A stretch of 64,000 bases of DNA, taken from NCBI GenBank assembly GCA_947499555.1, contig CANMOU010000001.1, positions 248,001 through 312,000 of the forward strand, in the 5' to 3' direction. The position numbers and the translations under genes are program-made. The notes under the pieces are model-generated. The model did no database searches and had not been told where the DNA came from. It saw only the letters and a list, made by a program, of their open reading frames with translations. Origin of the DNA: an uncultured Roseovarius sp. (GTDB lineage Bacteria; Pseudomonadota; Alphaproteobacteria; Rhodobacterales; Rhodobacteraceae). This document shows positions 1-64,000 of the stretch, piece after piece. Within the stretch, counting starts at the first letter, position 1. The number at the start of each line of letters is the position of its first letter.

Positions 1-722
1 TGAAACAGGTGTTTGAGCTGATCTCGCCGCATGTTGTGCGTGCCACGCGGATCGCGCGGGCGTTGCGCATGGCCAAGGAAGCGTCAGAGACCTTTCAGGG
101 GTTTCTCGATGCCATTGCTCTGCCCATGTTGGTCACGGACCGCGAGGCGCGGCTGGTGTTCTCCAATGCGGCGGGACAGAGGCTGCTGGAACGCGATGTG
201 CTTTTCCGCACCGATGCCTCGGGGCGTCTGGTGCTGAGCGATCCGCACAACACAAGCGCTGTCTACCGCCAGATTGCCGGAACCGCGCAAAACGACGTGC
301 CCGCCGGGCTCAGGCTGGAGGAAAATGATGGGCCTGTGTCGCTCTGTATCGCGCCCTTTCACCCTTCGATGGCAGAAGCAGGTGAGGCCGATAAAGACCT
401 TTTTGATGCACGCAGGCTTTATGCGGTTTTTGTCGGCAGTCAGGGGGACGAGCCCGTCAATACCGGGCTTTTGCGCGATGTCTTTGAGCTGACCGAACGC
501 GAGGCAGAGATTTGCAGTGCTGTGGTCGCGGGGCAAAACCCCTCCGAGATCGCCGCAGCAACCGGGCGGGCCGAAAAGACCATCCGCAACCAGATCCAGG
601 CGGTCTATGAAAAGGTCGGCGTGAACTCTGCGCAGTCGCTTAATGACGCATTGTCCGTCTTCAAGACGGTTGGGGCGATTTTCAACGTGGAAGACAAACA
701 CATGTTTGAGCTTCGCAGCTGA
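1..722 (+). CDS. LuxR-type HTH transcriptional regulator (5' end outside window)
   Basis: The frame is open to the left edge, so the true start lies upstream and only the last ~240 residues are seen. The C-terminal ~60 residues form a LuxR-type helix-turn-helix: LTEREAEIC, then a recognition-helix segment with AEKTIRNQIQAVYEKVGV, the usual spacing of this family. The preceding ~90 residues (ending near VFVGSQ) include a segment starting ALPMLVTDREARLVFSN that resembles a PAS-type sensor fold. It is therefore a single-polypeptide sensor-regulator rather than a two-component receiver. No autoinducer-binding domain is visible. The gene converges on the small reverse-strand gene that follows. The ligand and target genes cannot be told from the sequence. 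Confidence 0.8.
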   Translation, partial: KQVFELISPHVVRATRIARALRMAKEASETFQGFLDAIALPMLVTDREARLVFSNAAGQRLLERDVLFRTDASGRLVLSDPHNTSAVYRQIAGTAQNDVPAGLRLEENDGPVSLCIAPFHPSMAEAGEADKDLFDARRLYAVFVGSQGDEPVNTGLLRDVFELTEREAEICSAVVAGQNPSEIAAATGRAEKTIRNQIQAVYEKVGVNSAQSLNDALSVFKTVGAIFNVEDKHMFELRS

Positions 723-791
723 AAACCGCCCCGAGCCCGCTCAATTTGGAGGAGAGAACAGGCTCGTTTCTTGAGAAAGAGACGCTATTCG

Positions 792-1076
792 TCAGGACCA
801 GTCGGCGATCACGTCAAAGCCCGACACATCCGGAGGCGCGGCCAGATGATCTGCGAACTGCGCCCATAGCTGTGACACGGCCTCCTGGTTGGCCTCTGAC
901 ACAGCGCGGCTTTCGACCAACGCAATGACGCAGCCGCTGCCATCGTCGTTGAGCGTGTTGATGAAGCGCTGCATGCCGGGCAGGCTCATGATGGCCGGTT
1001 TCATCTGTTCCAGCTTGGCTTTGGCGTCGTCAACCATATCTGGTTTCATTTTGTAATGCGTAACGCGTGCAAACAT
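792..1076 (-). CDS. Small ABM/dimeric alpha-beta barrel protein
   Basis: A 94-residue protein beginning MFARVTHYKMKPD and ending SGFDVIADWS. The pattern of an N-terminal beta strand, a helix with charged residues (DDAKAKLEQMKPAIMSLPG), then a strand rich in hydrophobics (GCVIALVES) fits the antibiotic-biosynthesis-monooxygenase / dimeric alpha-beta barrel fold. These are often small heme-degrading or quinone-oxidising enzymes, or proteins of unknown role. A longer reading frame starts at a TTG 18 bp upstream, but that stretch is itself the ribosome binding site (AGGAGGGG, 5 nt before the ATG), so 1076 is chosen. It lies just before the secreted-protein gene on the same strand. Substrate unknown. 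Confidence 0.65.
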   Translation of the reverse strand: MFARVTHYKMKPDMVDDAKAKLEQMKPAIMSLPGMQRFINTLNDDGSGCVIALVESRAVSEANQEAVSQLWAQFADHLAAPPDVSGFDVIADWS

Positions 1077-1146
1077 AGTGCCCCTCCTTTTCAAGGTCTG
1101 AGAGGCTCTTCCCCAAGAGCCTCCGGTGGTTTTGGCGAATTTTTTG

Positions 1147-1623
1147 TCAGGGCTTGCTGACAGCGCCCGTGAGTGTGATTTTCTGCGCGCCGGTTTCTGG
1201 GTTGGTGAGGCTGCGATAGGTGCCGCCTCCGGTCAGCCCTTCCATCGTGCCGTTGCCAGAGACCATGACCCATCGCCCTTCAAAGGCACCATCCGCGCCA
1301 AGGCCGGTCACGGTCCAGCGATTGGCGGCCATGCTGCCATCCGCCCCAGTGTAGACACACATGCCGCCGCCTGTCGCAGACGCCCCGCGTATCTCGGCCG
1401 CGCCAGTGCACGAGCCGCTCATGCCGGAAAACGGATGATCCGCAGCCGCCATTTGAAATTCATCGTGGGTTGAGCGCAGTTCGAGCACCAGATGGCCCTC
1501 ATGCAGCGCGTGGATTGTGCTGGTAGACTGGCCGGTCACAGTTCCGGTTGAATCGAATGTCCCTCCGGCCTGTGCCGCGCTTGCGACACTCATGCAGAGC
1601 GCAGCTGCTACATATCTCTTCAT
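1147..1623 (-). CDS. Secreted protein of unknown function
   Basis: Encodes 158 residues. The first ~19 (MKRYVAAALCMSVASAAQA) are a clear Sec signal peptide ending in an AQA cleavage site, so the product is periplasmic or secreted. The mature part is rich in Gly, Thr and short beta-type segments, with two Cys (in GSCTG and GGMCVY) that could form a disulfide, and it ends LTGAVSKP. The start is set by a strong GGAGGAGGAGA ribosome site just upstream; the same frame runs far upstream without a credible start. It sits ~180 bp after the dehydrogenase gene on the same strand. I do not recognise the family. Confidence 0.7.
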   Translation of the reverse strand: MKRYVAAALCMSVASAAQAGGTFDSTGTVTGQSTSTIHALHEGHLVLELRSTHDEFQMAAADHPFSGMSGSCTGAAEIRGASATGGGMCVYTGADGSMAANRWTVTGLGADGAFEGRWVMVSGNGTMEGLTGGGTYRSLTNPETGAQKITLTGAVSKP

Positions 1624-1801
1624 CGTCTCCTCCTCCATTGAAGATGTTGGCGCGGCCCAAGTATGGGCGCGCTGTGTGAACGAAAGTTTAGAGGAGAAAC
1701 CCGACTGCACGCATGGGCAAAATTGCCCAAAACGGGATCGGGAATTCCTTTTAGAAAGGAATCCCCAAGAGCGTTCTGAAAGGTTTTGGGATAGGCGCGC
1801 C

Positions 1802-2674
1802 TTAGCCCAGATTGCGCAACCGCTTGAACAGGCTTGATGTGTCCCAGCGACCGCCGCCCATTTTCTGCACATCCTTGTAGAACTGATCGACAAGCGCCGT
1901 GACGGGCAGGGAGGCCCCGTTCTTGTTGGCGCTGGCCAGGCAAATGCCCAGGTCCTTGCGCATCCAGTCCACCGCGAATCCGTGGTCGAAATGATCGTCA
2001 ATCATCGTCTCGTAGCGGTTGGACATCTGCCAGCTTCCGGCCGCGCCCTGGCTGATCACTTCGACCACATCGCGCCCGTCAAGTCCGGCTTTTTCACAGA
2101 AATGCAGCGCTTCCGAGAGGCCTTGAACCAGGCCTGCAATGGCAATCTGGTTGCACATCTTGGTGACCTGACCTGCGCCGCTGTCGCCGATGCGCTTACA
2201 AAGCTTGGCGTAAATATTCATGATCGGCTCGGCTGCGTCATAGGCATCCTGATCACCGCCGCACATGATCCCAAGCTGGGCGTTTTCCGCCCCCGCCTGA
2301 CCCCCCGAAATGGGTGCGTCAACGAAATTCAGCCCGGCTTCCTTGGCCTCAGCGTAAAGCTCATGCGTGACGATATCCGACACGGTGGTGTGGTCGACGA
2401 AAATTGTGCCCTTGGACATGCCCGCAAAGGCCCCATCTTCGCCCTGACAAACCGAGCGCAGGTCGTCATCATTGCCAACGCAAGCCATGACGAATTCGGC
2501 TCCTGCCGCCGCGTCGCGGGGTGTTTTGGCTGCCGTGCCGCCATGTTCCTTGGCCCAGGCCTCGGCTTTGGAGAAGGTGCGGTTGAAGACGCACACGTCA
2601 TGACCCGCCGCTTGTAGATGTCCCGCCATGGGGTATCCCATGACACCCATACCCAGAAATGCCAGCTTTGCCAT
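1802..2674 (-). CDS. NAD(P)-dependent beta-hydroxyacid dehydrogenase (3-hydroxyisobutyrate dehydrogenase family)
   Basis: A 290-residue oxidoreductase. Residues 1-30 hold the Rossmann dinucleotide motif (FLGMGVMGYPMAGHL). The substrate signature APISGG follows near residue 118, and the catalytic Lys sits in GQVTKMCNQ, the K-x-x-N arrangement of this family. The C-terminal half is the all-helical domain (NAD-binding domain 11 type). Family members reduce or oxidise 3-hydroxyisobutyrate, tartronate semialdehyde, glyoxylate or succinic semialdehyde, and the sequence does not decide which. The length is normal. The gene is divergent from the acylase gene at 2766, sharing a ~90 bp promoter region. 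A second member of the superfamily lies at 61984-62898. Confidence 0.88.
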   Translation of the reverse strand: MAKLAFLGMGVMGYPMAGHLQAAGHDVCVFNRTFSKAEAWAKEHGGTAAKTPRDAAAGAEFVMACVGNDDDLRSVCQGEDGAFAGMSKGTIFVDHTTVSDIVTHELYAEAKEAGLNFVDAPISGGQAGAENAQLGIMCGGDQDAYDAAEPIMNIYAKLCKRIGDSGAGQVTKMCNQIAIAGLVQGLSEALHFCEKAGLDGRDVVEVISQGAAGSWQMSNRYETMIDDHFDHGFAVDWMRKDLGICLASANKNGASLPVTALVDQFYKDVQKMGGGRWDTSSLFKRLRNLG

Positions 2675-2765
2675 ATATTCTCTCCTTGTGCCCTTCGGCG
2701 GTCATTGTCATGGCCGGGATTTCTGACTATCCCCGACCAGAGATGCAAGGTAATTCGAGGCAGGC

Positions 2766-5237
2766 ATGTCGCAAGTTTTTGTGTGGCTGATCCGGATCAC
2801 CGGAGGGATGATCCTTCTGGGATTGGCGGCTGTTCTGCTGAGCTATTACCTGTTGTCGCGCTCGCTGCCTGACTACCAGAAGTCGCTGGGCACCAATGGC
2901 GTGAGCCAGCCGATGGATATTGTGCGCGACAATTCCAATGTGCCGCATATCTTCGGAAAGGTTGATCCCGATACGTTCTTTGGTCTGGGCTATGCCCATG
3001 CACAGGACCGGCTGTGGCAGATGGTGATGCTGCGGCGCACCGCACAGGGCCGCTTGTCAGAGGTGCTGGGCCTGCGGACGGTGGAGATCGACAAGCTGAT
3101 GCGCCGGCTGGGGCTTTATGAGCTGGCCAAGGATTCGGTTCTGGTGCAGGACAGCCAGACCCAGGCGGCGCTGGCGGCCTATGCCAGAGGCGTGAATGCA
3201 CGGCTCACAGAAATCAACGCATTTTCCCTTGGGCGGGGCGCGCCGGAGCTGTTTTTGATCAACACGCCGATCTCTCCCTGGCAGCCGGCGGATTCAGTTG
3301 CCATTCTGAAGCTTCTTTCGGTCCAGCTCTCGGCGCATCTGGAGGAAGAAGTGCTTTACGCCCGCAGCTCACTTGAGCTGAACAATGCCGCGCGGCTGAA
3401 TGATATCATGCCACTGGCGCCGGGTGGCGGTATCGCGGCCTTGCCTGATTACGCATCGCTCTTTCCCGAGGGCACGCAATTTGCCGGTGAGGCGTCAGGC
3501 GGTCTGCCGGATCATCCGCTGTCACCCTTCCGCAAGCGTGCCTTTGCCGGTGCGTCAAATGTCTGGGCGGCGGCACCCAAGCGCGCCGCGGCGGGCAGCA
3601 CACTTTTGGCCAATGATCCGCATCTTGGCTTTTCCGCACCGGCCATGTGGTATCTGGCCCGCCTTGAGTTGGAGACCGGCGGCGTCATCGGGAGCACCAT
3701 CCCGGGCATCCCGCTTATCATCGCAGGACGCTCGGACATATTGGGATGGGGGATCACCTCTTCCTATCTTGATGATCAGGATCTTTACGTTGAAAAGCTC
3801 AATCCGGAAAACCCGCAGGAATACCTGACGCCGGACGGGTATCAGCCGTTTCGCACCGAAAGCTCGATCATCCGCATCAAGGATGCCACTCCGGTCACAA
3901 TGACCTTGCGCTGGACCGAGAACGGCCCGGTTTTGCCCGGCTCGCATTACAACCTCGCCGCGGTGACACCGCCGGGCCATGTGGCCTCGCTTGCCTGGAC
4001 GGCGCTTTCTGATCGCGACACAACGATGAGCGCGGGTTATGCGCTCATGCGCGCGCAGTCGGTGCGTGAGGCGCTCGCGGCGGGTGAGCTTTACGTCGCC
4101 CCCTCGCAGAACCTCACGGTGGTCGATCGCAACATGATCGCGATGAAGACAGTGGGAGCCATGCCGCGCCGAAATGCCGCCCATGAAAGCCAGGGGCGCA
4201 TGCCAAGCCGGGGCTGGATCCCGGAAAACCGCTGGCAAGGCATGAATGCCTATTCGGCCAATCCCGAGTTCGTTGCTCCACCGGGCGGGCTTTTGGGCAA
4301 TACCAACAACAAGACGGTGGACCGGCCTTTCCCGCTGCATGTCAGCTACCTGTGGGGTGACACGCAGCGCGTGCTCAGATGGCGGCGGCTGATGCAGTCG
4401 CGCCAGGTCCATACCCGCGACAGCTTTATCGAAGCCCAGCTTGATACGGTGAGTTTCACCGCGCGCTCGCTTTTGCCGCTGATTGGCAAGGATCTGTGGT
4501 TCACCGCCGAGGCCGCCCCCGAAGGCACACCAGAGCGTCAGCGCCGCCGCGCGCTTGATCTTTTGCAAAGCTGGAATGGCGAGATGAATGAGCATTTGCC
4601 CGAACCGCTGATCTATGCGGCCTGGCTGCAAGCGCTGCAAAAACGTCTGATCGAGGATGATCTGGGACCGCTGGCAACAGAGTTTGTGCATCCCGACCCT
4701 GTCTTTATCGAGCGCGTCTACCGCGATATCGACGGGGCATCGGCCTGGTGTGATATCCGGCAATCAACAATCACCGAGAGCTGCACGGATATTGCGCGCC
4801 TGGCGCTGGATGACGCACTTGTCTGGATTGATGAGCGCTATGGCACAGCGCTCGAAAGCCTGCGCTGGGGGGATGCGCATCAGGCCACCCATGACCACCA
4901 GGTCCTGGGAGAGGTGCCGGTCTTGCGGTATTTCGTGAATATCCGGCAATCCACCTCGGGCGGCGACAACACGCTCTTGCGTGGGCGCACGGCAGGAGAG
5001 GGACCTGAGCCGTTCCTGAATGTGCATGGTGCGGGCTATCGCGGGGTGTATGATTTCGCCGATCCCGACAGCAGCGTTTTTATCATCTCCACGGGGCAGT
5101 CAGGCCATTTCCTGAGCCGGCATTATGATGATCTTTCACAGCTTTGGCGGCGTGGTGAATATATTCCGATGTCTTTGGATGCCGAACTGGCGCGGGCGGC
5201 GTCGGTGGGCGTGACGCGGTTCCTGCCCAATCGCTGA
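2766..5237 (+). CDS. Penicillin-amidase family Ntn-hydrolase (acylase)
   Basis: An 823-residue precursor of the penicillin G acylase / AHL acylase family. Residues ~8-32 form one hydrophobic segment that could be an uncleaved anchor or signal, placing the enzyme on the periplasmic side. The sequence GASNVWAA places the predicted nucleophile at Ser264. In this family autoproteolysis before that Ser frees the N-terminus of the beta subunit. Other family marks are NDPHLGF downstream of it, PSQNLTVVDR, and GNTNNKTVDRPFP. Known substrates include beta-lactams, N-acyl-homoserine lactones and other N-acyl compounds, and none can be assigned here. It is followed by an M20D aminoacylase-like gene, so successive amide hydrolysis is a reasonable guess but only that. 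Confidence 0.9.
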   Translation: MSQVFVWLIRITGGMILLGLAAVLLSYYLLSRSLPDYQKSLGTNGVSQPMDIVRDNSNVPHIFGKVDPDTFFGLGYAHAQDRLWQMVMLRRTAQGRLSEVLGLRTVEIDKLMRRLGLYELAKDSVLVQDSQTQAALAAYARGVNARLTEINAFSLGRGAPELFLINTPISPWQPADSVAILKLLSVQLSAHLEEEVLYARSSLELNNAARLNDIMPLAPGGGIAALPDYASLFPEGTQFAGEASGGLPDHPLSPFRKRAFAGASNVWAAAPKRAAAGSTLLANDPHLGFSAPAMWYLARLELETGGVIGSTIPGIPLIIAGRSDILGWGITSSYLDDQDLYVEKLNPENPQEYLTPDGYQPFRTESSIIRIKDATPVTMTLRWTENGPVLPGSHYNLAAVTPPGHVASLAWTALSDRDTTMSAGYALMRAQSVREALAAGELYVAPSQNLTVVDRNMIAMKTVGAMPRRNAAHESQGRMPSRGWIPENRWQGMNAYSANPEFVAPPGGLLGNTNNKTVDRPFPLHVSYLWGDTQRVLRWRRLMQSRQVHTRDSFIEAQLDTVSFTARSLLPLIGKDLWFTAEAAPEGTPERQRRRALDLLQSWNGEMNEHLPEPLIYAAWLQALQKRLIEDDLGPLATEFVHPDPVFIERVYRDIDGASAWCDIRQSTITESCTDIARLALDDALVWIDERYGTALESLRWGDAHQATHDHQVLGEVPVLRYFVNIRQSTSGGDNTLLRGRTAGEGPEPFLNVHGAGYRGVYDFADPDSSVFIISTGQSGHFLSRHYDDLSQLWRRGEYIPMSLDAELARAASVGVTRFLPNR

Positions 5238-5334
5238 GATCGGGGGCGTGTGGTGCACGGTTGGCATTTCCGCCGTCTCGCCGACAAAGATTTGAATTTC
5301 GCGCCACCCCGCACACCTATACAGAAGACATGGC

Positions 5335-5378
5335 ATGATCCCGGTCCGTTGATTTACACCAACGACTCCCCGGGTCAT
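5335..5378 (+). promoter_or_regulatory. Long interrupted hairpin in the leader of the M20D gene
   Basis: The arms ATGA-CCCGG (5335-5344, one bulged T) and CCGGG-TCAT (5370-5378) pair, and within them CGTTG pairs with CAACG across an 8-nt loop. The structure ends 45 bp before the M20D start codon. No T-run follows, so it is not a standard terminator for the upstream acylase gene. It may be a leader structure or an mRNA-stabilising element. The pairing is visible; a function is inference. Confidence 0.4.
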
Positions 5379-5423
5379 CATGAGGTGATCTCAGACAACG
5401 GATAAGACGAAAAGGACGCGCCC

Positions 5424-6584
5424 ATGCCTGTAAAGAACCGATTTGCTGACCTGCACCCGGACATCACCGCCTGGCGGCGCGATATTCACGAAAACCCCGA
5501 GCTGATGTTCGACACGCACCGCACCAGTGCGTTGGTGGCCGAAAAACTGAAGGAATTCGGCTGTGACGATGTGGTTGCAGGAATTGGCCGCACCGGGGTT
5601 GTGGGGGTGATCAAAGGGCGTGAAAGCGGGTCGGGCAAGGTGATCGGACTGCGCGCGGATATGGATGCGCTGCCCATTCACGAGCAGACGGGTCTTGATT
5701 ATGCCTCGAAGACCGAGGGCAAGATGCATGCCTGTGGTCATGACGGGCATACCGCGATGCTTTTGGGCGCGGCGCAGTACCTGGCCGAGACGCGGAATTT
5801 CAATGGCACGGCGGTGGTGATTTTCCAGCCTGCCGAAGAGGGCGGCGGCGGCGGGCGCGAAATGTGCCAAGACGGTCTGATGGAGCGGTTTGGCATTCAG
5901 GAAGTTTACGGCATGCACAACTGGCCCGGCGTGCCGGAGGGCACCTTTGCCATTCGCCCAGGCCCCTTTTTTGCCGCCACTGACAAGTTTGACATCGTGG
6001 TGGATGGCAAGGGCGGGCATGCGGCCAAACCGCAGGAAACCGTCGATCCAGTTGTGATGACGGCGCAGCTTGTGAGCGCCCTGCAGACCATCGCCAGCCG
6101 CAATGCCGATCCGATTGAAAACGTGGTGGTGTCGGTCACGTCGATGGAGACGTCCTCGAAGACGTTCAACGTCATTCCGTCACAGGTTGCGTTGATGGGG
6201 ACGGTGCGCACGCTGAGCCCCGAGATGCGCGATCTGACGGAGACGCGGATGCGGGCGCTTTGTGACAATATCGGCGCGGCCTTTGGCGGAACGATCACGC
6301 TTGAGTATGAGCGCAACTACCCGGTGATGTCCAACCATGCCGAGCAAACAGCCTTTGCCGCCCAAGCGGCAAGGGCAGTGGCAGGCCATTGTGAGGATGC
6401 GCCTCTGGTGATGGGCGGTGAGGATTTCGCCTTTATGCTGGAAGAACGCCCCGGTGCGTACATTCTGATGGGCAATGGGCCTTCCGCGCCTGTGCATCAC
6501 CCGGAATACAATTTCAGTGACGACGCCATTCCCTTTGGCTGTAGCTGGTGGGCCGAAGTGGTGGAACAAAGGATGCCGGTTTAG
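5424..6584 (+). CDS. M20D family amidohydrolase (hippurate/N-acyl-amino-acid hydrolase type)
   Basis: A 386-residue cytoplasmic metallopeptidase-fold enzyme. The family's metal-binding marks are all present: DMDALP, ACGHDGHT near residue 104, the acidic pair in PAEEGGGG, and near the C-terminus GEDFAFM followed by VHHPEYNFSDD. M20D members cleave N-acyl groups from amino acids (hippurate, N-acetyl-amino acids, indole-acetyl conjugates). The start ATG has AAGGA 10 nt upstream and the length is typical. It lies after the acylase gene on the same strand and converges on the ABC permease genes. The start of a homologue is at 63776, where the N-terminal region shares TAWRR..H.NPEL. Exact substrate unknown. 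Confidence 0.9.
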   Translation: MPVKNRFADLHPDITAWRRDIHENPELMFDTHRTSALVAEKLKEFGCDDVVAGIGRTGVVGVIKGRESGSGKVIGLRADMDALPIHEQTGLDYASKTEGKMHACGHDGHTAMLLGAAQYLAETRNFNGTAVVIFQPAEEGGGGGREMCQDGLMERFGIQEVYGMHNWPGVPEGTFAIRPGPFFAATDKFDIVVDGKGGHAAKPQETVDPVVMTAQLVSALQTIASRNADPIENVVVSVTSMETSSKTFNVIPSQVALMGTVRTLSPEMRDLTETRMRALCDNIGAAFGGTITLEYERNYPVMSNHAEQTAFAAQAARAVAGHCEDAPLVMGGEDFAFMLEERPGAYILMGNGPSAPVHHPEYNFSDDAIPFGCSWWAEVVEQRMPV

Positions 6585-6728
6585 GGATTTTGATATTGTG
6601 TGGCTGCGCCACGCTGCAATTTTATCTTGGATATTTGCAGCAAGAAGAAAGTGGTAACGGACCATTAAATATCCTGGCGTGAAATGGGCGGACGGTACAG
6701 GCGGGGACGCCGATGACCGTGCAAGGAG

Positions 6729-6780
6729 AAAGGGTTTGACCCTTTGAAGGAAGGTCTTGCAAAGGGCCTTCCTTTTCTTC
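6729..6780 (+). terminator. Intrinsic terminator with alternative stems
   Basis: AAGGAAGG (6747-6754) pairs with CCTTCCTT (6767-6774) and is followed by TTCTTCTT, giving a plausible terminator for the forward M20D transcript. Two further pairings compete with or precede it: AAAGGG/CCCTTT (6729-6745) and CCCTTTG/CAAAGGG (6740-6766). The region separates two convergent transcription units and may serve both strands. Confidence 0.55.
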
Positions 6781-6815
6781 TTGCTCAAAATATCCCCGCC
6801 GGAGGCATCCCGGCC

Positions 6816-7721
6816 TCAACGCCGTGCTCTGGGGTCGAGCGCATCGCGCAGCCCGTCGCCCATGTAGTTCACGCTCAGCACGGTCAGCGAAATCGCCAAC
6901 CCGGGCCAGATCACGCGCTCGGGATAATCCTGCAGATAGATTGTCGCGTCCTTCAGAAGCTGGCCCCAAGTGGCGAAATCCGGCGGGAAGCCGAAGCCCA
7001 GAAAACTGAGCGCGCTTTCGGTGATGATGGCTGTGGCGATGCCCAATGTGGCCGACACCAGGATGGGTGACAGCACGTTGGGCAGGATATGCCGTGTGAT
7101 GAGCCGCGCAGGAGAGGCGCCCATGGACCTTGCCGCGAGAACAAATTCGCGTTCTTTCAGCGCCAACACATCACCGCGCACGATCCGCGCGGTGGGCATC
7201 CAGCTTGTCAGGCCGATGGCGCTGACAATGAGAACGAATGTCCCGGTTTCCGGTCCCATCAGAGCGGAGAGGCTTTCGTTGAAAAGCAGCATCATCACCA
7301 GAAGCAGCGGCAGCAAGGGCAGGGACAAAAAAAGATCGGTGAGCCGCATCAGTGGCCCGTCAAGCCAGCCAAACATTCCCGCCAGCACGCCGATGAGGGT
7401 GCCCAGCCCGATCGACAGCGCCATCGCCGCCAGACCCACGGAGATCGAGATTTGCCCTCCTGCCATGACCCGGGCCAGCGTATCGCGCCCCAGATTGTCG
7501 GTTCCAAAAGGATGAGCCCAGCTTGCCCCTTGATTGCGTGCGCGCAGATCGGCAAATCCGGGATCCAGGGTCCAGACCAATGGCCCGATAAAGACAGCCA
7601 AAAGAATGAAAAGAAAGGTAATGCCACCAAGAAGCGCGCCGCGATGCCGGGCGAAGGCCTTCCAGACAGAGCGCCAGCGGCTTAAGGCCGGCACGGCAGA
7701 GGGCGGGCGCGGCTCAGGCAT
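6816..7721 (-). CDS. ABC transporter permease, DppC/OppC type
   Basis: A ~301-residue inner-membrane permease with the N-terminal OppC-type segment (first membrane helix near ITFLFILLAVFIGPL) and five further hydrophobic segments. The cytoplasmic coupling loop, EAA-like, is seen as ARSMGASPARLITRHILPN. With its partner it forms the pore of a peptide/nickel/glycoside-type importer. A TTG 18 bp upstream could extend it, but the ATG at 7721 has GAGG 8 nt upstream and overlaps the previous gene by 8 bp (ATGCCTGA), which indicates translational coupling. It is the last gene of the substrate-binding protein - permease - permease operon, and no ATPase gene follows. Confidence 0.9.
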   Translation of the reverse strand: MPEPRPPSAVPALSRWRSVWKAFARHRGALLGGITFLFILLAVFIGPLVWTLDPGFADLRARNQGASWAHPFGTDNLGRDTLARVMAGGQISISVGLAAMALSIGLGTLIGVLAGMFGWLDGPLMRLTDLFLSLPLLPLLLVMMLLFNESLSALMGPETGTFVLIVSAIGLTSWMPTARIVRGDVLALKEREFVLAARSMGASPARLITRHILPNVLSPILVSATLGIATAIITESALSFLGFGFPPDFATWGQLLKDATIYLQDYPERVIWPGLAISLTVLSVNYMGDGLRDALDPRARR

Positions 7722-8721
7722 AGCGGATCCTCGGATCAAGCAGCCCGTAAAGGATATCGGCCAGCAGATTAGCCAGCACGATCAGCACGGCGAAAAGGAA
7801 GGTCAGCGTGTGCACCGTGGGCAGGTCATTTGCGCGGATGGCGTCGATCAGCTGCGCGCCGATGCCGTTGATCGAAAAGACCTGCTCGGTGATGATTGCC
7901 CCGCCAAAAACCGCAGGCAAGCCAAGCGCGATGACCGTAACAACGGGGATCATCGAGTTGCGCAGCACATGCACAAGCAAGACCGCCGTCTCTGACAGGC
8001 CCTTGGCGCGGGCAGTGCGCACATAGTCCTGATGCAGGTTATCAAGCATGGCCGCGCGCATGTAGCGGCTGATCTGGGCGGTCGTTTGCAGCGACAGCAC
8101 CATCACCGGCATCACCATCTGGCCCAGCTGTATCTTGAAGCTTTCCCAGTCGGTCACGCGATGTGTTGTGTCATAAATGAAATCGAACCAGCCTAACTGG
8201 ATTGAAAACACAAAGATGATGAGCGGCCCGCTGAAGAAAGGCGGGATGGCATAGCCGACCATGGTGACAAATGTCCCGGCCTGATCGAAGACGGAGTATT
8301 GCCGGTAGGCGGAGTAGATCCCGATGGGCAGCGCGATGAGCACCCCCACGACATAGGCTGTGCCCACGACCCAAAGCGTCTGTGGCAGGCGCTGGATCAC
8401 CACGTCCATGACCGGCGCGCGATGTTGCCAGCTCAGCACGCGCAGCTTGCCCTCGGAAAACGTGGTGCCAAAGAGGTGGTCGGTGAACACCAGCGGCTCG
8501 ATCCAGAAAAACTGCACCAGCCATTTGCCGAAGCGGAGATGCGTGGGCTCTCCCAGACCCAGTGCCTCGCGCATCTGCGCCTTGACCTCTGGCGGCACCG
8601 TCAGCGGCACCTGGGCCATCGGATCACCCGGAGCAAGATCCAGTAACAGAAAGACCACCAAGGCGATGAAAAGAAGGGTCGGCACCGCGAGCGCCAGGCG
8701 GCGGAGTATATAGCCTAGCAT
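7714..8721 (-). CDS. ABC transporter permease, DppB/OppB type
   Basis: A 335-residue permease. The N-terminus (MLGYILRRLALAVPTLLFIA) is the classic start of DppB-like subunits, followed by a long periplasmic segment up to about residue 95, then five membrane spans. The coupling loop with ARTARAKGLSE and RNSMIPVVT matches the family. It would pair with the DppC-type protein encoded 8 bp overlapping downstream. The upstream gene, 27 bp away, encodes the binding protein. Family knowledge says the complex also needs one or two ATPases (DppD/DppF type), which are not in this window. Confidence 0.92.
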   Translation of the reverse strand: MLGYILRRLALAVPTLLFIALVVFLLLDLAPGDPMAQVPLTVPPEVKAQMREALGLGEPTHLRFGKWLVQFFWIEPLVFTDHLFGTTFSEGKLRVLSWQHRAPVMDVVIQRLPQTLWVVGTAYVVGVLIALPIGIYSAYRQYSVFDQAGTFVTMVGYAIPPFFSGPLIIFVFSIQLGWFDFIYDTTHRVTDWESFKIQLGQMVMPVMVLSLQTTAQISRYMRAAMLDNLHQDYVRTARAKGLSETAVLLVHVLRNSMIPVVTVIALGLPAVFGGAIITEQVFSINGIGAQLIDAIRANDLPTVHTLTFLFAVLIVLANLLADILYGLLDPRIRYA

Positions 8722-8748
8722 CGGGCGCGCCGCCGGATCATCCGCATT

Positions 8749-10470
8749 TTACTTGGCATCCGTGCGGACCCAGTCCGCAGCGTTCCAAAGCTCACTGTCC
8801 CAGGTGTTGATGCGCACGCCCCCAAGGCTGTTGGCGCGGGCCGAGACGCGGCCGCGGTCAACGAGCGGCAGAAGCACAAAGCTTTGGACCAGCCGGTCAT
8901 TCATCGCCTTGGCGAGGGCGGCACGTTCATTCATCGGAGCTGTGCTGCGCATCTGGCGGACCAAGGCGTCATATTCGGCGTCGCAGAACCGCGAGATATT
9001 GCTGCCTTGCCATTGGTTTTCAGGTGAGGGAATGCGCGCGCATAGCCAGCTCGACATGTAGGTTTCCGGATCGGTACCATCGAAACTGCCTGCGAACATC
9101 TGCACGTCGGCAAAGAACTTCTGGAATGTATCCGGGTTGCCGGGATCGCCTCCGAAAAACACACTGGCGTCGATATTGCGCAGCTGGGTATCCACGCCGA
9201 TCTCAGCCCACCATTGCTTGATCAGGACCTGAAAATCCTGACGGACCGCATTGGTCGAGGTCTGAAAAATGACGCGCAAGTCGACGCCATCCTTCTCACG
9301 CACCCCGTCACCATTCGTATCCAGCCAACCCGCCGCATCAAGGCGTTCCTTTGCGGCGTCGATATCCTGCATTTTGCAGGCTTCGTTGGCCCTAGAGACA
9401 TAAATGGCGGGGGCAGGCAGCACGTTGCAGGTGACACGGCCAGCCGCGCCATAGCCAATTTCAACCAAAAGGTCGCGGTCGATGGCGAGGCTCAGCGCTT
9501 CGCGAACGGCCGGATCAGTCAGGAATGGATGCGGATGTTCGCGGGTCGACCGCGCAGCGCCGATTGCCTTGGCCGGGTCCGTCAGGTTGAGCACCAGCCG
9601 TTCCACCACGGTGCCAAAGGCCGAGACCACCTTGCCGCGCCCCACGGCCTCCATCCGGGCCAGAACATCCGGGGCGAGTTGCAAATTCCAGGCATAGTCA
9701 AATTCGCCGGTCTCAAGCACGGCGCGTCCCGCCGCCGCCGCATCGCCGCCGCCTTTCATCAACACTTTTGAAAAGGCAGGTTTGGCGGCGTCCCGGTAAT
9801 TCGGATTGGCCAGGAATTGCACCACGTCATTGGGCCGGAAATCTTCCACCACAAAGGGGCCGGTGCCGATAGGGTAGAAATTGGCTTTGGTGCATTCCGG
9901 CGCCCGCGCGCCAAGGCATTCGGTAAATTGAGCTTTTTGCAAGATTGGCGCCTGCGCACCGACAAAGGCCGTGTAGGGGAAAGGTTTTGGCCCGTCGAAG
10001 CGAATCACGACGGTGCGCGCATCGGGCGTTTCGATATCGACAATGCCGCCGTATTTCTCGACCTGCGCACAGCCACCGCCCTCTGCGGTGCAATACTGCC
10101 ACGTAAACCTGACGTCTTCCGAGGTGAAGGGGGTTCCGTCAGACCAGATAAGCCCTTCGCTCAGGCGCCATTCGATCGAGGTCAGATCTTCGGCCACACC
10201 GCCGTTTTCGAGAGAGGGGATTGTGTCGACCAGCCAGGGGACCATCGCGCCGGTCTCATCATAGCGCGCCAATGGCTCCAAAACGAGGCTCGCGGCTTCG
10301 ATGTCTTTGGTGCCGCCCGAGAGATAGGCATTCATGATCGAGGGGGCTTGCCAGTAGAGCAGGTTAAGCTGTCCATCTTTTCCGCGTTCCGCCGATGCGG
10401 GGGCGAAAACCAGGAATGTCGTGCAAAAAAGCGAGGCCGCAAACATACGAAGCCTGAAAAGGCGGTTCAT
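8749..10470 (-). CDS. Peptide-type ABC transporter substrate-binding protein (SBP family 5)
   Basis: A 573-residue periplasmic binding protein. The signal peptide is MNRLFRLRMF...APASA, with cleavage before ERGKDG. The mature protein starts the family-5 fold (LNLLYWQAPSIMNAYLSGG) and includes WSDGTPFTSEDV, a typical family-5 segment. The reading frame continues 50 codons upstream, but these show no signal-like or conserved sequence, and an ATG with GGGGAAA nearby marks the start at 10470. It leads the operon with both permeases. The imported compound may be a peptide, but family-5 proteins also bind opines, sugars and metal chelates. Confidence 0.9.
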   Translation of the reverse strand: MNRLFRLRMFAASLFCTTFLVFAPASAERGKDGQLNLLYWQAPSIMNAYLSGGTKDIEAASLVLEPLARYDETGAMVPWLVDTIPSLENGGVAEDLTSIEWRLSEGLIWSDGTPFTSEDVRFTWQYCTAEGGGCAQVEKYGGIVDIETPDARTVVIRFDGPKPFPYTAFVGAQAPILQKAQFTECLGARAPECTKANFYPIGTGPFVVEDFRPNDVVQFLANPNYRDAAKPAFSKVLMKGGGDAAAAGRAVLETGEFDYAWNLQLAPDVLARMEAVGRGKVVSAFGTVVERLVLNLTDPAKAIGAARSTREHPHPFLTDPAVREALSLAIDRDLLVEIGYGAAGRVTCNVLPAPAIYVSRANEACKMQDIDAAKERLDAAGWLDTNGDGVREKDGVDLRVIFQTSTNAVRQDFQVLIKQWWAEIGVDTQLRNIDASVFFGGDPGNPDTFQKFFADVQMFAGSFDGTDPETYMSSWLCARIPSPENQWQGSNISRFCDAEYDALVRQMRSTAPMNERAALAKAMNDRLVQSFVLLPLVDRGRVSARANSLGGVRINTWDSELWNAADWVRTDAK

Positions 10471-10671
10471 ATCATTTCCCCATTCTTGGGCGCTTGGGAA
10501 CGCCTCTTGAGTTATTGCACGTTTCGTTTCGGCGAGTGGTTGCCGGAAAACGCAGGCACGGGCCGCCACGCAAGCAAGTGGACGGCATAAGCCGCAAGAA
10601 TAGCAAAGACACCAACGCAATCAAGACGTGTGTCAAACCGGATCGGACCGTGAGCTTGAAGAGGGACGGGC

Positions 10672-11217
10672 TTACTTGCCGGCAGGGCCGATGATCATGA
10701 TCATCTGGCGGCCTTCCATCTTTGGCATATTCTCAATCTTGCCAACGCCTTCAACGTCCTCAGCGACGCGTTCCAGAAGATCGCGGCCCAGATCCTGATG
10801 CGCCATTTCACGGCCGCGAAAGCGCAAGGTGATCTTCACCTTGTCGCCATTTTCGAGGAATCGGAACACGTTGCGCATCTTCACGTCATAGTCGTGCGTG
10901 TCGGTGTTGGGCCGGAACTTGACCTCTTTGACCTCGATGACCTTCTGCTTCTTGCGGGCCTCGGATTCGCGTTTTTGCTGTTCGTATTTATATTTGCCGA
11001 AGTCCATGATCTTGCAGACTGGCGGCGTGGCATTGGGAGAGATCTCAACCAGATCAAGGCCTGCATCCTCGGCCATTTCCAAAGCGCGCTCAGAAGAGAC
11101 AACCCCTACATTTTCTCCATCTGCGCCGATGAGACGGATTTCTGGTTCACGGATGCGATCGTTGATACGTGGTCCGGTGTCGCGCGTAGGGGGCGCGTTG
11201 TGGGGTCTGCGGGCTAT
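10672..11217 (-). CDS. infC: Translation initiation factor IF-3, probable AUA start
   Basis: Binds the 30S subunit, keeps it free of 50S and checks the start codon. The N-terminal domain has [16 protein letters not shown], the linker is basic ([16 protein letters not shown]), and the C-terminal domain contains [13 protein letters not shown] and RFRGREMAH, with the end [10 protein letters not shown]. An open frame exists from 11283, but family members begin at ARRPHNAPP, directly after an ATA codon at 11217-11215. That codon has AGAAGGA 8 nt upstream. Starting there gives 181 residues, the usual IF-3 length. E. coli infC uses the rare start AUU, which IF-3 itself represses; the ATA here suggests the same self-control. 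Confidence 0.93.
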
Positions 11218-11420
11218 GGCTTTGGTCCTTCTGATCGTCAGAGCTTGAGGTGGCAACCTAACGCCGCTCAGGGGGCGTTTCAAGCAACAAAATCGGCTGA
11301 TCTGAGCCGATTAACAGAGTTTTTCCCCTTGTCTCTTTTCAAGACATTGCGCATCTGACAGCTACACACACGGCAGCGGCGCATTCCGCGCAGACGCTGT
11401 TTTTTGAGGGGATTAAGACA

Positions 11421-12281
11421 ATGAAAAACCTGCTATGGGTTCTTGTTGCGATCGTAGTGATTGCAGGCGGCTACATGCTGTTTTCGGGCAAGTCGCCGCA
11501 GGAGATCGCCAATGATGTCAGCGAGAACGTGAACGCACCTGAGGCGCTGGAAAGTGCCGCAGATGCCGCTGGCGAAGCGGTGGAAAATGCAACTCAGGCT
11601 GTGACCGAGACCGCGGAAGGCGCGGTTGAGGCGGCGACTGAAGCGGCAAGTGACGCCGCGACGGCAACAGAAGAAGCCGTTGAGGGCGCCGTGGAAGGCG
11701 CGCAGAACCTTGCGGAAGGCGCTGCTGACACCGCCGGCGATGTGGCCGAGGCGGCAGCGGACACTGCGCAAGAGGCTTTGGACACAGCGACCGAAGCGGC
11801 AGAAGGTGCCGCAGATGCGGCTGCAGACACGGCAAACCAGGCTGTTGAGGCCGCCGAAGGTGCGACAGATGCGGCCGCAGACACGGCGACAGAAGCTGCT
11901 GATGCCGCGGCGGACACAGCCGAGGCGGCAGCAGATGCGGCCACCGATACGGCTGCGGAGGCCGCAGATGCCGCAACCGAAACGGCAAGCGAGGCTGCAG
12001 AGGCTGCCACGGGCGAGACCACAGAGACCGCCGCTTTGGACACCAACACCGAAGAGGCCGCATCGGCAGCAGCGGATGCCGCAACCGGGTCCACGCCAGA
12101 CATCCTGGAGCTTTTGACGGTGGACGGGTTTGACCTTGATAAGGTGAGCGAGTTCATCGACGGCACATCACTTGGCGGGCTGGAGAAAACCGGCCTGAAA
12201 GCAAGCCTTCAGGCGGCACAGGACGATCCTGACCTGCTCAAGGGCGCACTGGACGCTGTGAAAGAGGCGCTTGGGCTTTAA
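11421..12281 (+). CDS. Ala/Glu/Thr repeat protein with N-terminal membrane anchor
   Basis: A 286-residue protein in three parts. Residues 1-22 are one membrane helix (LLWVLVAIVVIAGGYML), probably an anchor or signal. Residues ~40-222 are a low-complexity tract built of A, E, D and T in short units such as AADTAxEAADA, with no Lys, Arg or aromatic residue; there is no Lys or Arg between K24 and K241. Residues ~226-286 form a normal-looking helical domain (PDILELLTVDGFDLDKVSEF). The tract should be a long acidic helix, comparable in style to LEA-like or apolipoprotein-like proteins. The reverse-strand open frames across it are composition artefacts. It is divergent from infC. Function unknown. 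Confidence 0.8.
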   Translation: MKNLLWVLVAIVVIAGGYMLFSGKSPQEIANDVSENVNAPEALESAADAAGEAVENATQAVTETAEGAVEAATEAASDAATATEEAVEGAVEGAQNLAEGAADTAGDVAEAAADTAQEALDTATEAAEGAADAAADTANQAVEAAEGATDAAADTATEAADAAADTAEAAADAATDTAAEAADAATETASEAAEAATGETTETAALDTNTEEAASAAADAATGSTPDILELLTVDGFDLDKVSEFIDGTSLGGLEKTGLKASLQAAQDDPDLLKGALDAVKEALGL

Positions 12282-12317
12282 GAAAAGATCGTAAATCCTG
12301 GCAAACCTATCGCATCC

Positions 12318-12363
12318 GGGTCGGACCTCGTGCCTCGGCACAAACGTCCGGCCCGATTTTTTT
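12318..12363 (+). terminator. Strong intrinsic terminator
   Basis: GGGTCGGAC (12318-12326) pairs with GTCCGGCCC (12346-12354, one G-T pair), with an inner stem GTGCC/GGCAC, followed by ATTTTTTT. It ends the Ala/Glu/Thr repeat gene 36 bp after its stop codon. Confidence 0.9.
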
Positions 12364-12491
12364 GGGGCTGGTGGGAAATCGGGGTTTCTAGGTGATTTGG
12401 TTGATGGTGGTTATGCGGACGGAGCTGTCATTGGCAACACAGAATTACTCTGCAATCATTCACGCTATCTAAGTCGCGCCTAGGAGACAAA

Positions 12492-12935
12492 ATGAGGCCG
12501 CACCCGAAATTCAGTAGCTGGGAAATCCCTCGTGAATTTCCTCTATGCAGCTTCATGTTGAAGGCATTGACGATCAATGACGTCACGCGAGATTTCAAGG
12601 CCATCATGGAAAGCGCTGCAGAATTGAAGGCAGCAAACCCTAATCTCTCGTGGCCAGACGGTCTGACCCCAGAAAAGAACCTGATCGATCTCGCTTGGCA
12701 CCAAAAGGAATTCCAATCGAAACGAAGCTTTGCTTGGGTGATTGAAGACCCGAAAGGGTCATATCTCGGGTGCTTGTATGTTTACCCCTCAATTGCTGGT
12801 GAAAATACTGCAGACGTGTATTGGTGGTGGCGCACTGGAATCACTGTCGATACGAGCGACTTTCGGGAATGTTTACTGGATTGGGTATCAAGTGATGATT
12901 GGCCTGAGTTGGATTTCAAGTTGAAGTCGCAATAG
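12492..12935 (+). CDS. GNAT-like N-acetyltransferase
   Basis: 147 residues. The visible marks are the segment WPDGLTPEKNLIDLAWHQKEF followed by FAWVIEDPKGSYLGCLYVYPS, which fits the central beta strands and substrate loop of a small GNAT-like family, and a Trp-rich strand (YWWWRTG). The start ATG has AGGAG 5 nt before it. It stands alone between a terminator and a non-coding repeat block. Base composition is lower in G+C than its neighbours, so it may be acquired. The acceptor is unknown, and the GNAT label rests on recalled family pattern, not a search. Confidence 0.6.
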   Translation: MRPHPKFSSWEIPREFPLCSFMLKALTINDVTRDFKAIMESAAELKAANPNLSWPDGLTPEKNLIDLAWHQKEFQSKRSFAWVIEDPKGSYLGCLYVYPSIAGENTADVYWWWRTGITVDTSDFRECLLDWVSSDDWPELDFKLKSQ

Positions 12936-12945
12936 CTTTTCGCCG

Positions 12946-12972
12946 TCTGCTTTGGGCTCAAAGCCGTCATCA
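12946..12972 (+). repeat. Dispersed intergenic repeat, copy A
   Basis: Begins TCTGCTTTGGGCTCAAAGCC. It matches copies B (13159) and C (19991) at most positions, differing mainly by C/T changes. All three lie outside genes. Confidence 0.6.
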
Positions 12973-13158
12973 TAGACCCCGCGCGGAATCAAGGGCCGGA
13001 GGCCCGCCGCGCGATCGCCAGACCGCCCCCCGGGCTGGCGATTGGTTTGCGTAAGCGCTTTGCTCAAATAACTTCCAGGCTTGGCAGGCATAAAGCGCTC
13101 TGAACTTACGACAGGTCGCCATCCCGCGGTCCGGCCATCGCGCGGCTCTTGGTGTGCT

Positions 13159-13185
13159 TCCGCTTCGGGCTCCAAGCCGCCATTC
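13159..13185 (+). repeat. Dispersed intergenic repeat, copy B
   Basis: Begins TCCGCTTCGGGCTCCAAGCC. Same orientation as copy A 213 bp earlier, in the same gene-free block. Confidence 0.6.
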
Positions 13186-13282
13186 AACCCTTGCGGTGCC
13201 AATGCTGATCCGGAGCTGGCACGGCGCGCCTGAGGCCCTAGTCCCGAGCCATTGGTTTTGTGAACAAAGATACTTTGAAAAC

Positions 13283-14128
13283 TCAGTCCAGAAACGCCTT
13301 TTCGACCACGTATTCCTTGGGATCCGAATTCGCCCCCTCGCGCAGGCCGTAGCCTTCCAGCATTTCCTTGATTTCAAGGTTGAAGGCCAAGTTGCCACAG
13401 ACCATTGCGCGGTCGGTTTCGGGGCTTAGGGGCGCGACGCCGAGATCATCAAATACCTCGCCCGAGCGCATCAGATCGGTGATGCGGCCCATTTTGGGGC
13501 TCTCTTCGCGGGTGGTGGTGGGGTAATAGCGCAGTTTCTCGGCAAAGCCTTCGCCAATCAGTTCGGCCAGCATCTCGTCATTGCGGATGCTGTCAATCAG
13601 CTCCGCGCCATAGGTCAGTTCACCCACTTCGCGGCAGGTATGAGTGATGATGACCTCATCGTAATCCTCATAGGTCTGCGGATCGCGCAAAAGCGAGGCA
13701 AAGGGCGCAAACCCAGTGCCAGTCGCAAAAAGCCAGAGCCGTTTGCCCGGCAGAAGCGCGTCATGCACCAGCGTGCCCACAGGCTTGGGGCGCAGGATGA
13801 TCTGATCGCCGGGTTGGATGTGCTGGAGGCGGGATGTCAGCGGGCCGTCCTGCACCTTGATCGAGTAAAACTCCAACTCGTCATCCCAAGAGGGCGAGGC
13901 AATGGAATAGGCGCGCAGAAGAGGCTTTTCCTTGCCGGTTTTCTCGTCGGCTTGCATGAGGCCAATCATCACAAACTCGCCAGAGCGGAACCGCAGAGAC
14001 GCAGGCCGCGTGGTGCGGAAGGAAAACAGCCGGTCTGTCCAATGCCGGACCTCGGTCACGGTCTGGGCGTCGGGCAGGGTGGGGACTTTGACAGCCTTGG
14101 CTTCGGTCACTTTTACAGTCTCGTTCAT
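13283..14128 (-). CDS. fpr: Ferredoxin/flavodoxin--NADP+ reductase
   Basis: A ~281-residue FAD enzyme moving electrons between NADPH and ferredoxin or flavodoxin. The FAD site is LLRAYSIASPSW (R-x-Y-S), the NADP-binding loop is ATGTGFAPFASLLRD, and the C-terminus ends YVVEKAFLD as in bacterial subclass enzymes of this order. Codons for two in-frame starts lie 6-9 bp upstream; the ATG before NETVKV is preferred because family members begin close to PTLPDAQTVTEV. The gene is 70 bp downstream of the sulfate-assimilation operon on the same strand. That suits a role in supplying reduced ferredoxin to the sulfite reductase. It could also act in oxidative stress, the better-known role of Fpr. Confidence 0.95.
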   Translation of the reverse strand: MNETVKVTEAKAVKVPTLPDAQTVTEVRHWTDRLFSFRTTRPASLRFRSGEFVMIGLMQADEKTGKEKPLLRAYSIASPSWDDELEFYSIKVQDGPLTSRLQHIQPGDQIILRPKPVGTLVHDALLPGKRLWLFATGTGFAPFASLLRDPQTYEDYDEVIITHTCREVGELTYGAELIDSIRNDEMLAELIGEGFAEKLRYYPTTTREESPKMGRITDLMRSGEVFDDLGVAPLSPETDRAMVCGNLAFNLEIKEMLEGYGLREGANSDPKEYVVEKAFLD

Positions 14129-14198
14129 GCGCATCACTTGCCGAGGCGTATAGCCCCGGCATCTCCTCGTATACTTTGATTTAAGTCAGGTGAAGGGG

Positions 14199-14630
14199 TT
14201 ATTCGGCGGCAATGTTGTCCGCTGTGGCTCCCCGCAGGCGCGCCTGGTAATCATGCGCCTGCCAGTCGGCCCGGGCCAGCCATTGGTCTTCAGGCTGACG
14301 TTTGGCCAGATCTTCCGAAATCTCCACCTCGTCAAATCCTGACCGGCGCGCCATGGCATATTGGTCGGCAATCACATGGCCACGGGCCCGCAGACGCCCC
14401 TTGAATCCCATCAGACGCAGTTGCCGCGCGATGGTAAAGCCGCGCCCGTCAGCGAAGCTGGGGAAGTCGACGCGGATCATCGGTGTCTCACCGAGCCGCC
14501 CGGCCAGTTCATTGGGATCGTTGGACGAAGCCAAATCAATGGCCACCCCGGGATGCGCGTCATTGAGCGCGGCGAAATCGCCGTCCCAGTCTTCTTGTGC
14601 AAATCCTGTGTCGGATACGATGATGCTCAT
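14199..14630 (-). CDS. DUF934 protein of the sulfate-assimilation operon
   Basis: 143 residues starting MSIIVSDTGFAQEDW. The central block ETPMIRVDFPSFADGRGFTIARQLR and then LRARGHVIADQYAMARRSGFDEVEI is the DUF934 signature. The family is found next to sulfite/nitrite reductase and APS reductase genes, but its biochemical role is not established; an accessory role in sulfite reduction is commonly inferred from linkage. The ATG overlaps the cysH stop codon as ATGA, with AGGAG 7 nt upstream inside cysH, so translation is coupled. A longer frame upstream is only the overlap with cysH. Confidence 0.88.
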   Translation of the reverse strand: MSIIVSDTGFAQEDWDGDFAALNDAHPGVAIDLASSNDPNELAGRLGETPMIRVDFPSFADGRGFTIARQLRLMGFKGRLRARGHVIADQYAMARRSGFDEVEISEDLAKRQPEDQWLARADWQAHDYQARLRGATADNIAAE

Positions 14631-15373
14631 GCTCTTTCTCCTGTTCTGACGGCTTTTCCGTCCACGAAATGGATGCCGCACTCTGATTTATTGGCTCCGC
14701 GCCAACGGCCTGCGCGGATATCTTCATGTCTCTTCACCGGACTGGTGCAGGGCATGCAGCCGATCGAGGGATAGCCCTGCGCCACGAGCGGATGGCGCGG
14801 AAGACGGTTTTCTTCCATGTAGGTTTGCACATCCTCACGCGTCCAATGTGCGAGCGGGTTGACCTTCATCCGGCCTGTGCTTTCCTCAACCTCGAAGAAA
14901 TCAAGGCTTGTCCGGTCCCCGCCGTGATAACGTTTGCGCCCGGTGATCCAGCCGTCAAAACCCGCCAACGCCCGTTGCAATGGCCGGGTCTTGCGCAAAG
15001 CGCAGCAAGCATCAGTGTCGCGCTTGTGCAGTTGGCCCAGCGGGTCTTCTGTCGAAAGAGCCGATTGCGTGGCGCGGATGATGCGCAGATCGCTCAGGCC
15101 CAGACGCTCGCTCACCTCCTGCTGGTAGACCAGCGTCTCGGCAAAGAGCATCTCGGTATCCAGAAAGATAACCGGCGTGCTGCGGTCGATCACCGAGACC
15201 ATGTGCAAAAGCACCACCGATTCCGCGCCGAAGCTTGACACCAGCGCCAGCTTGCCCGCGTCCGCGTTGCCAAGCGCATGTTCCAGCACAGCGGTGGCCG
15301 AGTGCAGCCGATACCACTCGTTCAGGCTGTTCACCCGAACCGGTAGATCTGTGTTGATCTTACTCTGCAGCAT
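14627..15373 (-). CDS. cysH: Assimilatory adenylyl-sulfate (APS) reductase
   Basis: 248 residues. Reduces APS to sulfite and AMP with thioredoxin. The PP-loop nucleotide site is SSFGAESVVLLHM. The two cysteine pairs CCALRKTRPL and GCMPCTSP mark the [4Fe-4S] type, which uses APS rather than PAPS, and ECGIH near the C-terminus carries the catalytic Cys. The frame is open 37 codons further upstream, but the ATG at 15373 fits the family, has AGAGG before it, and overlaps the end of cysI by 14 bp. The next gene overlaps by 4 bp. It supplies the substrate for the sulfite reductase encoded just before it. Confidence 0.95.
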   Translation of the reverse strand: MLQSKINTDLPVRVNSLNEWYRLHSATAVLEHALGNADAGKLALVSSFGAESVVLLHMVSVIDRSTPVIFLDTEMLFAETLVYQQEVSERLGLSDLRIIRATQSALSTEDPLGQLHKRDTDACCALRKTRPLQRALAGFDGWITGRKRYHGGDRTSLDFFEVEESTGRMKVNPLAHWTREDVQTYMEENRLPRHPLVAQGYPSIGCMPCTSPVKRHEDIRAGRWRGANKSECGIHFVDGKAVRTGERA

Positions 15374-17027
15374 AAGCCTCTGCCTGTTCGTAGAGTGCGG
15401 CCTTGAAGGGTGCCATGCCGACGCGGCGGTAGGTGTCGATAAATGGTTCCTCGGCGCTCGTGCGCAACTCCAGATATGCGTCAACGATCCGTTCGATAGC
15501 CGGGATGATCTCGTCGGCTGAGAAGCCCGGTCCCGTGCGGTCGCCTACGGCGGCGGTCTCGGTGTGATCGCCCCCAAGCGTGATCTGGTAGTTCTCAACT
15601 CCCGCGCGGTCGAGGCCGAGGATGCCGATATGGCCCACATGGTGGTGGCCACAGGCGTTGATGCAGCCCGAGATCTTGATCTTGAGCTCGCCGATCTCAT
15701 GCTCGAGCTTCAGCTCGTCAAAGCGCGTTGCAATCTCTTGCGCAATCGGGATCGAGCGAGCCGTGGCCAATGCGCAATAATCCATGCCCGGGCAGGCGAT
15801 GATGTCGGAAATCAGGCCGATATTCGCCGTGGCCAGACCGTGCTTTTTCAGCTCGGCATGAATGGCGGGCAGGTCGGATTTATGGACATGCGGCAGGATG
15901 ACGTTCTGCTCATGGGAAATGCGCAGTTCATCATTGCCATACTTTTCAGCCAGATCGGCCATCACGCGCATTTGCTCTGCCGTGGCATCGCCCGGTGTTT
16001 CGCCATGGGCCTTCAGGCTGATTTGCACGATGGCATAGCCGGGTGCGCGGTGCTGGGCCAGGTTCACATCCGCCCAGGAGCGGAAGATCGGGTCGGTTTT
16101 ATACGCCGTCTCATAGATCGCTGCGCTCTCGTCGCGGAAAGAGGGCGGCGCGAAGGCGGCTTTGATGTCCTCAAAGAGCTGCACGTCAATGCCGCTGAAG
16201 GTCGGGCGGATTACTTTGAACCGCTCTTCGACGCGCGCGCGGATGTCCTCAATGCCGTGCTCATGCACGGTGATCTTGATGCGGCTCTTGTACTTGTTGT
16301 CGCGGCGGCCCAGCAGGTTCCAGACGCTGACGATGGCTTCCACATAAGGCAGCAAGTCGTCCTGGCTGACAAATTCCGATATGACCTTGCCGATCATCGG
16401 CGTACGGCCCAGGCCACCACCGACGATAACCTTGTAGCCGATCTCGCCATCCCGCTCGACAATTTGCAGGCCGATATCATGTGCCTTGATCACGGCGCGG
16501 TCGTTCGGGCTGCCGGTGACGGCGATTTTGAACTTGCGCGGCAGGAATTGGAATTCCGGGTGGTCTGTGGACCACTGCCGCAGCAGTTCCGCCACAGGGC
16601 GCGGATCAGCAATCTCATCAGCGGCGGCACCGGCAAAATGGTCGGCGGTCACGTTGCGGATCGTGTTGCCGGACGTCTGGATGGCGTGCATGTCCACTTC
16701 GGCCAGCGCGTCCAGCATATCGGGCACATCGCGCAGTTCGGGCCAGTTATACTGAATGTTCTGGCGCGTGGTGAAATGACCATAGCCCTTGTCCCACTTC
16801 TCGGCCAGCAGCGCCAGTTGGCGCATCTTGCGGCTGTCAAGTGTACCATAGGGGATGGCCACGCGCAGCATATAGGCGTGCAGTTGCAGGTAGAGGCCGT
16901 TCATCAGGCGCAGCGGCTTGAATTCATCCTCGGTGAGCGAGCCGTCGATGCGGCGCTCGACCTGGGCACGGAACTGGCGATTGCGTTCTGCTACGAAAGC
17001 GGCGTCGAATTCGGAATAACTATACAT
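15360..17027 (-). CDS. cysI: Sulfite reductase, siroheme and [4Fe-4S] subunit (ferredoxin type)
   Basis: A 555-residue hemoprotein reducing sulfite to sulfide by six electrons. The coupled siroheme/[4Fe-4S] centre needs C-x5-C and C-x3-C, seen as CPGMDYC and CINAC. HHHVGHIG follows the second pair, and the two ferredoxin-like repeats (LRLMNGLYLQLH; YGHFTTRQNIQ) are present. Nitrite reductases share the fold, but the neighbours (cysG, cysH) favour sulfite. It starts directly in the stop codon of the DUF2849 gene (TGATG) and overlaps cysH at its end. No flavoprotein subunit (CysJ) is present, so electrons presumably come from ferredoxin via the nearby fpr product. Confidence 0.95.
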   Translation of the reverse strand: MYSYSEFDAAFVAERNRQFRAQVERRIDGSLTEDEFKPLRLMNGLYLQLHAYMLRVAIPYGTLDSRKMRQLALLAEKWDKGYGHFTTRQNIQYNWPELRDVPDMLDALAEVDMHAIQTSGNTIRNVTADHFAGAAADEIADPRPVAELLRQWSTDHPEFQFLPRKFKIAVTGSPNDRAVIKAHDIGLQIVERDGEIGYKVIVGGGLGRTPMIGKVISEFVSQDDLLPYVEAIVSVWNLLGRRDNKYKSRIKITVHEHGIEDIRARVEERFKVIRPTFSGIDVQLFEDIKAAFAPPSFRDESAAIYETAYKTDPIFRSWADVNLAQHRAPGYAIVQISLKAHGETPGDATAEQMRVMADLAEKYGNDELRISHEQNVILPHVHKSDLPAIHAELKKHGLATANIGLISDIIACPGMDYCALATARSIPIAQEIATRFDELKLEHEIGELKIKISGCINACGHHHVGHIGILGLDRAGVENYQITLGGDHTETAAVGDRTGPGFSADEIIPAIERIVDAYLELRTSAEEPFIDTYRRVGMAPFKAALYEQAEAYAAE

Positions 17028-17329
17028 CAGTTCAGCTCTGCCTGTTTGCCGTGGAAGTAATTGGAAGGCCCGGTGCGCCGGAACTCTTCGCGAAAATGGG
17101 TCGGCTGCGGTCCATCCTCGGACGGCGCGGCATCGGCCAGATAGGCACCGACAACCAGTTCAGGCTGACCTTCGGCCTGCGCAAGGCGCAGATTGGCCAG
17201 ACCTTCTTCTTCAATGAGTTCCGCCTCGGACAGATCGCGGGTCCAGCGGTCATCGGCGGTTTGATAGACCACGTCACCTTCAATCAGCGCGTTCGCAGTG
17301 ACGACTTTGGGGGTAAAGGCGCGGGCCAT
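17027..17329 (-). CDS. DUF2849 protein of the sulfate-assimilation operon
   Basis: Exactly 100 residues: MARAFTPKVVTANALIEGDVVYQT and then RWTRDLSEAELIEEE, the pattern of DUF2849. The family has no proven activity; its constant position between siroheme synthase and sulfite reductase suggests help in assembling or feeding that enzyme. The start is fixed by TAATG, where the cysG stop and this ATG share one base, and the end by TGATG with cysI. Both junctions imply coupled translation. A far longer upstream frame is just the opposite phase of cysG. Confidence 0.88.
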   Translation of the reverse strand: MARAFTPKVVTANALIEGDVVYQTADDRWTRDLSEAELIEEEGLANLRLAQAEGQPELVVGAYLADAAPSEDGPQPTHFREEFRRTGPSNYFHGKQAELN

Positions 17330-18723
17330 TATGCAAACTCCTGTTGAATGTCGGTAAGGGCAGCTTCTGCTGCGCGGGGGGCAAGACCGATGAGCATCAG
17401 TGCCGGGCCGTTGATTTCGGCGGTCTCGAGATCGTTGACGAGACCGGCGAGCGTCGCGGGCACAATGCGCTGGTCGGGGCGGCTTGCGTTCTCGATGATG
17501 CTGACCGGCGTGGCGCGGTCGGCACCATACATCAGCAACCGGCCCTGGATGAACCGGGCCGATTTCTTGCCCATATAGACCGCGGCCACTTCTCCGGGGC
17601 GCGCGAGTGAGGCCCATTCCTGCTCGGCAAAGCCCTTCATGTCGTGACCTGTCACCAGCCGCACCGACGAGTTGCGACCGCGTTTGGTCATGCTCTGACC
17701 GAGTGAGGCGACGGCAGCCGAGGCCGCCGTAATGCCGGGAACAACATGCCAGCTGATACCGGCCTCCATTACGGCCTCGATCTCTTCGTCGAGACGGCCA
17801 AAGACGGTGGGGTCGCCACCCTTGAGACGCACGACCTGAGCGCCCTGGGAGGCGTGTTCGATGATCTGCGTGTTGATGTCCGTCTGGCTGGTAGAGGGGC
17901 CAAACCCCTCTTTGCCAACGTTGACAAGCACCGCCTCGCGCCGTGCCAGTTCAAGGATCTCAGGCGCAACCAGACGGTCATGAATGACCACATCGGCCTC
18001 GTCCAGCGCCTTGCGCGCCTTCAGCGTCAGAAGTTCCGGATCGCCGGGGCCAGCTCCGACAAAGGCCACGTGGCCGTCACGCTCTTGCACGCGCTCATGC
18101 TTGTCCAGAAGGGCGGGCAGCGTGTCTTGCACAGCGTCTTCGCCGCCCTGATCCATCGCGCGGGGGCCTGCATTGAAGTAAAAGTCGGCCCAGAAGTCAC
18201 GACGCTTGCGGCCCATGGGCAGCACTTCAACCGCTTTGCGGAAGGCCTTGCCGATGCGGGCGAGCGGACCCAACGTGGCGGGCAGGCGCGCCTCAAGATC
18301 GGCCTTGATCGCGCGGGCAAGCACAGGGGCCGCGCCTTCGGTGCCAATGGCGACGGTGACGGGATCACGGTCCACGATGGCGGGGGTGATAAATTCGCTG
18401 TCGCCGAGATTATCGACGATGTTGACCATCGCACCATCGGCACGCGCAATGGCCGAGGTGCGGGCGTCTTCGGCGTCATCTTCGTCGGCGGCATAGAAAA
18501 GCACCGCGCAGGTTGCGTCGCCGGGTTCCATGGAACGACGAACGAGACGCAGGCGGCCTTGTGCGTCCCAGTCGGCGATCTCTTTTGCAGGCTCGGGTGC
18601 AAAGACCGTCAGCTTGGCTTCGGTCTTGAGCAACAACCGCAGCTTGGCCAGTGCGGCCTCGCCGCCGCCCGAAAGCACCACGCGCCGACCCTCCAGCGCC
18701 ACGAAGATGGGAAAATGTTTCAA
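17329..18723 (-). CDS. cysG: Siroheme synthase, trifunctional
   Basis: 464 residues. The N-terminal half (HFPIFVALEGRRVVLSGGGEAA) is the precorrin-2 dehydrogenase / sirohydrochlorin ferrochelatase domain. The C-terminal half from about residue 215 (VAFVGAGPGDPELLTLKARKAL, VVRLKGGDPTVFGR) is the uroporphyrinogen-III methyltransferase. Together they turn uroporphyrinogen III into siroheme, the cofactor of CysI. The start is a TTG at 18723 with GGAGG 8 nt upstream; the frame has a GTG further up, but that lies in the palindrome-rich promoter region and has no ribosome site. It is the first gene of the operon and faces an Lrp-type regulator gene. Confidence 0.94.
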   Translation of the reverse strand: MKHFPIFVALEGRRVVLSGGGEAALAKLRLLLKTEAKLTVFAPEPAKEIADWDAQGRLRLVRRSMEPGDATCAVLFYAADEDDAEDARTSAIARADGAMVNIVDNLGDSEFITPAIVDRDPVTVAIGTEGAAPVLARAIKADLEARLPATLGPLARIGKAFRKAVEVLPMGRKRRDFWADFYFNAGPRAMDQGGEDAVQDTLPALLDKHERVQERDGHVAFVGAGPGDPELLTLKARKALDEADVVIHDRLVAPEILELARREAVLVNVGKEGFGPSTSQTDINTQIIEHASQGAQVVRLKGGDPTVFGRLDEEIEAVMEAGISWHVVPGITAASAAVASLGQSMTKRGRNSSVRLVTGHDMKGFAEQEWASLARPGEVAAVYMGKKSARFIQGRLLMYGADRATPVSIIENASRPDQRIVPATLAGLVNDLETAEINGPALMLIGLAPRAAEAALTDIQQEFA

Positions 18724-18742
18724 GGCTGTCGCCTCCGGAAAA

Positions 18743-18824
18743 AGAATTCTTGAGTGGTATATAGGAAATTTTCCCACACAGACACCATATCTGCTTGCAA
18801 ATAAGGAATTTTGTTCTAATTTGC
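18743..18824. promoter_or_regulatory. Palindrome-rich operator region between cysG and the Lrp-type gene
   Basis: Three inverted repeats lie between the two start codons: AGAATTCT (18743-18750), GGAAATTTTCC (18764-18774), and a 28-bp imperfect palindrome with outer arms GCAAAT (18797-18802) and ATTTGC (18819-18824) and inner matches AG..A. The AT-rich centres and ~30 bp spacing suit an Lrp/AsnC-type regulator binding the shared promoter. The symmetry is visible; the binding protein is inferred from the adjacent gene. Confidence 0.5.
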
Positions 18825-18867
18825 GCCTGACTTATCGGGATTGTTCTGGAAAAAGGGAAAAACCGGA

Positions 18868-19338
18868 ATGGCTGTTCGTCTCGACGATCTGGATCGGAAA
18901 ATTCTTTTGGAACTGCAGCGCGACGGGGGGCAATCGCTCGACGATATTGCCAAATCCGTGGGCAGTTCCAAGACGCCGGTATGGAACCGGATTCGCAAAA
19001 TGCGCGATGGTGGTGTGATCAAACATCAGACCTTTCTGCTTGATGCCGAGGCGCTGGGGCTGGAGGCCTGCTTTTTCGTGCTGATCCGCACGTCAGAGCA
19101 TGACGCAGGCTGGCAGGGACGGTTTCTGAGCGCGTTGAAAAGCCGGCCTGAAGTGTTGGAAGCGCATCGCCTGGCAGGCGACATCGACTATATCCTGAAG
19201 GTCGTCGTCAGCAACGCGCGGGCCTATGATACGTTCTATCAGGCGCTGATTTCAGAGGTGAAAGTGCACAACGTGACCGCGCTTTTGTCGATGGAAGAGA
19301 TCAAGTCGACAACGATGCTGCCGCTGGAGATGGAGTGA
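18868..19338 (+). CDS. Lrp/AsnC family transcriptional regulator
   Basis: 156 residues. The N-terminal winged helix is LDDLDRKILLELQRDGG with SLDDIAKSVGSSKTPVWNRIRKM. The C-terminal RAM/AsnC effector domain runs from about residue 65 (AFFV-type strand ACFFVLIRTS) through EAHRLAGDIDYILKVV to LSMEEIKSTTMLPL. These proteins bind as octamers or dimers of dimers and sense small molecules, commonly amino acids. Divergence from the sulfate-assimilation operon suggests it controls that operon, perhaps sensing cysteine or a precursor; this is inference. A TTG start nine codons upstream is possible but lies close to the operator palindrome. Confidence 0.93.
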   Translation: MAVRLDDLDRKILLELQRDGGQSLDDIAKSVGSSKTPVWNRIRKMRDGGVIKHQTFLLDAEALGLEACFFVLIRTSEHDAGWQGRFLSALKSRPEVLEAHRLAGDIDYILKVVVSNARAYDTFYQALISEVKVHNVTALLSMEEIKSTTMLPLEME

Positions 19339-19403
19339 GGGGGTGTCTGTTTTGCGGACGAAGCGGTCATTCAACCTGATCGATCGATAGTCCGCTTTGC
19401 AGA

Positions 19404-19868
19404 TCAGAGATTGATGATCTGCTGACACTTATCTACATGCACAACGCGAGTATTGGTGTAGGTGCTGTGCGGATAAAACTCTTGATTGGAGTTTGTTCGA
19501 ACTTTGTAAGTTGCCCGAATACGTACAGACCCGCTGTAGTTATTTCGGTCTCTTTGTACAGGAGAAATGTACTCCGCAACTGCTTGGCGTGTGAAGACTT
19601 CACAACATTCCGGATTGGCGTCCAAAAACGATTGCCTGTCGGGGTAAGTTGTCAGCCTTAGTTGATAGCGTTGGCCTTCGGGCGCAAGGCCAGAAACACC
19701 GCCTGTCTGTGCCTCAACGATGTAGTCTAAAGCGAGGTCCACGAGTTCACCGTCTGTCGGTTCGACGCAGAAGTAAGGCAGTTTGCGAGTAGCCACAAAA
19801 AACGACAAACTCAGAACCACAACGACTAGGGAAACTAATCTCAGAGACTTCTGAGTAACTTGGATCAT
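19404..19868 (-). CDS. Membrane-anchored protein of unknown function
   Basis: 154 residues with one N-terminal hydrophobic segment (LVSLVVVVLSLSFFVA), so anchored or exported. The rest is hydrophilic, with four Cys (CVEP, ECCEVF, DKCQ) that could form disulfides outside the membrane. G+C content is visibly lower than in adjoining genes, which suggests acquisition. No family is recognised. It converges on the Lrp-type gene and is followed upstream by a repeat-bearing spacer. Confidence 0.6.
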   Translation of the reverse strand: MIQVTQKSLRLVSLVVVVLSLSFFVATRKLPYFCVEPTDGELVDLALDYIVEAQTGGVSGLAPEGQRYQLRLTTYPDRQSFLDANPECCEVFTRQAVAEYISPVQRDRNNYSGSVRIRATYKVRTNSNQEFYPHSTYTNTRVVHVDKCQQIINL

Positions 19869-19990
19869 TTGATGCGATGCCGTTTTGGTAATCTACCCAA
19901 TCGAAGTTCAAGAAGACAATATCAGCACATGGTGCAGATTTTGTGTGGAGATTGAGGATTTTGTTGTTGTGAAAGTTCGTCAGTACAATG

Positions 19991-20017
19991 TCCGCTTCGG
20001 ACTCAAACCCGCCTTTG
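19991..20017 (+). repeat. Dispersed intergenic repeat, copy C
   Basis: Begins TCCGCTTCGGACTCAAACCC. It matches copies A and B 7 kb earlier. It lies in the ~300 bp spacer before the DUF2189 gene, which otherwise shows no gene. Confidence 0.55.
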
Positions 20018-20167
20018 GCAGCTCTGCGGATTTACCTGCCAAACGCCCGGCCCTTGCCCTGATGGCTGACCTGATGCAAACTTGCGAGCGCAGGAGGGAT
20101 GTCTGGTTTGCCGCGAGTCTGTCGGGAATCGGACAAGTGCGGTGCCATGCTTTCGGAGGGGCCTGTC

Positions 20168-20986
20168 ATGCCATCCAAAATCTCAGGTGCCACGCCACCG
20201 GAAAATCTGACGCCGCAGCAGAGTAGCGGCCCGAAGGTCAACAAGGTGGCGACGAATGATGTCACAGCATCGTTGAAGGCCGGGTTTTCTGACTTTCTGG
20301 CGCGCCCCCTCATGAGCGGCTTCTTCGGCCTCTTCTATGCGGTATTCGGAATTCTGTTTGTCTGGAGCCTGGTCTCGCTCGGCATGATCTGGATGGTCAT
20401 TCCGGCCATGATCGGCTTTCCGCTCGTCGCACCCTTCGCCGCCGCCGGGCTATATGAAATGTCCCGTCGGCTGCACAAGAACGAGAGTTTCGGCTGGTCA
20501 GACATCCTTACCGTCATGGCCAATCAAAGCAGGCGCGAAATGGGCTGGATGGCCTTTGTCACCTTGTTCGTTTTCTGGGTGTGGATGTATCAGATTCGGC
20601 TCTGGCTGGCGATCATTCTGAAAGATGCCTCCTTCTCGGATTTTGACGGGTTTCTCAACACCGTGCTCTTCACGACAGAGGGCTGGATCTTCCTTGCTAT
20701 CGGCACCTGTGTGGGCGCAATTCTGTCGGCAGTACTTTTCTCTGTGACTGTCGTCGCCATGCCCATGCTGCTTGACCGCGAAACCGATTTCGTAACCGCC
20801 ATGCTTACGTCCATTCGCGTTGTCACGGAAAATCCGGTAGTCATGCTCGGCTGGGCGGCGATTATTTCGCTCACCATGCTGGTGTCGCTGGCGCCTGCGT
20901 TTCTGGGCCTGATCTTCACCCTGCCGGTCCTTGGTCACACCACATGGCATCTCTACCAGCGGGCGGTGCCGCCAGTGGAGGGGTGA
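20168..20986 (+). CDS. DUF2189 family integral membrane protein
   Basis: 272 residues with a hydrophilic N-terminus (~55 residues) and about six membrane helices: FFGLFYAVFGILFVW, MIWMVIPAMIGFPLVAPF, then pairs around WMAFVTLFVFWVW, GWIFLAIGTCVGAILS and LGWAAIISLTMLVSLAP. The motifs GFPLVAPFAAAGLYEMSRRL and LLDRETDFVTAM are shared with the protein at 61171, so the two are paralogues of DUF2189. Function is unknown; the family occurs beside respiratory and membrane genes. GGAGGGG before the ATG at 20168 sets the start. No operon partner is seen. Confidence 0.85.
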   Translation: MPSKISGATPPENLTPQQSSGPKVNKVATNDVTASLKAGFSDFLARPLMSGFFGLFYAVFGILFVWSLVSLGMIWMVIPAMIGFPLVAPFAAAGLYEMSRRLHKNESFGWSDILTVMANQSRREMGWMAFVTLFVFWVWMYQIRLWLAIILKDASFSDFDGFLNTVLFTTEGWIFLAIGTCVGAILSAVLFSVTVVAMPMLLDRETDFVTAMLTSIRVVTENPVVMLGWAAIISLTMLVSLAPAFLGLIFTLPVLGHTTWHLYQRAVPPVEG

Positions 20987-21168
20987 TCTGTTCAGCCATG
21001 GCCCACGGGTGTTGGGAATTGAGTGACGCTGGTCAACAGCAGCGGCCCGTTGCTGGCAAGGGTGGGGCGATCTACTAGATTCCGTGCCTCGACGAGCTGA
21101 GCTATGCAAACGCCGGTCGGCCGGGGTTCACCCCGAAAGGTCTTGCGGTGGCGGGGTGGAACCCCGCT

Positions 21169-21927
21169 CTACGTCGAAGCCTCCAACGCCGAAATAATCG
21201 GCGAGAAATCCCCGGCCTTCAAACTTGCGCCCCCGACCAAGGCCCCGTCCACATTGTCCGTCGCAAAAATCTCCACCGCGTTGCCAGGTTTCACGGACCC
21301 GCCATAGAGCAGGGGTAGCGCGCCGCCCTCAGCCTCGCCAAAGCGGCGGATCAGCCGCGTGCGGATGAAGTCATGCACCTCATCGATCTGCGCAGTGGTG
21401 GGCACTTTGCCGGTGCCGATGGCCCAGATGGGTTCATAGGCGACCACCGTGTTGGCGGCCGTGCAGCCATCGGGCAGGGAGGCGGCGAGCTGGCCACCGA
21501 TGATGTCGAGCGTGTTGTTGGCCTCTCGCTGATCAAGCGACTCCCCCACGCAGATAATCGCCACGAGGCCCGCAGCCTGCGCTGTACGTGCCTTGGCGCG
21601 GACATCCTCGCTGCTTTCCTCATGATCCTCGCGGCGTTCGGAATGGCCCAGGATCACGGATGTGGCCCCGGCATCTATCAGCATGTCGGCAGAGATGTCG
21701 CCGGTATGCGCGCCGCTTTCCTTGGCATGACAGTCCTGTCCGCCGATCTGAATGGCGGTATCCGCCATCGCCGCGCTCGCGGTCTGGATGAGCGTCGCGG
21801 GCGGGCAGATCAGGATATCAACCGACGGGTCGGGATGCGCGCGGGCCAGCGCCTCGAGCTCCGCAAGTGCTGCGCGGTTGCCGTTCATCTTCCAGTTTCC
21901 GGCAGCGAGTTTGCGGGCTTGTGTCAT
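21169..21927 (-). CDS. tpiA: Triosephosphate isomerase
   Basis: 252-residue TIM barrel interconverting dihydroxyacetone phosphate and glyceraldehyde 3-phosphate in the cytoplasm. The catalytic residues are seen in AGNWKMNG (Lys), LGHSERRE (His) and [13 protein letters not shown] (Glu with the phosphate-gripping loop); [11 protein letters not shown] binds phosphate. Length and motif order are normal. The start overlaps the tfoX-like gene stop by 4 bp (ATGA), so it is the third gene of a coupled iscA-like - tfoX-like - tpiA operon. Confidence 0.97.
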
Positions 21928-22253
21928 CTGAGGTCCTTCAATGTCTGCTGTGCCAGATCGCAGGCCAGGTCAGGATCGTCAAGCGCGGCATCGGGCAGCG
22001 ACCAATACGGCATGGATGTGGGCGGTTTGCCCTCGCGCTGATAGGTCCAGCGGGTGGCGCCCATCTCTTCGAGCCTCGCGATCATGTCCGGGCTCTGGGC
22101 CTTGAGATAAGGCACGCCGTCTGAGTGCAGAATGGCAAAGATCGTGCCATCGGCATAAAGGCACAGCCCGCCCATCATCTTGCGTGTCGTGATGTCGCCA
22201 ATAGGCTCGAAAAGCTCAACCGCCCCGGCGATATCGGCGTCCGAGACGCTCAT
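21924..22253 (-). CDS. TfoX N-terminal domain protein
   Basis: 109 residues forming only the N-terminal TfoX/Sxy domain: [30 protein letters not shown], and YWSLPDAAL. Full-length Sxy activates competence genes with CRP in gamma-proteobacteria; stand-alone N-domains in alphaproteobacteria have no known role. Start and stop both overlap neighbours by 4 bp (ATGA on each side), tying it to the Fe-S carrier upstream and tpiA downstream. Confidence 0.88.
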
Positions 22254-22615
22254 TTCTTCTCGAACAAGGCCTCGTCGAACTTGATCGACTCGCCGCAGCC
22301 GCAGGCCTCGGAGACGTTGGGGTTGTTGAAGACAAAACCCGATTCCAGAAGCGAGGTCTGGTAATCAATCTCGGTGCCAAAGAGGAACATCTGCGCCATG
22401 GGGGCAATCATCACCCGCGCGCCATCCTGCTCGACCACCTCGTCATGCGGATCCACTTCGGTCACATATTCCATGGTGTATTCCATGCCCGCACAGCCGC
22501 CTTTCTTGACGCCGATGCGCAGGCCCTGATGGCCGTCTTTCTCCATCAGGCGCGCAATTTGCGTGGCTGCTTTCGGGGTCATGCTGACCGCTTGTTTGCC
22601 TGGAATGCCGAACAT
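22250..22615 (-). CDS. A-type iron-sulfur carrier (IscA/ErpA/SufA family)
   Basis: 121 residues. The three conserved ligand cysteines are in GGCAGMEY and CGCGES, the C-terminal pair being placed as in IscA. The start of the fold is MTPKAATQIARLM. Such carriers hold an iron or [2Fe-2S]/[4Fe-4S] cluster and deliver it to target enzymes. It heads the operon with the tfoX-like and tpiA genes. A SufT-like gene lies 1.5 kb upstream on the same strand, but no other cluster-assembly genes are near. Confidence 0.92.
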   Translation of the reverse strand: MFGIPGKQAVSMTPKAATQIARLMEKDGHQGLRIGVKKGGCAGMEYTMEYVTEVDPHDEVVEQDGARVMIAPMAQMFLFGTEIDYQTSLLESGFVFNNPNVSEACGCGESIKFDEALFEKK

Positions 22616-22648
22616 GGGGCGCGCTCTCTTTGCTATCCTAACGATAAC

Positions 22649-23368
22649 TTAGGAAAGAAGTTGGGTAATCTCAAGCGGGGGCAGGGCGCTAAGCCAAATG
22701 CGTGTGGTTTCTGCGGCCAGAAACGCCCAGCCAAATGACGCAAGGGTGCCGATGATCACATATTCGGCAGTGCGCTGATCCTGTGATGCGGTGCCAAACC
22801 GCAGGATGGATTTGGCGGCGATAAGAAACCCCACGCCCACTGGTTGCCCGGCCAGCACGAAGAAAAAGATCAGCCCGCGCTCCAGAAGCCCGATCATCCG
22901 CCCGCCGTTTCTGAGGCCTCTCTGGCGCAGACGCACAGCATGCCCCTGCATCAGAAGGCCCACGGCATATTGCCCTGCCCTGAGCGTGACAATGAGGCCG
23001 GTAAGCAGGGCCATGAGGGGCAGAAGGGCGGGCATCCCGGCCCAAAAACCGCTTTGCCAGAGGTTGGGGGCATAGATCGCCACGGCGGCAAGCGTGGCCA
23101 GATGCGCCGCCTGATCGCCGAGAAACCCCGCCAACCCGCGAAACCCGGCATAGGTTTTGATGCAGTCAATCCCCAGATGCGCGGCGGCCAGAGCAAAGAC
23201 AGGCCATGCCTGCCAATGGCCAACGGCGGCGAGAGAGAGGGCAAGAACAATCGCGCCATGCAGCGCCATGACGCCCGGATGACGTTTGTTTTTGTTGATC
23301 CAGTCGGTTTGCAGCGCGAAATCCGCCAGAACATGCGCGAAAAAGAGGGCGGTGAAAGTTTCGATCAT
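22649..23368 (-). CDS. DUF3307 integral membrane protein
   Basis: 239 residues starting MIETFTALFFAHVLADFALQTDW, the DUF3307 signature (H-x-x-x-D-F-x-x-Q). HPGVMALHGAIV follows and about six hydrophobic segments run to the C-terminus. Conserved polar residues inside membrane helices (H12, D16, H37, D-C-I-K near 74) suggest a transport or enzymatic site. The gene overlaps the SatD-like gene by 4 bp (ATGA). DUF3307 and SatD proteins are commonly encoded together, but the joint function is unknown. A longer frame upstream is the opposite phase of the SatD gene. Confidence 0.88.
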   Translation of the reverse strand: MIETFTALFFAHVLADFALQTDWINKNKRHPGVMALHGAIVLALSLAAVGHWQAWPVFALAAAHLGIDCIKTYAGFRGLAGFLGDQAAHLATLAAVAIYAPNLWQSGFWAGMPALLPLMALLTGLIVTLRAGQYAVGLLMQGHAVRLRQRGLRNGGRMIGLLERGLIFFFVLAGQPVGVGFLIAAKSILRFGTASQDQRTAEYVIIGTLASFGWAFLAAETTRIWLSALPPLEITQLLS

Positions 23369-24018
23369 GCCTCTGCCTCCGCTTCGATGAGCTTGAGCGC
23401 GGCGTCGATGGCCGGAAACCCGGCGGCATGCAGGGCCTGATCCACGGCTTGGCGCGAGATGCCCAGCGCGTCTGCGGCGACGCGGCGAGGGCCTGCGTCG
23501 GGTGGTAACATGGCGGCCATGGCGCGCGCCTGCGCCTGTGTCCATCCCCTTGAAATATGGTCTGCCAGACGAAATGCTGCGTCCAGAGAACCGCCTGATG
23601 AATGCGCCATAAGCGTTTGATCAGGAAGCATTTCCAATAGTCGGCCCGATTGGCTGAAGACTGGGCCATGGGCGCTATTCAGATCCACGTTCGGATCGGC
23701 AGGAAGCATTCCGTCTCCTGTTGCGACTGCGATCCGAGATCGTACCGATGGCTCTTGTGAGATTAATCTTGCCTGGATGTAAAGAGCCGCTCTGAGTGAA
23801 AGCTTCGGCTTGTTGAAAGCAAGTTGCCAGCCATCTCCACCTCGTCTTGCAAATCGGTCACCGGTTGCGAGAGCGGTCTCTGAAGGGGCGTTTGCTGTGT
23901 GATCCCAGCCTGACAGCTCCCATGCGAGTCTATTGAGAAGCAACATGGTTGTATCAAGTGAATCCGGTACCATCGACGAGGATTCCACAATATCACCGGT
24001 GAGGACAGTCCAGATCAT
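23365..24018 (-). CDS. SatD-like protein with C-terminal helix-turn-helix
   Basis: 217 residues. The N-terminus IWTVLTGDIVESSSM and later DRFARRGGDGWQLAF resemble SatD, named from a streptococcal acid-tolerance locus. The C-terminal ~70 residues contain a helix-turn-helix: RRVAADALGISRQAVDQALHAAG. The combination suggests a nucleotide- or stress-sensing domain controlling its own DNA binding. The ATG at 24018 is chosen over a TTG 6 bp upstream. It lacks a ribosome site and sits 6 nt after a -10 box, which points to a leaderless mRNA. It is coupled to the DUF3307 gene. Autorepression through the upstream palindromes is my inference. Confidence 0.8.
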   Translation of the reverse strand: MIWTVLTGDIVESSSMVPDSLDTTMLLLNRLAWELSGWDHTANAPSETALATGDRFARRGGDGWQLAFNKPKLSLRAALYIQARLISQEPSVRSRIAVATGDGMLPADPNVDLNSAHGPVFSQSGRLLEMLPDQTLMAHSSGGSLDAAFRLADHISRGWTQAQARAMAAMLPPDAGPRRVAADALGISRQAVDQALHAAGFPAIDAALKLIEAEAEA

Positions 24019-24020
24019 TT

Positions 24021-24067
24021 GCAAGTTATAATGCTTGCTTTTCGAAAATGCAAGTCTTTATACTTGC
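24021..24067 (-). promoter_or_regulatory. Paired 18-bp palindromic operators overlapping the satD-like promoter
   Basis: Written on the + strand: GCAAGTTATAATGCTTGC (24021-24038), then TTTTCGAAAA (24039-24048), then GCAAGTCTTTATACTTGC (24050-24067). Both outer elements are GCAAG-N8-CTTGC, centred 29 bp apart. On the minus strand TTGCAT and TATAAC are separated by 17 bp, and TATAAC ends 6 nt before the ATG. Each palindrome contains a TATAA-type hexamer. This is what an autoregulated promoter looks like; the regulator is presumed to be the downstream HTH protein. Confidence 0.7.
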
Positions 24068-24068
24068 C

Positions 24069-24431
24069 TTATAAGAAGCCAAGCTCCAATCGGGCCTCAT
24101 CGCTCATCATGTCCATGCCCCAGGGGGGCTCCCATGTGAGTTCGACATCGACCTGCTTGACGCCGGGCAGGGGTTCGACCGCTTCGGCCACCCAGCCGGG
24201 CATTTCTCCGGCCACCGGGCAGCCCGGCGCGGTTAGTGTCATGATCACTTTCACGGCGTTTTCGGCATCAATATCAATCGTGTAGATCAAACCCAGGTCA
24301 TAGATATTGACCGGGATTTCAGGGTCAAACACCGAGCGGCACGCCTCAACGATCTGGTCGTAGAGCGGGTGGTCAGTGCTTGACGGCGCAATCAGTGGCG
24401 CGCCTTCCATGGGATCGGGTAGTTGGGTCAT
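24069..24431 (-). CDS. SufT-like / MIP18 (DUF59) iron-sulfur assembly protein
   Basis: 120 residues: CRSVFDPEIPVNIYDLGLIYTIDI is the DUF59 signature, then LTAPGCPVAGEMP with the single conserved Cys, and a C-terminal ELTWEPPWGMDMMSDEARLELG typical of SufT-type members. These help mature [4Fe-4S] proteins. In this order the gene is often linked to suf genes, but here it stands between the rimK fusion and the satD-like gene. It ends 2 bp before the operator region of the latter. Both are on the same strand. Confidence 0.9.
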   Translation of the reverse strand: MTQLPDPMEGAPLIAPSSTDHPLYDQIVEACRSVFDPEIPVNIYDLGLIYTIDIDAENAVKVIMTLTAPGCPVAGEMPGWVAEAVEPLPGVKQVDVELTWEPPWGMDMMSDEARLELGFL

Positions 24432-24514
24432 ATCCGGTCCTGTGCCGTTTCCTGAGCAAAGATATAAGGTTTATGCTTTCCGGCGTCCAGTGTCAGACGT
24501 GCGGCTCTCATGGG

Positions 24515-25924
24515 TCACTTTGACGCCGATTTCCGCCGCCGGATGGGCACGGGGCGCACGCGAGCTTCGATATCCTCGTAAAGCATGCCCACGATGTTCT
24601 TGCCGGTTGAGGTCTCGATCCCCTCCATGCCGGGCGAGGAATTCACCTCCAGCACCTTGGGGCCCGCCTCGGAGCGCAGCAGATCCACGCCTGCCAGCCC
24701 CAGGCTAAACGCCTTGGCAGCGCGCAGGGCGGTTTCGCGTTCGGTCTTCGTGATGCGCACCGATTTGGCCGAGCCGCCCCGGTGCAGGTTGGAGCGAAAA
24801 TCGCCCTCGGCGCCGGTGCGCTTCATCGACGCCACAACCTTGCCGCCGATCACCAGGCACCTGATGTCTTCGCCAGCCGCTTCTTTGACGAAATCCTGCA
24901 CGAGGAAATTGGCCTTCAGCCCGCGGAAGGCATCAATCACGGATTCGGCCGCCTTTTTCGTTTCGGCCAGAACTACACCCTTACCTTGCGTCGACTCCAG
25001 CAGCTTCACGATCAGCGGCGCGGTGCCGACAAGACCGATAAGGTTGCCCGTGTCCTGAGGCGACGCGGCAAAGGCGGTGTTGGGCATGCCAACCTTGGCA
25101 CGGGCCATGATCTGATGCGCATAGAGCTTGTCGCGACTGGCCGTGATCCCGGCAGACGGGTTCACACAATAGGTGCCAATGGTCTCGAATTGCCGCACTA
25201 CGGCCGCGCCATAAGCCGTGATCGAGGCCCCGATGCGAGGGATCACGGCATCATAGCGCGGCAGGCGCTTTCCGTCGTAATGCACCTCGGGTGCAAGCGT
25301 ATTAATCGCCATATAACAACGGGTTGTGTTGATAACTTCAACAGAGTGCCCACGCTTCTCACCTTCATCCACAAGGCGGCGGGTGGAATAATTGTCCTCG
25401 CGGCTGAGCACGGCAATGCGCAGCGCGCGATTGGGTTGGACCTCTCGCATGCGTTTGGTGTGATAGACGTCATAACTCAATTCCGGCTGCATGAACCGAT
25501 CTGTGGCCGCGATCGAGATGTGATCCTTAAGTGCCTGCCGCCCGAGAAGCATGCGGCTGTTCATTGAGGACCGGTCGGTCAGCGTGATCTCGATAGGCCA
25601 GCTTTGTCCGGCAACTTCCATCGTGCTTTCAATGACATAGCGCAATTCCTTCTCACCGTTTGAGCTTGCCACCTCGCGCCGGTCAATAAGGGGCGCTGAA
25701 CAGGGAATGACCAGATCGTCGCGCCCCGGAATGGGATGGACGGTAAAGCGCACCTTGGGTTTGGCGGAGGAACCGAAAGTCTCGATATCAAAGGCGTGCA
25801 GTGCCGATGTGCGCGCGCCTGTGTCGACCTTGGCCCGCAGCGCCGGGACGCCCAGCGCAGGCAGGCTGATCCATTCCTCCCATCCAAATTGCAAAGTTTC
25901 TGGTGTGGAAGAGCTATCGGCCAT
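24515..25924 (-). CDS. rimK: Fusion of RimB-type aspartic protease domain and RimK-type ATP-grasp ligase
   Basis: 469 residues in two parts. Residues ~12-150 are a retropepsin-like domain of the ATP-dependent zinc protease / RimB type, with the aspartic motif DTGA at 34-37 and the strand [11 protein letters not shown]. Residues ~167-460 are Rim[11 protein letters not shown], then the ATP-grasp core with [30 protein letters not shown] and [13 protein letters not shown]. RimK adds glutamate to ribosomal protein S6; RimB is described as a protease acting on such tails. One polypeptide could therefore write and trim the modification, or the N-domain may only bind the substrate. The gene stands alone after the NfeD-type operon terminator. 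Confidence 0.88.
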
Positions 25925-25954
25925 GGGGGTCCCTGTCTTGGTCTTATGACGAAA

Positions 25955-25976
25955 GGCGCGGCAATGTTGCCGCGCC
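25955..25976 (-). terminator. Perfect hairpin ending the SPFH-NfeD operon
   Basis: GGCGCGGCAA and TTGCCGCGCC (25955-25976) are perfect 10-bp arms around TG. On the minus strand the hairpin is followed by TTTCG, a short T tract. It lies 45 bp after the NfeD-type stop and 30 bp before the rimK-fusion start. Confidence 0.6.
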
Positions 25977-26020
25977 GAACCCTTACCCCAACATGTCTGG
26001 CCTTCTAACTCAAGGCCGGT

Positions 26021-26290
26021 TTACTTGTTGATGTCCTCATGCACGATGCGAGTTTGGTCATCAGGAGAGCGGAAAACCCGCCGCAGGACCAGCCAGGAGA
26101 CGAGCGACAGCGCGCCGAAAATCGCCATCAGGCTCGAAACGCCAAGCGCCGGAAAGAGGGCCACGACACCCGCCATAATCGCAGCCCCAATCGCGATGCC
26201 AAGGAATATGTAGGCAGGCACCAGAAGTTCGAGGATGGCGAGTAGAAGCGCGGCGCAAAGCCAGACCCACCAAAGCGAAACCCAGGCCAT
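26021..26290 (-). CDS. Short NfeD-like membrane protein
   Basis: 89 residues with three membrane helices: LWWVWLCAALLLAILELL, FLGIAIGAAIMAGVVALF and SLMAIFGALSLVSWLVL, and a short charged tail. The helical part matches NfeD-type partners of SPFH proteins, but the C-terminal OB-fold of full NfeD is missing; such short forms are known. It overlaps the SPFH gene stop (TAATG), so the two are translated together and probably form one membrane complex. Confidence 0.85.
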   Translation of the reverse strand: MAWVSLWWVWLCAALLLAILELLVPAYIFLGIAIGAAIMAGVVALFPALGVSSLMAIFGALSLVSWLVLRRVFRSPDDQTRIVHEDINK

Positions 26291-27180
26291 TATGCTTTTC
26301 CTTTCAGCATGTTGAACGCGTTGCCAAAGGCCTCGAGCGCCTGCGCGGGTACGATCACGGTCTGGGTTGATGGACCCTGACCCAGGGCATTGAGCGATTC
26401 AACCTGTTTCAGCGCGACTTGGTATTGCGCAGCTTCAAGACCGTTATCGGCAATGGCCTTGGCCACAACGCCCGTGGCGTAAGCTTCGGCATCAGCCTCC
26501 ACCCGGCGCGCTTCGGCGGCTTTCTGAGCGGCGTAAAGCTCGGCATCGGCGGCAAGCTCGACGGAGCGTTTCTGACCTTCGGCCTCTGTCACTTGCGCGC
26601 GGCGGGCGCGCTCGGCGTTAAGCTGTTGTAGCATCGCCTCGCGCGTGGCCTGATCAAGGTTCACGTCCAGGATTTCGGCGCGGGTCACCTCGATGCCCCA
26701 GGCATCGACCGCCTCTTCGACGGAAAGCTTGATGGTTTCAATCAGCTGCGCGCGGTTCGCCTGAACGTCATCGAGGTCCATTTTACCGATCTCGGCCCGG
26801 ACGATGCCGGCCACGGTTGTTGCAATCGCGGCATCGACGTCACGGATACGGTAGACGGTCTTTTCCGGTTCCGTAATGCGGTAGAAGACAGATGTTTCGA
26901 CCTGCACCAGCACGTTGTCCTTGGTGATCGCATCCTGACTGGCATTGGGCAGCTGGCGTTCCAGAATGGATATCCTGTGTCTTACAACATCCAGAAACGG
27001 CACGATAAAGTTGATACCCGGCCCAAGAACCGAGCGCAGTCGGCCAAAGCGCTCGACGACATGTTGTTCGGATTGGGGAACGATTTTGACGCCCTTGAAG
27101 ATGACGATAAACAAGAGCGCGGCAAGCAGGATGTATATCAGGTTGGACGAAAGCAGGCTGATGATCTGTTCTTCTGTCAT
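26290..27180 (-). CDS. SPFH/stomatin-like membrane protein (QmcA type)
   Basis: 296 residues. Residues ~10-30 form the single membrane helix (LSSNLIYILLAALLFIVIF). The SPFH domain follows, starting VPQSEQHVVERFGRL, with ERQLPNASQDAITKDNV and RAEILDVNLDQATREAM. The C-terminal part is a coiled coil rich in Ala/Glu/Arg (ERARRAQVTEAEGQKRSVE). Stomatin-type proteins build ring-like oligomers that scaffold proteases or organise membrane domains. It is paired with the NfeD-like gene, the common bacterial arrangement. The promoter region carries a perfect 14-bp palindrome shared with tgt. Confidence 0.93.
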   Translation of the reverse strand: MTEEQIISLLSSNLIYILLAALLFIVIFKGVKIVPQSEQHVVERFGRLRSVLGPGINFIVPFLDVVRHRISILERQLPNASQDAITKDNVLVQVETSVFYRITEPEKTVYRIRDVDAAIATTVAGIVRAEIGKMDLDDVQANRAQLIETIKLSVEEAVDAWGIEVTRAEILDVNLDQATREAMLQQLNAERARRAQVTEAEGQKRSVELAADAELYAAQKAAEARRVEADAEAYATGVVAKAIADNGLEAAQYQVALKQVESLNALGQGPSTQTVIVPAQALEAFGNAFNMLKGKA

Positions 27181-27193
27181 TAAGGTCCCTCAT

Positions 27194-27217
27194 AATTGTA
27201 TGCTATTGTATACAATA
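27194..27217. promoter_or_regulatory. Perfect palindrome between the SPFH gene and tgt
   Basis: TATTGTATACAATA (27204-27217) is a perfect 14-bp palindrome. An extra half-site ATTGTAT at 27195 repeats its left arm with a 3-bp gap. TTGTATACAA is the style of site bound by GntR-family regulators, and the position between two divergent starts would let one protein control both. No such regulator gene is in the window. Confidence 0.5.
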
Positions 27218-27293
27218 TGTGTGTTCACGATGAATTTACAAGATACGGTAAACCGCTTTAGACAGAAGCGAAAGTAGAAGACGCAGGTGCAGT

Positions 27294-28418
27294 TTGGGCT
27301 TTTCCTTTGATCTGAAGGCCACCGATGGGGCGGCGCGAACCGGGGTGGTCTCGACCCCGCGTGGGGATATTCGTACACCGGCTTTCATGCCGGTGGGCAC
27401 CGCCGCGACCGTCAAGGCGATGATGCCGGAAAGCGTCCGAGAAACGGGGGCGGATATCCTTTTGGGCAACACCTATCACCTGATGCTGCGGCCAACGGCA
27501 GAGAGGGTGGCCGCCTTGGGCGGATTGCACAAGTTCATGAACTGGGAGCGGCCAATCCTGACCGACAGCGGCGGATTTCAGGTGATGAGCCTTGCGAGTC
27601 TGCGAAAGCTCACCGAAGAGGGGGTGACGTTCAAGTCCCATATCGACGGGTCCAAACACGCGCTGACGCCGGAGCGATCGATGGAAATACAGCGGCTTCT
27701 GGGCAGCGATATTGTGATGTGTTTCGATGAATGCCCGGCCTTGCCGGCAACCGATGATGAGGTGGCACGCGCCATGCGCCTGTCGATGCGCTGGGCCGCG
27801 CGATCGAAAGAGGCGTTTGGCGACAGGCCCGGTTACGCGCTTTTTGGTATTATGCAGGGCGGTGTCACGCGTGAGCTGCGAGAGGAAAGCGCAAGCGCGC
27901 TTGTTGACATCGGGTTTGATGGCTACGCGGTGGGTGGCCTTGCGGTGGGCGAAGGACAGGAGGCCATGTTTGGGGTGCTTGATTACGCCTGTGACGCGCT
28001 GCCCGAGGATAAGCCGCGTTACCTGATGGGTGTGGGCAAACCCGATGACATCGTGGGCGCAGTCAAGCGCGGCATCGACATGATGGATTGCGTCTTGCCC
28101 TCGCGGTCAGGGCGCACAGGCCAGGTTTTTACCCGGATGGGCCAGCTTAACATCAAGAACGCACGACACATGGATGATCCCAGACCGCTTGACGCGGCCT
28201 GCCAATGCCCGGCCTGTCGCAATTATTCGCGTGCTTACCTCCATCATCTCTTTCGCAGTCAGGAAATCCTAAGCTCGATGCTGCTGACCTGGCATAACCT
28301 GCGGTATTATCAGGATATCATGCACGAGATGCGCACGGCGATTGCACAAGGGCGGTTCAAAGCCTGGGAGGCGTCATTTCATGCGGGCCGGGCTATGGGG
28401 GATATTGAGCCGGTCTAA
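27294..28418 (+). CDS. tgt: tRNA-guanine transglycosylase
   Basis: 374-residue enzyme exchanging guanine-34 for preQ1 in tRNAs Asp, Asn, His and Tyr, on the way to queuosine. Seen: [11 protein letters not shown]-type N-terminal strand, [11 protein letters not shown] with the active Asp region, [17 protein letters not shown], and the zinc site [18 protein letters not shown]. The length is normal for bacterial Tgt. The start is a TTG, the only in-frame initiator near the conserved N-terminus, with a weak AGG motif 8 nt upstream. The queuosine substrates tRNA-Asp are encoded at 34150 and 34249. No other queuosine genes are adjacent. A 6-bp hairpin at 28500-28514 follows the gene. Confidence 0.95.
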
Positions 28419-28685
28419 CTTCGGTGGCGCAGGCTCATTCGCGCCGATGCCCGATCCGCTTTCGCATCAATGGCAGCTCCTTTTCGTGACAAATGCGCCA
28501 CGACGCGCCGTCGTCTTGCAGGTATTTTTGTTTTGTTTTCAGCCACGTAAACGTTGATCAGCGACTGTCTCTGATATGGCACCAAACTGTTTCAGAGCGA
28601 TCGGCGGAATCTTGCTAGGTAGCTTGGGTGATTCCCGCGTATACAGGTCTTGTTTTTATCAGGTGTGACTTTGTGTGTGAGTGAT

Positions 28686-28754
28686 ATGCCTTACGCGATG
28701 TTTGCGATCAGTTGGATGTCTGCGGCGGTTCTGGCCGTTGCGGTGCTGGCTTAA
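28686..28754 (+). CDS. 22-aa hydrophobic peptide, copy 1 of a tandem triplet
   Basis: ATG to TAA over 22 sense codons: starts MPYAMFAISW and ends VAVLA. Apart from Ser and Trp at 9-10 it is entirely hydrophobic, enough for one membrane span. Two further ORFs of exactly 22 codons follow at 28856 and 29040 and share M1, A4, F6, S9, W10, A17 and L21 with it. Copies 1 and 3 agree at 13 of 22 residues. No strong ribosome site is seen, only GTGAG near -9. It is too short for normal gene calling. Possible roles: small membrane protein, type I toxin-like peptide, or leader peptide; none is proven. Confidence 0.6.
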   Translation: MPYAMFAISWMSAAVLAVAVLA

Positions 28755-28855
28755 AGAAAATTAGGTTTGTAATGGTCCGTTTACCCTTTGAAAAGGATTT
28801 GCACGGATTTTCGGTTTCACGGGCTGTTCACGCCCGGGTGATGGGAACGGAAATC

Positions 28856-28924
28856 ATGACATTTGCGACTTTTTCCTTTTCTTGGGCGTTGATGGCGATG
28901 GTAGCGATTACTTTGCTGGCCTGA
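28856..28924 (+). CDS. 22-aa hydrophobic peptide, copy 2 of a tandem triplet
   Basis: ATG to TGA, 22 sense codons: starts MTFATFSFSW, ends ITLLA. It shares nine positions with each of the other copies. It begins 170 bp after copy 1. A hairpin (CACGGGC/GCCC-GTG with a 2-nt bulge, 28818-28840) ends 15 nt before the ATG, and GGGAACGGAA between them could be the ribosome site. The frame is also open upstream from an ATG at 28771, so a ~51-residue version with a charged N-terminal part is possible. The alignment with copies 1 and 3 favours the short form. Confidence 0.6.
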   Translation: MTFATFSFSWALMAMVAITLLA

Positions 28925-28945
28925 CGTCGCGGAAATTATCAGAAC

Positions 28946-28996
28946 CACGCGCGCCCATGTGAACACATGTCAGGGGAACCTGTGTGGGTGCGTGTG
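28946..28996 (+). ncRNA. Possible structured RNA: three-way junction with GNRA tetraloop
   Basis: The arms CACGCGCGCCCA (28946-28957) and TGGGTGCGTGTG (28985-28996) pair over 12 positions including two G-T. Inside them are two small hairpins: TGT-GAAC-ACA (28958-28967) and CAGG-GGAA-CCTG (28971-28982), the latter closed by a GNRA tetraloop. It lies between peptide copies 2 and 3. It may be a leader element for copy 3, a processed small RNA, or part of an antisense control. No covariation test was possible. Confidence 0.35.
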
Positions 28997-29039
28997 CGTT
29001 TTGGGCATAAGTGTCTGTTTACCAAGTGAGGATAATACC

Positions 29040-29108
29040 GTGCCATTTGCCCTTTTCGCCACCAGCTGGATTTCTGTGACCGTGCTCGCCGCGACCGTTC
29101 TGACCTGA
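29040..29108 (+). CDS. 22-aa hydrophobic peptide, copy 3 of a tandem triplet
   Basis: GTG to TGA, 22 sense codons: starts MPFALFATSW and ends ATVLT. It begins 184 bp after copy 2, and AGTGAGGA 8 nt upstream is the best ribosome site of the three. Compared with copy 1, 11 shared residues other than M1 and W10 could show synonymous change, and eight of them do (for example P2 CCT/CCA, F6 TTT/TTC, S9 AGT/AGC, L16 CTG/CTC). That is the mark of selection on the peptide. It is the last copy before lon, 223 bp downstream. Confidence 0.65.
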   Translation: MPFALFATSWISVTVLAATVLT

Positions 29109-29225
29109 TCGGCGCAGAATCCCGGGAAAATCTCAATTTCAACGCAAAAGTGCCTTGTGCGGAGCGGACGTGCAGGGCATGGTCGCGCGCATCCGAGCCT
29201 GGCGCGGTCCAGGCGGCGATGAAGG

Positions 29226-29253
29226 TTGAAACGGGGCATCATTGGCCCCAAGT
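29226..29253 (+). promoter_or_regulatory. Possible heat-shock (RpoH-type) promoter for lon
   Basis: TTGAA (29226-29230) and CCCCAAGT (29246-29253) are 15 bp apart, resembling the RpoH pattern CTTGAA...CCCCAT. The -10-like CCCC also pairs with GGGG at 29233 (GGGGC-ATCATTG-GCCCC). Lon is a heat-shock protein in many bacteria. The match is imperfect, so this is a suggestion. Confidence 0.3.
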
Positions 29254-29271
29254 AAACCCAAGCGAAACGGA

Positions 29272-29312
29272 AAAGGCCGGTGGTTGCCGCAAAGCGGGGC
29301 CGGAGCCTTTTT
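29272..29312 (+). terminator. Terminator-like hairpin in the lon leader
   Basis: AAAGGC-CGG (29272-29280) pairs with CCG-GA-GCCTTT (29300-29310), enclosing CCGC-AAA-GCGG, and the run continues to five T. It has the form of an intrinsic terminator but ends only 19 nt before the lon ATG, just ahead of its AAGGA ribosome site. Any lon transcript starting upstream must read through it, so attenuation is possible. It would also end transcripts of the peptide genes. Confidence 0.6.
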
Positions 29313-29331
29313 GCGATATAAGGAACCGAGC

Positions 29332-31734
29332 ATGAAAGATCCCCTAAACGCTTCTTACCCGGTGCTTCCGCTGCGCGATATTGTGGTTTTCCCACATATG
29401 ATCGTGCCGCTGTTCGTCGGCCGCGAGAAATCGGTCCGCGCACTGGAAGAAGTGATGCAGGACGACAAACAGATCCTGCTCAGCAGTCAGATTGACCCTT
29501 CCGAGGATGATCCGACATCGGACGGCATCTACAACACCGGCGTGCTGGCCAATGTTCTGCAACTGCTGAAACTGCCTGACAGCACGGTCAAAGTGCTGGT
29601 TGAGGGCGTGAGCCGCGTGCAGATAACCGACTACATCGAAAATGAGAATTTCTTCGAGGCGCGTGCCGAGTATCTTACAGAGATGCCGGGTGACGCAGCC
29701 ACGATTGAGGCACTGCTGCGGACAGTTACGGATGAATTCGCGCGCTACGCCAAGATCAAGAAGAACATCCCCGAAGAGGCCCTCGCCGCCGTGACCGAGG
29801 CCGATGATGCCGCGAAGCTGGCCGACCTTGTGTCGGGGCATCTGGGCATCGAGGTGGACCAAAAGCAAGAGCTTCTGGAAACCCTGTCTGTCAGTGAGCG
29901 GCTGGAGAAGGTCTATGGCCTGATGCAGGGCGAAATGTCGGTGCTTCAGGTCGAGAAAAAGATCAAGACCCGCGTCAAATCCCAGATGGAGCGCACACAG
30001 CGCGAGTACTATCTGAATGAGCAGATGAAGGCCATTCAGAAAGAACTGGGCGATGGCGAAGAGGGCGAAGGCGAAGTCGCTGAACTTGAAGAGAGAATCG
30101 CCAATACGAAGCTCTCGAAAGAGGCGCGGGACAAGGCGGAAGGCGAGCTGAAGAAGCTCAAGAACATGAGCCCGATGTCGGCTGAGGCCACCGTTGTGCG
30201 CAACTATCTTGACTGGATGCTGTCTATCCCTTGGGGCGTGAAGAGCCGCGTCAAGAAAGACCTAGGCCGTGCTCAGGACGTTCTCGACAAAGACCATTAC
30301 GGTCTTGAGAAAGTCAAAGAGCGCATTGTCGAATACCTCGCGGTGCAGCAACGCTCGAAAAAGCTCAAGGGGCCGATTCTGTGCCTTGTGGGGCCTCCGG
30401 GCGTCGGCAAGACATCTCTTGGTCAGTCCGTGGCCAAGGCGACCGGGCGCGAATTCATTCGCATCAGCTTGGGCGGCGTGCGTGACGAATCTGAAATCCG
30501 CGGCCACCGCCGGACTTACATTGGCTCGATGCCGGGCAAAATCATCCAGGCGCTGAAAAAGGCGAAAACCACCAATCCCCTCATTCTTCTCGATGAGATC
30601 GACAAGATGGGGCAGGATTTCCGGGGTGACCCGGCAAGCGCGATGCTTGAGGTGCTGGATCCGGAGCAAAACTCCACCTTCATCGACCACTACATGGAAG
30701 TGGAATATGACCTGTCGAACGTCATGTTCCTGACCACGGCGAACTCTTATAATATGCCGGGGCCGTTGCTTGATCGGATGGAGATCATTCCGCTTGCGGG
30801 TTATACCGAGGACGAAAAGCGCGAGATCGCCAAGCAGCACCTGCTGCCAAAACAGATCAAGAATCACGGGCTGAAGGCAAAAGAATTCAGCTTTGGTGAG
30901 GATGCTCTTACAGACATCATCCGTTACTACACCCGGGAGGCCGGTGTGCGAAATCTTGAGCGTGAGATTGGTAAAGTGGCCCGTAAGGCGCTAACCAAGA
31001 TCATCAAGAAAGAAGCGGAAGCCATTGATGTCACATCAGAAAACATCGATGACTTCCTTGGCGTCAGAAAGTTCAAGTTTGGACTGGCGGAAGAGAAGGA
31101 TCAGGTCGGTGTCGTGACAGGTCTGGCCTATACATCCGTCGGCGGTGAGCTTTTGAACATTGAAGCGCTGCGTTTGCCGGGCAAAGGCCGGATGAAGACC
31201 ACAGGTAAACTGGGCGACGTGATGAAGGAAAGCATCGACGCGGCCAGCTCTTACGTGCGCTCGGTGGCGCCGGCCATCGGGATCAAACCGCCGAAGTTCG
31301 AGAAGTGGGATATTCACGTCCACGTGCCCGAAGGGGCGACCCCGAAGGACGGGCCAAGTGCCGGTCTGGCAATGGTGACGTCGATTGTCTCAGTCCTCAC
31401 GGGTATTCCGATCCGCAAGGATATCGCGATGACCGGCGAGGTGACCTTGCGGGGCACAGCACTGCCGATTGGCGGGCTGAAAGAGAAACTTCTGGCCGCA
31501 CTGCGTGGCGGAATTACCACTGTTTTGATCCCGCGTGACAACGAAAAAGACCTCACCGAAATTCCGGACAACGTCAAAGAAGGGCTGAAAATCATCCCGG
31601 TGGATCACGTGAGCGAAGTTCTTGAGTTGGCCCTTGTCGAAAAGCCTGAACCTGTCGAATGGGACGAGGAAGCCGAGGAGGCCGCGGCGGCGGCCTTGCA
31701 GACGGCCCAAGGTTCGGGTGCGACGGCCCATTGA
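29332..31734 (+). CDS. lon: ATP-dependent protease Lon
   Basis: 800-residue cytoplasmic AAA+ serine protease degrading misfolded and regulatory proteins. The N-terminal LON substrate domain starts YPVLPLRDIVVFPHMIVPLF. Walker A is GPPGVGKTSL and Walker B is LILLDEIDKM. The C-terminal protease domain has the Ser-Lys dyad at Ser676 (PKDGPSAG) and Lys719 (GGLKEK), 43 residues apart as in E. coli. The frame is open 30 codons upstream, but AAGGA before the ATG at 29332 and the family N-terminus set the start. The last ~25 residues are an acidic, Ala-rich tail. It has an unusual leader hairpin and a strong terminator behind it. Confidence 0.97.
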   Translation: MKDPLNASYPVLPLRDIVVFPHMIVPLFVGREKSVRALEEVMQDDKQILLSSQIDPSEDDPTSDGIYNTGVLANVLQLLKLPDSTVKVLVEGVSRVQITDYIENENFFEARAEYLTEMPGDAATIEALLRTVTDEFARYAKIKKNIPEEALAAVTEADDAAKLADLVSGHLGIEVDQKQELLETLSVSERLEKVYGLMQGEMSVLQVEKKIKTRVKSQMERTQREYYLNEQMKAIQKELGDGEEGEGEVAELEERIANTKLSKEARDKAEGELKKLKNMSPMSAEATVVRNYLDWMLSIPWGVKSRVKKDLGRAQDVLDKDHYGLEKVKERIVEYLAVQQRSKKLKGPILCLVGPPGVGKTSLGQSVAKATGREFIRISLGGVRDESEIRGHRRTYIGSMPGKIIQALKKAKTTNPLILLDEIDKMGQDFRGDPASAMLEVLDPEQNSTFIDHYMEVEYDLSNVMFLTTANSYNMPGPLLDRMEIIPLAGYTEDEKREIAKQHLLPKQIKNHGLKAKEFSFGEDALTDIIRYYTREAGVRNLEREIGKVARKALTKIIKKEAEAIDVTSENIDDFLGVRKFKFGLAEEKDQVGVVTGLAYTSVGGELLNIEALRLPGKGRMKTTGKLGDVMKESIDAASSYVRSVAPAIGIKPPKFEKWDIHVHVPEGATPKDGPSAGLAMVTSIVSVLTGIPIRKDIAMTGEVTLRGTALPIGGLKEKLLAALRGGITTVLIPRDNEKDLTEIPDNVKEGLKIIPVDHVSEVLELALVEKPEPVEWDEEAEEAAAAALQTAQGSGATAH

Positions 31735-31764
31735 CCGCTCGTTAATTCAGATTGAAAACACAGG

Positions 31765-31794
31765 AAACGGCGCTCCTCAAAGGGCGCCGTTTTT
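31765..31794 (+). terminator. Intrinsic terminator of lon
   Basis: AAACGGCGC (31765-31773) pairs perfectly with GCGCCGTTT (31784-31792), followed by TTCGTTTC. It lies 31 bp after the lon stop codon. Confidence 0.9.
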
Positions 31795-31830
31795 CGTTTC
31801 AAAAAAAGTCTTTGAAGCGCGATCTTTAAC

Positions 31831-32028
31831 TTAGAACGCGCCCGCTGCTGCAAGGATAATCAGCAGCACTGTCAGACCGGCCAGAGTGCCCTCAAGCTGT
31901 TCGGAACTGGCCGATGTATCTTCGGCAATCACGTCAGCTTCGACAACGGGGTCAGACAGGGATCCCGCCAGGGACGGCTCTGCAGCAAGAATGACGACCA
32001 AACCGGCAGCAACAAGTAAGTGTTTCAC
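31831..32028 (-). CDS. Small exported protein with C-terminal membrane helix
   Basis: 65 residues. A signal peptide (MKHLLVAAGLVVILAAEPSLAG) is followed by SDPVVEADVIAEDTSASS and a C-terminal hydrophobic helix (LTVLLIILAAAGAF). The start is GTG with GGGGGA 7 nt upstream. Similar small proteins with an SDPxVE motif are, from memory, common in Rhodobacterales, but none has a known role. It converges on lon. Confidence 0.65.
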   Translation of the reverse strand: MKHLLVAAGLVVILAAEPSLAGSLSDPVVEADVIAEDTSASSEQLEGTLAGLTVLLIILAAAGAF

Positions 32029-32154
32029 GTAAATTCCCCCAGAATTTAATCTGCAACAGTTTATATTTCACCTGCGAGCGAGGTCAACTCAGAGGTGGTT
32101 TTTTAAAAGGATTTGCGTATGGTGTTTCAAAAATAGAAACAATCGGGTGGTGAA

Positions 32155-32577
32155 ATGGCAACGCAAAGCGCAACAAAGGCCAAGCCGAAGGCAACATCTG
32201 CCAAGACGGCGACGAAATCCAAACAGGAAAAACCGGCACCTAAGGCTGTGCCAAAACCGGCTCCGGCACGGCCCGTAGAGGTCGCAGAAAGCCGGGCGGA
32301 AGCCCCGGTGGCGAAAGCGCCCGACGCGGCGGCGGCGCCGCAGGTTGAAATGAAGCGGAAAGACCTTCTTGATGCGGTGAGCGCGCGGGCCGAACTGCCG
32401 CGCCACAAGGTGAAACCGGTGATGGAGGCGATGCTTGCCGTGATGGGTGAGGCAATCGCGGAAGGGCGGTCGCTCAATATCAACCCCCTGGGGCGCATGG
32501 TACGCAAGCGCCACAAGGACACGCCTAATGCCAAGATCAATATTGTCCGCGTCCGGCAACCGAAAGCGTCTGACTGA
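32155..32577 (+). CDS. HU-like DNA-binding protein with Lys/Ala/Pro-rich N-terminal tail
   Basis: 140 residues. The first ~62 are low complexity (K, A, P, T; e.g. KSKQEKPAPKAVPKP), resembling histone-H1-type tails. From about residue 65 the HU/IHF fold begins: MKRKDLLDAVSARAELPRHKVKPVMEA, AIAEGRSLNINPLGRM and the end INIVRVRQP. Arg and Lys in the beta-arm region are kept, so DNA binding is likely. The tail could bind RNA or a second DNA duplex. The gene is followed by tRNA-Val and seems to be a single unit. Confidence 0.8.
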   Translation: MATQSATKAKPKATSAKTATKSKQEKPAPKAVPKPAPARPVEVAESRAEAPVAKAPDAAAAPQVEMKRKDLLDAVSARAELPRHKVKPVMEAMLAVMGEAIAEGRSLNINPLGRMVRKRHKDTPNAKINIVRVRQPKASD

Positions 32578-32660
32578 AACGGCTCGCTGAATTGCGCAGG
32601 ACATCAGTGCCTTCTTCAGGCTTGCCTGCCGCCAAGGAGAAAGCTACATAGCAGCGCGGC

Positions 32661-32735
32661 GGGCGATTAGCTCAGTGGTAGAGCGCTTCGTTCACATCGA
32701 AGATGTCAGCAGTTCGAATCTGTTATCGCCCACCA
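32661..32735 (+). tRNA. tRNA-Val (anticodon CAC)
   Basis: 75 nt with encoded CCA. Acceptor arms GGGCGAT/ATCGCCC, anticodon stem CTTCG/CGAAG around loop TTCACAT, giving anticodon CAC for valine codon GTG. T arm GTTCGAATC is present. Confidence 0.95.
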
Positions 32736-32762
32736 TCCGCTGCCCAATTGCCGCGATTTGCT

Positions 32763-33374
32763 ATGATCCATTCCGAAAAAACTGTGCTGCGCGACCTTCC
32801 TGATCTTTGGATCCTGCGTCATGGAGAGACCGAGTGGAACCGGGCAGGTCGCCTTCAGGGACAGCTCGACAGCCCCCTGACTGAAACGGGTGTCGCGCAG
32901 GCACGGGCCCAAGGCGCGATCTTGCGCGAATTAGACCTTCCAAAGGGAGTGCAGATGACAGTGAGCCCATTGGAGCGGGCCCTGCGAACGGCGGAGATCG
33001 CGAATGCCGCGCTTGGCTTGCCACTTGTGCAGGATCCCGCCCTGATGGAAATCAATCTCGGCCAATGGCAAGGGCAGACGCCGCTGGAGCTGGCCAAGAC
33101 GCATCCTGATCTCGACATGCACGGCGATCCGCATTTGTGGAAATTTGGCGCGCCGGGGGGAGAGACGCTGAGCGAGATGACAGAGCGTGTGCGCGGCGTG
33201 CTGTCACGCATAACCGCGCCGACTGTCATCGTCACGCACGGCGTGACATCGCGCTTGTTGCGGGCTCTGGCGCTTGGGCGAATGCCCGAAACGCTGTCGT
33301 CAGTGCCGGGCGGGCAGGGGATCGTGCATGTTCTCTCAAAGGGTGAGGCGTCAGTCCTGTTCCCTGGCGCCTGA
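32763..33374 (+). CDS. Histidine phosphatase family protein (phosphoglycerate-mutase-like)
   Basis: 203 residues. The catalytic motif LRHGETEWN places the phosphorylated His near residue 19. The second acid/base pocket is MEINLGQWQGQTPLEL, and VIVTHGVTSRLL carries the second conserved His. Members act as phosphatases on sugar phosphates, adenosylcobalamin-phosphate or fructose bisphosphate, or as mutases; the substrate here is open. A longer frame starts inside the tRNA gene and is rejected. It converges on a small membrane-protein gene. Confidence 0.9.
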   Translation: MIHSEKTVLRDLPDLWILRHGETEWNRAGRLQGQLDSPLTETGVAQARAQGAILRELDLPKGVQMTVSPLERALRTAEIANAALGLPLVQDPALMEINLGQWQGQTPLELAKTHPDLDMHGDPHLWKFGAPGGETLSEMTERVRGVLSRITAPTVIVTHGVTSRLLRALALGRMPETLSSVPGGQGIVHVLSKGEASVLFPGA

Positions 33375-33379
33375 CCCTC

Positions 33380-33763
33380 TCAGACGCCGAAAATCCGCAG
33401 GGCGGGCAGGGCCACAGCCCCGAGCGCTAAAATGGCGCAGACGGGCCAAGACCAGCTTGGCCAATGGTCCGGCAATCGGCTTTTCATCGCCATCATCGTT
33501 CCGCCCAACCCAAGTGCGACGGTGAAGGCGGTCAGCGTGACAAGCCAAGTCACACCGTGATCAACCACCGTGGCGGTCGTGCCGCCGGGAATGATGAAAT
33601 AAGACAGCCAAAGCGCCCCCATCGCGAGGGTAGCCAGCGCCAGAAGACGCACCGCGCCCGCTTTGGGCAGAAAAACCAGACCGAAATACAAGAGCAGGGG
33701 AAGCAAAACCGCAGTTACCCAAGTCACCCAAACATACCTCTCATCACCAAGCCCCGCACCCAC
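33380..33763 (-). CDS. Small membrane protein of unknown function
   Basis: 127 residues with four hydrophobic segments: VTWVTAVLLPLLLYFGLVF, LLALATLAMGALWLSYFII, VTWLVTLTAFTVALGLGGT and WPVCAILALGAVALPALRI. The start is GTG with AGGAG 6 nt upstream. No family is recognised. The gene ends 5 bp from the phosphatase gene on the other strand. Confidence 0.65.
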   Translation of the reverse strand: MGAGLGDERYVWVTWVTAVLLPLLLYFGLVFLPKAGAVRLLALATLAMGALWLSYFIIPGGTTATVVDHGVTWLVTLTAFTVALGLGGTMMAMKSRLPDHWPSWSWPVCAILALGAVALPALRIFGV

Positions 33764-33938
33764 GCATCGGCTCCTACTCTAACAGATGCAGGAACAAAAG
33801 AGGCGTCTTGTCTCTACGTGACGTTACGTCACGCCGCTGCAACCGGTGCAGCTGACACGCCTTGGTGAAGAAAGCTCGGCCCGGTGATGATCGGCACTTG
33901 CGCGCAGTGGCGCAGGTTTGTAAGAGAGCGCGGCAGGC

Positions 33939-34014
<76 letters not shown>

Positions 34015-34149
34015 TTTTCGCTTCATTCAGACTCACGGCTTGGCGGCGTTCGCAGACACGCGTTTTCGCATTGAGAGCGCTTGACGGGGCGGGGCGCGCG
34101 GCCTAAGAAGCACCTCACGCTCACAGCTCTTGCGGTGGGCCTGCAGCGG

Positions 34150-34226
34150 GCGGTTGTAGCTCAGTTGGTTAGAGTACCGGCCTGTCACGCCGGGGGTCGC
34201 GGGTTCGAGCCCCGTCAACCGCGCCA
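34150..34226 (+). tRNA. tRNA-Asp (anticodon GTC), first copy
   Basis: 77 nt with encoded CCA. Acceptor arms GCGGTTG/CAACCGC; anticodon stem CCGGC/GCCGG around CTGTCAC, anticodon GTC. Position 34 is a substrate of Tgt, encoded 6 kb upstream. Confidence 0.95.
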
Positions 34227-34248
34227 CTGCTGCAAGACATGATGATGC

Positions 34249-34325
34249 GCGGTTGTAGCTCAGCTGGTTAGAGTACCGGCCTGTCACGCCGGGGGTCGCG
34301 GGTTCGAGCCCCGTCAACCGCGCCA
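34249..34325 (+). tRNA. tRNA-Asp (anticodon GTC), second copy
   Basis: Differs from the first copy by a single D-loop base (AGTTGG versus AGCTGG), 22 bp after it. A recombinase remnant follows 54 bp downstream, so this tRNA may have served as an integration site. Confidence 0.95.
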
Positions 34326-34379
34326 TATCTTCCAACAGGTTTTGACAGAGGGCAGTCTTCGTCGTTCTGTCGTGGCAAG

Positions 34380-34628
34380 ATGTGGCTTGGAGCCTGCGGC
34401 ACACATTCGCTTCGGCGGACCAAAGCTGCGGAGATCTATTGGAAAACAGGACACCTGCGAGCGGTTCAGCTTTCGCTTGGTCACACAAAGGTCGACAGCA
34501 CTGCGCGCTACTTAGGTGTTGAATTGAAGGATGTGCTAAGCATTGCCGAGCGTATCGACATTTGGACCAGATTGGCAGTCGGCTCTAGTCGGTCGGCAAC
34601 TAAGCCCGGACGCACAGCTCATCTGTAA
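34380..34628 (+). pseudogene. C-terminal remnant of a tyrosine recombinase (phage-type integrase)
   Basis: Only the last ~75 residues survive. THSLRRTKAAEIY carries the H-x-x-R pair, LSLGHTKVDSTARYLGV carries the next His and the catalytic Tyr. This pattern ends many integrases of mobile elements. Nothing of the N-terminal arm-binding or core-binding domains is visible upstream, where the tRNA-Asp genes lie. It is therefore a decayed fragment. Its place directly behind a tRNA gene suggests an old element inserted there. Confidence 0.8.
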
Positions 34629-34766
34629 CTTGAGGCTGACTACGGCCCGGGATGTTACGCTACGACCAATCGATCGCCACACCGCACCTTGAATTTTTTT
34701 TAGTCCGGTAAACCACGCCCATTCCCACCGGTTGTTTCGTTGGCTTAGCCGAGTGTTCTTTCAGTT

Positions 34767-35450
34767 TCACCGCAAGGTTGCTTTCACAGCGTCACGTAAT
34801 TCCGGGTACATTATCCAATTTCCGGGATTTTTTTCATCTTGCGCCTCGTCCCTAAAGGCGACAAACGAGGCTCCTTCCAAAACCGCGGACTGCACGTTCG
34901 ACCTGGTCTCAAAGGAAAGGTATTGCGCAATCATATGGCCCGCGCTGGCGAGAGACCTGTTTGCTGACGCCAGCGATCTATACCCTGATCCGGTCGTCAA
35001 TTGCGCTTCCGTCAAACCGTCTACGTCTGCCAGAGACAACGCGGTCAGCAGCGCTCGTTGTGGCCGCGTCAACGGAAGATGGCCGAGTGCTTCAATGTAC
35101 TCTTCGACGCTCGGCACCGACATTTCCGTGTCTGGGTCATTCCTACGGCCTTGAATATGACGCGTTTGCCTTGCATCGATCACGTCTTGTAATGCAGTGA
35201 TCGCCGCTTCTTCGGTGGTGCCGCTCGCTTCGGCGATCATGCCACGCGCCTGTGTTGGGGGTTTCGCAAAAGCGCGCGCGACGAATTTGCCAGCGAGCAG
35301 CCCGGACTTGATTTGATATCTACCGTGTTCGCTGACTTGGATCGGGGGCTGTTTGTCTTTCTTACGGTCCTTGGCTTTCTTCTTCTTGGTCATGCCTTTG
35401 AAGAGGTCATGGGCCGCATCTGATCGGCCTTGTGCTCTGGAACGTGTCAT
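34767..35450 (-). CDS. Hypothetical protein with basic N-terminus
   Basis: 227 residues. Residues ~18-36 are very basic (MTKKKKAKDRKKDKQPP). A middle part contains GRYQIKSGLLAGKFVARAF, then EEAAITALQDVIDARQTRH, and a helical C-terminal half (LTRPQRALLTALSLADVDGL) that could hold a helix-turn-helix-like fold. The start is set by AAAGGAA 5 nt upstream. No family is recognised. It is next to the recombinase remnant and so may belong to the former element. Confidence 0.65.
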   Translation of the reverse strand: MTRSRAQGRSDAAHDLFKGMTKKKKAKDRKKDKQPPIQVSEHGRYQIKSGLLAGKFVARAFAKPPTQARGMIAEASGTTEEAAITALQDVIDARQTRHIQGRRNDPDTEMSVPSVEEYIEALGHLPLTRPQRALLTALSLADVDGLTEAQLTTGSGYRSLASANRSLASAGHMIAQYLSFETRSNVQSAVLEGASFVAFRDEAQDEKNPGNWIMYPELRDAVKATLR

Positions 35451-35499
35451 GGGGATTCCTTTCGCGGATCATGGAGTCTCGTGTTTCGATGTGACCGCC

Positions 35500-36528
35500 T
35501 TACGCGGTCAGCCGCCGTGCGTCGGCGAAGGAGACCAGCCGTTCGCCCCTTTCATCCCAGAGCGCCAGCGTTGCGCAGCGCAGGCTTTCACGGAGAGTGA
35601 GGCGCTGGGAGTTGGCAAGGGCGTCGTGGTCCCGAAGGACTTCGGGCAGGCGATAGAACGGGATGCGGCTGGCCAGGTGATGAACATGGTGGACCCCGAT
35701 ATTGCCGGTGATCCAGCGCAGAATTCCGGGTAGCGCATAGTGCGAACTGCCTTCCAGGGCTGCTTCCTGAATGTTCCAGTCCTCGTCGCGTTGCCAGTTG
35801 GTTTCCTCGAATTGGTGCTGAACGTAGAAGAACCACATGCCAGTCGTCGCGGCTAGAAGCATAGTCGGAAGAAATACGAACAATAGAACATCCCAGCCGC
35901 CGAGCCAGACGAGGATCGCCAAGACTATCGCGATCGCAACATTTGTCGCGAGTGCACTAATCCAATAGCGCCACCCTGATCGCATCAGACCGACCGGTAG
36001 CCGGTTCTGGAGGAAGAAGGTATAAAACGGCACGACCCCGAACAGGAAGACCGGGTTGCGAACAAGGCGATACAAGATCCGGCTTATTCGCCCCTTCTGC
36101 CGATATTCTCTTACCGTCAGCGTCGGCAAATCGCCAATGCCTCTACGGTCTAGATTTCCGGTAGTCGCATGGTGGACCGAGTGGTTTTTGCGCCAGACAT
36201 CATAGGGCGTTAGCGTCACAACGCCGATAACACGTCCCAACCAGTCGCACGCGGACCGACTGCGAAACAGGGATCCGTGGCCACAATCGTGCTGGATCAT
36301 AAAAAGACGCACCAGGAACGCCGCGTTTCCCAATGCTAAAATGACGGCCAGCACTGTGCTGACCGACAGCATCCACCATGCCACAGCCCAAATCCCGACA
36401 AACGGTGCAACCGTTACAAACAACTCGAAAAGACTTCGGGCCGTGCTCGGTGCCCGGTATCGCGCCAACAGGCGTGACCATTCAGAGGCATCGCGTGGCT
36501 GGTGGGTCGTCGTGGGGGGCTTGGTCAT
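35500..36528 (-). CDS. Membrane fatty acid desaturase
   Basis: 342 residues. The three histidine boxes that bind the di-iron centre are present: HDCGH, HSVHH and HHVHH. Hydrophobic pairs lie between boxes 1 and 2 and again between 2 and 3 (FLFGVVPFYTFFL; VAIAIVLAILVWL). Such enzymes add double bonds to membrane lipid acyl chains, using ferredoxin or cytochrome b5 partners. A cold-shock protein gene lies 40 bp upstream on the same strand, so a joint role in cold adaptation is reasonable. Substrate regiospecificity cannot be read from sequence. Confidence 0.92.
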   Translation of the reverse strand: MTKPPTTTHQPRDASEWSRLLARYRAPSTARSLFELFVTVAPFVGIWAVAWWMLSVSTVLAVILALGNAAFLVRLFMIQHDCGHGSLFRSRSACDWLGRVIGVVTLTPYDVWRKNHSVHHATTGNLDRRGIGDLPTLTVREYRQKGRISRILYRLVRNPVFLFGVVPFYTFFLQNRLPVGLMRSGWRYWISALATNVAIAIVLAILVWLGGWDVLLFVFLPTMLLAATTGMWFFYVQHQFEETNWQRDEDWNIQEAALEGSSHYALPGILRWITGNIGVHHVHHLASRIPFYRLPEVLRDHDALANSQRLTLRESLRCATLALWDERGERLVSFADARRLTA

Positions 36529-36567
36529 GACGATGGGGCACCCAACTGGAGCGCCCCTTTGCCAGGT

Positions 36568-36774
36568 TCAGGCAAGCGCGATGTTTATCGCACTTTCTCG
36601 GCCGTCGCGGCCAGGCTCTACTTCGAACGTCACCTTTTGGTCGTCGCTCAAGGTTGTCATGCCTGCCTGTTCCAGTGCGGAAATGTGCACGAACACATCC
36701 TTGCCGCCAGATTCTGGTGCAATAAAGCCGAAGCCCTTGGTGGTGTTGAACCATTTCACTGTGCCATTGGCCAT
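36568..36774 (-). CDS. cspA: Cold-shock domain protein
   Basis: 68 residues: MANGTVKWFNTTKGFGFIAP with RNP1-like KGFGFI, and VFVHISALEQAG with RNP2-like VFVHIS. It binds single-stranded RNA/DNA as an RNA chaperone. AAGGAAA before the ATG fixes the start. The ~250 bp upstream contain no gene on this strand and probably include the long leader common for cold-shock genes. It lies directly before the desaturase gene. Confidence 0.95.
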   Translation of the reverse strand: MANGTVKWFNTTKGFGFIAPESGGKDVFVHISALEQAGMTTLSDDQKVTFEVEPGRDGRESAINIALA

Positions 36775-37028
36775 TTGAATTTTCCTTTTTGATCGCTGCC
36801 CGCAACATGCGGCAGCCCGGCTTCTTACGAAAATGTCGAGCGCTGTGAGCCGGTAAAGGAAAACAGTGAGACGAATAGAGGTCAGTAGCATCATATAGGT
36901 GGTGCCTACGCTGGAGATTTACAAGGTGCGCCTTATCAACGAGTCAAATTTTCTTTGCCAAAGAAACATCAATCTTCTAAGCCTAGCGAGCTGCCGGGTT
37001 CCCTGGTGGCGCGCAAAGGAATGCCCAC

Positions 37029-37163
37029 ATGTCGTTCAACGACCTGGCAAAGAAAGAGGCCGCCGACAAAAAGGCCTTGCAAGAAAAAGAACCGAAATCA
37101 ACGCCCAACACTGAAGAAGGCCCCAAATCGGGGACCAAGCAGGTCTATCCCTCACAGGACTGA
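37029..37163 (+). CDS. Small hydrophilic protein (44 aa)
   Basis: ATG to TGA, 44 codons: begins MSFNDLAKKEAADKKALQEK and ends QVYPSQD. AAAGGA stands 8 nt before the ATG. Rich in Lys and Glu, with no hydrophobic core, so probably unstructured or a single helix. It is below usual length limits and no family is known. It lies in the spacer between the cold-shock gene and a divergent small gene. Confidence 0.55.
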   Translation: MSFNDLAKKEAADKKALQEKEPKSTPNTEEGPKSGTKQVYPSQD

Positions 37164-37201
37164 CAGGCCTGTCGCAGGACTACAGGTTGGCCCAGGCAGC
37201 C

Positions 37202-37438
37202 TTAAGAGTTGCGTGTCAGATTTCCTTCCTCAAGGATTTCGTTGATCAGTTCGGCGGTTGCCACATGCAGTCGCCGTTCCGATTCCGGGCCACTTGCCTT
37301 TTCGTGGGTTTCGGCGGCATCACGTAGAATACCGACGATCTCGCGATCGGGAAGCACCTTGCGATCTTGCAGGGCGAGCAGCAAGGCCTCGCAAATCGAC
37401 AGGGCAGCCATGCCTGTGGGGTCTTTCGGGTCTGACAT
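37202..37438 (-). CDS. Small hypothetical protein (78 aa)
   Basis: Starts MSDPKDPTGMAALSICEALLLAL and continues DRKVLPDREIVGILRDAAETHEKA, a helical, soluble-looking protein. AAGGAACG precedes the ATG at 37438; the upstream extension lacks any such site. It is divergent from the Crp/Fnr gene, sharing a 155 bp promoter region, so that regulator may control it. I believe similar short proteins occur in Rhodobacterales, without a known role. Confidence 0.65.
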   Translation of the reverse strand: MSDPKDPTGMAALSICEALLLALQDRKVLPDREIVGILRDAAETHEKASGPESERRLHVATAELINEILEEGNLTRNS

Positions 37439-37593
37439 CGCATCGTTCCTTATTTTGTTCTTGGCCGCGCATACGAACAAGGACGTGGCACTCCTGAACA
37501 CTGTTTCGAAGGTTTGTGTGGTCCACACTGATCGAAAGCAGTCTCGTTGGAGACTTGTTCGTTGTGCATTCACCCGTTCGAAAGGGCTCAGTC

Positions 37594-38325
37594 ATGACAA
37601 TTGAAACCAGCCCGCTCACCCGGAAGCTCTCCGCCTTCGTCAAGCTTTCTGCGTCGGAACTTGGCGTGCTGGAGCGGTTGCATGAACGAAGAAAAATCTT
37701 CGCTGCGGGACGAGACCTTGTGCATCAAGGCCAATCGGAACAGGCGGCGTATATTCTGGCGGCAGGTTGGGTCATCTCGTACAAGATCCAGCCTGACGGA
37801 TCGCGCCAGATCGTTGATTTCCAGATACCGGGGGATTTTTTGGGGTTGCGCAGCGTTCTCTTGCACACGTCCGATCATGGCATCGAACCAATTGTTGCCA
37901 TTGAGGCAGCTGAAGTCATGGTAGGCGACCTTCTGCAAGCCTTCGCAGAGACGCCACGGTTGGCAACCGCGATCCTTTGGGCGGTATCACGCGACGAAGC
38001 CATGGTCGTGGAACACCTGGTTGGGCTGGGGAGGCGCGATGCGGATGCCCGCATGGCGCACTTTCTGTTGGAGCTTGGTGTAAGGCTGTCATTGGTTGGG
38101 ATGGGCAGCAGGGAAGGATACGCATGCCCGCTCACGCAGTATCATCTTGCCGACGCTTTGGGGTTGAGCGCCATCCATGTCAACCGCGTGTTGCGCAAGC
38201 TTCGGGAAGACGGGCTCGTCACCTTTCGAGACGGTGTGGTGGTGTTTGGCGATTACGACGGTTTGGTGGCAGTGGCCGATTTCGATCCAGCGTATCTGGA
38301 TCACGCGCGACCCCTCTTGCCCTGA
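37594..38325 (+). CDS. Crp/Fnr family transcriptional regulator
   Basis: 243 residues. An N-terminal cyclic-nucleotide-type beta barrel (residues ~20-125: LVHQGQSEQAAYILAAGWV, IPGDFLGLRS), a dimerisation helix, and a C-terminal winged helix: CPLTQYHLADALGLSAIHVNRVLRKLREDGLV. No N-terminal Cys cluster for an Fe-S centre is seen, so it is not an FnrL-type oxygen sensor. The effector is unknown. Neighbours are stress-type small genes. Confidence 0.92.
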   Translation: MTIETSPLTRKLSAFVKLSASELGVLERLHERRKIFAAGRDLVHQGQSEQAAYILAAGWVISYKIQPDGSRQIVDFQIPGDFLGLRSVLLHTSDHGIEPIVAIEAAEVMVGDLLQAFAETPRLATAILWAVSRDEAMVVEHLVGLGRRDADARMAHFLLELGVRLSLVGMGSREGYACPLTQYHLADALGLSAIHVNRVLRKLREDGLVTFRDGVVVFGDYDGLVAVADFDPAYLDHARPLLP

Positions 38326-38383
38326 GAAGGCCGCCCGAGGTCTGTCTTCGGACGGCCCAGGAGCACACATCGCACTTACGGCA

Positions 38384-38584
38384 TTACATCAAGGCGCGGC
38401 TTGCTTGCTTGAGTTCCTCATGGGCTTCTTCGTCGTTTTCCGCATCATGCGCTTTTTCGGCAGCCTGGTAATGCTTCAGCGCGGCTGCCTTCTTGGGGCC
38501 TTCTGGTGCCTTGTCCCAAGCAGCCTTGACGGAGGCCATGTGTTTCACGGTCTGGTTTTCCTGGGTTTGGTTTTCTTCACTCAT
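38384..38584 (-). CDS. Small acidic/charged helical protein (66 aa)
   Basis: MSEENQTQENQTVKHMASVKAA, then DKAPEGPKKAAALKHYQAAEKAHDAENDEEAHEEL: a highly charged single-helix type protein. AGGAAAGG precedes the ATG at 38584. No family is recognised. It converges on the Crp/Fnr gene. Confidence 0.6.
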   Translation of the reverse strand: MSEENQTQENQTVKHMASVKAAWDKAPEGPKKAAALKHYQAAEKAHDAENDEEAHEELKQASRALM

Positions 38585-38754
38585 GGAATTGCCCTTTCCT
38601 GGACGGTCCGAGGAAAAGAGGCGCAAGGAGCATACAGTACGAGGGAATGCACTACATGTTTCCCGCGCCTCTGAGATACTCGGGAAATGCCACCATAACT
38701 TGCGGTGGACAGGTTCATCTTTCCGGATTCTCTGCGTCGCCGCACTGACATGGG

Positions 38755-39171
38755 TTAGCCCGTTTGAGCCAGATAGAAGAACCATGTTAGAACCACGACT
38801 CCAATGAAGGCCATCATTGTCCAAGACATCGAAAGCTTTGGAAAACTGATGGTGTCTGTTTCTAGTGATTTCGTAACACGAAGCGGTGCGCGCTTCGGCA
38901 ACAATGACAGCAGCTTTGCTGCTCTGCTCTCGCTGGCCAGCGCCAGCGCCGGAATGTCGGTTATCGCTTCAAAATGCGTCGTCAGGCGGACTTGCGCGTC
39001 ATCCGGGCACAATTGTGAGAGCTCACGCGCCTCGGTCCATGGTTCCAGGTCAAGACGCGCAAGCGCTGACAAGACCGTAACGGCCGCACCGGTTCTGTCC
39101 TCGCCCACTTCCGCAAAAAGAAAGGCATCGTAGTCACTGCCATCCGGGTGAAGGACGTCTGAGGCGGACAC
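38755..39171 (-). CDS. Tail-anchored hypothetical protein
   Basis: 138 residues if read from the GTG at 39171, which has AAAGGA 5 nt before it. The N-terminal part (YDAFLFAEVGEDRTGAAVTVLSAL, then ALARLDLEPWTEARELSQL) looks soluble. The C-terminal ~22 residues form one membrane helix (WTMMAFIGVVVLTWFFYL) near the end, so it would be anchored with the bulk in the cytoplasm. No family recognised. Confidence 0.6.
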   Translation of the reverse strand: MSASDVLHPDGSDYDAFLFAEVGEDRTGAAVTVLSALARLDLEPWTEARELSQLCPDDAQVRLTTHFEAITDIPALALASESRAAKLLSLLPKRAPLRVTKSLETDTISFPKLSMSWTMMAFIGVVVLTWFFYLAQTG

Positions 39172-39413
39172 TGGTTTCCTTTCGGCGTGAGACTGACGCC
39201 TAAGACTTGCACTGAGGTGTCTGAAGCCGCGGAACGGCTTTACCAACCACCCTGACAGCAAAGAACCCGGCGGGGGCTAACCTCGATCAGCTTCGCCCCG
39301 CGTGGGCTCGGATAATGTGCACTTAGCAGCCTTGCCTTGGCGAGGTATTCTTTTTGACGTTTGCCACGATGGCGACGGCGGAAAGTCCAACATCTTTTCA
39401 ATGGAGACCTGGG

Positions 39414-39728
39414 ATGCTCACGCGTTCGACCAGATCAATGGTGGCATTTTCAAACGACTTCACGATTGGCGACAGCCAGCGAGAGCTTCCGGCCGGAAAG
39501 TATGAAATCGTTGTCGAGGAAGAACTTCTACAAGGGGTCAGCTTCGAGGCCTACCGGCGCACCGCGACATACCTGATGATCCGGGGGCGCGGGAGCCATG
39601 CGGGACAAACGACGATGCAAATGACCACAAAGGAGGAGCTCGAACATGCCATCGCATGTGATCGGGCCCTCTCCGAAACCACCAATGACAGCGAAGCGGC
39701 GCTTTCCCCGCTGGAGGACAAGACATGA
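39414..39728 (+). CDS. LPAG-motif protein, first copy
   Basis: 104 residues. The core FTIGDSQRELPAGKYEIVVEE resembles the core of the protein at 42995 (FKMPGFDETLPAGEYDIETE), and both continue with an SHAG/SHPG-T pattern. They therefore belong to one small family. GGAG lies 6-7 nt before the ATG at 39414; an upstream extension is less likely. The stop overlaps the next gene as ATGA. Function unknown. Membership in the cluster with DUF1611 and a racemase is the only clue. Confidence 0.65.
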   Translation: MLTRSTRSMVAFSNDFTIGDSQRELPAGKYEIVVEEELLQGVSFEAYRRTATYLMIRGRGSHAGQTTMQMTTKEELEHAIACDRALSETTNDSEAALSPLEDKT

Positions 39729-40078
39729 CCACACCTGAATGGCTGAAACCCGGCATTTACGGCGCGCTCCTTGGCGCGGCGTTTGTCGGCATCGTTGGAT
39801 TTTCCTGGGGCGGATGGATGACTGGAGGCGACGCGGAGGAGATGGCCAACAAGATGGCACAGGAGGAAGTGATCGCGGCGCTCGTGCCCTTCTGCCTCGA
39901 CATGTCCCGAACCGACAATGAACGCGTTGCCAAGCTGGCCACGATCCGTGATGCATCGTCATTCAAGCGGCGCGACGCTGTCATGGAAACGGGCTGGGCG
40001 ACGATGCCAGGGTCCGAGGGTCCGAACCGCGATCTGGCGCAAGCATGCATCGAAGGTCTCGACCTTGATGCATCGTAG
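39725..40078 (+). CDS. Membrane-anchored hypothetical protein
   Basis: 117 residues. MTTPEWLKPGIYGALLGAAFVG opens with one membrane helix (YGALLGAAFVGIVGFSWGGW). The soluble part contains AEEMANKMAQEEVIAALVPFCLDMS and RDASSFKRRDAVMETGWATMPG. It starts 4 bp inside the previous gene and overlaps the next by 11 bp, so it belongs to a tightly packed unit. Similar small proteins of unknown role are familiar in proteobacteria; no function is known. Confidence 0.7.
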   Translation: MTTPEWLKPGIYGALLGAAFVGIVGFSWGGWMTGGDAEEMANKMAQEEVIAALVPFCLDMSRTDNERVAKLATIRDASSFKRRDAVMETGWATMPGSEGPNRDLAQACIEGLDLDAS

Positions 40079-40526
40079 TGGGCTCAAACTTTTGCCTGTT
40101 TCATCCAAGGGCATCGCAGGCGTGCTTGCAATGGTGTGGTCCCGCTCTGCAAAGGCCTCCGCGGAGTTCGTCGCGCTGGCATTCGTCGCGCTGATCGCGA
40201 TCGGATCGCCGTCTTTCGCCCAATCTCAGTCTGCCCAGATGCCCGCGAATGCGCAGCAAAATAGCTATGGCGAGGGATTGGAATGTGATCGTGGGTACCG
40301 GCGTGACGGCGATGCCTGCCTTGCCATCATAGTTTCGGAGAATGTCTATTTTGACGATGCAAGCTATGGCCCAGGCTGGAAGTGCAATCGCGGCTTTGCA
40401 GAGTCTGACGATGGCAACGCAGAGATTTACCTCCCTGAGAATGCGCCTCTCGACAGATCCGTAAACCGGTGGGAGTGCCATAGGAATTTCCAGCGCTCGC
40501 AAGGGCGTTGCATCCTGAATGACTAG
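40068..40526 (+). CDS. Exported cysteine-repeat protein
   Basis: About 152 residues. A hydrophobic stretch (FVALAFVALIAIGSPSFAQ) ends in a signal-peptidase-like site, so the rest is outside the cytoplasm. It carries repeats of the form C-x-R-G-[YF] followed by [VL]-[SP]-E-N-x3-D: LECDRGYRRDGDAC, WKCNRGFAESDD and WECHRNFQRSQGRC, six Cys in all, probably three disulfides. The start may instead be the ATG at 40131, since the first one overlaps the previous gene and lacks a clear ribosome site. Function unknown; surface binding is a guess. Confidence 0.65.
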   Translation: MHRSGLKLLPVSSKGIAGVLAMVWSRSAKASAEFVALAFVALIAIGSPSFAQSQSAQMPANAQQNSYGEGLECDRGYRRDGDACLAIIVSENVYFDDASYGPGWKCNRGFAESDDGNAEIYLPENAPLDRSVNRWECHRNFQRSQGRCILND

Positions 40527-40614
40527 CGCCCGCTATCTAAATTGAAACGCGGCTGCCGGCCCGAATGCCACGTGTGTTCCGCCCCGGAAGAACCCGCTTG
40601 GCAAAGGAACAATC

Positions 40615-41814
40615 ATGGACTCTGGAAATCTAGAAAAACCAACGAAAACGCTGCCAATGATGGGGCCGCAAGCCCCACCCGACTTGCCCTCAATCCGCCG
40701 ATCTCTTGCCAATAAGATTGAAACAAAAGGGGTGCCCACAGCGGTTGTCTATTGTGAGGGGAACTTCGGGCAGGTCGATGGCAAGACCGCAAACGGACTT
40801 GTCCGTCACAGCCAAGCCTACCGCATTCTTTCGGTCATAGACAGCAGACTCGAAGGGCGCGACACCGGACAGGTGCTGGACAATGTGAGTAACGACATCC
40901 CCATTGTTGAAGACCTCGAGGCTGCAGTTACGCGAGAGGCGCATATCCCCGACAACCTGATCTATGGGATGGCGCCCTCTACGGGCAAGATGTCACCTGC
41001 AGATCGAGAGGTCGTGCTGGATGCAATCGCGCTTGGCATGAACATCGTCAGCGGTCTGCACGAATACCTCGGTGATGATCCCGAGATCAGAGCCGCTGCT
41101 GACGCGTCCAACGTGACGATCCGCGATATCCGCAAACCGCGACCAAGCAAGGACATGCGCCTGTTCGACGGAAGCGTGTCCGAGGTGAAGGCAATTCGGA
41201 TCGCCGTGCTGGGAACGGATTGTGCAATTGGCAAACGGACGACAGCGACCGTTCTGGCCAAGGCTTTGAACGCGCGTGGGATCAAGACAGTTCTCGTCGG
41301 CACCGGCCAGACGGGGCTCATGCAGGGAGCAAAATACGGGATCGCCATGGACGCCGTGCCACCGCAGTTTTGCTGCGGGGAACTTGAACGCGTGATTGTC
41401 GCAGCGTCTCACGGCGACGAACCGGACGTTATCCTGATCGAAGGACAAGGCGCGCTCAGCCATCCTGCCTTTTGCACGTCAGCGTTCATTTTGCGCGGCA
41501 GCCAGCCGCAGGGCGTCATTCTTCAGCACGCACCAAGGCGTGCCCACAGGTGCGACTTTCCCGCCTTCACGATGCCGGACCCAACAAGTGAAATCGCCCT
41601 TATCGAATCCTTTGCCGATACTCGGGTCGTGGGCCTGACGATCAATCACGAGGCGATGACAAACGCCGAAGTCGGCGTGGCCATCGAAACTTATTCGCAT
41701 GATCTTGGAATTCCGGTTACAGACGCATTGAGCCGCCCGGATACGCACTTGACCGACATGGTCTTGGCCGCCTTCCCTCAACTGCGGACCGCACCTCTCG
41801 TGGCCGCGGAATGA
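40615..41814 (+). CDS. DUF1611 protein (DgcN-like N-acyltransferase candidate)
   Basis: 399 residues. The N-terminal domain begins TAVVYCEGNFGQVDGKTANGL. The C-terminal domain starts at about residue 195 with a P-loop-like GTDCAIGKRTT and continues GTGQTGLMQG and ILIEGQGALSHPAF, the DUF1611 signature. A characterised member, DgcN, acetylates D-glutamate in a catabolic route of marine bacteria. DgcN works with an enolase-type enzyme, whereas here the partner is a PLP racemase, so the substrate may differ. AAAGGA precedes the ATG. The end overlaps the racemase gene by 4 bp. Confidence 0.88.
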   Translation: MDSGNLEKPTKTLPMMGPQAPPDLPSIRRSLANKIETKGVPTAVVYCEGNFGQVDGKTANGLVRHSQAYRILSVIDSRLEGRDTGQVLDNVSNDIPIVEDLEAAVTREAHIPDNLIYGMAPSTGKMSPADREVVLDAIALGMNIVSGLHEYLGDDPEIRAAADASNVTIRDIRKPRPSKDMRLFDGSVSEVKAIRIAVLGTDCAIGKRTTATVLAKALNARGIKTVLVGTGQTGLMQGAKYGIAMDAVPPQFCCGELERVIVAASHGDEPDVILIEGQGALSHPAFCTSAFILRGSQPQGVILQHAPRRAHRCDFPAFTMPDPTSEIALIESFADTRVVGLTINHEAMTNAEVGVAIETYSHDLGIPVTDALSRPDTHLTDMVLAAFPQLRTAPLVAAE

Positions 41815-42932
41815 CTGCGCCGCGCGTCGAGATCGATCTTGGCAAGATCACGCAAAACGCCCGAAGTCTTGTTCGTCGTCTCGGCAAGCGCGGCATCACT
41901 GTTACCGGTGTGACCAAGGCCGTCTGCGGTCATCCTGACGTTGCCCAGGCCATGCTGGACGGTGGTGTTGCGGGGCTTGCTGAATCGCGCGTCAGCAACA
42001 TCCGCCGGATGCAGGCAGCGGGGATACAATGCCCCATTTCGATGATACGCGCGCCTTTGGTCGAACAGGCAAGAGACGTCATCCAATGCTGTAACGCATC
42101 CTACAATACCGAGAAAGCGACGATCCTGAAACTGGGTTCCGCCGCACGGGAGTTGGGCGCAGTGCACAATGTCATTCTGACCGTCGAATTGGGCGACCTG
42201 CGCGACGGCACCATGCCCGAAGACCTCAACGATCTTGCAGCGATGGTGGTTGCAACGCCGGGCGTCGCGCTGAAGGGGATCGCCGCAAATTTCGCCTGCA
42301 TGGGCAACGTGGCTCCGACGGCCGACGACATGGCCCTACTCTCGCGACTGGCCGATCAAGTCGAAGGCGCGTGCGGACCTTATGTGACCCTGGTATCTGC
42401 CGGCGGCTCGGCCAGCCTGGACTGGGCGCTTGGTACCGGAACGACGTGTCGTATCAACAACCTACGCCTGGGCGAGGCGATCCTTTTGGGCATAGACCCC
42501 ATATCTGGGGAACTGGTCGAAGGCCTTCACACAGATGCATTTGCCCTTTTTGCCGAGGTCATAGAGACCAAGCTCAAACCGAACTCAATGCCGACGAGAC
42601 CGAGCCCGCTGGAATATGGGACGCTCGAAGTGGTTTCGAATATCAGCCAACAAAACCGCGCGGTGCTCGCCGTCGGGCGGCAGGACACAGACGCGAACGG
42701 TTTGACGTTTTCGTCAGGGATCGGGTTCATCGGCGCGACAAGCGACCACACTGTGGTCGACACGGGCCAGGCCAACGTATCAGTCGGGTCCGAGATGAAA
42801 ATGAGCATGGACTACAGCGCACTCATGCAGGCCATGAGCGCGCCCGATATCGAAAAAGTCGCGCGTCACACGCAGCCGGTCAGCGAAGAGATCAAAGGCA
42901 ACGGGCACCGGCCACTATTGAAGCTGGTGTGA
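41811..42932 (+). CDS. Ornithine/alanine racemase family PLP enzyme
   Basis: 373 residues, fold type III barrel. The PLP-binding Lys is K36 in VTKAVCGHP. Other marks recall clostridial ornithine racemase and YhfX-type proteins: VELGDLRDG, INNLRLGEAILLG, AVGRQDTDANGL and GATSDHTVVD. It probably inverts an amino acid at C-alpha. Coupled by ATGA to the DUF1611 gene, it suggests a route: racemise an amino acid, then N-acylate the D-form (or the reverse). The amino acid is not known. It lacks the large C-terminal beta domain of canonical alanine racemases. Confidence 0.85.
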   Translation: MTAPRVEIDLGKITQNARSLVRRLGKRGITVTGVTKAVCGHPDVAQAMLDGGVAGLAESRVSNIRRMQAAGIQCPISMIRAPLVEQARDVIQCCNASYNTEKATILKLGSAARELGAVHNVILTVELGDLRDGTMPEDLNDLAAMVVATPGVALKGIAANFACMGNVAPTADDMALLSRLADQVEGACGPYVTLVSAGGSASLDWALGTGTTCRINNLRLGEAILLGIDPISGELVEGLHTDAFALFAEVIETKLKPNSMPTRPSPLEYGTLEVVSNISQQNRAVLAVGRQDTDANGLTFSSGIGFIGATSDHTVVDTGQANVSVGSEMKMSMDYSALMQAMSAPDIEKVARHTQPVSEEIKGNGHRPLLKLV

Positions 42933-42994
42933 CGCACGAAGCTAGCGCAGTTCGCTGTCGCGACCGAACCACTTAAATGAAAGGATACAGCACC

Positions 42995-43387
42995 ATGGGC
43001 AACACACTGACCAAAAGCGTCGTAGTCTTTGACCGGCCTTTCAAGATGCCCGGCTTCGATGAAACGCTTCCTGCGGGTGAGTACGATATCGAGACCGAGC
43101 TCGCCTCACCCCCGGATCACCGAGACCCCGAAGCATGGAAGTCCTCGGTGATGATCCAGTTGCTACCACGTGCCTCTCATCCGGGCATGACGCGTAGTCT
43201 TCTGGTTTCGTTGGTGGATTTCGACAATGCCCGCGCAAGGGATAAACTTACCGGGAAACAGCTGTCGGACGTCTTTCTCGAAGAGATGCTGGCCGATCCG
43301 ATGGTGCAACTCGTCATGCGGGCCGACGGGGTGTCCGAAGCGCATTTGCGCCATCTTTACTCGGGATCGAAGTGCTCGGAGCTCTGA
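42995..43387 (+). CDS. LPAG-motif protein, second copy
   Basis: 130 residues: MGNTLTKSVVVFDRPFKMPG, then FDETLPAGEYDIETE, the core shared with the protein at 39414. Its C-terminal ~60 residues (LSDVFLEEMLADPMVQLVM) are absent or different in the first copy. AAAGGA 9 nt upstream marks the ATG at 42995 rather than one 18 bp earlier. It follows the racemase and its stop overlaps the zinc-ribbon gene (TGATG). Confidence 0.65.
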   Translation: MGNTLTKSVVVFDRPFKMPGFDETLPAGEYDIETELASPPDHRDPEAWKSSVMIQLLPRASHPGMTRSLLVSLVDFDNARARDKLTGKQLSDVFLEEMLADPMVQLVMRADGVSEAHLRHLYSGSKCSEL

Positions 43388-43605
43388 TGCAATCAAACGT
43401 AGATGACACTGAAATGGATCAGCCGAGACGTGCCCGTGGTGACGCACCAAAGGCGCGGTCCTGCTTACGTTGCAAAGCTGCGTTTTGGAGCGAAGGCTTC
43501 GGCCAGCGTATCTGTAAGCGTTGCAAGGGGTCTTCCGTCTGGCGCGCAGCAATGCCGGAAGGCGCCAGCCAAGGGCGGCGCCGTTTTGGCGGCCAATCAA
43601 GTTAG
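43387..43605 (+). CDS. Zinc-ribbon protein
   Basis: 72 residues. Two Cys pairs, CLRCKAAFWSEGFGQRICKRC, form a C-x2-C...C-x2-C ribbon; the flanks are basic (PRRARGDAPKAR; GASQGRRRFGG), suggesting nucleic-acid contact. It starts within the stop codon of the previous gene and ends 9 bp before the transglutaminase-like gene. Specific role unknown. Confidence 0.7.
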   Translation: MQSNVDDTEMDQPRRARGDAPKARSCLRCKAAFWSEGFGQRICKRCKGSSVWRAAMPEGASQGRRRFGGQSS

Positions 43606-43614
43606 GTCCAGCCC

Positions 43615-44481
43615 GTGGCGCTGATCACAATCACACACGCAACCACATATCGCTATCGATCCTCTGTTAGACTGGGCCCACACCGGCTCATGCTGCGTCC
43701 ACGTGAGACGCGGGACCTCGCTTTGACATCTTTCGATCTTGAGATTGTTCCGACCGCGCGGATCGACTGGTCCCACGATGTTGCGGGCAACGCCATCGCC
43801 ACCGCCAGTTTCGACGTCACGACGGATAAGCTTACGATCCGGTCACGTACGACAGTCAATCTAACGGCACCCGCTTGGCCGGTCTTCCCGATCGTGGCCT
43901 CGGCGGCGTCCTATCCATTCTTTTACTCTGACGATGACTGGACAGATCTCGGATCACTTGCGATGCCGCAATACACCGACGAGACCGGGCGTTTGTCGAC
44001 TTGGGTCGAGCAGTTTGTAGCAGGCCGACCGACGGACACCCTGTCTCTGTTGAAAGACATCAGCAGCGGCATCACGGCACAAGTCGAGTATGAGAGCCGC
44101 AACGCCGAAGGCACGCAAGGGCCGATTGACACACTCGACCGGGGCTTTGGCTCTTGTCGTGACTTTGCCGTTCTCTTTGCTGATGCCGTCCGAGCACTTG
44201 GTTTGGGTGCCCGTCTCGTGTCCGGTTACCTCTACGACCCAATCGGTGACCAGTTTGGATCGGCCGCGGCGGGCTCCACGCACGCATGGGTCGAAGTCTA
44301 TGTTCCCGGGGCAGGCTGGATCCCGTTCGACCCAACGAACAGGTCGATCGGGTCAGCGCATCTGATCCCAGTGGCTGTTGCCCGAAGCATATCACAGATC
44401 ACTCCCGTGATTGGCAGTTTCCACGGGGCCGAAAGTGATCTCATTTCCCTAGACGTCGCTGTTCGCGTTGAGGATCAATGA
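43615..44481 (+). CDS. Transglutaminase-like cysteine protease family protein
   Basis: 288 residues. The N-terminal ~80 are the bacterial transglutaminase-like N domain ([24 protein letters not shown]). The core has the catalytic triad: Cys181 in GFGSCRDFA, His223 in STHAWVEVY and Asp239 in PFDPTN. Such proteins often act as cysteine proteases or amidases and are commonly found with ATP-grasp/amidoligase-type genes making modified peptides. No signal peptide, so cytoplasmic. The start is GTG. It closes the DUF1611/racemase cluster. Confidence 0.9.
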
Positions 44482-44864
44482 TTTCATCGACGAAAACCGG
44501 TCGGCTATCATGGTTAGAAATTCGAACGTGCGGTATTGTAGGTTCTTTTGGGACAGTCCTAAGCGAACTTTTTCAAAGTTTTTGACGACCGGGCGATTTA
44601 ACTCCAGGCCATGCCAATCTGGGCTGTGCGATCCATATACAGCCGAAAGGACGTAGGCCCGACGGCAGTATCGCTTTGCCTTTCGATCGTGGGAACGGAT
44701 TGCATCAAGCAGACAGTGAAGACACTGAAACCCAAACCGGCGTTCAATGACCGCTGCGGCAACACGTGCTAAGCGAAACGAACAGCCTTGCTGTAAACGC
44801 ACGCTTTTTCTGCGTCAGCAATAGCCGCATCTGCACAAGGCCGTTTTGGTCCGCTCAGCAGACA
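44482..44864. other. Gene-free stretch
   Basis: About 380 bp between the transglutaminase-like gene and the hydrolase operon. Open frames exist on both strands (to ~117 codons), but none has a ribosome site or recognisable domain, and G+C is lower than around it. It may hold a decayed gene. No tRNA, repeat or clear terminator is seen. Confidence 0.5.
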
Positions 44865-45740
44865 TCAAGACATTTCCGCAAAGAAGCCCCTTAACGTCTC
44901 CGCTGTCTCTTCCGGCGCGCTGTCGATGAAGAAATGTCCGCCGGGCAGGGCCTTGGCCCGCATGTCCGTGCATTTCCCGGCCCAGCTCTCAGCCACGTCA
45001 TAGGTCTTCGCCATGGCACCGTCTGTGCCGTAAAGCACCAGTGTGGGGCAGGTGACACGCGCCTCAAGATCAGCGGCGTCATCGGCAAAATCGTGGATCA
45101 GCGCGGCGCGGTAGTCGTTGCACATGCCCCGGATCGAGTCCGGGTCGCGCCAAGCTGTGCGGTAGGCGGCAAGCTGATCCGCGTCAAAATCGCCGAGGTT
45201 TGCCGCCCCCCATCCCAGAAGGCAGGATTCGTAGTAGACATCCGGATCAGCCGCGATCATCCGGTCGGGAAAAGGTTCGGGCTGTGCCAGGAAAAACCAG
45301 TGATAATAGGCTTTCGCGACATCCATCCTGAGATCGGAAAGCAGCGTGTGCGTGGGCACGATGTCCATCACGCAGAGCTTTGTGACAGTCTCGGATGCAT
45401 CCAAAGCCAGGCGATGCGCCACGCGCCCGCCGCGATCATGACCTGCCACGGCAAATCGGGCGTATCCCAGATGCGCCATGAGCGAGAGCTGATCGCGCGC
45501 CATTTCACGGAATGCGTAGGCGCTGACCGACTGCGGCTTGCCGCTGTCGCCGTACCCACGCAGATCGGGGCAGATGACGCGATGGGTCTTGGCCAGTTCC
45601 GGAGCAACCTTGGCCCAAAGCGCGCGGGTCTGCGGAAAGCCGTGCAAAAGCAAGAGTGGCGGGCCGTCGCCACCCTCCGACCACGCAATCTCGATACCGT
45701 TCAGCGTCTCGTTTCGGTTTGCAAAGCCCGGGATGGCCAT
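44865..45740 (-). CDS. Alpha/beta hydrolase, haloacetate dehalogenase type
   Basis: 291 residues. The nucleophile elbow is AGHDRGGRVAH, so the nucleophile is Asp102 rather than Ser. Arg103 and Arg106 in the same motif, the His147-Trp148 pair (AYYHWFF) and His269 (PGGHFFID) match the carboxylate- and halide-binding set known from fluoroacetate dehalogenase. It probably cleaves a halo-acid such as halo-acetate; an epoxide-hydrolase-like role is less likely given HW. Its start lies 3 bp after the M20 peptidase gene, so the two form an operon. Confidence 0.87.
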   Translation of the reverse strand: MAIPGFANRNETLNGIEIAWSEGGDGPPLLLLHGFPQTRALWAKVAPELAKTHRVICPDLRGYGDSGKPQSVSAYAFREMARDQLSLMAHLGYARFAVAGHDRGGRVAHRLALDASETVTKLCVMDIVPTHTLLSDLRMDVAKAYYHWFFLAQPEPFPDRMIAADPDVYYESCLLGWGAANLGDFDADQLAAYRTAWRDPDSIRGMCNDYRAALIHDFADDAADLEARVTCPTLVLYGTDGAMAKTYDVAESWAGKCTDMRAKALPGGHFFIDSAPEETAETLRGFFAEMS

Positions 45741-45743
45741 GGA

Positions 45744-47132
45744 TCAGCTTGCTAGCCGGTCCAGCACCCGCGCCCAGCTTCGGACGCCCTTGTGGAAGCT
45801 CTCGACATTGTATTTCTCGTTCGGGCTGTGAATGGCGTCGTCCTCATTGGCAAACCCGATCAGCATGGAATCGAGCCCCAGGATCTCCTTGAAGAACCCC
45901 GCAATCGGGATTGAGCCGCCCATGCCGACAAAGACCGCCTCGCGGTTCCATTCATCGCTCAGCGCTCGACGAGCAGCTTCAAACTCGGGGCGTGCGATGT
46001 TCATTAAGGCCGCGGGAGAACCATCAAGGTCGTCGTTCCATTCCACCCGCGCATCGGGGGTCAGGCGATCCTCGACATGTTTGCGCAACCTCTTTCGCAG
46101 CGCGTCCGGGTCCATGTCGCCCACCAGGCGGCAGGTGATCTTGCAATGCGCCTCAGCCGGGATCACCGTTTTGGTGCCCACACCCTGATAGCCGCCCCAA
46201 AGACCATTGATCTCAAGCGTCGGGCGCGCCCATTGCTGCACGAGGGTGGAATAACCTTCCTCACCATGCGGTTCGGTGAAACCGACCGAGGTCAGATACT
46301 CATCCTCGTCAAAGCCGCTGTTTTCCCATTGGCTTAGAAGGTCATCGGGCACCTCATGCACGCCCTCGTAGAAACCTTCGACCGCCACGCGGCCTGTGTC
46401 ATCGTGAAAGCTGGCGATGAGACGTGAGATTTCCCTCAGGGGGTTCAGCGCAGGCCCGCCGTAATGGCCGGAATGCAGATCGATGCGGGGTCCGTGAATG
46501 GTGAACTCTTCCTTCACCATCCCACGCAATTGTGAAGCAATCGAAGGCACGCCGGGTGCAACCATGGATGTATCGCAAATCAAGGCCAGGTCGGCTTTCA
46601 GCTCTGTGGCATTTTCTTCCATAAACGGCACCAGCGAGGGAGAGCCCGACTCTTCTTCCCCTTCGAAGAAAAACGTGATGCGGCAGGGCAGGCTGCCTGT
46701 CTCGGCCTTGTAGGCCCGGCAGGCTTCGACAAATGTCATGAGCTGGCCCTTGTCATCAGAGGACCCACGCCCGCGAATGACCTTGCCTTTGGGCGTGTCC
46801 TGCAGTTCCGGCTGGAACGGATCGGTGTGCCAAAGATCCAGCGGATCGACCGGCTGGACGTCGTAATGGCCATAAAACAAAAGGTGGGGGCCGTCCTTGC
46901 CCTCGGGCCCGTCGATATGGCCTACGACCATCGGATGACCCAGTGTCAGGCGTTTCTCAGCGCGCACGCCAAGGCTTTGCAGGTCTGCCACGAGCCAGTC
47001 CGCGGCCTCCTGACAAGGCTGGGCATAAGCTGGGTCGGTTGAGATCGACGGGATGCGCAACAGCTCCATCAGACGATCCATCGCCTGCGGCAAATCGGCG
47101 TCAATACGGGCCAGAACAGCGTCAAGAGACAT
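45744..47132 (-). CDS. M20 family metallopeptidase (dipeptidase type)
   Basis: 462 residues. The metal and catalytic residues are in FYGHYDVQPVDP, GRGSSDDKGQ, and EGEEESGSPSL; the dimerisation domain begins near LDLHSGHYGGP. It resembles the larger M20 dipeptidases (carnosinase-like, CNDP group), unlike the M20D genes at 5424 and 63776. The frame opens 28 codons upstream across an FNR-type palindrome; the ATG at 47132 fits the family. It shares its upstream region with hemA and is followed by the dehalogenase-type gene. Confidence 0.92.
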   Translation of the reverse strand: MSLDAVLARIDADLPQAMDRLMELLRIPSISTDPAYAQPCQEAADWLVADLQSLGVRAEKRLTLGHPMVVGHIDGPEGKDGPHLLFYGHYDVQPVDPLDLWHTDPFQPELQDTPKGKVIRGRGSSDDKGQLMTFVEACRAYKAETGSLPCRITFFFEGEEESGSPSLVPFMEENATELKADLALICDTSMVAPGVPSIASQLRGMVKEEFTIHGPRIDLHSGHYGGPALNPLREISRLIASFHDDTGRVAVEGFYEGVHEVPDDLLSQWENSGFDEDEYLTSVGFTEPHGEEGYSTLVQQWARPTLEINGLWGGYQGVGTKTVIPAEAHCKITCRLVGDMDPDALRKRLRKHVEDRLTPDARVEWNDDLDGSPAALMNIARPEFEAARRALSDEWNREAVFVGMGGSIPIAGFFKEILGLDSMLIGFANEDDAIHSPNEKYNVESFHKGVRSWARVLDRLAS

Positions 47133-47202
47133 GGGGCACACTCCGTGTTTCGATGAATTCAGAACCGCGACCCTATCAGCCCGGTTGCCACTGTCCAGCA
47201 CC

Positions 47203-47216
47203 TTGACCTGGGTCAA
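47203..47216. promoter_or_regulatory. FNR-type palindrome upstream of hemA
   Basis: TTGACCTGGGTCAA is a perfect TTGAC-N4-GTCAA palindrome, the form bound by FNR/FnrL proteins (consensus TTGAT-N4-ATCAA). It lies 131 bp before the hemA start and 70 bp before the M20 start. Oxygen control of hemA by FnrL is established in Rhodobacter, which supports the reading. Confidence 0.7.
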
Positions 47217-47347
47217 AGTCGCCCCCGTGGCAATTTGTAAACTATTGCCTGACGCGAACGGGTTCTATATCCGTCCCAAGAAACCAAAACATGTCACTTC
47301 GGTGATATGTGGCCCACCCAGGCCAGACTGCCAAGGAAGGGAAGACC

Positions 47348-48571
47348 GTGGATTTTTCTGCGAAGCTTGATGAGGCGATTGCCCGTCTTCATGATGAAGG
47401 CCGTTACCGGACGTTCATCGATATTGAGCGCCAAAAAGGCCAGTTTCCGCATGCAATCTGGCGTCGTCCCGACGGCACAGAACAGCCTGTCACGGTTTGG
47501 TGTGGCAATGATTATCTTGGCATGGGTCAGCATCCGGTTGTTCTTGACGCGATGCATGAAGCGCTTGATGCCACCGGCGCCGGCTCTGGCGGGACGCGAA
47601 ACATCTCGGGCACGACGGTCTATCACAAGCGCCTGGAGGCAGAGCTCGCAGATCTGCATGGCAAGGAAGCGGCGCTTTTGTTCACCAGCGCCTATATCGC
47701 CAACGACGCGACGCTTTCGACGCTGCCCAAGCTTTTTCCTGGCCTGATCATCTATTCTGATGAACTGAACCACGCGTCGATGATCGAAGGCGTGCGCCGC
47801 AATGGTGGGGCCAAGCGTATTTTCAAACACAATGATCTTGACCACCTGCGCGCTCTTCTGGCGGCAGATGACCCGGCTGCGCCCAAGTTGATTGCCTTTG
47901 AATCGGTCTATTCGATGGATGGTGATTTTGCCCCGATCCAGGCGATTTGCGATCTGGCTGACGAATTTGGCGCCCTGACCTATATCGATGAGGTCCACGC
48001 GGTGGGCATGTATGGCCGGCGCGGCGCGGGTGTGGCCGAACGCGACCGTCTGATGCACCGCATAGACATCATCAACGGCACGCTGGCCAAGGCCTTTGGC
48101 GTGATGGGCGGCTATATCGCGGCGTCCGCGAAGATGTGCGATGCCATTCGGTCCTACGCGCCGGGCTTTATCTTTACCACTTCGCTGCCGCCAGCCGTGG
48201 CCGCCGGGGCGGCGGCGTCGGTTGCGCATCTGAAGACCGATCACGCGCTGCGAGAGAAACACCAGACACAGGCCAAAACGCTCAAGCTGCGCCTAAAGGG
48301 TCTGGGCCTGCCGCTGATCGATCATGGCAGCCATATTGTGCCGGTGATCGTCGGCGATCCTGTGCATACCAAGAAGCTGAGCGATATGCTTCTCGAAGGC
48401 TTCGGCATTTACGTTCAGCCGATCAATTTCCCGACTGTTCCAAGGGGCACAGAGCGGCTTCGGTTTACGCCGTCGCCGGTGCATGGCCCCAAGGAAATTG
48501 ACCAACTTGTCCACGCAATGGACGAACTTTGGAGCCATTGCGCCTTAAATCGGTCCGAATTGTCTGCTTAA
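47348..48571 (+). CDS. hemA: 5-aminolevulinate synthase
   Basis: 407 residues, the same length as Rhodobacter HemA. It condenses glycine and succinyl-CoA to 5-aminolevulinate, first step of tetrapyrrole synthesis in alphaproteobacteria. Seen: glycine-rich [11 protein letters not shown], the PLP Asp region [10 protein letters not shown], and the PLP Lys in [13 protein letters not shown]. The start is GTG with AAGGAAGGG before it. It provides precursor for heme and, through CysG, siroheme. An FNR-type site upstream suggests oxygen control. Confidence 0.96.
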
Positions 48572-48681
48572 AGGTGCTGCGGGTGCATTCGCATTTGCGA
48601 TATGTTACAGTCGTCTAAGACGGGCGGGATGCAAGCGAATCATGACTTCGTGAGCAGGCATAGGACAAAGGCAGTAAGGGT

Positions 48682-49968
48682 ATGATCGGTTTCCGATCAA
48701 AAAGTGTGTCAGAAGAACCGGGAGAAGAACCTCGCGGTTTTGATGCATTTGACCTTCGTCTTGGTGACGTGATGCGCGGGGAACGCGCGACGATGGGCAA
48801 GTCCCTGCTCGACGTGGAACGCGAACTTCGGATCAAGGCCTCTTACGTGGCGGCGATCGAAAACAGTGATCCCGATGCCTTTGACACTCCAGGCTTTATT
48901 CCTGGCTACGTGCGCTCTTATGCGCGCTATCTGAACATGGACCCCGACACGGCGTTCGACTCGTTCTGCCGGGAAAGCGGCTTCTCCATCGCGCATGGCA
49001 TGTCCGCCGAAGCATCAAGCCTTCGGCGTGGCGAGATTGCCAAGGCCCGCCGCAAGATGCATCGCGAAGATCCGATTGCGGTGCCAAAGACGCCCTTCAT
49101 CCCGGCCTCTGAATCTTTCATCTCGCGCATCGAACCGGGTGCGATCGGCTCGGCCCTTGTGCTGGTGTTGTTGATCGGCGGTATCGGCTATGGCGGCTGG
49201 AGCGTTCTGAACGAAGTCCAGCGGGTGCAGTTCGCGCCGGTTGAGAACACGCCCGATGTGCTCAGCGACCTCGATCCGTTGAACGGTGTTGTTGCAGCAC
49301 CCCCTGAAGCGCCAGCGACCTCGGAAGAGGACCCGACGCAGACCGCCAATGGATTTGATGCGCCGCGTGATGACCGGCTGGATCGTCTTTATCGCCCGCA
49401 GGCATTGGATGTTCCGGTTCTTGTGGCCCGGGACGCACCGATCTCGACGCTCGACCCGTCGGAAGTTGGCACATTCCAACCTGAGCTTCCGGCGACAGAC
49501 TCAGCACCTTCGCCTTTCGCAGGCAGCACGGAATTTGCGGCTGTCAGACCCGAAGAGCCCGTCGAACCCGAGACGTCGCTTGCGGCAAGCCCGCAGGTTC
49601 TATCGGATCAGCCGGAAGGCGTTCGCATGGTCGCGGTTCGCCCGGCTTGGGTGCGTGTGCGCGGTGCCGATGGCACGGTCCTTTTCGAAGGCATCATGAA
49701 CGCAGGCGACAGCTGGGATGTCCCGGTCACCGAACAGCCACCGGAACTGCGCGTCGGCGAATCCGGTTCGATCTATTTCGCCGTAAACGGACAGCATTAT
49801 GGACCTGCAGGTCCAAGCGGGCAGGTGACTTCTGGTCTGCCGCTTGATGCGACCATGCTGACCGATGCGCTGGCGGTTGCTGATCTCAACCAGGATGAGG
49901 ATCTGCAGCGGTACGTCGCAGAACTGCAGACAAGCCAAGAAACGCCCACCACAGCCACCGAGGACTAA
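48682..49968 (+). CDS. RodZ-like helix-turn-helix membrane protein
   Basis: 428 residues. Residues ~35-100 are a HTH_25-type domain ([38 protein letters not shown]). A single membrane helix follows near residue 155 ([17 protein letters not shown]). A Pro/Glu-rich linker leads to a C-terminal DUF4115-type beta domain ([34 protein letters not shown]). This order matches RodZ, which links MreB to the cell-wall machinery. It lies upstream of ispG, the usual neighbour of rodZ-like genes. Confidence 0.9.
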
Positions 49969-50044
49969 ACGCCGCAAGGCAATTGCGTCCGGCCGCTCTG
50001 CAACCTATTGTCAACCTGACTTTACAGTGTTTCGGACGCGTCTC

Positions 50045-51172
50045 ATGTCGCTCAACCACATCCGCCCCTGGCGCAATATCTATCGTCGCGAAAGCCGCCA
50101 GATCATGGTCGGCAATGTCCCTGTGGGCGGTGATGCCCCGATTTCCGTGCAGACGATGACGAATACCGTCACCACCGACATTCCCGGCACAATTGCGCAG
50201 GTGCAGGCGGCCGCAGACGCAGGCGCTGATATCGTGCGGGTGTCTGTGCCCGACGAAGACTCGGCCCGCGCGCTCAAAGACATCGTCCGCGAAAGCCCGG
50301 TGCCGATCGTCGCCGATATCCATTTTCACTATCGCCGTGGCATCGAGGCGGCAGAGGCTGGGGCCGCCTGCCTCCGGATCAATCCGGGCAATATCGGCAG
50401 TCAGGACCGGGTGCGCGAAGTAATCAAGGCTGCGCGGGACCATGGCTGTTCGATGCGCATCGGCGTGAATGCCGGATCGCTGGAAAAGCACCTGCTTGAG
50501 AAATACGGTGAACCCACGCCCGAAGCGATGGTCGAATCTGGTCTCGATCACATCAAAGTTTTGCAGGACAATGATTTTCACGAGTTCAAGATCAGCTGCA
50601 AGGCCTCTGATGTTTTCATGGCGGCGGCGGCCTATCAGTCATTGGCTGAGGCCACGGATGCGCCCATTCACCTTGGCATCACCGAGGCGGGCGGCCTCGT
50701 CTCCGGCACCATCAAATCTGCCATAGGCCTTGGTAATCTGCTTTGGATGGGCATCGGCGACACCATCCGCGTTAGCCTGTCTGCTGATCCAGTGGAAGAG
50801 GTGAAGGTGGGCTACGAGATCTTGAAATCTCTGGGATTGCGCCATCGCGGTGTGAATATCATTTCCTGCCCGTCCTGTGCCCGACAGGGTTTTGACGTGA
50901 TCAAAACGGTCGAGGCGCTGGAAAGGCGGCTGGAGCATATCAAGACACCTATGAGCCTGTCTATTATCGGCTGTGTCGTGAACGGGCCGGGTGAGGCGCT
51001 GATGACCGACGTGGGCTTTACAGGTGGTGGCGCGGGGTCTGGCATGGTCTATCTGGCGGGTAAGGCCAGCCACAAGATGTCCAACGACCAGATGATCGAG
51101 CATATTGTCGAGCAGGTCGAGAAAAAGGCCGCCGAAATTGACGCCACGGAAGAAGCTCAGGCCGCAGAATAA
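50045..51172 (+). CDS. ispG: 4-hydroxy-3-methylbut-2-en-1-yl diphosphate synthase (flavodoxin/ferredoxin)
   Basis: 375 residues. Converts MEcPP to HMBPP in the MEP isoprenoid pathway with a [4Fe-4S] cluster. The N-terminal TIM-barrel part has [11 protein letters not shown] and LRINPGNIG; the Cys ligands are in [13 protein letters not shown] and [12 protein letters not shown]. Start chosen at ATG 50045 ([15 protein letters not shown]), where conservation begins. It follows the rodZ-like gene by 76 bp on the same strand. Confidence 0.96.
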
Positions 51173-51213
51173 GCTTAAGATCAGGACTCTAAATCGATTT
51201 CTTGATGTGGTGC

Positions 51214-51960
51214 CTACTCGGCACGCAAAGCTTCTGCCAGCGCCAGCATTTCGTCAGCGGGCACAAAGCCCCGCAACATCTGGGTTTGCATGACAAAGGT
51301 CGGAGTGCCGGAGATACGCAAACGCTGCGCCAGCGCATGATTGGCGGCAATTACCTCGGTCACGGCATCGCTCTGCATATGCGCAAGGATATCATCGGTG
51401 GGCAGTCCGAACGATTCAGACAGGCGGCGCAGGGCGGGCTCTGACACCTCGCCGGGCAAGGCGATCAGCGCATCATGCACCGACTTGTAATCCTCGTCTC
51501 CCACCAGCTGCTTCACCGCTATGGCAAAGCGCGACGATGTCACGGAATCCTCACCCAGTATTGGAAATTCCTTCACGATCAGGCGGATATTGCCGTCTGA
51601 ATCCAAAAGCGTCTCAATCTCGGGATGAGCGCGGCGGCAAAAGCCACAGCGATAATCGAGAAACTCCACAAGGGTGATGTCGCCATCGGGATTGCCGCCC
51701 ACCCAGGAATGGGTGTCTTCGAAAAGCGCGTCTTCATTGGCCGAAACCAGCGCAACATCCGCTGCGGCCTGCTGGGCGGCTTCGCGCTGCTCCAGAACCG
51801 CGACGGCCTCCATGATGATTTCAGGATTTTCAAGCAGATAGTTGCGGATCTCGGCGCGAAAGGCTTCGCGTTCGGCCTCGGACATTTCACTAAGATCAAG
51901 ACCTTGAGCAGGCAGGGAGAGTGTGGCCAGAACTGCCGCTGCGGTGAGCCATCTCTTCAT
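51214..51960 (-). CDS. DsbA-family periplasmic thiol-disulfide protein
   Basis: 248 residues with a Sec signal peptide (MKRWLTAAAVLATLSLPAQG). A helical N-terminal extension (AEREAFRAEIRNYLLENPEIIMEAV) is followed by a thioredoxin fold with the active site CGFC (DYRCGFCRRAHPE) and the cis-Pro loop GTPTFV. The extension resembles ScsC/DsbA-like oxidase-isomerase proteins that oligomerise. It lies after the M48/TPR protease gene on the same strand, 15 bp away, so both may serve envelope protein quality control. Confidence 0.92.
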   Translation of the reverse strand: MKRWLTAAAVLATLSLPAQGLDLSEMSEAEREAFRAEIRNYLLENPEIIMEAVAVLEQREAAQQAAADVALVSANEDALFEDTHSWVGGNPDGDITLVEFLDYRCGFCRRAHPEIETLLDSDGNIRLIVKEFPILGEDSVTSSRFAIAVKQLVGDEDYKSVHDALIALPGEVSEPALRRLSESFGLPTDDILAHMQSDAVTEVIAANHALAQRLRISGTPTFVMQTQMLRGFVPADEMLALAEALRAE

Positions 51961-51975
51961 CTTGTCTCTCCCAAT

Positions 51976-53337
51976 CTACTTTCGTCTGTTGGCCCGTTTG
52001 GCGGCCGAGATGATATCCTGGGCACGTCGCCAACCGGCAGAACCCTGTGGAAGTATGTCGGATGCACGCCTCGCATGGATTTCTGCATCTTTCAAGCGAT
52101 TGACCAGCGCATAGCGCTCGGCCGTGACCACAGAGGCCATGCCCCGGTTGCCAAGCTGCGCATGGGCGGTTGCCAGATCGCGCAGAAGACGCGGGTCATT
52201 GCCGTCCGAGGCGCGCGCCGCTTCGAGCAGTTTAAGGGCCTGCTTCGTCTGCCCCTGCGCAAGCAATGCCCGTCCGTAAGAGCCCTTTATCAGGGCGTTT
52301 TTCGGCGCAAGTTGGGCGGCGCGGCCATAGGCATTCACAGCCGCCCCAAACTGACGGCTTTCCATCAGGATCTGCCCCTTCAATTCATAGTAAAACGGGT
52401 CATTGGGGTTGCTGGCAAGGGCCTTGTCAATAAGCGACAAGGCCCGGTTGAGATTGGAGCGCCGGTGCCAGGCCACGGCCTCGCGCATGGCCTTGATATC
52501 GGCGTAACCGGATTCGCCGGCCCGGTTCAGCGTCCATTTCGGCGCGCGTTGAAAGGCCGAAAGCTTGCCCTTGGCGCGCATGAACCAGTATCTTGCCGCC
52601 TTGTTCTCGGCCGTTGCGCGCCCGGCATAAGCCTGGCTTAGCCGCTGGACAGTGCGGTAGCGATCTTGCGACAGGGGGTGCGTGCGCGCGTAGGGGTCCT
52701 GACGCGCGGCCGAAAGAACCTCCTGGCCTCGGAAAATTTCGAGAACCCGGAGCGCGCCGGTTGTGTCGATGCCCGCTTCGGCCAGATATCGCAGGCCGCT
52801 TTGATCGGCGGCGTTTTCCTCGGCACGGGTGTGCACGAAGAAAAGCCTTTGGGCAGTATTCTGGGCCCCAAGCGCGACCGCACCGGCGGCCTCGGCCCCG
52901 CCACCTGCGGCAATGGCTGCCATCGCGGCCAGCGCAGAGCCAATCCCGGCTGCCGTGCGAGCATTGCGCAGATTGATCGGCCTGCGTGTCAGGTGACCAT
53001 TGGTGATATGGGCCGCCTCATGCGCGATCACCGATTGCAGCATCTCGGGCGTCTCCATTTTCTGGATGAGGCCGGAATGCAGGAAGATATGATTGCGATC
53101 TATGACAAAGGCGTTGAGCGAGCCATCGTCGATCACCAGGATCTTGATGCCCGCTGTGCCTAGTCCGGCAGCTCTCAGAACTGGGGCAGCAAGCTCTTTA
53201 AGCGCATGTTCGATATCGGGATCACGCAGGATGGTTTGCGCCCTGGCCGGCAGCGCAAGCATCACGGACAGCAGCGTGCTCAGGACCAGAAATCTGCAGA
53301 AATGTGCGAGAGACATTGACGGCGTCGCGCTTTCCAA
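51976..53337 (-). CDS. M48 metalloprotease with TPR domain (BepA type)
   Basis: About 453 residues. Signal peptide ending LPARAQ, so periplasmic. The zinc motif is HEAAH with the third ligand in EENAADQSGLRYL. The C-terminal half holds helical TPR-type repeats (LNRALSLIDKALASNPNDPFYYELKGQ; AYGRAAQLAPKNALIKGSYG). BepA-type proteins degrade or help assemble misfolded outer-membrane proteins. The start is either the TTG at 53337, which has AGAAGG upstream, or the ATG 21 bp inside. It is divergent from the aminotransferase gene. Confidence 0.93.
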   Translation of the reverse strand: MESATPSMSLAHFCRFLVLSTLLSVMLALPARAQTILRDPDIEHALKELAAPVLRAAGLGTAGIKILVIDDGSLNAFVIDRNHIFLHSGLIQKMETPEMLQSVIAHEAAHITNGHLTRRPINLRNARTAAGIGSALAAMAAIAAGGGAEAAGAVALGAQNTAQRLFFVHTRAEENAADQSGLRYLAEAGIDTTGALRVLEIFRGQEVLSAARQDPYARTHPLSQDRYRTVQRLSQAYAGRATAENKAARYWFMRAKGKLSAFQRAPKWTLNRAGESGYADIKAMREAVAWHRRSNLNRALSLIDKALASNPNDPFYYELKGQILMESRQFGAAVNAYGRAAQLAPKNALIKGSYGRALLAQGQTKQALKLLEAARASDGNDPRLLRDLATAHAQLGNRGMASVVTAERYALVNRLKDAEIHARRASDILPQGSAGWRRAQDIISAAKRANRRK

Positions 53338-53379
53338 GTGAAACCCTTCTGTAGTTAGCGGAAGTCTACGGGGAAGCCC

Positions 53380-54534
53380 ATGCGAAACTCAACCCGGTCA
53401 AAGGTCGATCCCTTTATCGTGATGGATGTCATGGAAGCCGCCCGCAAGGCAGAAGAGGCAGGGCGGCACATCATGCACATGGAAGTGGGTCAGCCCGGGA
53501 CGCCCGCACCGCAAGGCGCGCTGCAAGCCCTGAGCCGGGCCATGAAGGATAACGCGATGGGCTACACGGTGGCTTTGGGCTTGCCCAAGCTGCGGGCGCG
53601 TGTCGCAAAGCTTTATGGCGAGTGGTATGACGTTGATCTTTCGCCTGAACGCGTGGTCATCACACCGGGGTCATCGGGGGCATTCATCCTTGCTTTCTCG
53701 GCCCTCTTTGACACCGGTGCCCGGGTTGGCATTGGCGCGCCGGGCTATCCCAGCTACCGGCAGATTCTGAAATCGCTTGGGCTGACCCCGGTCGATATCG
53801 AGACCGCGGCAGAAAATCGCCTGCAGCCGGTGTCGGGTGATCTCAAGGACCTCAATCTCGATGGTTTGATGGTCGCAAGCCCGGCGAATCCAACCGGCAC
53901 GATGCTGGACCGTGCCGCGCTCGAAGCTTTGATGATGGCCGCCGCCGAACAGGAGGCGAGCTTCATCAGCGACGAGATTTACCACGGCATTGAGTATGAG
54001 GCGAAAGCCGTCAGCGCGTTGGAGATCTGTGACGAAGCTTACGTGATCAACTCTTTTTCGAAGTATTTCTCGATGACGGGCTGGCGCGTGGGTTGGATGG
54101 TGGTGCCCGAATCTCATGTTCGCGTGGTCGAGCGTCTGGCGCAAAATCTCTTTATCTGTCCGCCACATGCCAGTCAGGTTGCAGCCCTTGCAGCCCTTGA
54201 TTGCAATGAAGAGCTTGAGGCCAACATGGCCGTTTACCGCGCCAATCGCACCTTGATGCTGGACGGTCTGCCCAAGGCCGGTTTCGACCGGATCGCGCCA
54301 CCTGACGGGGCCTTCTATGTTTACGCGGATGTCAGCCATCTGACGAATGACAGCCGGGCCTTCGCGGCTGAGATCCTCGAGAAAGCAGGCGTGGCAGTGA
54401 CACCGGGGCTCGATTTTGATCCAAAGCGCGGGGCAGGGACGCTGCGATTTTCCTATGCGCGCTCCACCGAAGATATCGAAGAGGGTCTTGCGCGCCTGAA
54501 GGCCTTTATGGACGCGCGGTCGCACCAAGATTGA
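53380..54534 (+). CDS. PLP-dependent class I/II aminotransferase
   Basis: 384 residues. The PLP Lys is in NSFSKYFSMTGWRVGW; AGQP-like MEVGQPGTPAPQ opens the fold; NPTGT and SDEIYHG are the usual substrate and PLP contacts. It is of the aspartate-aminotransferase-like group, with many possible amino acid substrates. GGGGAAG precedes the ATG. It is followed by the cell-wall amidase gene, with no evident functional link. Confidence 0.93.
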   Translation: MRNSTRSKVDPFIVMDVMEAARKAEEAGRHIMHMEVGQPGTPAPQGALQALSRAMKDNAMGYTVALGLPKLRARVAKLYGEWYDVDLSPERVVITPGSSGAFILAFSALFDTGARVGIGAPGYPSYRQILKSLGLTPVDIETAAENRLQPVSGDLKDLNLDGLMVASPANPTGTMLDRAALEALMMAAAEQEASFISDEIYHGIEYEAKAVSALEICDEAYVINSFSKYFSMTGWRVGWMVVPESHVRVVERLAQNLFICPPHASQVAALAALDCNEELEANMAVYRANRTLMLDGLPKAGFDRIAPPDGAFYVYADVSHLTNDSRAFAAEILEKAGVAVTPGLDFDPKRGAGTLRFSYARSTEDIEEGLARLKAFMDARSHQD

Positions 54535-54598
54535 GTGGGCAATCGGCGACGGCTGGTGTAAGCTGTGGCAAAACCAACCCGAATGGCAGGCGAGCAGA

Positions 54599-55816
54599 AT
54601 GATCCGGTTGATACTGGTATGTGTCTTGACGCTTTGGGCGTCATTGGCGAATGCGCAGGCCTTTAGCGGCCTGGCGCGGTTTGAACCATCGGGTTCAGAG
54701 ATCACCGACACATCGGGTGGTCTGCAAATGACCCTCAGACTGTCGCAGGGCGTGCCATGGCGTGTCTTCACGCTGCAAGGCCCGCCGCGCCTTGTACTTG
54801 ATTTTCGCGAAGTGGACTGGCGCGATGCTACAGCCGAAGACCTTGATCGCTCTGACCGGGCGGTTGCCGTGCGGATGGGCGGGTTTCGCCCCGGCTGGAC
54901 ACGTATGGTGGTCGATTTGGCCGGACCTTACGGCGTTGCAGGCGCGGATATGACGATAGACGCCGACAGCGGCGCGGCGCTCTTGTCGATTGTGCTTGAA
55001 GAGATGGAGGCGGAAGCTTTTGCCGCACATGCCGGTGCGCCGCCGCTTCCTGGCTGGGAAGTCACCGGAACGACGACAAAGGCCGATATTCGGCCGCGTC
55101 AAAGAGGCGAAAGCCCGCTTGTCGTGGTGATTGACCCCGGCCATGGAGGGATCGATCCCGGGGCAGAGCAGGGCGGGCTCAACGAAAAAGAACTGATGCT
55201 GACCTTTGCCAAGGAATTGCAGGACCTGTTGCTGCGGGCAGGCGGCTTTGAGGTGATCCTGACTCGTGATGATGACCGGTTCATCTCTCTTGAGGCCCGT
55301 GTCGCCCTGGCGCATCAGGTTCAGGCAGACCTGTTCATCTCTTTGCATGCGGACGCGCTAAGCGAAGGACGGGCCAACGGCGCGACGGTATATACTTTGT
55401 CGGATAGCGCCTCGGACAAGGCTTCGGCGGCGCTGGCGGAAAGGCACGACCGGGCGGATCTTTTGTCTGGCATCGACCTCACCGGCAGTGACGATGTGGT
55501 GGCCGATGTTCTGATGGACCTGGCGCGACAGGAAACCCAGCCGCGCGCCGAGGAACTGGCCAAAACACTCAAATCCGGCATTGCCGAACGGGGATTGCCG
55601 CTTAATTCCCGCCCTTTGCGGTCCGCTGGGTTCTCGGTACTCAAATCACCGGATATTCCGTCTGTCCTGTTTGAGCTGGGTTTTCTGTCCTCCGAACGCG
55701 ACCGCACGAATATCTCGGATCCTGCATGGCGGACAGAGATGGCCAAGGCGGTGGTCGAGGCAATACAGGCCTGGCAGCTATCCGATGCCGCACAGGCAGA
55801 TCTGGTGCGGCAATGA
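54599..55816 (+). CDS. N-acetylmuramoyl-L-alanine amidase with AMIN domain
   Basis: 405 residues. Signal peptide MIRLILVCVLTLWASLANAQ. Residues ~25-135 are the AMIN domain, which targets the septum (LRLSQGVPWRVFTLQGPPRL). Residues ~175-395 are Amidase_3, with zinc and catalytic residues in VIDPGHGGIDPGA, NEKEL, SLHADA and ELGFLS. It cuts the amide between MurNAc and the peptide during daughter-cell separation (AmiC type). PBP1A follows 88 bp downstream, an arrangement common in this order. Confidence 0.94.
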   Translation: MIRLILVCVLTLWASLANAQAFSGLARFEPSGSEITDTSGGLQMTLRLSQGVPWRVFTLQGPPRLVLDFREVDWRDATAEDLDRSDRAVAVRMGGFRPGWTRMVVDLAGPYGVAGADMTIDADSGAALLSIVLEEMEAEAFAAHAGAPPLPGWEVTGTTTKADIRPRQRGESPLVVVIDPGHGGIDPGAEQGGLNEKELMLTFAKELQDLLLRAGGFEVILTRDDDRFISLEARVALAHQVQADLFISLHADALSEGRANGATVYTLSDSASDKASAALAERHDRADLLSGIDLTGSDDVVADVLMDLARQETQPRAEELAKTLKSGIAERGLPLNSRPLRSAGFSVLKSPDIPSVLFELGFLSSERDRTNISDPAWRTEMAKAVVEAIQAWQLSDAAQADLVRQ

Positions 55817-55904
55817 CCCGCCCGCGAGGAACCTGAGCCGACTTGTGTTTTGACGCTGTAAATACAGATGCCTATATGGATATGAAACCAAAGGATATTC
55901 AGAC

Positions 55905-58424
55905 GTGTTGAGACTGATCCTAAGCTTTTTTGGTACTATTTTCAGCCTGGTGACGCTGGGCGTGGTTGTTGTTGCGCTTAGCATCGGGGCTGTGTTCCAT
56001 GTTTATGGCCGTGATCTTCCAAGTCACGAGTCGCTGGCCAATTACGCGCCGCCGACGATCAGCCGCATCTATTCCGGCGAAGGCGAGATCATGGACGAGT
56101 TCGCCCGCGAACGTCGTCTGTTTACGCCCGCCGAGGATATTCCCGATCTGGTCAAACAAGCCTTCATCTCGGCGGAGGACAAGAATTTCTACCAGCATCA
56201 GGGGTATGATGCGCGGGGCATCGCGGCGGCCATGGTTGAAGCCGTGCAGTCGCGTGGTCAGACTGTCCGTGGTGCGTCGACCATCACGCAGCAGGTTATG
56301 AAAAACTTCCTTCTGTCAGGTGACCGGCGGATTGAGCGGAAGATCAAGGAGATCATTCTTGCCACCCGGATTGAAGGCACGTTGGACAAAGAGGAAATCC
56401 TTGAGCTTTATCTCAATGAAATCTTCCTTGGTCAGAATTCTTACGGCGTCGCGGCGGCGGCGCAGACCTATTTCAACAAATCCCTCCGGGAGCTTGCACC
56501 ACATGAGGCGGCGTTTCTGGCGTCTATGCCGAAAGCCCCGTCTGATTTTCATCCCGTCCGTCAGAAGGACCGGTTGAAACAACGTCGCGATTTCGTTCTC
56601 GAAGAGATGTATGAGAACGGCTACCTCGATAAGGCGACCTATGAGGCAGAAGTCGAAGCGCCGCTTCTGTCTGTCCAGAACGGTGATTTTGAGCCGTTTT
56701 CGGCCCAGTTGCCGCCACGGGATTACTTCACCGATGAAATTCGCCGCCAGCTGAGCCGCGATTTTGGTGAAGGGGAGTTCTTCACTGGCGGCCTGACGGT
56801 CCGTGCAACGATCGACCATGATTTGCAGGCCGAGGCGGCCGAGGCTCTGCGCCGTCAGCTTGAGAATTACGACCGTGCACAGGGCAAATGGCGCGGCACC
56901 GAGATCATTTTGCCGGAAGAGGCTCTTGCATCGGAAGAAAGCTGGCGTGCCGCACTTGAGGCTGCGGATGCGGCGCGTGATATCGTGCTTGACGGGCCAT
57001 GGTTCCCGGCGGTGATCCTGGAGATCGGTGATCAGCAGATGCGCATCGGCGTGGACCGCATCCGCGAATCCGAAGCCGAGCCGCAGATCGTGCCGCGCAA
57101 GGACATCGGCTGGTTGCCCGGGAATTTCCAGCAGACCTTTAAGAAGGGCGAAGTGGTCTATGTCCGAAGGCTGCTCAATGAGGATGGCAGCTTTGCCCGC
57201 TGGAGCCTGCGCCAGGTGCCCGAGGTGCAGGGTGGCTTCGTGGCAATGGACGTCAATACCGGCCGGGTGCTGGCGATGCAGGGCGGGTTTTCCTACCAGC
57301 ATTCGGTCTTTAACCGCGCCACTCAGGCGTTGCGGCAGCCCGGCTCAAGCTTCAAACCCTTCGTGTATGCCGCGGCCCTCGATAGCGGGTATTCCCCCGC
57401 CACAATCATCGTCGACGCACCGATTGAAATCGACACACCCCAGGGCCTGTGGCGACCCAAAAACTCGTCGAACAGATTTTATGGGCCAACACCCCTTCGG
57501 ACCGGGATTGAGCAATCGCGGAACCTGATGACCATTCGCCTTGCACAAGAGGTTGGCATGGACACGGTGGCCTATTACGCCGAGCGCTTTGGCGTTTATG
57601 ACAATATGGGGCCGTTCCTTGCCAATTCGCTGGGTTCGGAAGAGACGACGCTTTACAAAATGGTGTCGGCCTATGCGATGTTCGCCAACGGCGGTGAGCA
57701 AGTGCGCCCCACACTTGTTGACCGGGTGCAGGATCGGTACGGCAAGACGGTTTATCGCCATGATCCGCGAAACTGCGAGGAATGCGATGACCCCGGCATC
57801 GCGCCGGATTTGTCACCCAAGATCACCTCTGACCGTCGTCGTGTGATGGATCCGGTCACGGCCTATCAGATCACCTCGATGATGCAGGGCGTGGTGGATC
57901 GTGGTACCGCTGCGGGGGCCATCAACCTGCCCATTCCGATTGCGGGCAAGACCGGCACGACCAATGATGCGCGCGATGTCTGGTTTGTGGGTTTTTCCTC
58001 GACGATCGCCGCGGGCTGTTACATCGGCCACGACCAGCCGCGCGGTCTTGGACCAAACGCGTTTGGCTCGACGATGTGTGGGCCCGTGTTCCAGGCCTTC
58101 ATGTCCAAAGCCGTCGAGAAATACGGCGGCAAAAGCTTTGAGGTGCCCGAGGAATGCGAGTTCATCAATATCGACCGCTACACCGGCGCACGCCTGCCCC
58201 AGGGGACCTATGGGGATTATGTCGTGCCGGAATGTTTCCGCGCAGGCGAAGAGGCCATCTTTGGCCTGCTCTTTGATGGCGGGTTCGGAATGGGCAGCGA
58301 TTTCGACCTCTTTGAGGCCGGCGAGACCGAACAGGTTCGCGAAGTCACCACCTCGACCGGCGGCACAGCCCAGGTGGGCGAGAAATCAAGCTTCGGCAAC
58401 CTCAGTTCCGGTGGGCTTTATTGA
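55905..58424 (+). CDS. mrcA: Penicillin-binding protein 1A (bifunctional transglycosylase/transpeptidase)
   Basis: 839 residues. Residues ~5-30 are the membrane anchor. The transglycosylase domain has the catalytic Glu in SAEDKNFYQHQG and the motif GASTITQQ. After an insert (~300-410, OB-like PBP1A-specific part) comes the transpeptidase: S481-x-x-K484 in GSSFKP, SRN in EQSRNLM, and K682-T-G-T. It polymerises and crosslinks peptidoglycan on the periplasmic side. The start is GTG with AAAGGA 9 nt upstream. It follows the amidase gene. Confidence 0.96.
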   Translation: MLRLILSFFGTIFSLVTLGVVVVALSIGAVFHVYGRDLPSHESLANYAPPTISRIYSGEGEIMDEFARERRLFTPAEDIPDLVKQAFISAEDKNFYQHQGYDARGIAAAMVEAVQSRGQTVRGASTITQQVMKNFLLSGDRRIERKIKEIILATRIEGTLDKEEILELYLNEIFLGQNSYGVAAAAQTYFNKSLRELAPHEAAFLASMPKAPSDFHPVRQKDRLKQRRDFVLEEMYENGYLDKATYEAEVEAPLLSVQNGDFEPFSAQLPPRDYFTDEIRRQLSRDFGEGEFFTGGLTVRATIDHDLQAEAAEALRRQLENYDRAQGKWRGTEIILPEEALASEESWRAALEAADAARDIVLDGPWFPAVILEIGDQQMRIGVDRIRESEAEPQIVPRKDIGWLPGNFQQTFKKGEVVYVRRLLNEDGSFARWSLRQVPEVQGGFVAMDVNTGRVLAMQGGFSYQHSVFNRATQALRQPGSSFKPFVYAAALDSGYSPATIIVDAPIEIDTPQGLWRPKNSSNRFYGPTPLRTGIEQSRNLMTIRLAQEVGMDTVAYYAERFGVYDNMGPFLANSLGSEETTLYKMVSAYAMFANGGEQVRPTLVDRVQDRYGKTVYRHDPRNCEECDDPGIAPDLSPKITSDRRRVMDPVTAYQITSMMQGVVDRGTAAGAINLPIPIAGKTGTTNDARDVWFVGFSSTIAAGCYIGHDQPRGLGPNAFGSTMCGPVFQAFMSKAVEKYGGKSFEVPEECEFINIDRYTGARLPQGTYGDYVVPECFRAGEEAIFGLLFDGGFGMGSDFDLFEAGETEQVREVTTSTGGTAQVGEKSSFGNLSSGGLY

Positions 58425-58541
58425 TCCTGAACGGGCGGCGCGGATGTCGGGCGGAAACCGGTAGCTGCACTGCACCCTTTATCTTGTCGTGCAACCCGAC
58501 GCTTGCTATCACCCTGCCTTGAGCAGACCAAGGACTTCCCC

Positions 58542-59672
58542 ATGCGCGCCGAGATACAAACGCTTGTCTCTGAGATCGAGAATTCGCTGGACTTGTTGCG
58601 CCAGCGGATGGGCTGGGAGACGGTCCAGCATCGTCTGGAAGAATTCAACGCGCGGGTAGAAGACCCCAACCTGTGGGATGATCCCGCCAAGGCGCAGGCG
58701 CTTATGCGTGAACGTCAGGCGCTGGTCGATGCGCTGGAGACCCATGACAGCATCAAGGCCAATCTGGAAGACAACACCGGCCTCATCGAACTTGGCGAGA
58801 TTGAAGAGGATGACGAGGTGGTGAGCGAGGCGGAAAACGCCCTGCGTGCCCTTGCCAAGAAGGCTGCGGCCAAAGAGCTGGAAGCGCTTTTGAACGGCGA
58901 GGCGGATGCGAATGACACCTTCCTTGAGATCAACGCAGGCGCGGGCGGTACCGAGAGCTGTGATTGGGCGTCGATGCTGGCGCGGATGTATGTCCGGTGG
59001 GCAGAGGCGAAGGGATACACCGTCGAGCTTCAGTCAGAACAGGCAGGCGACGAGGCGGGCATCAAATCGGCGGCCTACAAGATTTCAGGGCACAACGCCT
59101 ATGGCTGGCTGAAATCGGAATCCGGCGTGCATCGCCTTGTGCGTATTTCGCCTTTTGATTCTGCTGCCAAACGCCACACGTCTTTCACCTCGGTATGGGT
59201 CTACCCGGTTGTGGACGACAATATCGAGATTGACGTAAATCCAAGCGATATTCGCGTCGACACCTACCGCAGTTCCGGTGCGGGGGGGCAACATGTCAAC
59301 AAGACCGACTCGGCGGTGCGCATCACCCACCATCCGACAGGCATTGTCGTGACAAGCTCGGAGAAGTCGCAGCACCAGAATCGCGATATCGCCATGAAAG
59401 CGCTGAAGTCGCGGCTCTACCAGCTGGAACTCGACAAGCGCAACCAGGCCATCAACGAGGCGCATGAGGCCAAAGGCGACGCGGGCTGGGGCAACCAGAT
59501 CCGGTCTTATGTGCTGCAGCCTTACCAGATGGTCAAAGACCTGCGCACCGGGCATGAGACCTCTGACACCAAGGGCGTTCTGGACGGAGACCTTGATCCG
59601 TTCATGGCGGCCACCTTGGCCATGGATGTCAGCGGCAAAAGTCGGGCCGAAGCGCAAGGCGATGATGCATAA
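58542..59672 (+). CDS. prfB: Peptide chain release factor 2
   Basis: 376 residues. Recognises UGA and UAA and releases the finished chain. The GGQ motif is in [16 protein letters not shown]. The stop-codon tripeptide SPF is in [13 protein letters not shown], which marks RF2 rather than RF1 (PxT). The reading frame is continuous, without the UGA frameshift of E. coli prfB. The start at 58542 has AAGGA 8 nt upstream; an alternative 13 codons earlier is less likely. Confidence 0.96.
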
Positions 59673-59704
59673 CTGCAGCTCTGACGGCGTGCGAGGGGGG
59701 CAAT

Positions 59705-61114
59705 ATGTCTGATCCATTGAAGCTTACCGCCACAGAACAAGCCGCTGCGATCCAAAGCGGTGCAATGACTGCCGAAACCCTGATGCAGGCCACTTTGGCG
59801 CGTATCGAAGAGGTCAATCCCACCCTCAACGCCATTGTCTCGATGGGCGACAATGACAGCCTTCTGGCCAAGGCACGCGCGGCAGATGGGGAAGCGCCAA
59901 AAGGTCCGTTGCACGGTCTGCCCATCGCGATCAAGGATCTGGTCGACGCGAAGGGCTATCCGACCTCTCAAGGCTCGCCTGCCTTTGCAGGACATATGCC
60001 GGATGCCGACAGCCCTTATGTGGCGCTTCTGCGCGCGGCAGGCGCAATCATTATCGGCAAGACCAACACGCCGGAATTCGGACTTGGCAGCCACACTTAC
60101 AACCCGGTGCATGGCACGACGGCCAATCCCTATGACACGACGCGCAGCTGCGGTGGATCTTCTGGAGGGGCCGCGGTGGCTTTGGCCACGCAGATGCTGT
60201 CAATCGCCGATGGATCGGACATGATGGGCAGCCTGCGCAATCCGGCGGGATGGAACAATGTCTATGGCATGCGCCCAAGCTGGGGACGGGTGCCTGATGA
60301 CGCAGGTGGCGACATGTTCCTGCACCGTATTTCCACGAACGGTCCGATGGCGCGCACGCCGCAGGATCTGGCGTTGCTGCTGGATGTGATGTCGGGGCCG
60401 GGCGATCATGCGCCCTATGCTCAGGGGTTTGCGGCTGTGGGCACGCCAAAATCCCAGGCGAAAGGCAAGCGCATTGCCTGGCTTGGCGACTGGTCGGGCG
60501 CCTGGCCGTTCGAGGACGGTATTTTGGATCTGTGCCAGACGGCGGTTGAAAGACTTGCGGATTGCGGCGCAACAGTTGAGGCGATTGAGGCACCCTTTGA
60601 CAGTGACCGGCTCTGGCAAAGCTGGACCACCTTGCGCAGCTGGTCGATGGCGGCTTCGCTGGGTGCGGTGCTTGATGATCCGGCGACGCATAATCAACTC
60701 AAGCCCGAGGCGGTTTGGGAAATCGAAGAGGGCAGAAGGCTTTCGGGACTTGATGTGCATCACGCCAGCGAAATCCGCTCGGATTGGTACAGGACCGCCG
60801 CGCAACTTTTGCAGGACTATGACGCGCTTGCGCTGCCGACGGCCCAGATCTGGCCGTTTCCGATGGAAAACACCTGGCCACGCGAAATCGCCGGACGCAA
60901 GATGGACACGTATCATCGCTGGATGGAAGTGATGATCCCGGTCAGCCTTGCAGGCCTGCCCGCCGTGGCTGTGCCAGCCGGATTTGGCGCAAATGGCCTG
61001 CCGATGGGGGTTCAGCTCGTGGGCGCGCACGGGACGGATGCAAATATGCTCGACCTTGCCGCGGCCTATCACGAGGTCACGCTCTGGCCACAGATCCGCC
61101 CGCCCGTTCTTTGA
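59705..61114 (+). CDS. Amidase-signature family enzyme
   Basis: 469 residues. The Ser-cisSer-Lys triad is seen: Lys in PIAIKDLVDAKG, cis-Ser in CGGSSGGAAVALA, and the nucleophile in SDMMGSLRNPAG. The family hydrolyses amides, including aryl-amides, nicotinamide and D-amino-acid amides; it is not GatA, because the usual GDTGGSIRQPA is changed and gatB/gatC are not near. GAGGGGG stands 5 nt before the ATG. It follows prfB by 32 bp and precedes a DUF2189 gene. Confidence 0.92.
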   Translation: MSDPLKLTATEQAAAIQSGAMTAETLMQATLARIEEVNPTLNAIVSMGDNDSLLAKARAADGEAPKGPLHGLPIAIKDLVDAKGYPTSQGSPAFAGHMPDADSPYVALLRAAGAIIIGKTNTPEFGLGSHTYNPVHGTTANPYDTTRSCGGSSGGAAVALATQMLSIADGSDMMGSLRNPAGWNNVYGMRPSWGRVPDDAGGDMFLHRISTNGPMARTPQDLALLLDVMSGPGDHAPYAQGFAAVGTPKSQAKGKRIAWLGDWSGAWPFEDGILDLCQTAVERLADCGATVEAIEAPFDSDRLWQSWTTLRSWSMAASLGAVLDDPATHNQLKPEAVWEIEEGRRLSGLDVHHASEIRSDWYRTAAQLLQDYDALALPTAQIWPFPMENTWPREIAGRKMDTYHRWMEVMIPVSLAGLPAVAVPAGFGANGLPMGVQLVGAHGTDANMLDLAAAYHEVTLWPQIRPPVL

Positions 61115-61170
61115 GATTCTGCTTTGCGCTCGTTGCTTGCCCGGCTTAGGCTATGATCCGGGAGGCGGAG

Positions 61171-61977
61171 ATGACCGAAACACGACCATTGGGCGTGCCT
61201 GCTTTGGGTTCCGTGACATTTGGGATGCTGGGGCTCGCGCTAAGCCACGCGTGGCAGGATATCAGGCAGGCGCCGGGCTATGCCGTTATCTTTGCGGGCG
61301 TCTATGTCGCCATCGGGTGGTTCATGGTCTGGATCACCTACGTGACCGGGCACAGTTACTGGCTTGTCTTCGCGGCGGTAGGCTTTCCGCTGATCGGGCC
61401 ATTCGCGGCTGTCGGCCTTTATGAGGTCAGCCACCGGCTTGAAAGGTGCATGTCGCTGACACCGAAAGAGATTTTTGGCGTGATCTTCGATCAACGTCAC
61501 CGCCAGCTGCCGTCTATCAGCGCGGTGATCATCGTCATGTTCCTCTTCTGGTTCTTCGTGGGTCACATGATTTTCGCGCTTTTCCTGGGCTTTTCAACCA
61601 TGACCAACGTGTCGTCGTCCTACGAGGTCTATTTCACTCAGGATGGTCTGATAATGTTGGGGTCTGGCACAATCGTCGGCGCGGTTTTTGCGCTGGTGCT
61701 GTACATGATCACGGTGATTGCCTTGCCGCTCTTGCTGGATCGCGAGGTGGATTTCGTAACGGCGATGATCACCAGCGTGCAGGTGGTTCTGCAAAATCCG
61801 GTGCCGATGCTTTTGTGGGGCTTGATGATCGCAGCGCTGACATTTCTGGCGATGCTGCCGGCGTTTCTAGGCCTTTTTGTCGTCCTGCCTTTGCTTGGCC
61901 ACGCGACATGGCATCTCTATCGCCAGATTGTCGAGGCCGGTGCGCCGGAAAGCGTTGGTACAGAAGCCAAGGCCTGA
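61171..61977 (+). CDS. DUF2189 family integral membrane protein (paralogue of 20168-20986)
   Basis: 268 residues with about six membrane helices: YAVIFAGVYVAIGWFMVWITY, LVFAAVGFPLIGPF, ISAVIIVMFLFWFFVG and others. It shares GFPLIGPFAAVGLYEVSHRLE, LLLDREVDFVTAMITS and HATWHLYRQ with the first copy. GGGAGG 5 nt before the ATG at 61171 sets the start. Role unknown. Confidence 0.87.
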   Translation: MTETRPLGVPALGSVTFGMLGLALSHAWQDIRQAPGYAVIFAGVYVAIGWFMVWITYVTGHSYWLVFAAVGFPLIGPFAAVGLYEVSHRLERCMSLTPKEIFGVIFDQRHRQLPSISAVIIVMFLFWFFVGHMIFALFLGFSTMTNVSSSYEVYFTQDGLIMLGSGTIVGAVFALVLYMITVIALPLLLDREVDFVTAMITSVQVVLQNPVPMLLWGLMIAALTFLAMLPAFLGLFVVLPLLGHATWHLYRQIVEAGAPESVGTEAKA

Positions 61978-61983
61978 GCCAGC

Positions 61984-62898
61984 TTATTCCGTCTTTGGAA
62001 GTTTGACGCCCGCTTGCTCGGCATAGATCTTCGCCACCGCCGCGTCATCCTCTCCTCCAAGCCCCATTTCAGCGGCCTTCGCGAACTGCGCCAATGCAGC
62101 TTTGGTCACGGGCGCGTCAAATCCTGCTGACCGTGCGATCTCGAGCACAATCCCCAGATCCTTTGGCCAGATATTGACCGAGCTGTGAGGCGTGTAATCC
62201 CCCGCTACGATATGCGGCGCGCGGTTTTCCAGCATCCAGCTTGTACCGGCGCAACTTGGGATCACGTCGAGGAACGTCTTGGGGTCAACACCTTGGGTTA
62301 TGCCAAAGGTCAGGGCTTCGGCCATGGTGGCAATATGCACGCCGGCCAGAAGTTGATTGACCGCCTTCATGGCCGAGCCCGCGCCAGCCGCATCGCCCAA
62401 GCGGAACACTTTCTCGGAGATGGCATCTAGGACCGGGTCTGCGGCGGCAAAAGCTTCGGGCTTGCCGGATGCCATGATTGTCAGCTGGCCTCGCGCGGCC
62501 TTCATCGAGCCGCCGGAAATAGGCGCGTCGAGGTAATGCACGTCATGATCGGCACAGCGCGCGGCCATATCCTTGGCAAATGCTGGCGGGACGGTGGCAC
62601 AATTCAGCACCACGCTGCCCGCCGAGAGACGCGGCACAACGCCGGTCTCGCCGAAAAGCACGGCCTCTGTTTGAGCTGCGTTGAGCACCACAATGACCGC
62701 AGAATCGAGGTCAGCCGCGACATCCGCAAGCGCGCCGCTTGACCCGCCTTCAGCCTGAAGCCGGGCGGCCCGCTCCGGGCTGATGTCAAAGCCGTAGGTT
62801 TCATGCCCGGCGGCGACAAGCGATTGCGCCATGCCGTAGCCCATCGAGCCAAGGCCGATAACGGCGGTTTTGGCTGAATGGCCTGTCTTGCCGGTCAT
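61984..62898 (-). CDS. NAD-dependent hydroxyacid dehydrogenase, L-threonate dehydrogenase-like
   Basis: 304 residues of the beta-hydroxyacid dehydrogenase family. The Rossmann motif is VIGLGSMGYGMAQSL, the substrate loop DAPISGGSMKA, the catalytic Lys in SAMKAVNQLLAG. IWPKDLGIVLEIAR and the GTSWMLENR region are reminiscent of L-threonate dehydrogenase (LtnD); other 2-hydroxyacids are possible. It starts directly after the mazG stop (TAG-ATG), so it is in one operon with mazG. The homologue at 1802 is of a different subgroup. Confidence 0.88.
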   Translation of the reverse strand: MTGKTGHSAKTAVIGLGSMGYGMAQSLVAAGHETYGFDISPERAARLQAEGGSSGALADVAADLDSAVIVVLNAAQTEAVLFGETGVVPRLSAGSVVLNCATVPPAFAKDMAARCADHDVHYLDAPISGGSMKAARGQLTIMASGKPEAFAAADPVLDAISEKVFRLGDAAGAGSAMKAVNQLLAGVHIATMAEALTFGITQGVDPKTFLDVIPSCAGTSWMLENRAPHIVAGDYTPHSSVNIWPKDLGIVLEIARSAGFDAPVTKAALAQFAKAAEMGLGGEDDAAVAKIYAEQAGVKLPKTE

Positions 62899-63711
62899 CT
62901 ATACACGCTCCTCTGTCTTGGCCTGGTCCCAAAGCGCATCCATCTCGGCCAGATCAGAGTCTTCCGGGCGTTTGCCTTTCGCCGCCAGAAGCGCCTCGAT
63001 CCGCTCAAACCGCCGGGTGAATTTGGCATTGGCTCGCCTGAGCGCCTGCTCGGGATCCACTTTCATATGCCGCGCCAGATTGGCCATCACGAAAAGCAGG
63101 TCACCGAATTCCTCTTCAACTTTATCCGGTCCAAGCCCCTCTGCCGCCTCGCGCAGTTCTGCGGCCTCTTCTGCGATCTTATCAATCACATGCCCAGCAT
63201 CGGGCCAGTCAAAGCCCACACGTGCCGCCCGCTTTTGCAGCTTTACAGCGCGCAGAAGCGCAGGCAGGCCAACGGCCACACCATCCAACACACCCGACTG
63301 CGCTTTCGCCGCACGTTCAGCGGCTTTCACGGCTTCCCAGTCGCGCGTCTGCTGTTCGGCGGATTTGTCGCGGCTCTCACTGCCAAAGACATGCGGATGG
63401 CGTGCCACCATCTTGTCGGAAATGCCGTCGGCCACATCGTCAAAATCAAAAAGAGCACGGTCCTCGGCAATTTGTGCGTGGAAGACAGCCTGCAAGAGCA
63501 AGTCGCCAAGTTCATCACGCAACTCGCCCCAGGCTTCGCGCTCAATGGCATCGGCCACCTCATAGGCCTCTTCAATCGTGTAAGGCGCTATGGTGGAAAA
63601 ATCCTGTTCGATGTCCCACGGACACCCCCTGTCAGGATCGCGCAGACGGCGCATGATCTCGCGCAATCGCGGCATCCCGCCATTGGGGTCATGGATCAGA
63701 TCATCAGCCAT
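62899..63711 (-). CDS. mazG: Nucleoside triphosphate pyrophosphohydrolase MazG
   Basis: 270 residues with two MazG folds in tandem. The first has CPWDIEQDFSTIAPYTIEEAYE and ELRDELGDLLLQAVFHAQ; the second EEAAELREAAEGL and EEEFGDLLFVMANLAR. The E-x-x-D metal sites are retained in both. It hydrolyses NTPs to NMP and PPi, clearing damaged nucleotides and modulating stress signals. Start at the ATG 63711 with AAAGGAG 9 nt upstream. The threonate-type dehydrogenase gene follows. Confidence 0.95.
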   Translation of the reverse strand: MADDLIHDPNGGMPRLREIMRRLRDPDRGCPWDIEQDFSTIAPYTIEEAYEVADAIEREAWGELRDELGDLLLQAVFHAQIAEDRALFDFDDVADGISDKMVARHPHVFGSESRDKSAEQQTRDWEAVKAAERAAKAQSGVLDGVAVGLPALLRAVKLQKRAARVGFDWPDAGHVIDKIAEEAAELREAAEGLGPDKVEEEFGDLLFVMANLARHMKVDPEQALRRANAKFTRRFERIEALLAAKGKRPEDSDLAEMDALWDQAKTEERV

Positions 63712-63775
63712 TGCACTGCGCTCCTTTCTGGCGTTGAGTGGACCCTGACAATGAACCCTCAAGGAGTCCAGACGC

Positions 63776-64000
63776 TTGGCTGTCATCAATCGCATTGCCG
63801 GATTTGCCGAGGATATGACGGCCTGGCGTCGGCATCTACATCAGAATCCTGAACTGGGTCTGGAGTGCCACGATACAGCGGCCTTCGTGGCCGCGCGGCT
63901 GCGCGAGTTTGGCATCACGCAGATTGAGACGGGATTGGCCAAGACGGGTGTCGTTGCCGTGATCGAAGGGCAGGGCGCGGGGCCGGCGATTGGTCTGCGC
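63776..64000 (+). CDS. M20D family amidohydrolase, 3' end outside window
   Basis: Only the first 75 codons are inside the window. The start is a TTG at 63776 with AAGGAG 9 nt upstream. The translation starts AVINRIAGFAEDMTAWRRHL, then HQNPELGLECHDTAAFVAARL, and reaches KTGVVAVIEGQG. This aligns with the N-terminus of the M20D enzyme at 5424 (TAWRR-IH-NPEL...TGVVGVIKG). The metal site lies beyond the edge. It is divergent from mazG with a 64 bp spacer. Confidence 0.85.
   Translation, partial: MAVINRIAGFAEDMTAWRRHLHQNPELGLECHDTAAFVAARLREFGITQIETGLAKTGVVAVIEGQGAGPAIGLR

Follow-up and report, generated by a model that had tools for sequence, protein, structure and literature searches.

Several kinds of described system come close to the genes considered here. 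Ibs/Sib and Ldr/Rdl are type I toxin loci of enterobacteria. MgtS, AcrZ, and CydX are regulatory small single-helix membrane proteins of Escherichia coli; small membrane proteins of enterobacteria modulate larger membrane proteins, and CydX, CcoM, and KdpF are models of the small accessory subunit. A Trp placed a fixed 12 residues before the stop recalls the leader peptide TnaC. To our knowledge, genes of about 22 residues are usually passed over by annotation programs. The genes described below constitute an apparently undescribed family that is among the shortest selected bacterial genes.

The window is the whole stretch of DNA that was analyzed, 64,000 nucleotides from an uncultured Roseovarius sp., and all positions are counted from its first letter. 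Between tgt (27294..28418, + strand) and lon (29332..31734, + strand), the distance from the tgt stop at 28418 to the lon start at 29332 is 913 bases, and this gap includes neither an Rfam family at the gathering score nor a tRNA. Divergent from tgt, on the minus strand at 26021-27180, are genes that by eye are NfeD-like and SPFH-like. The gap contains three ORFs on the plus strand: copy 1 (28686..28754, MPYAMFAISWMSAAVLAVAVLA, with Met after the Trp), copy 2 (28856..28924, MTFATFSFSWALMAMVAITLLA, with Ala after the Trp), and copy 3 (29040..29108, MPFALFATSWISVTVLAATVLT, with a GTG start and Ile after the Trp). An initial annotation of this DNA had placed them correctly, as three ORFs of 22 sense codons each with spacings of 170 and 184 bp. 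Its description of their resemblance is also accurate: M1, A4, F6, S9, W10, A17, and L21 are common to all copies, copies 1 and 3 are identical at 13 of 22 residues (59%), and, with M1 and W10 set aside, comparison by eye shows a different codon at 8 of their 11 shared residues. The DNA between the copies has only short partial repeats (the best is 16 nt at 81%), which argues, as had been claimed, against a recent DNA duplication.

By their sequences, the three ORFs are genes of one family. For a blind profile, 32 members belonging to other clades were used, and neither the window nor its three closest relatives (L003-L005) contributed to it. On the window it found copy 1 at E 3e-9, copy 3 at E 1.5e-8, and copy 2 at E 1.2e-5, and the next-best E among the 1952 reading-frame segments was 0.69. 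Because this profile returns the three ORFs alone below E 0.69, they are beyond chance. A profile of the three ORFs likewise matches them alone in the window's own genome (G000, 3.73 Mb), and L003-L005 have all three intact in the same places. A purine-rich stretch, seen by eye, precedes each start and is weak at copy 1; Shine-Dalgarno-like sequences were recognized, also by eye, at copy 3 (TGAGGA, 29027..29032, + strand) and at copy 2 (GGGAA, 28843..28847, + strand, conserved in L003-L005). The conserved stretch ahead of copy 2 (28772..28855, + strand) is open in the copy-2 frame, and copy 2 was considered as the C-terminal end of a 50-residue protein (28772-28924) that is open in four genomes. 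This candidate was rejected, as the codon differences in the stretch (16 non-synonymous versus 7 synonymous) are not coding-like.

Similar peptides are present in the tgt-lon gaps of related genomes, where the initial annotation had proposed that they be sought, both on profile search and on direct reading of the gaps. At least 26 of the 85 congeneric (Roseovarius) genomes carry relatives, a lower bound because gaps were read directly in part of the 85. The count derives from 24 genomes matched by profile at E <= 0.1, less G080 (a piece of a 150-residue frame), plus G018, G040, and G027 from direct reading. With gaps read in part of the genomes, the other 59 gave no peptide, and the family is patchy within Roseovarius. 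One copy was found in 15 of the 26 carriers, and two or three in the remaining 11. In a sample of 394 genomes from 393 genera, relatives occur in at least 6 of the 392 genera other than Roseovarius. Four of these genera (G164, G324, G385, and G432) were matched by a profile built without them, and two more (G232 and G333) by a wider profile also built without them, whose matches were followed up to E 0.02. In each of the six, a single copy was found, encoding 22 residues on the lon strand, upstream of lon by about 200 to 715 nt. Two Tateyamaria genomes also carry one peptide gene, and Tateyamaria may be one of the six genera. A set of 289 genomes from across the class, including members of the same family, gave a match in the window's own genome alone; in the sampled genomes the peptides are seen in one bacterial family only.

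Several other matches were rejected. That of G250 is false, being internal to a frame of 646 residues, and those of G375, G453, and G358 (wider profile, E <= 0.02) are parts of longer frames or fragments. The match in G006:C8 is not to peptide genes; it falls in a 201-bp tandem repeat array (L247, 1464-1905), in which partial profile matches arise by chance.

The family is closely tied to its locus. A scan of 143 gap sequences, in which certain loci overlap or recur, gave 50 rows of at least 18.7 bits, all on the lon strand, with the next score at 7.3; the gap-scan profile was built partly from the same members and shows separation rather than a blind find. All copies of the carriers but one have the orientation of lon and lie between tgt and lon. 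The exception is in G062, which has one copy before lon and another beside a gene that by eye is recJ-like. The residue after the Trp is Met, Ala, and Ile in the window, L003, and L004, and Met, Ala, and Met in L005, and each of the two-copy genomes G053, G006, G035, G012, G065, G079, and G062 encodes one Met-after-Trp and one Ala-after-Trp peptide. This pairing of paralogs may stem from one old duplication.

The pattern of codon differences indicates that purifying selection acts on the peptide. The initial annotation had argued for such selection and had named a dN/dS-type check; pooled over eight ortholog groups (23 sequences, with L004 and unpaired singles left out, uncorrected for relatedness), pS is 0.45 and pN 0.10, and the resulting pN/pS of 0.22 upholds the claim. 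Orthologs of copy 1 have the lowest ratio of the three window copies (0.06; pS 0.58, pN 0.04), followed by those of copy 2 (0.25; pS 0.34, pN 0.08) and copy 3 (0.27; pS 0.43, pN 0.12), and the small group L051/L053, with 3 differences, has a ratio of 0.72. Of the 382 differences summed over all groups of orthologs, 231 fall at the third codon position. Comparison of these sequences shows that the ORFs share ancestry, that purifying selection acts on them, and that they are linked to the tgt-lon gap.

De-replication of the gap set left 43 entries, with L011 and L177 counted as one place; together with the peptides of G062, G232, G333, and the window, these give 45 distinct peptides. Length is 22 residues in 37 of the 45 (range 21 to 26), and the Trp is followed by 12 residues to the end in 44 of the 45 (42 of the 43 de-replicated gap entries). 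No peptide has an acidic residue (D/E), four have K/R, and mean hydropathy over the 45 is 1.86. The ORFs are short, hydrophobic, and selected, the features that mark small single-helix membrane proteins as a kind. Across 30 aligned members, conservation has its strongest period at 102 degrees, the value that an alpha-helix would give; 0.27% of shuffles are as strong (p 0.003), and with Trp 10 neutralized the signal is modest (p 0.016, 1.6% of shuffles). The best-conserved positions after the start (3, 6, 10, 13/14, 17, and 21) form one stripe; positions 4, 16, 18, and 22 are intermediate, and 2, 8, 11, 12, 15, and 19 are the most variable. Such a stripe is the pattern that would be expected of a membrane helix packing against another helix. 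The helical period of conservation and the hydrophobic composition support the membrane-helix character that the initial annotation had given the peptides, and the composition suggests that they insert into the membrane.

One conserved helix face would also suit a small accessory subunit whose respiratory or transport complex is encoded at another locus. CydA is present in all 11 of the two- or three-copy genomes, versus 48 of the 85 overall; several of the 11 are close relatives, and the link may be one of kinship. Counting against a subunit, 8 of the 26 carriers have no CydA match (two of these eight are less than or about 95% complete), and the association of CydA with the peptides has a Fisher p of 0.16. 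KdpA is found in one of the 85 genomes, a non-carrier, and in none of the 26 carriers, and copy number varies from 1 to 3. A CydX-like subunit of bd oxidase and a KdpF-like subunit were rejected on these absences, and an accessory subunit role seems distinctly unlikely.

A probable lon promoter with the pattern CTTG...GGCAT, which we take to be heat-shock-like, was recognized by eye at 29154..29182 (+ strand), 178 nt before lon and downstream of the last peptide gene. Visual inspection of the data supplied this pattern. In strict form, about 150-180 nt before lon, it occurs in 16 of 29 peptide gaps and 22 of 84 peptide-free gaps, 38 of 113 in all, and in none of the 113 reversed controls; most gaps fail it, and the window misses it by one base. 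In the peptide gaps that have the pattern, it always lies downstream of the last peptide gene. The shortest gap is 186 nt without peptides and 347 nt with them. Because the pattern lies downstream of the peptides and peptide-free gaps can be shorter, the peptide units look like cassettes added between tgt and the lon promoter. The suggestion in the initial annotation that the peptides act on Lon found nothing in its favor beyond position, given a promoter pattern downstream of the last peptide and the 59 Roseovarius genomes that gave no peptide (gaps read in part).

Control of lon, or of the following peptide gene, by a leader or arrest peptide through ribosome stalling would explain why the peptide genes lie on the lon strand in these gaps and why the distance from Trp to stop is held at 12 residues while total length ranges from 21 to 26. 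It fits poorly with a lon promoter pattern that is downstream of the last peptide where it is seen, with stop-to-lon distances of 183 to 1520 nt, with the G062 copy located elsewhere, and with terminator-like hairpins observed by eye between copies 1 and 2 in L008, L021, and L186. The helical period of conservation likewise speaks against stalling, and a role of this kind is very improbable.

A separate feature lies just before the lon start. At 29271-29312, between the lon promoter and lon, the window has a long imperfect hairpin (AAAAGGC...GCCTTTTT), seen by eye and absent from the hairpin scan listing. It is terminator-like and might be an attenuator; among 60 congeneric genomes, 41 have a DNA match that covers this stretch.

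An upstream box, 71-86 nt before the start and with a consensus near GGTMAGG-AAAA-CCKGCATAGG, is shared by about half of the copies and occurs in several genera; half of the upstream regions are without it. Under leave-one-out scoring with a matrix, 19 of the 38 upstream regions lie above the 99th percentile of shuffles and 17 of 38 outscore every one of the 1140 shuffles, in a test that is not fully independent, as close relatives of each site stayed in its matrix. The box of L177 was missed, because L011, the second entry for this place, has just 16 nt of upstream sequence. Gaps without a peptide score at most 15.0 (L136, a weak box rejected as a peptide locus) and then 11.0, and the high-scoring rows marked as peptide-free (L068, L184, L099, and L188) are repeats of carriers. 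A TANNNT hexamer follows the box by 19-20 nt in 18 of 22 sites, with 2 occurrences at all other offsets from 5 to 35. This spacing was spotted by eye and then counted, on hand-chosen sites that include near relatives (L003/L005, L051/L053, and L028/L029) and two weak ones (L065 and window copy 3).

In the window, copy 3 is preceded by a degenerate box (ATGTCAGGGGAACCTGTGTGGG, 28967..28988, + strand) 73 nt before its start, which aligns with AAGTCAGGGTAACCTGACTAGG of L003. Its score of 9.2 is the best of the region, above the 99th percentile of shuffles (4.5) and below their maximum (12.6). The -10-like hexamer TAAGTG (29008..29013, + strand) lies 19 nt after this box and fails the strict TANNNT. 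Copies 1 and 2 of the window are without the box (scores of -7.8 and -12.7). By eye, TATAAT-like hexamers preceded at 18-19 nt by CTAGGT are visible in the copy-1 regions of some genomes with two copies. If the hexamer is a -10 element, the center of the dyad would be near -43.5, the place of a class II activator, and leaders would be about 17-32 nt long. Box and hexamer together form a putative activator-type promoter belonging to many of the copies themselves.

At three or fewer mismatches, the box pattern has 7 matches in the window's own genome versus 8 for the reversed control, which is no excess, and 145 versus 85 across 11 genomes. Within Roseovarius there are 38 close matches in 27 of the 85 genomes, versus 1 for the reversed pattern. 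Fifteen of the 38 are one recurrent site at the apparent coding start of a TPR-like gene on the opposite strand (14 of the 15 were inspected, and the gene context was seen in L266 only), 6 have a form seen inside an SPFH-like gene (L208 and L212), and 3 are the tgt-lon sites themselves. A known regulon was rejected as the identity of the box, most matches in the genus being of these three sorts, and a wider regulon is uncertain because they make up 24 of the 38. Identification as a FixJ-like box was also set aside, as the literature searched gave it no confirmation. Other sites precede genes resembling a small multi-helix membrane protein (G060, G027, and G014) or thioredoxin (G050), a possible regulon. 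The dyad box GGTAAGGGAAACCTGACTA stands before the small multi-helix membrane protein-like gene in L252, L272, and L275, near position 1500, and a close variant in L270 precedes the thioredoxin-like gene. Near position 1500 in L256, L264, and L265, the box is followed closely by TTTCCTTACG or a near variant, ahead of a conserved stretch that has no obvious sense ORF and, in L256 and L264, no Rfam match.

The likeness to Ibs/Sib and Ldr that the initial annotation had drawn holds for the arrangement. As type I toxins, each of the peptides would damage the membrane, and its mRNA would be silenced by an antisense RNA encoded opposite or beside it; very short, hydrophobic ORFs that are tandem in some genomes, patchy, and found in one family only are in keeping with this. 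The likeness is not seen in sequence, for the five members searched, nor, at the predicted leader length of about 17-32 nt, in hiding of the ribosome site; conservation along one helix face also sets the peptides apart. Five members have no significant Pfam match (the best, FixQ at E 0.29 and DUF2759 at E 0.021, are both below curated cut-offs), no toxin model appears among their matches up to E 10, and NCBIfam gives no match for the same five; the filters of these searches may drop weak matches. The literature as partially covered, on small proteins and ribosome profiling in Rhodobacter, type I toxin-antitoxin systems in Rhodobacterales, and small membrane proteins in Roseobacter, has nothing on this locus.

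Folding is ambiguous at one leader length and unremarkable at another. A 75-nt leader leaves the ribosome site a little less open than in shuffles (openness 0.36 versus 0.44), and folding is stronger at copy 3 of L003-L005 (z -1.3 to -2.6). A palindromic stretch between copies 2 and 3 has a fold z of -1.8. All three would be in keeping with a silenced toxin; the mean z over 45 regions with the 75-nt leader is -0.46, and a second run of -75..+35 on 45 regions gave -0.57. A leader of 28 nt, close to the length predicted, gives an openness of 0.45 (0.46 for shuffles) and a mean z of +0.39. Hiding of the ribosome site at the RNA level was rejected as a rule, there being no difference from shuffles at the predicted leader length. 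The palindromic stretch (28920-29035) contains the copy-3 box and could be the end of the copy 2 transcript. Conservation on one helix face, the putative activator-type promoter of many copies, and the finding of a single copy in 15 of the 26 congeneric carriers and in all six other genera also oppose a toxin, and that reading, weakened by these sequence features, is now an unlikely one.

The family probably consists of single-helix membrane peptides that are made under certain conditions and work through the packing of helices. On this account the peptide genes would be transcribed separately, when an activator protein binds the box, centered near -43, under some stress or growth condition. 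Each gene would yield a peptide of 21-26 residues, mostly 22, that is one transmembrane alpha-helix and little else. Once inserted into the inner membrane, the peptide would pack through its conserved face (F3, F6, W10, V13/A14, A17, and L21) on itself, on its paralogs, or on a larger membrane protein, and would thereby modulate its membrane partner. Distinct copies in one genome suggest divided roles or mixed assembly. Because each of the seven two-copy genomes has one peptide of either kind, even G062 with a copy at another locus, the Met- and Ala-after-Trp peptides could be the two halves of a mixed bundle of free 22-residue helices, a speculative idea to which we attach little probability. 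If true, this bundle would be a membrane machine (a pore, sensor, or scaffold) built only from 22-residue helices. The family offers copies that serve as natural replicates, a helix face whose conservation is mapped, and a candidate promoter, and the notion of a bare membrane helix as a gene product can be tested by point changes on the two faces of a 22-residue peptide.

Compared with the described systems, the peptides resemble Ibs/Sib and Ldr/Rdl in being encoded by very short ORFs that are hydrophobic, stand in tandem, and occupy a gap flanked by ordinary genes. Unlike those toxins, they match no toxin Pfam model (five members), have a conserved helix face, keep to a strict locus, and in many copies have a putative activator-type promoter of their own. 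Like MgtS, AcrZ, and CydX, they appear to be single helices, and conditional expression and packing on a larger membrane protein are proposed for them; they differ in being shorter, at 22 residues, with hardly anything outside the membrane and no significant sequence match. With TnaC and other leader peptides they share a short ORF and a Trp at a fixed distance from the stop, whereas here the lon promoter pattern lies further down, conservation is helical, and copies occur in tandem.
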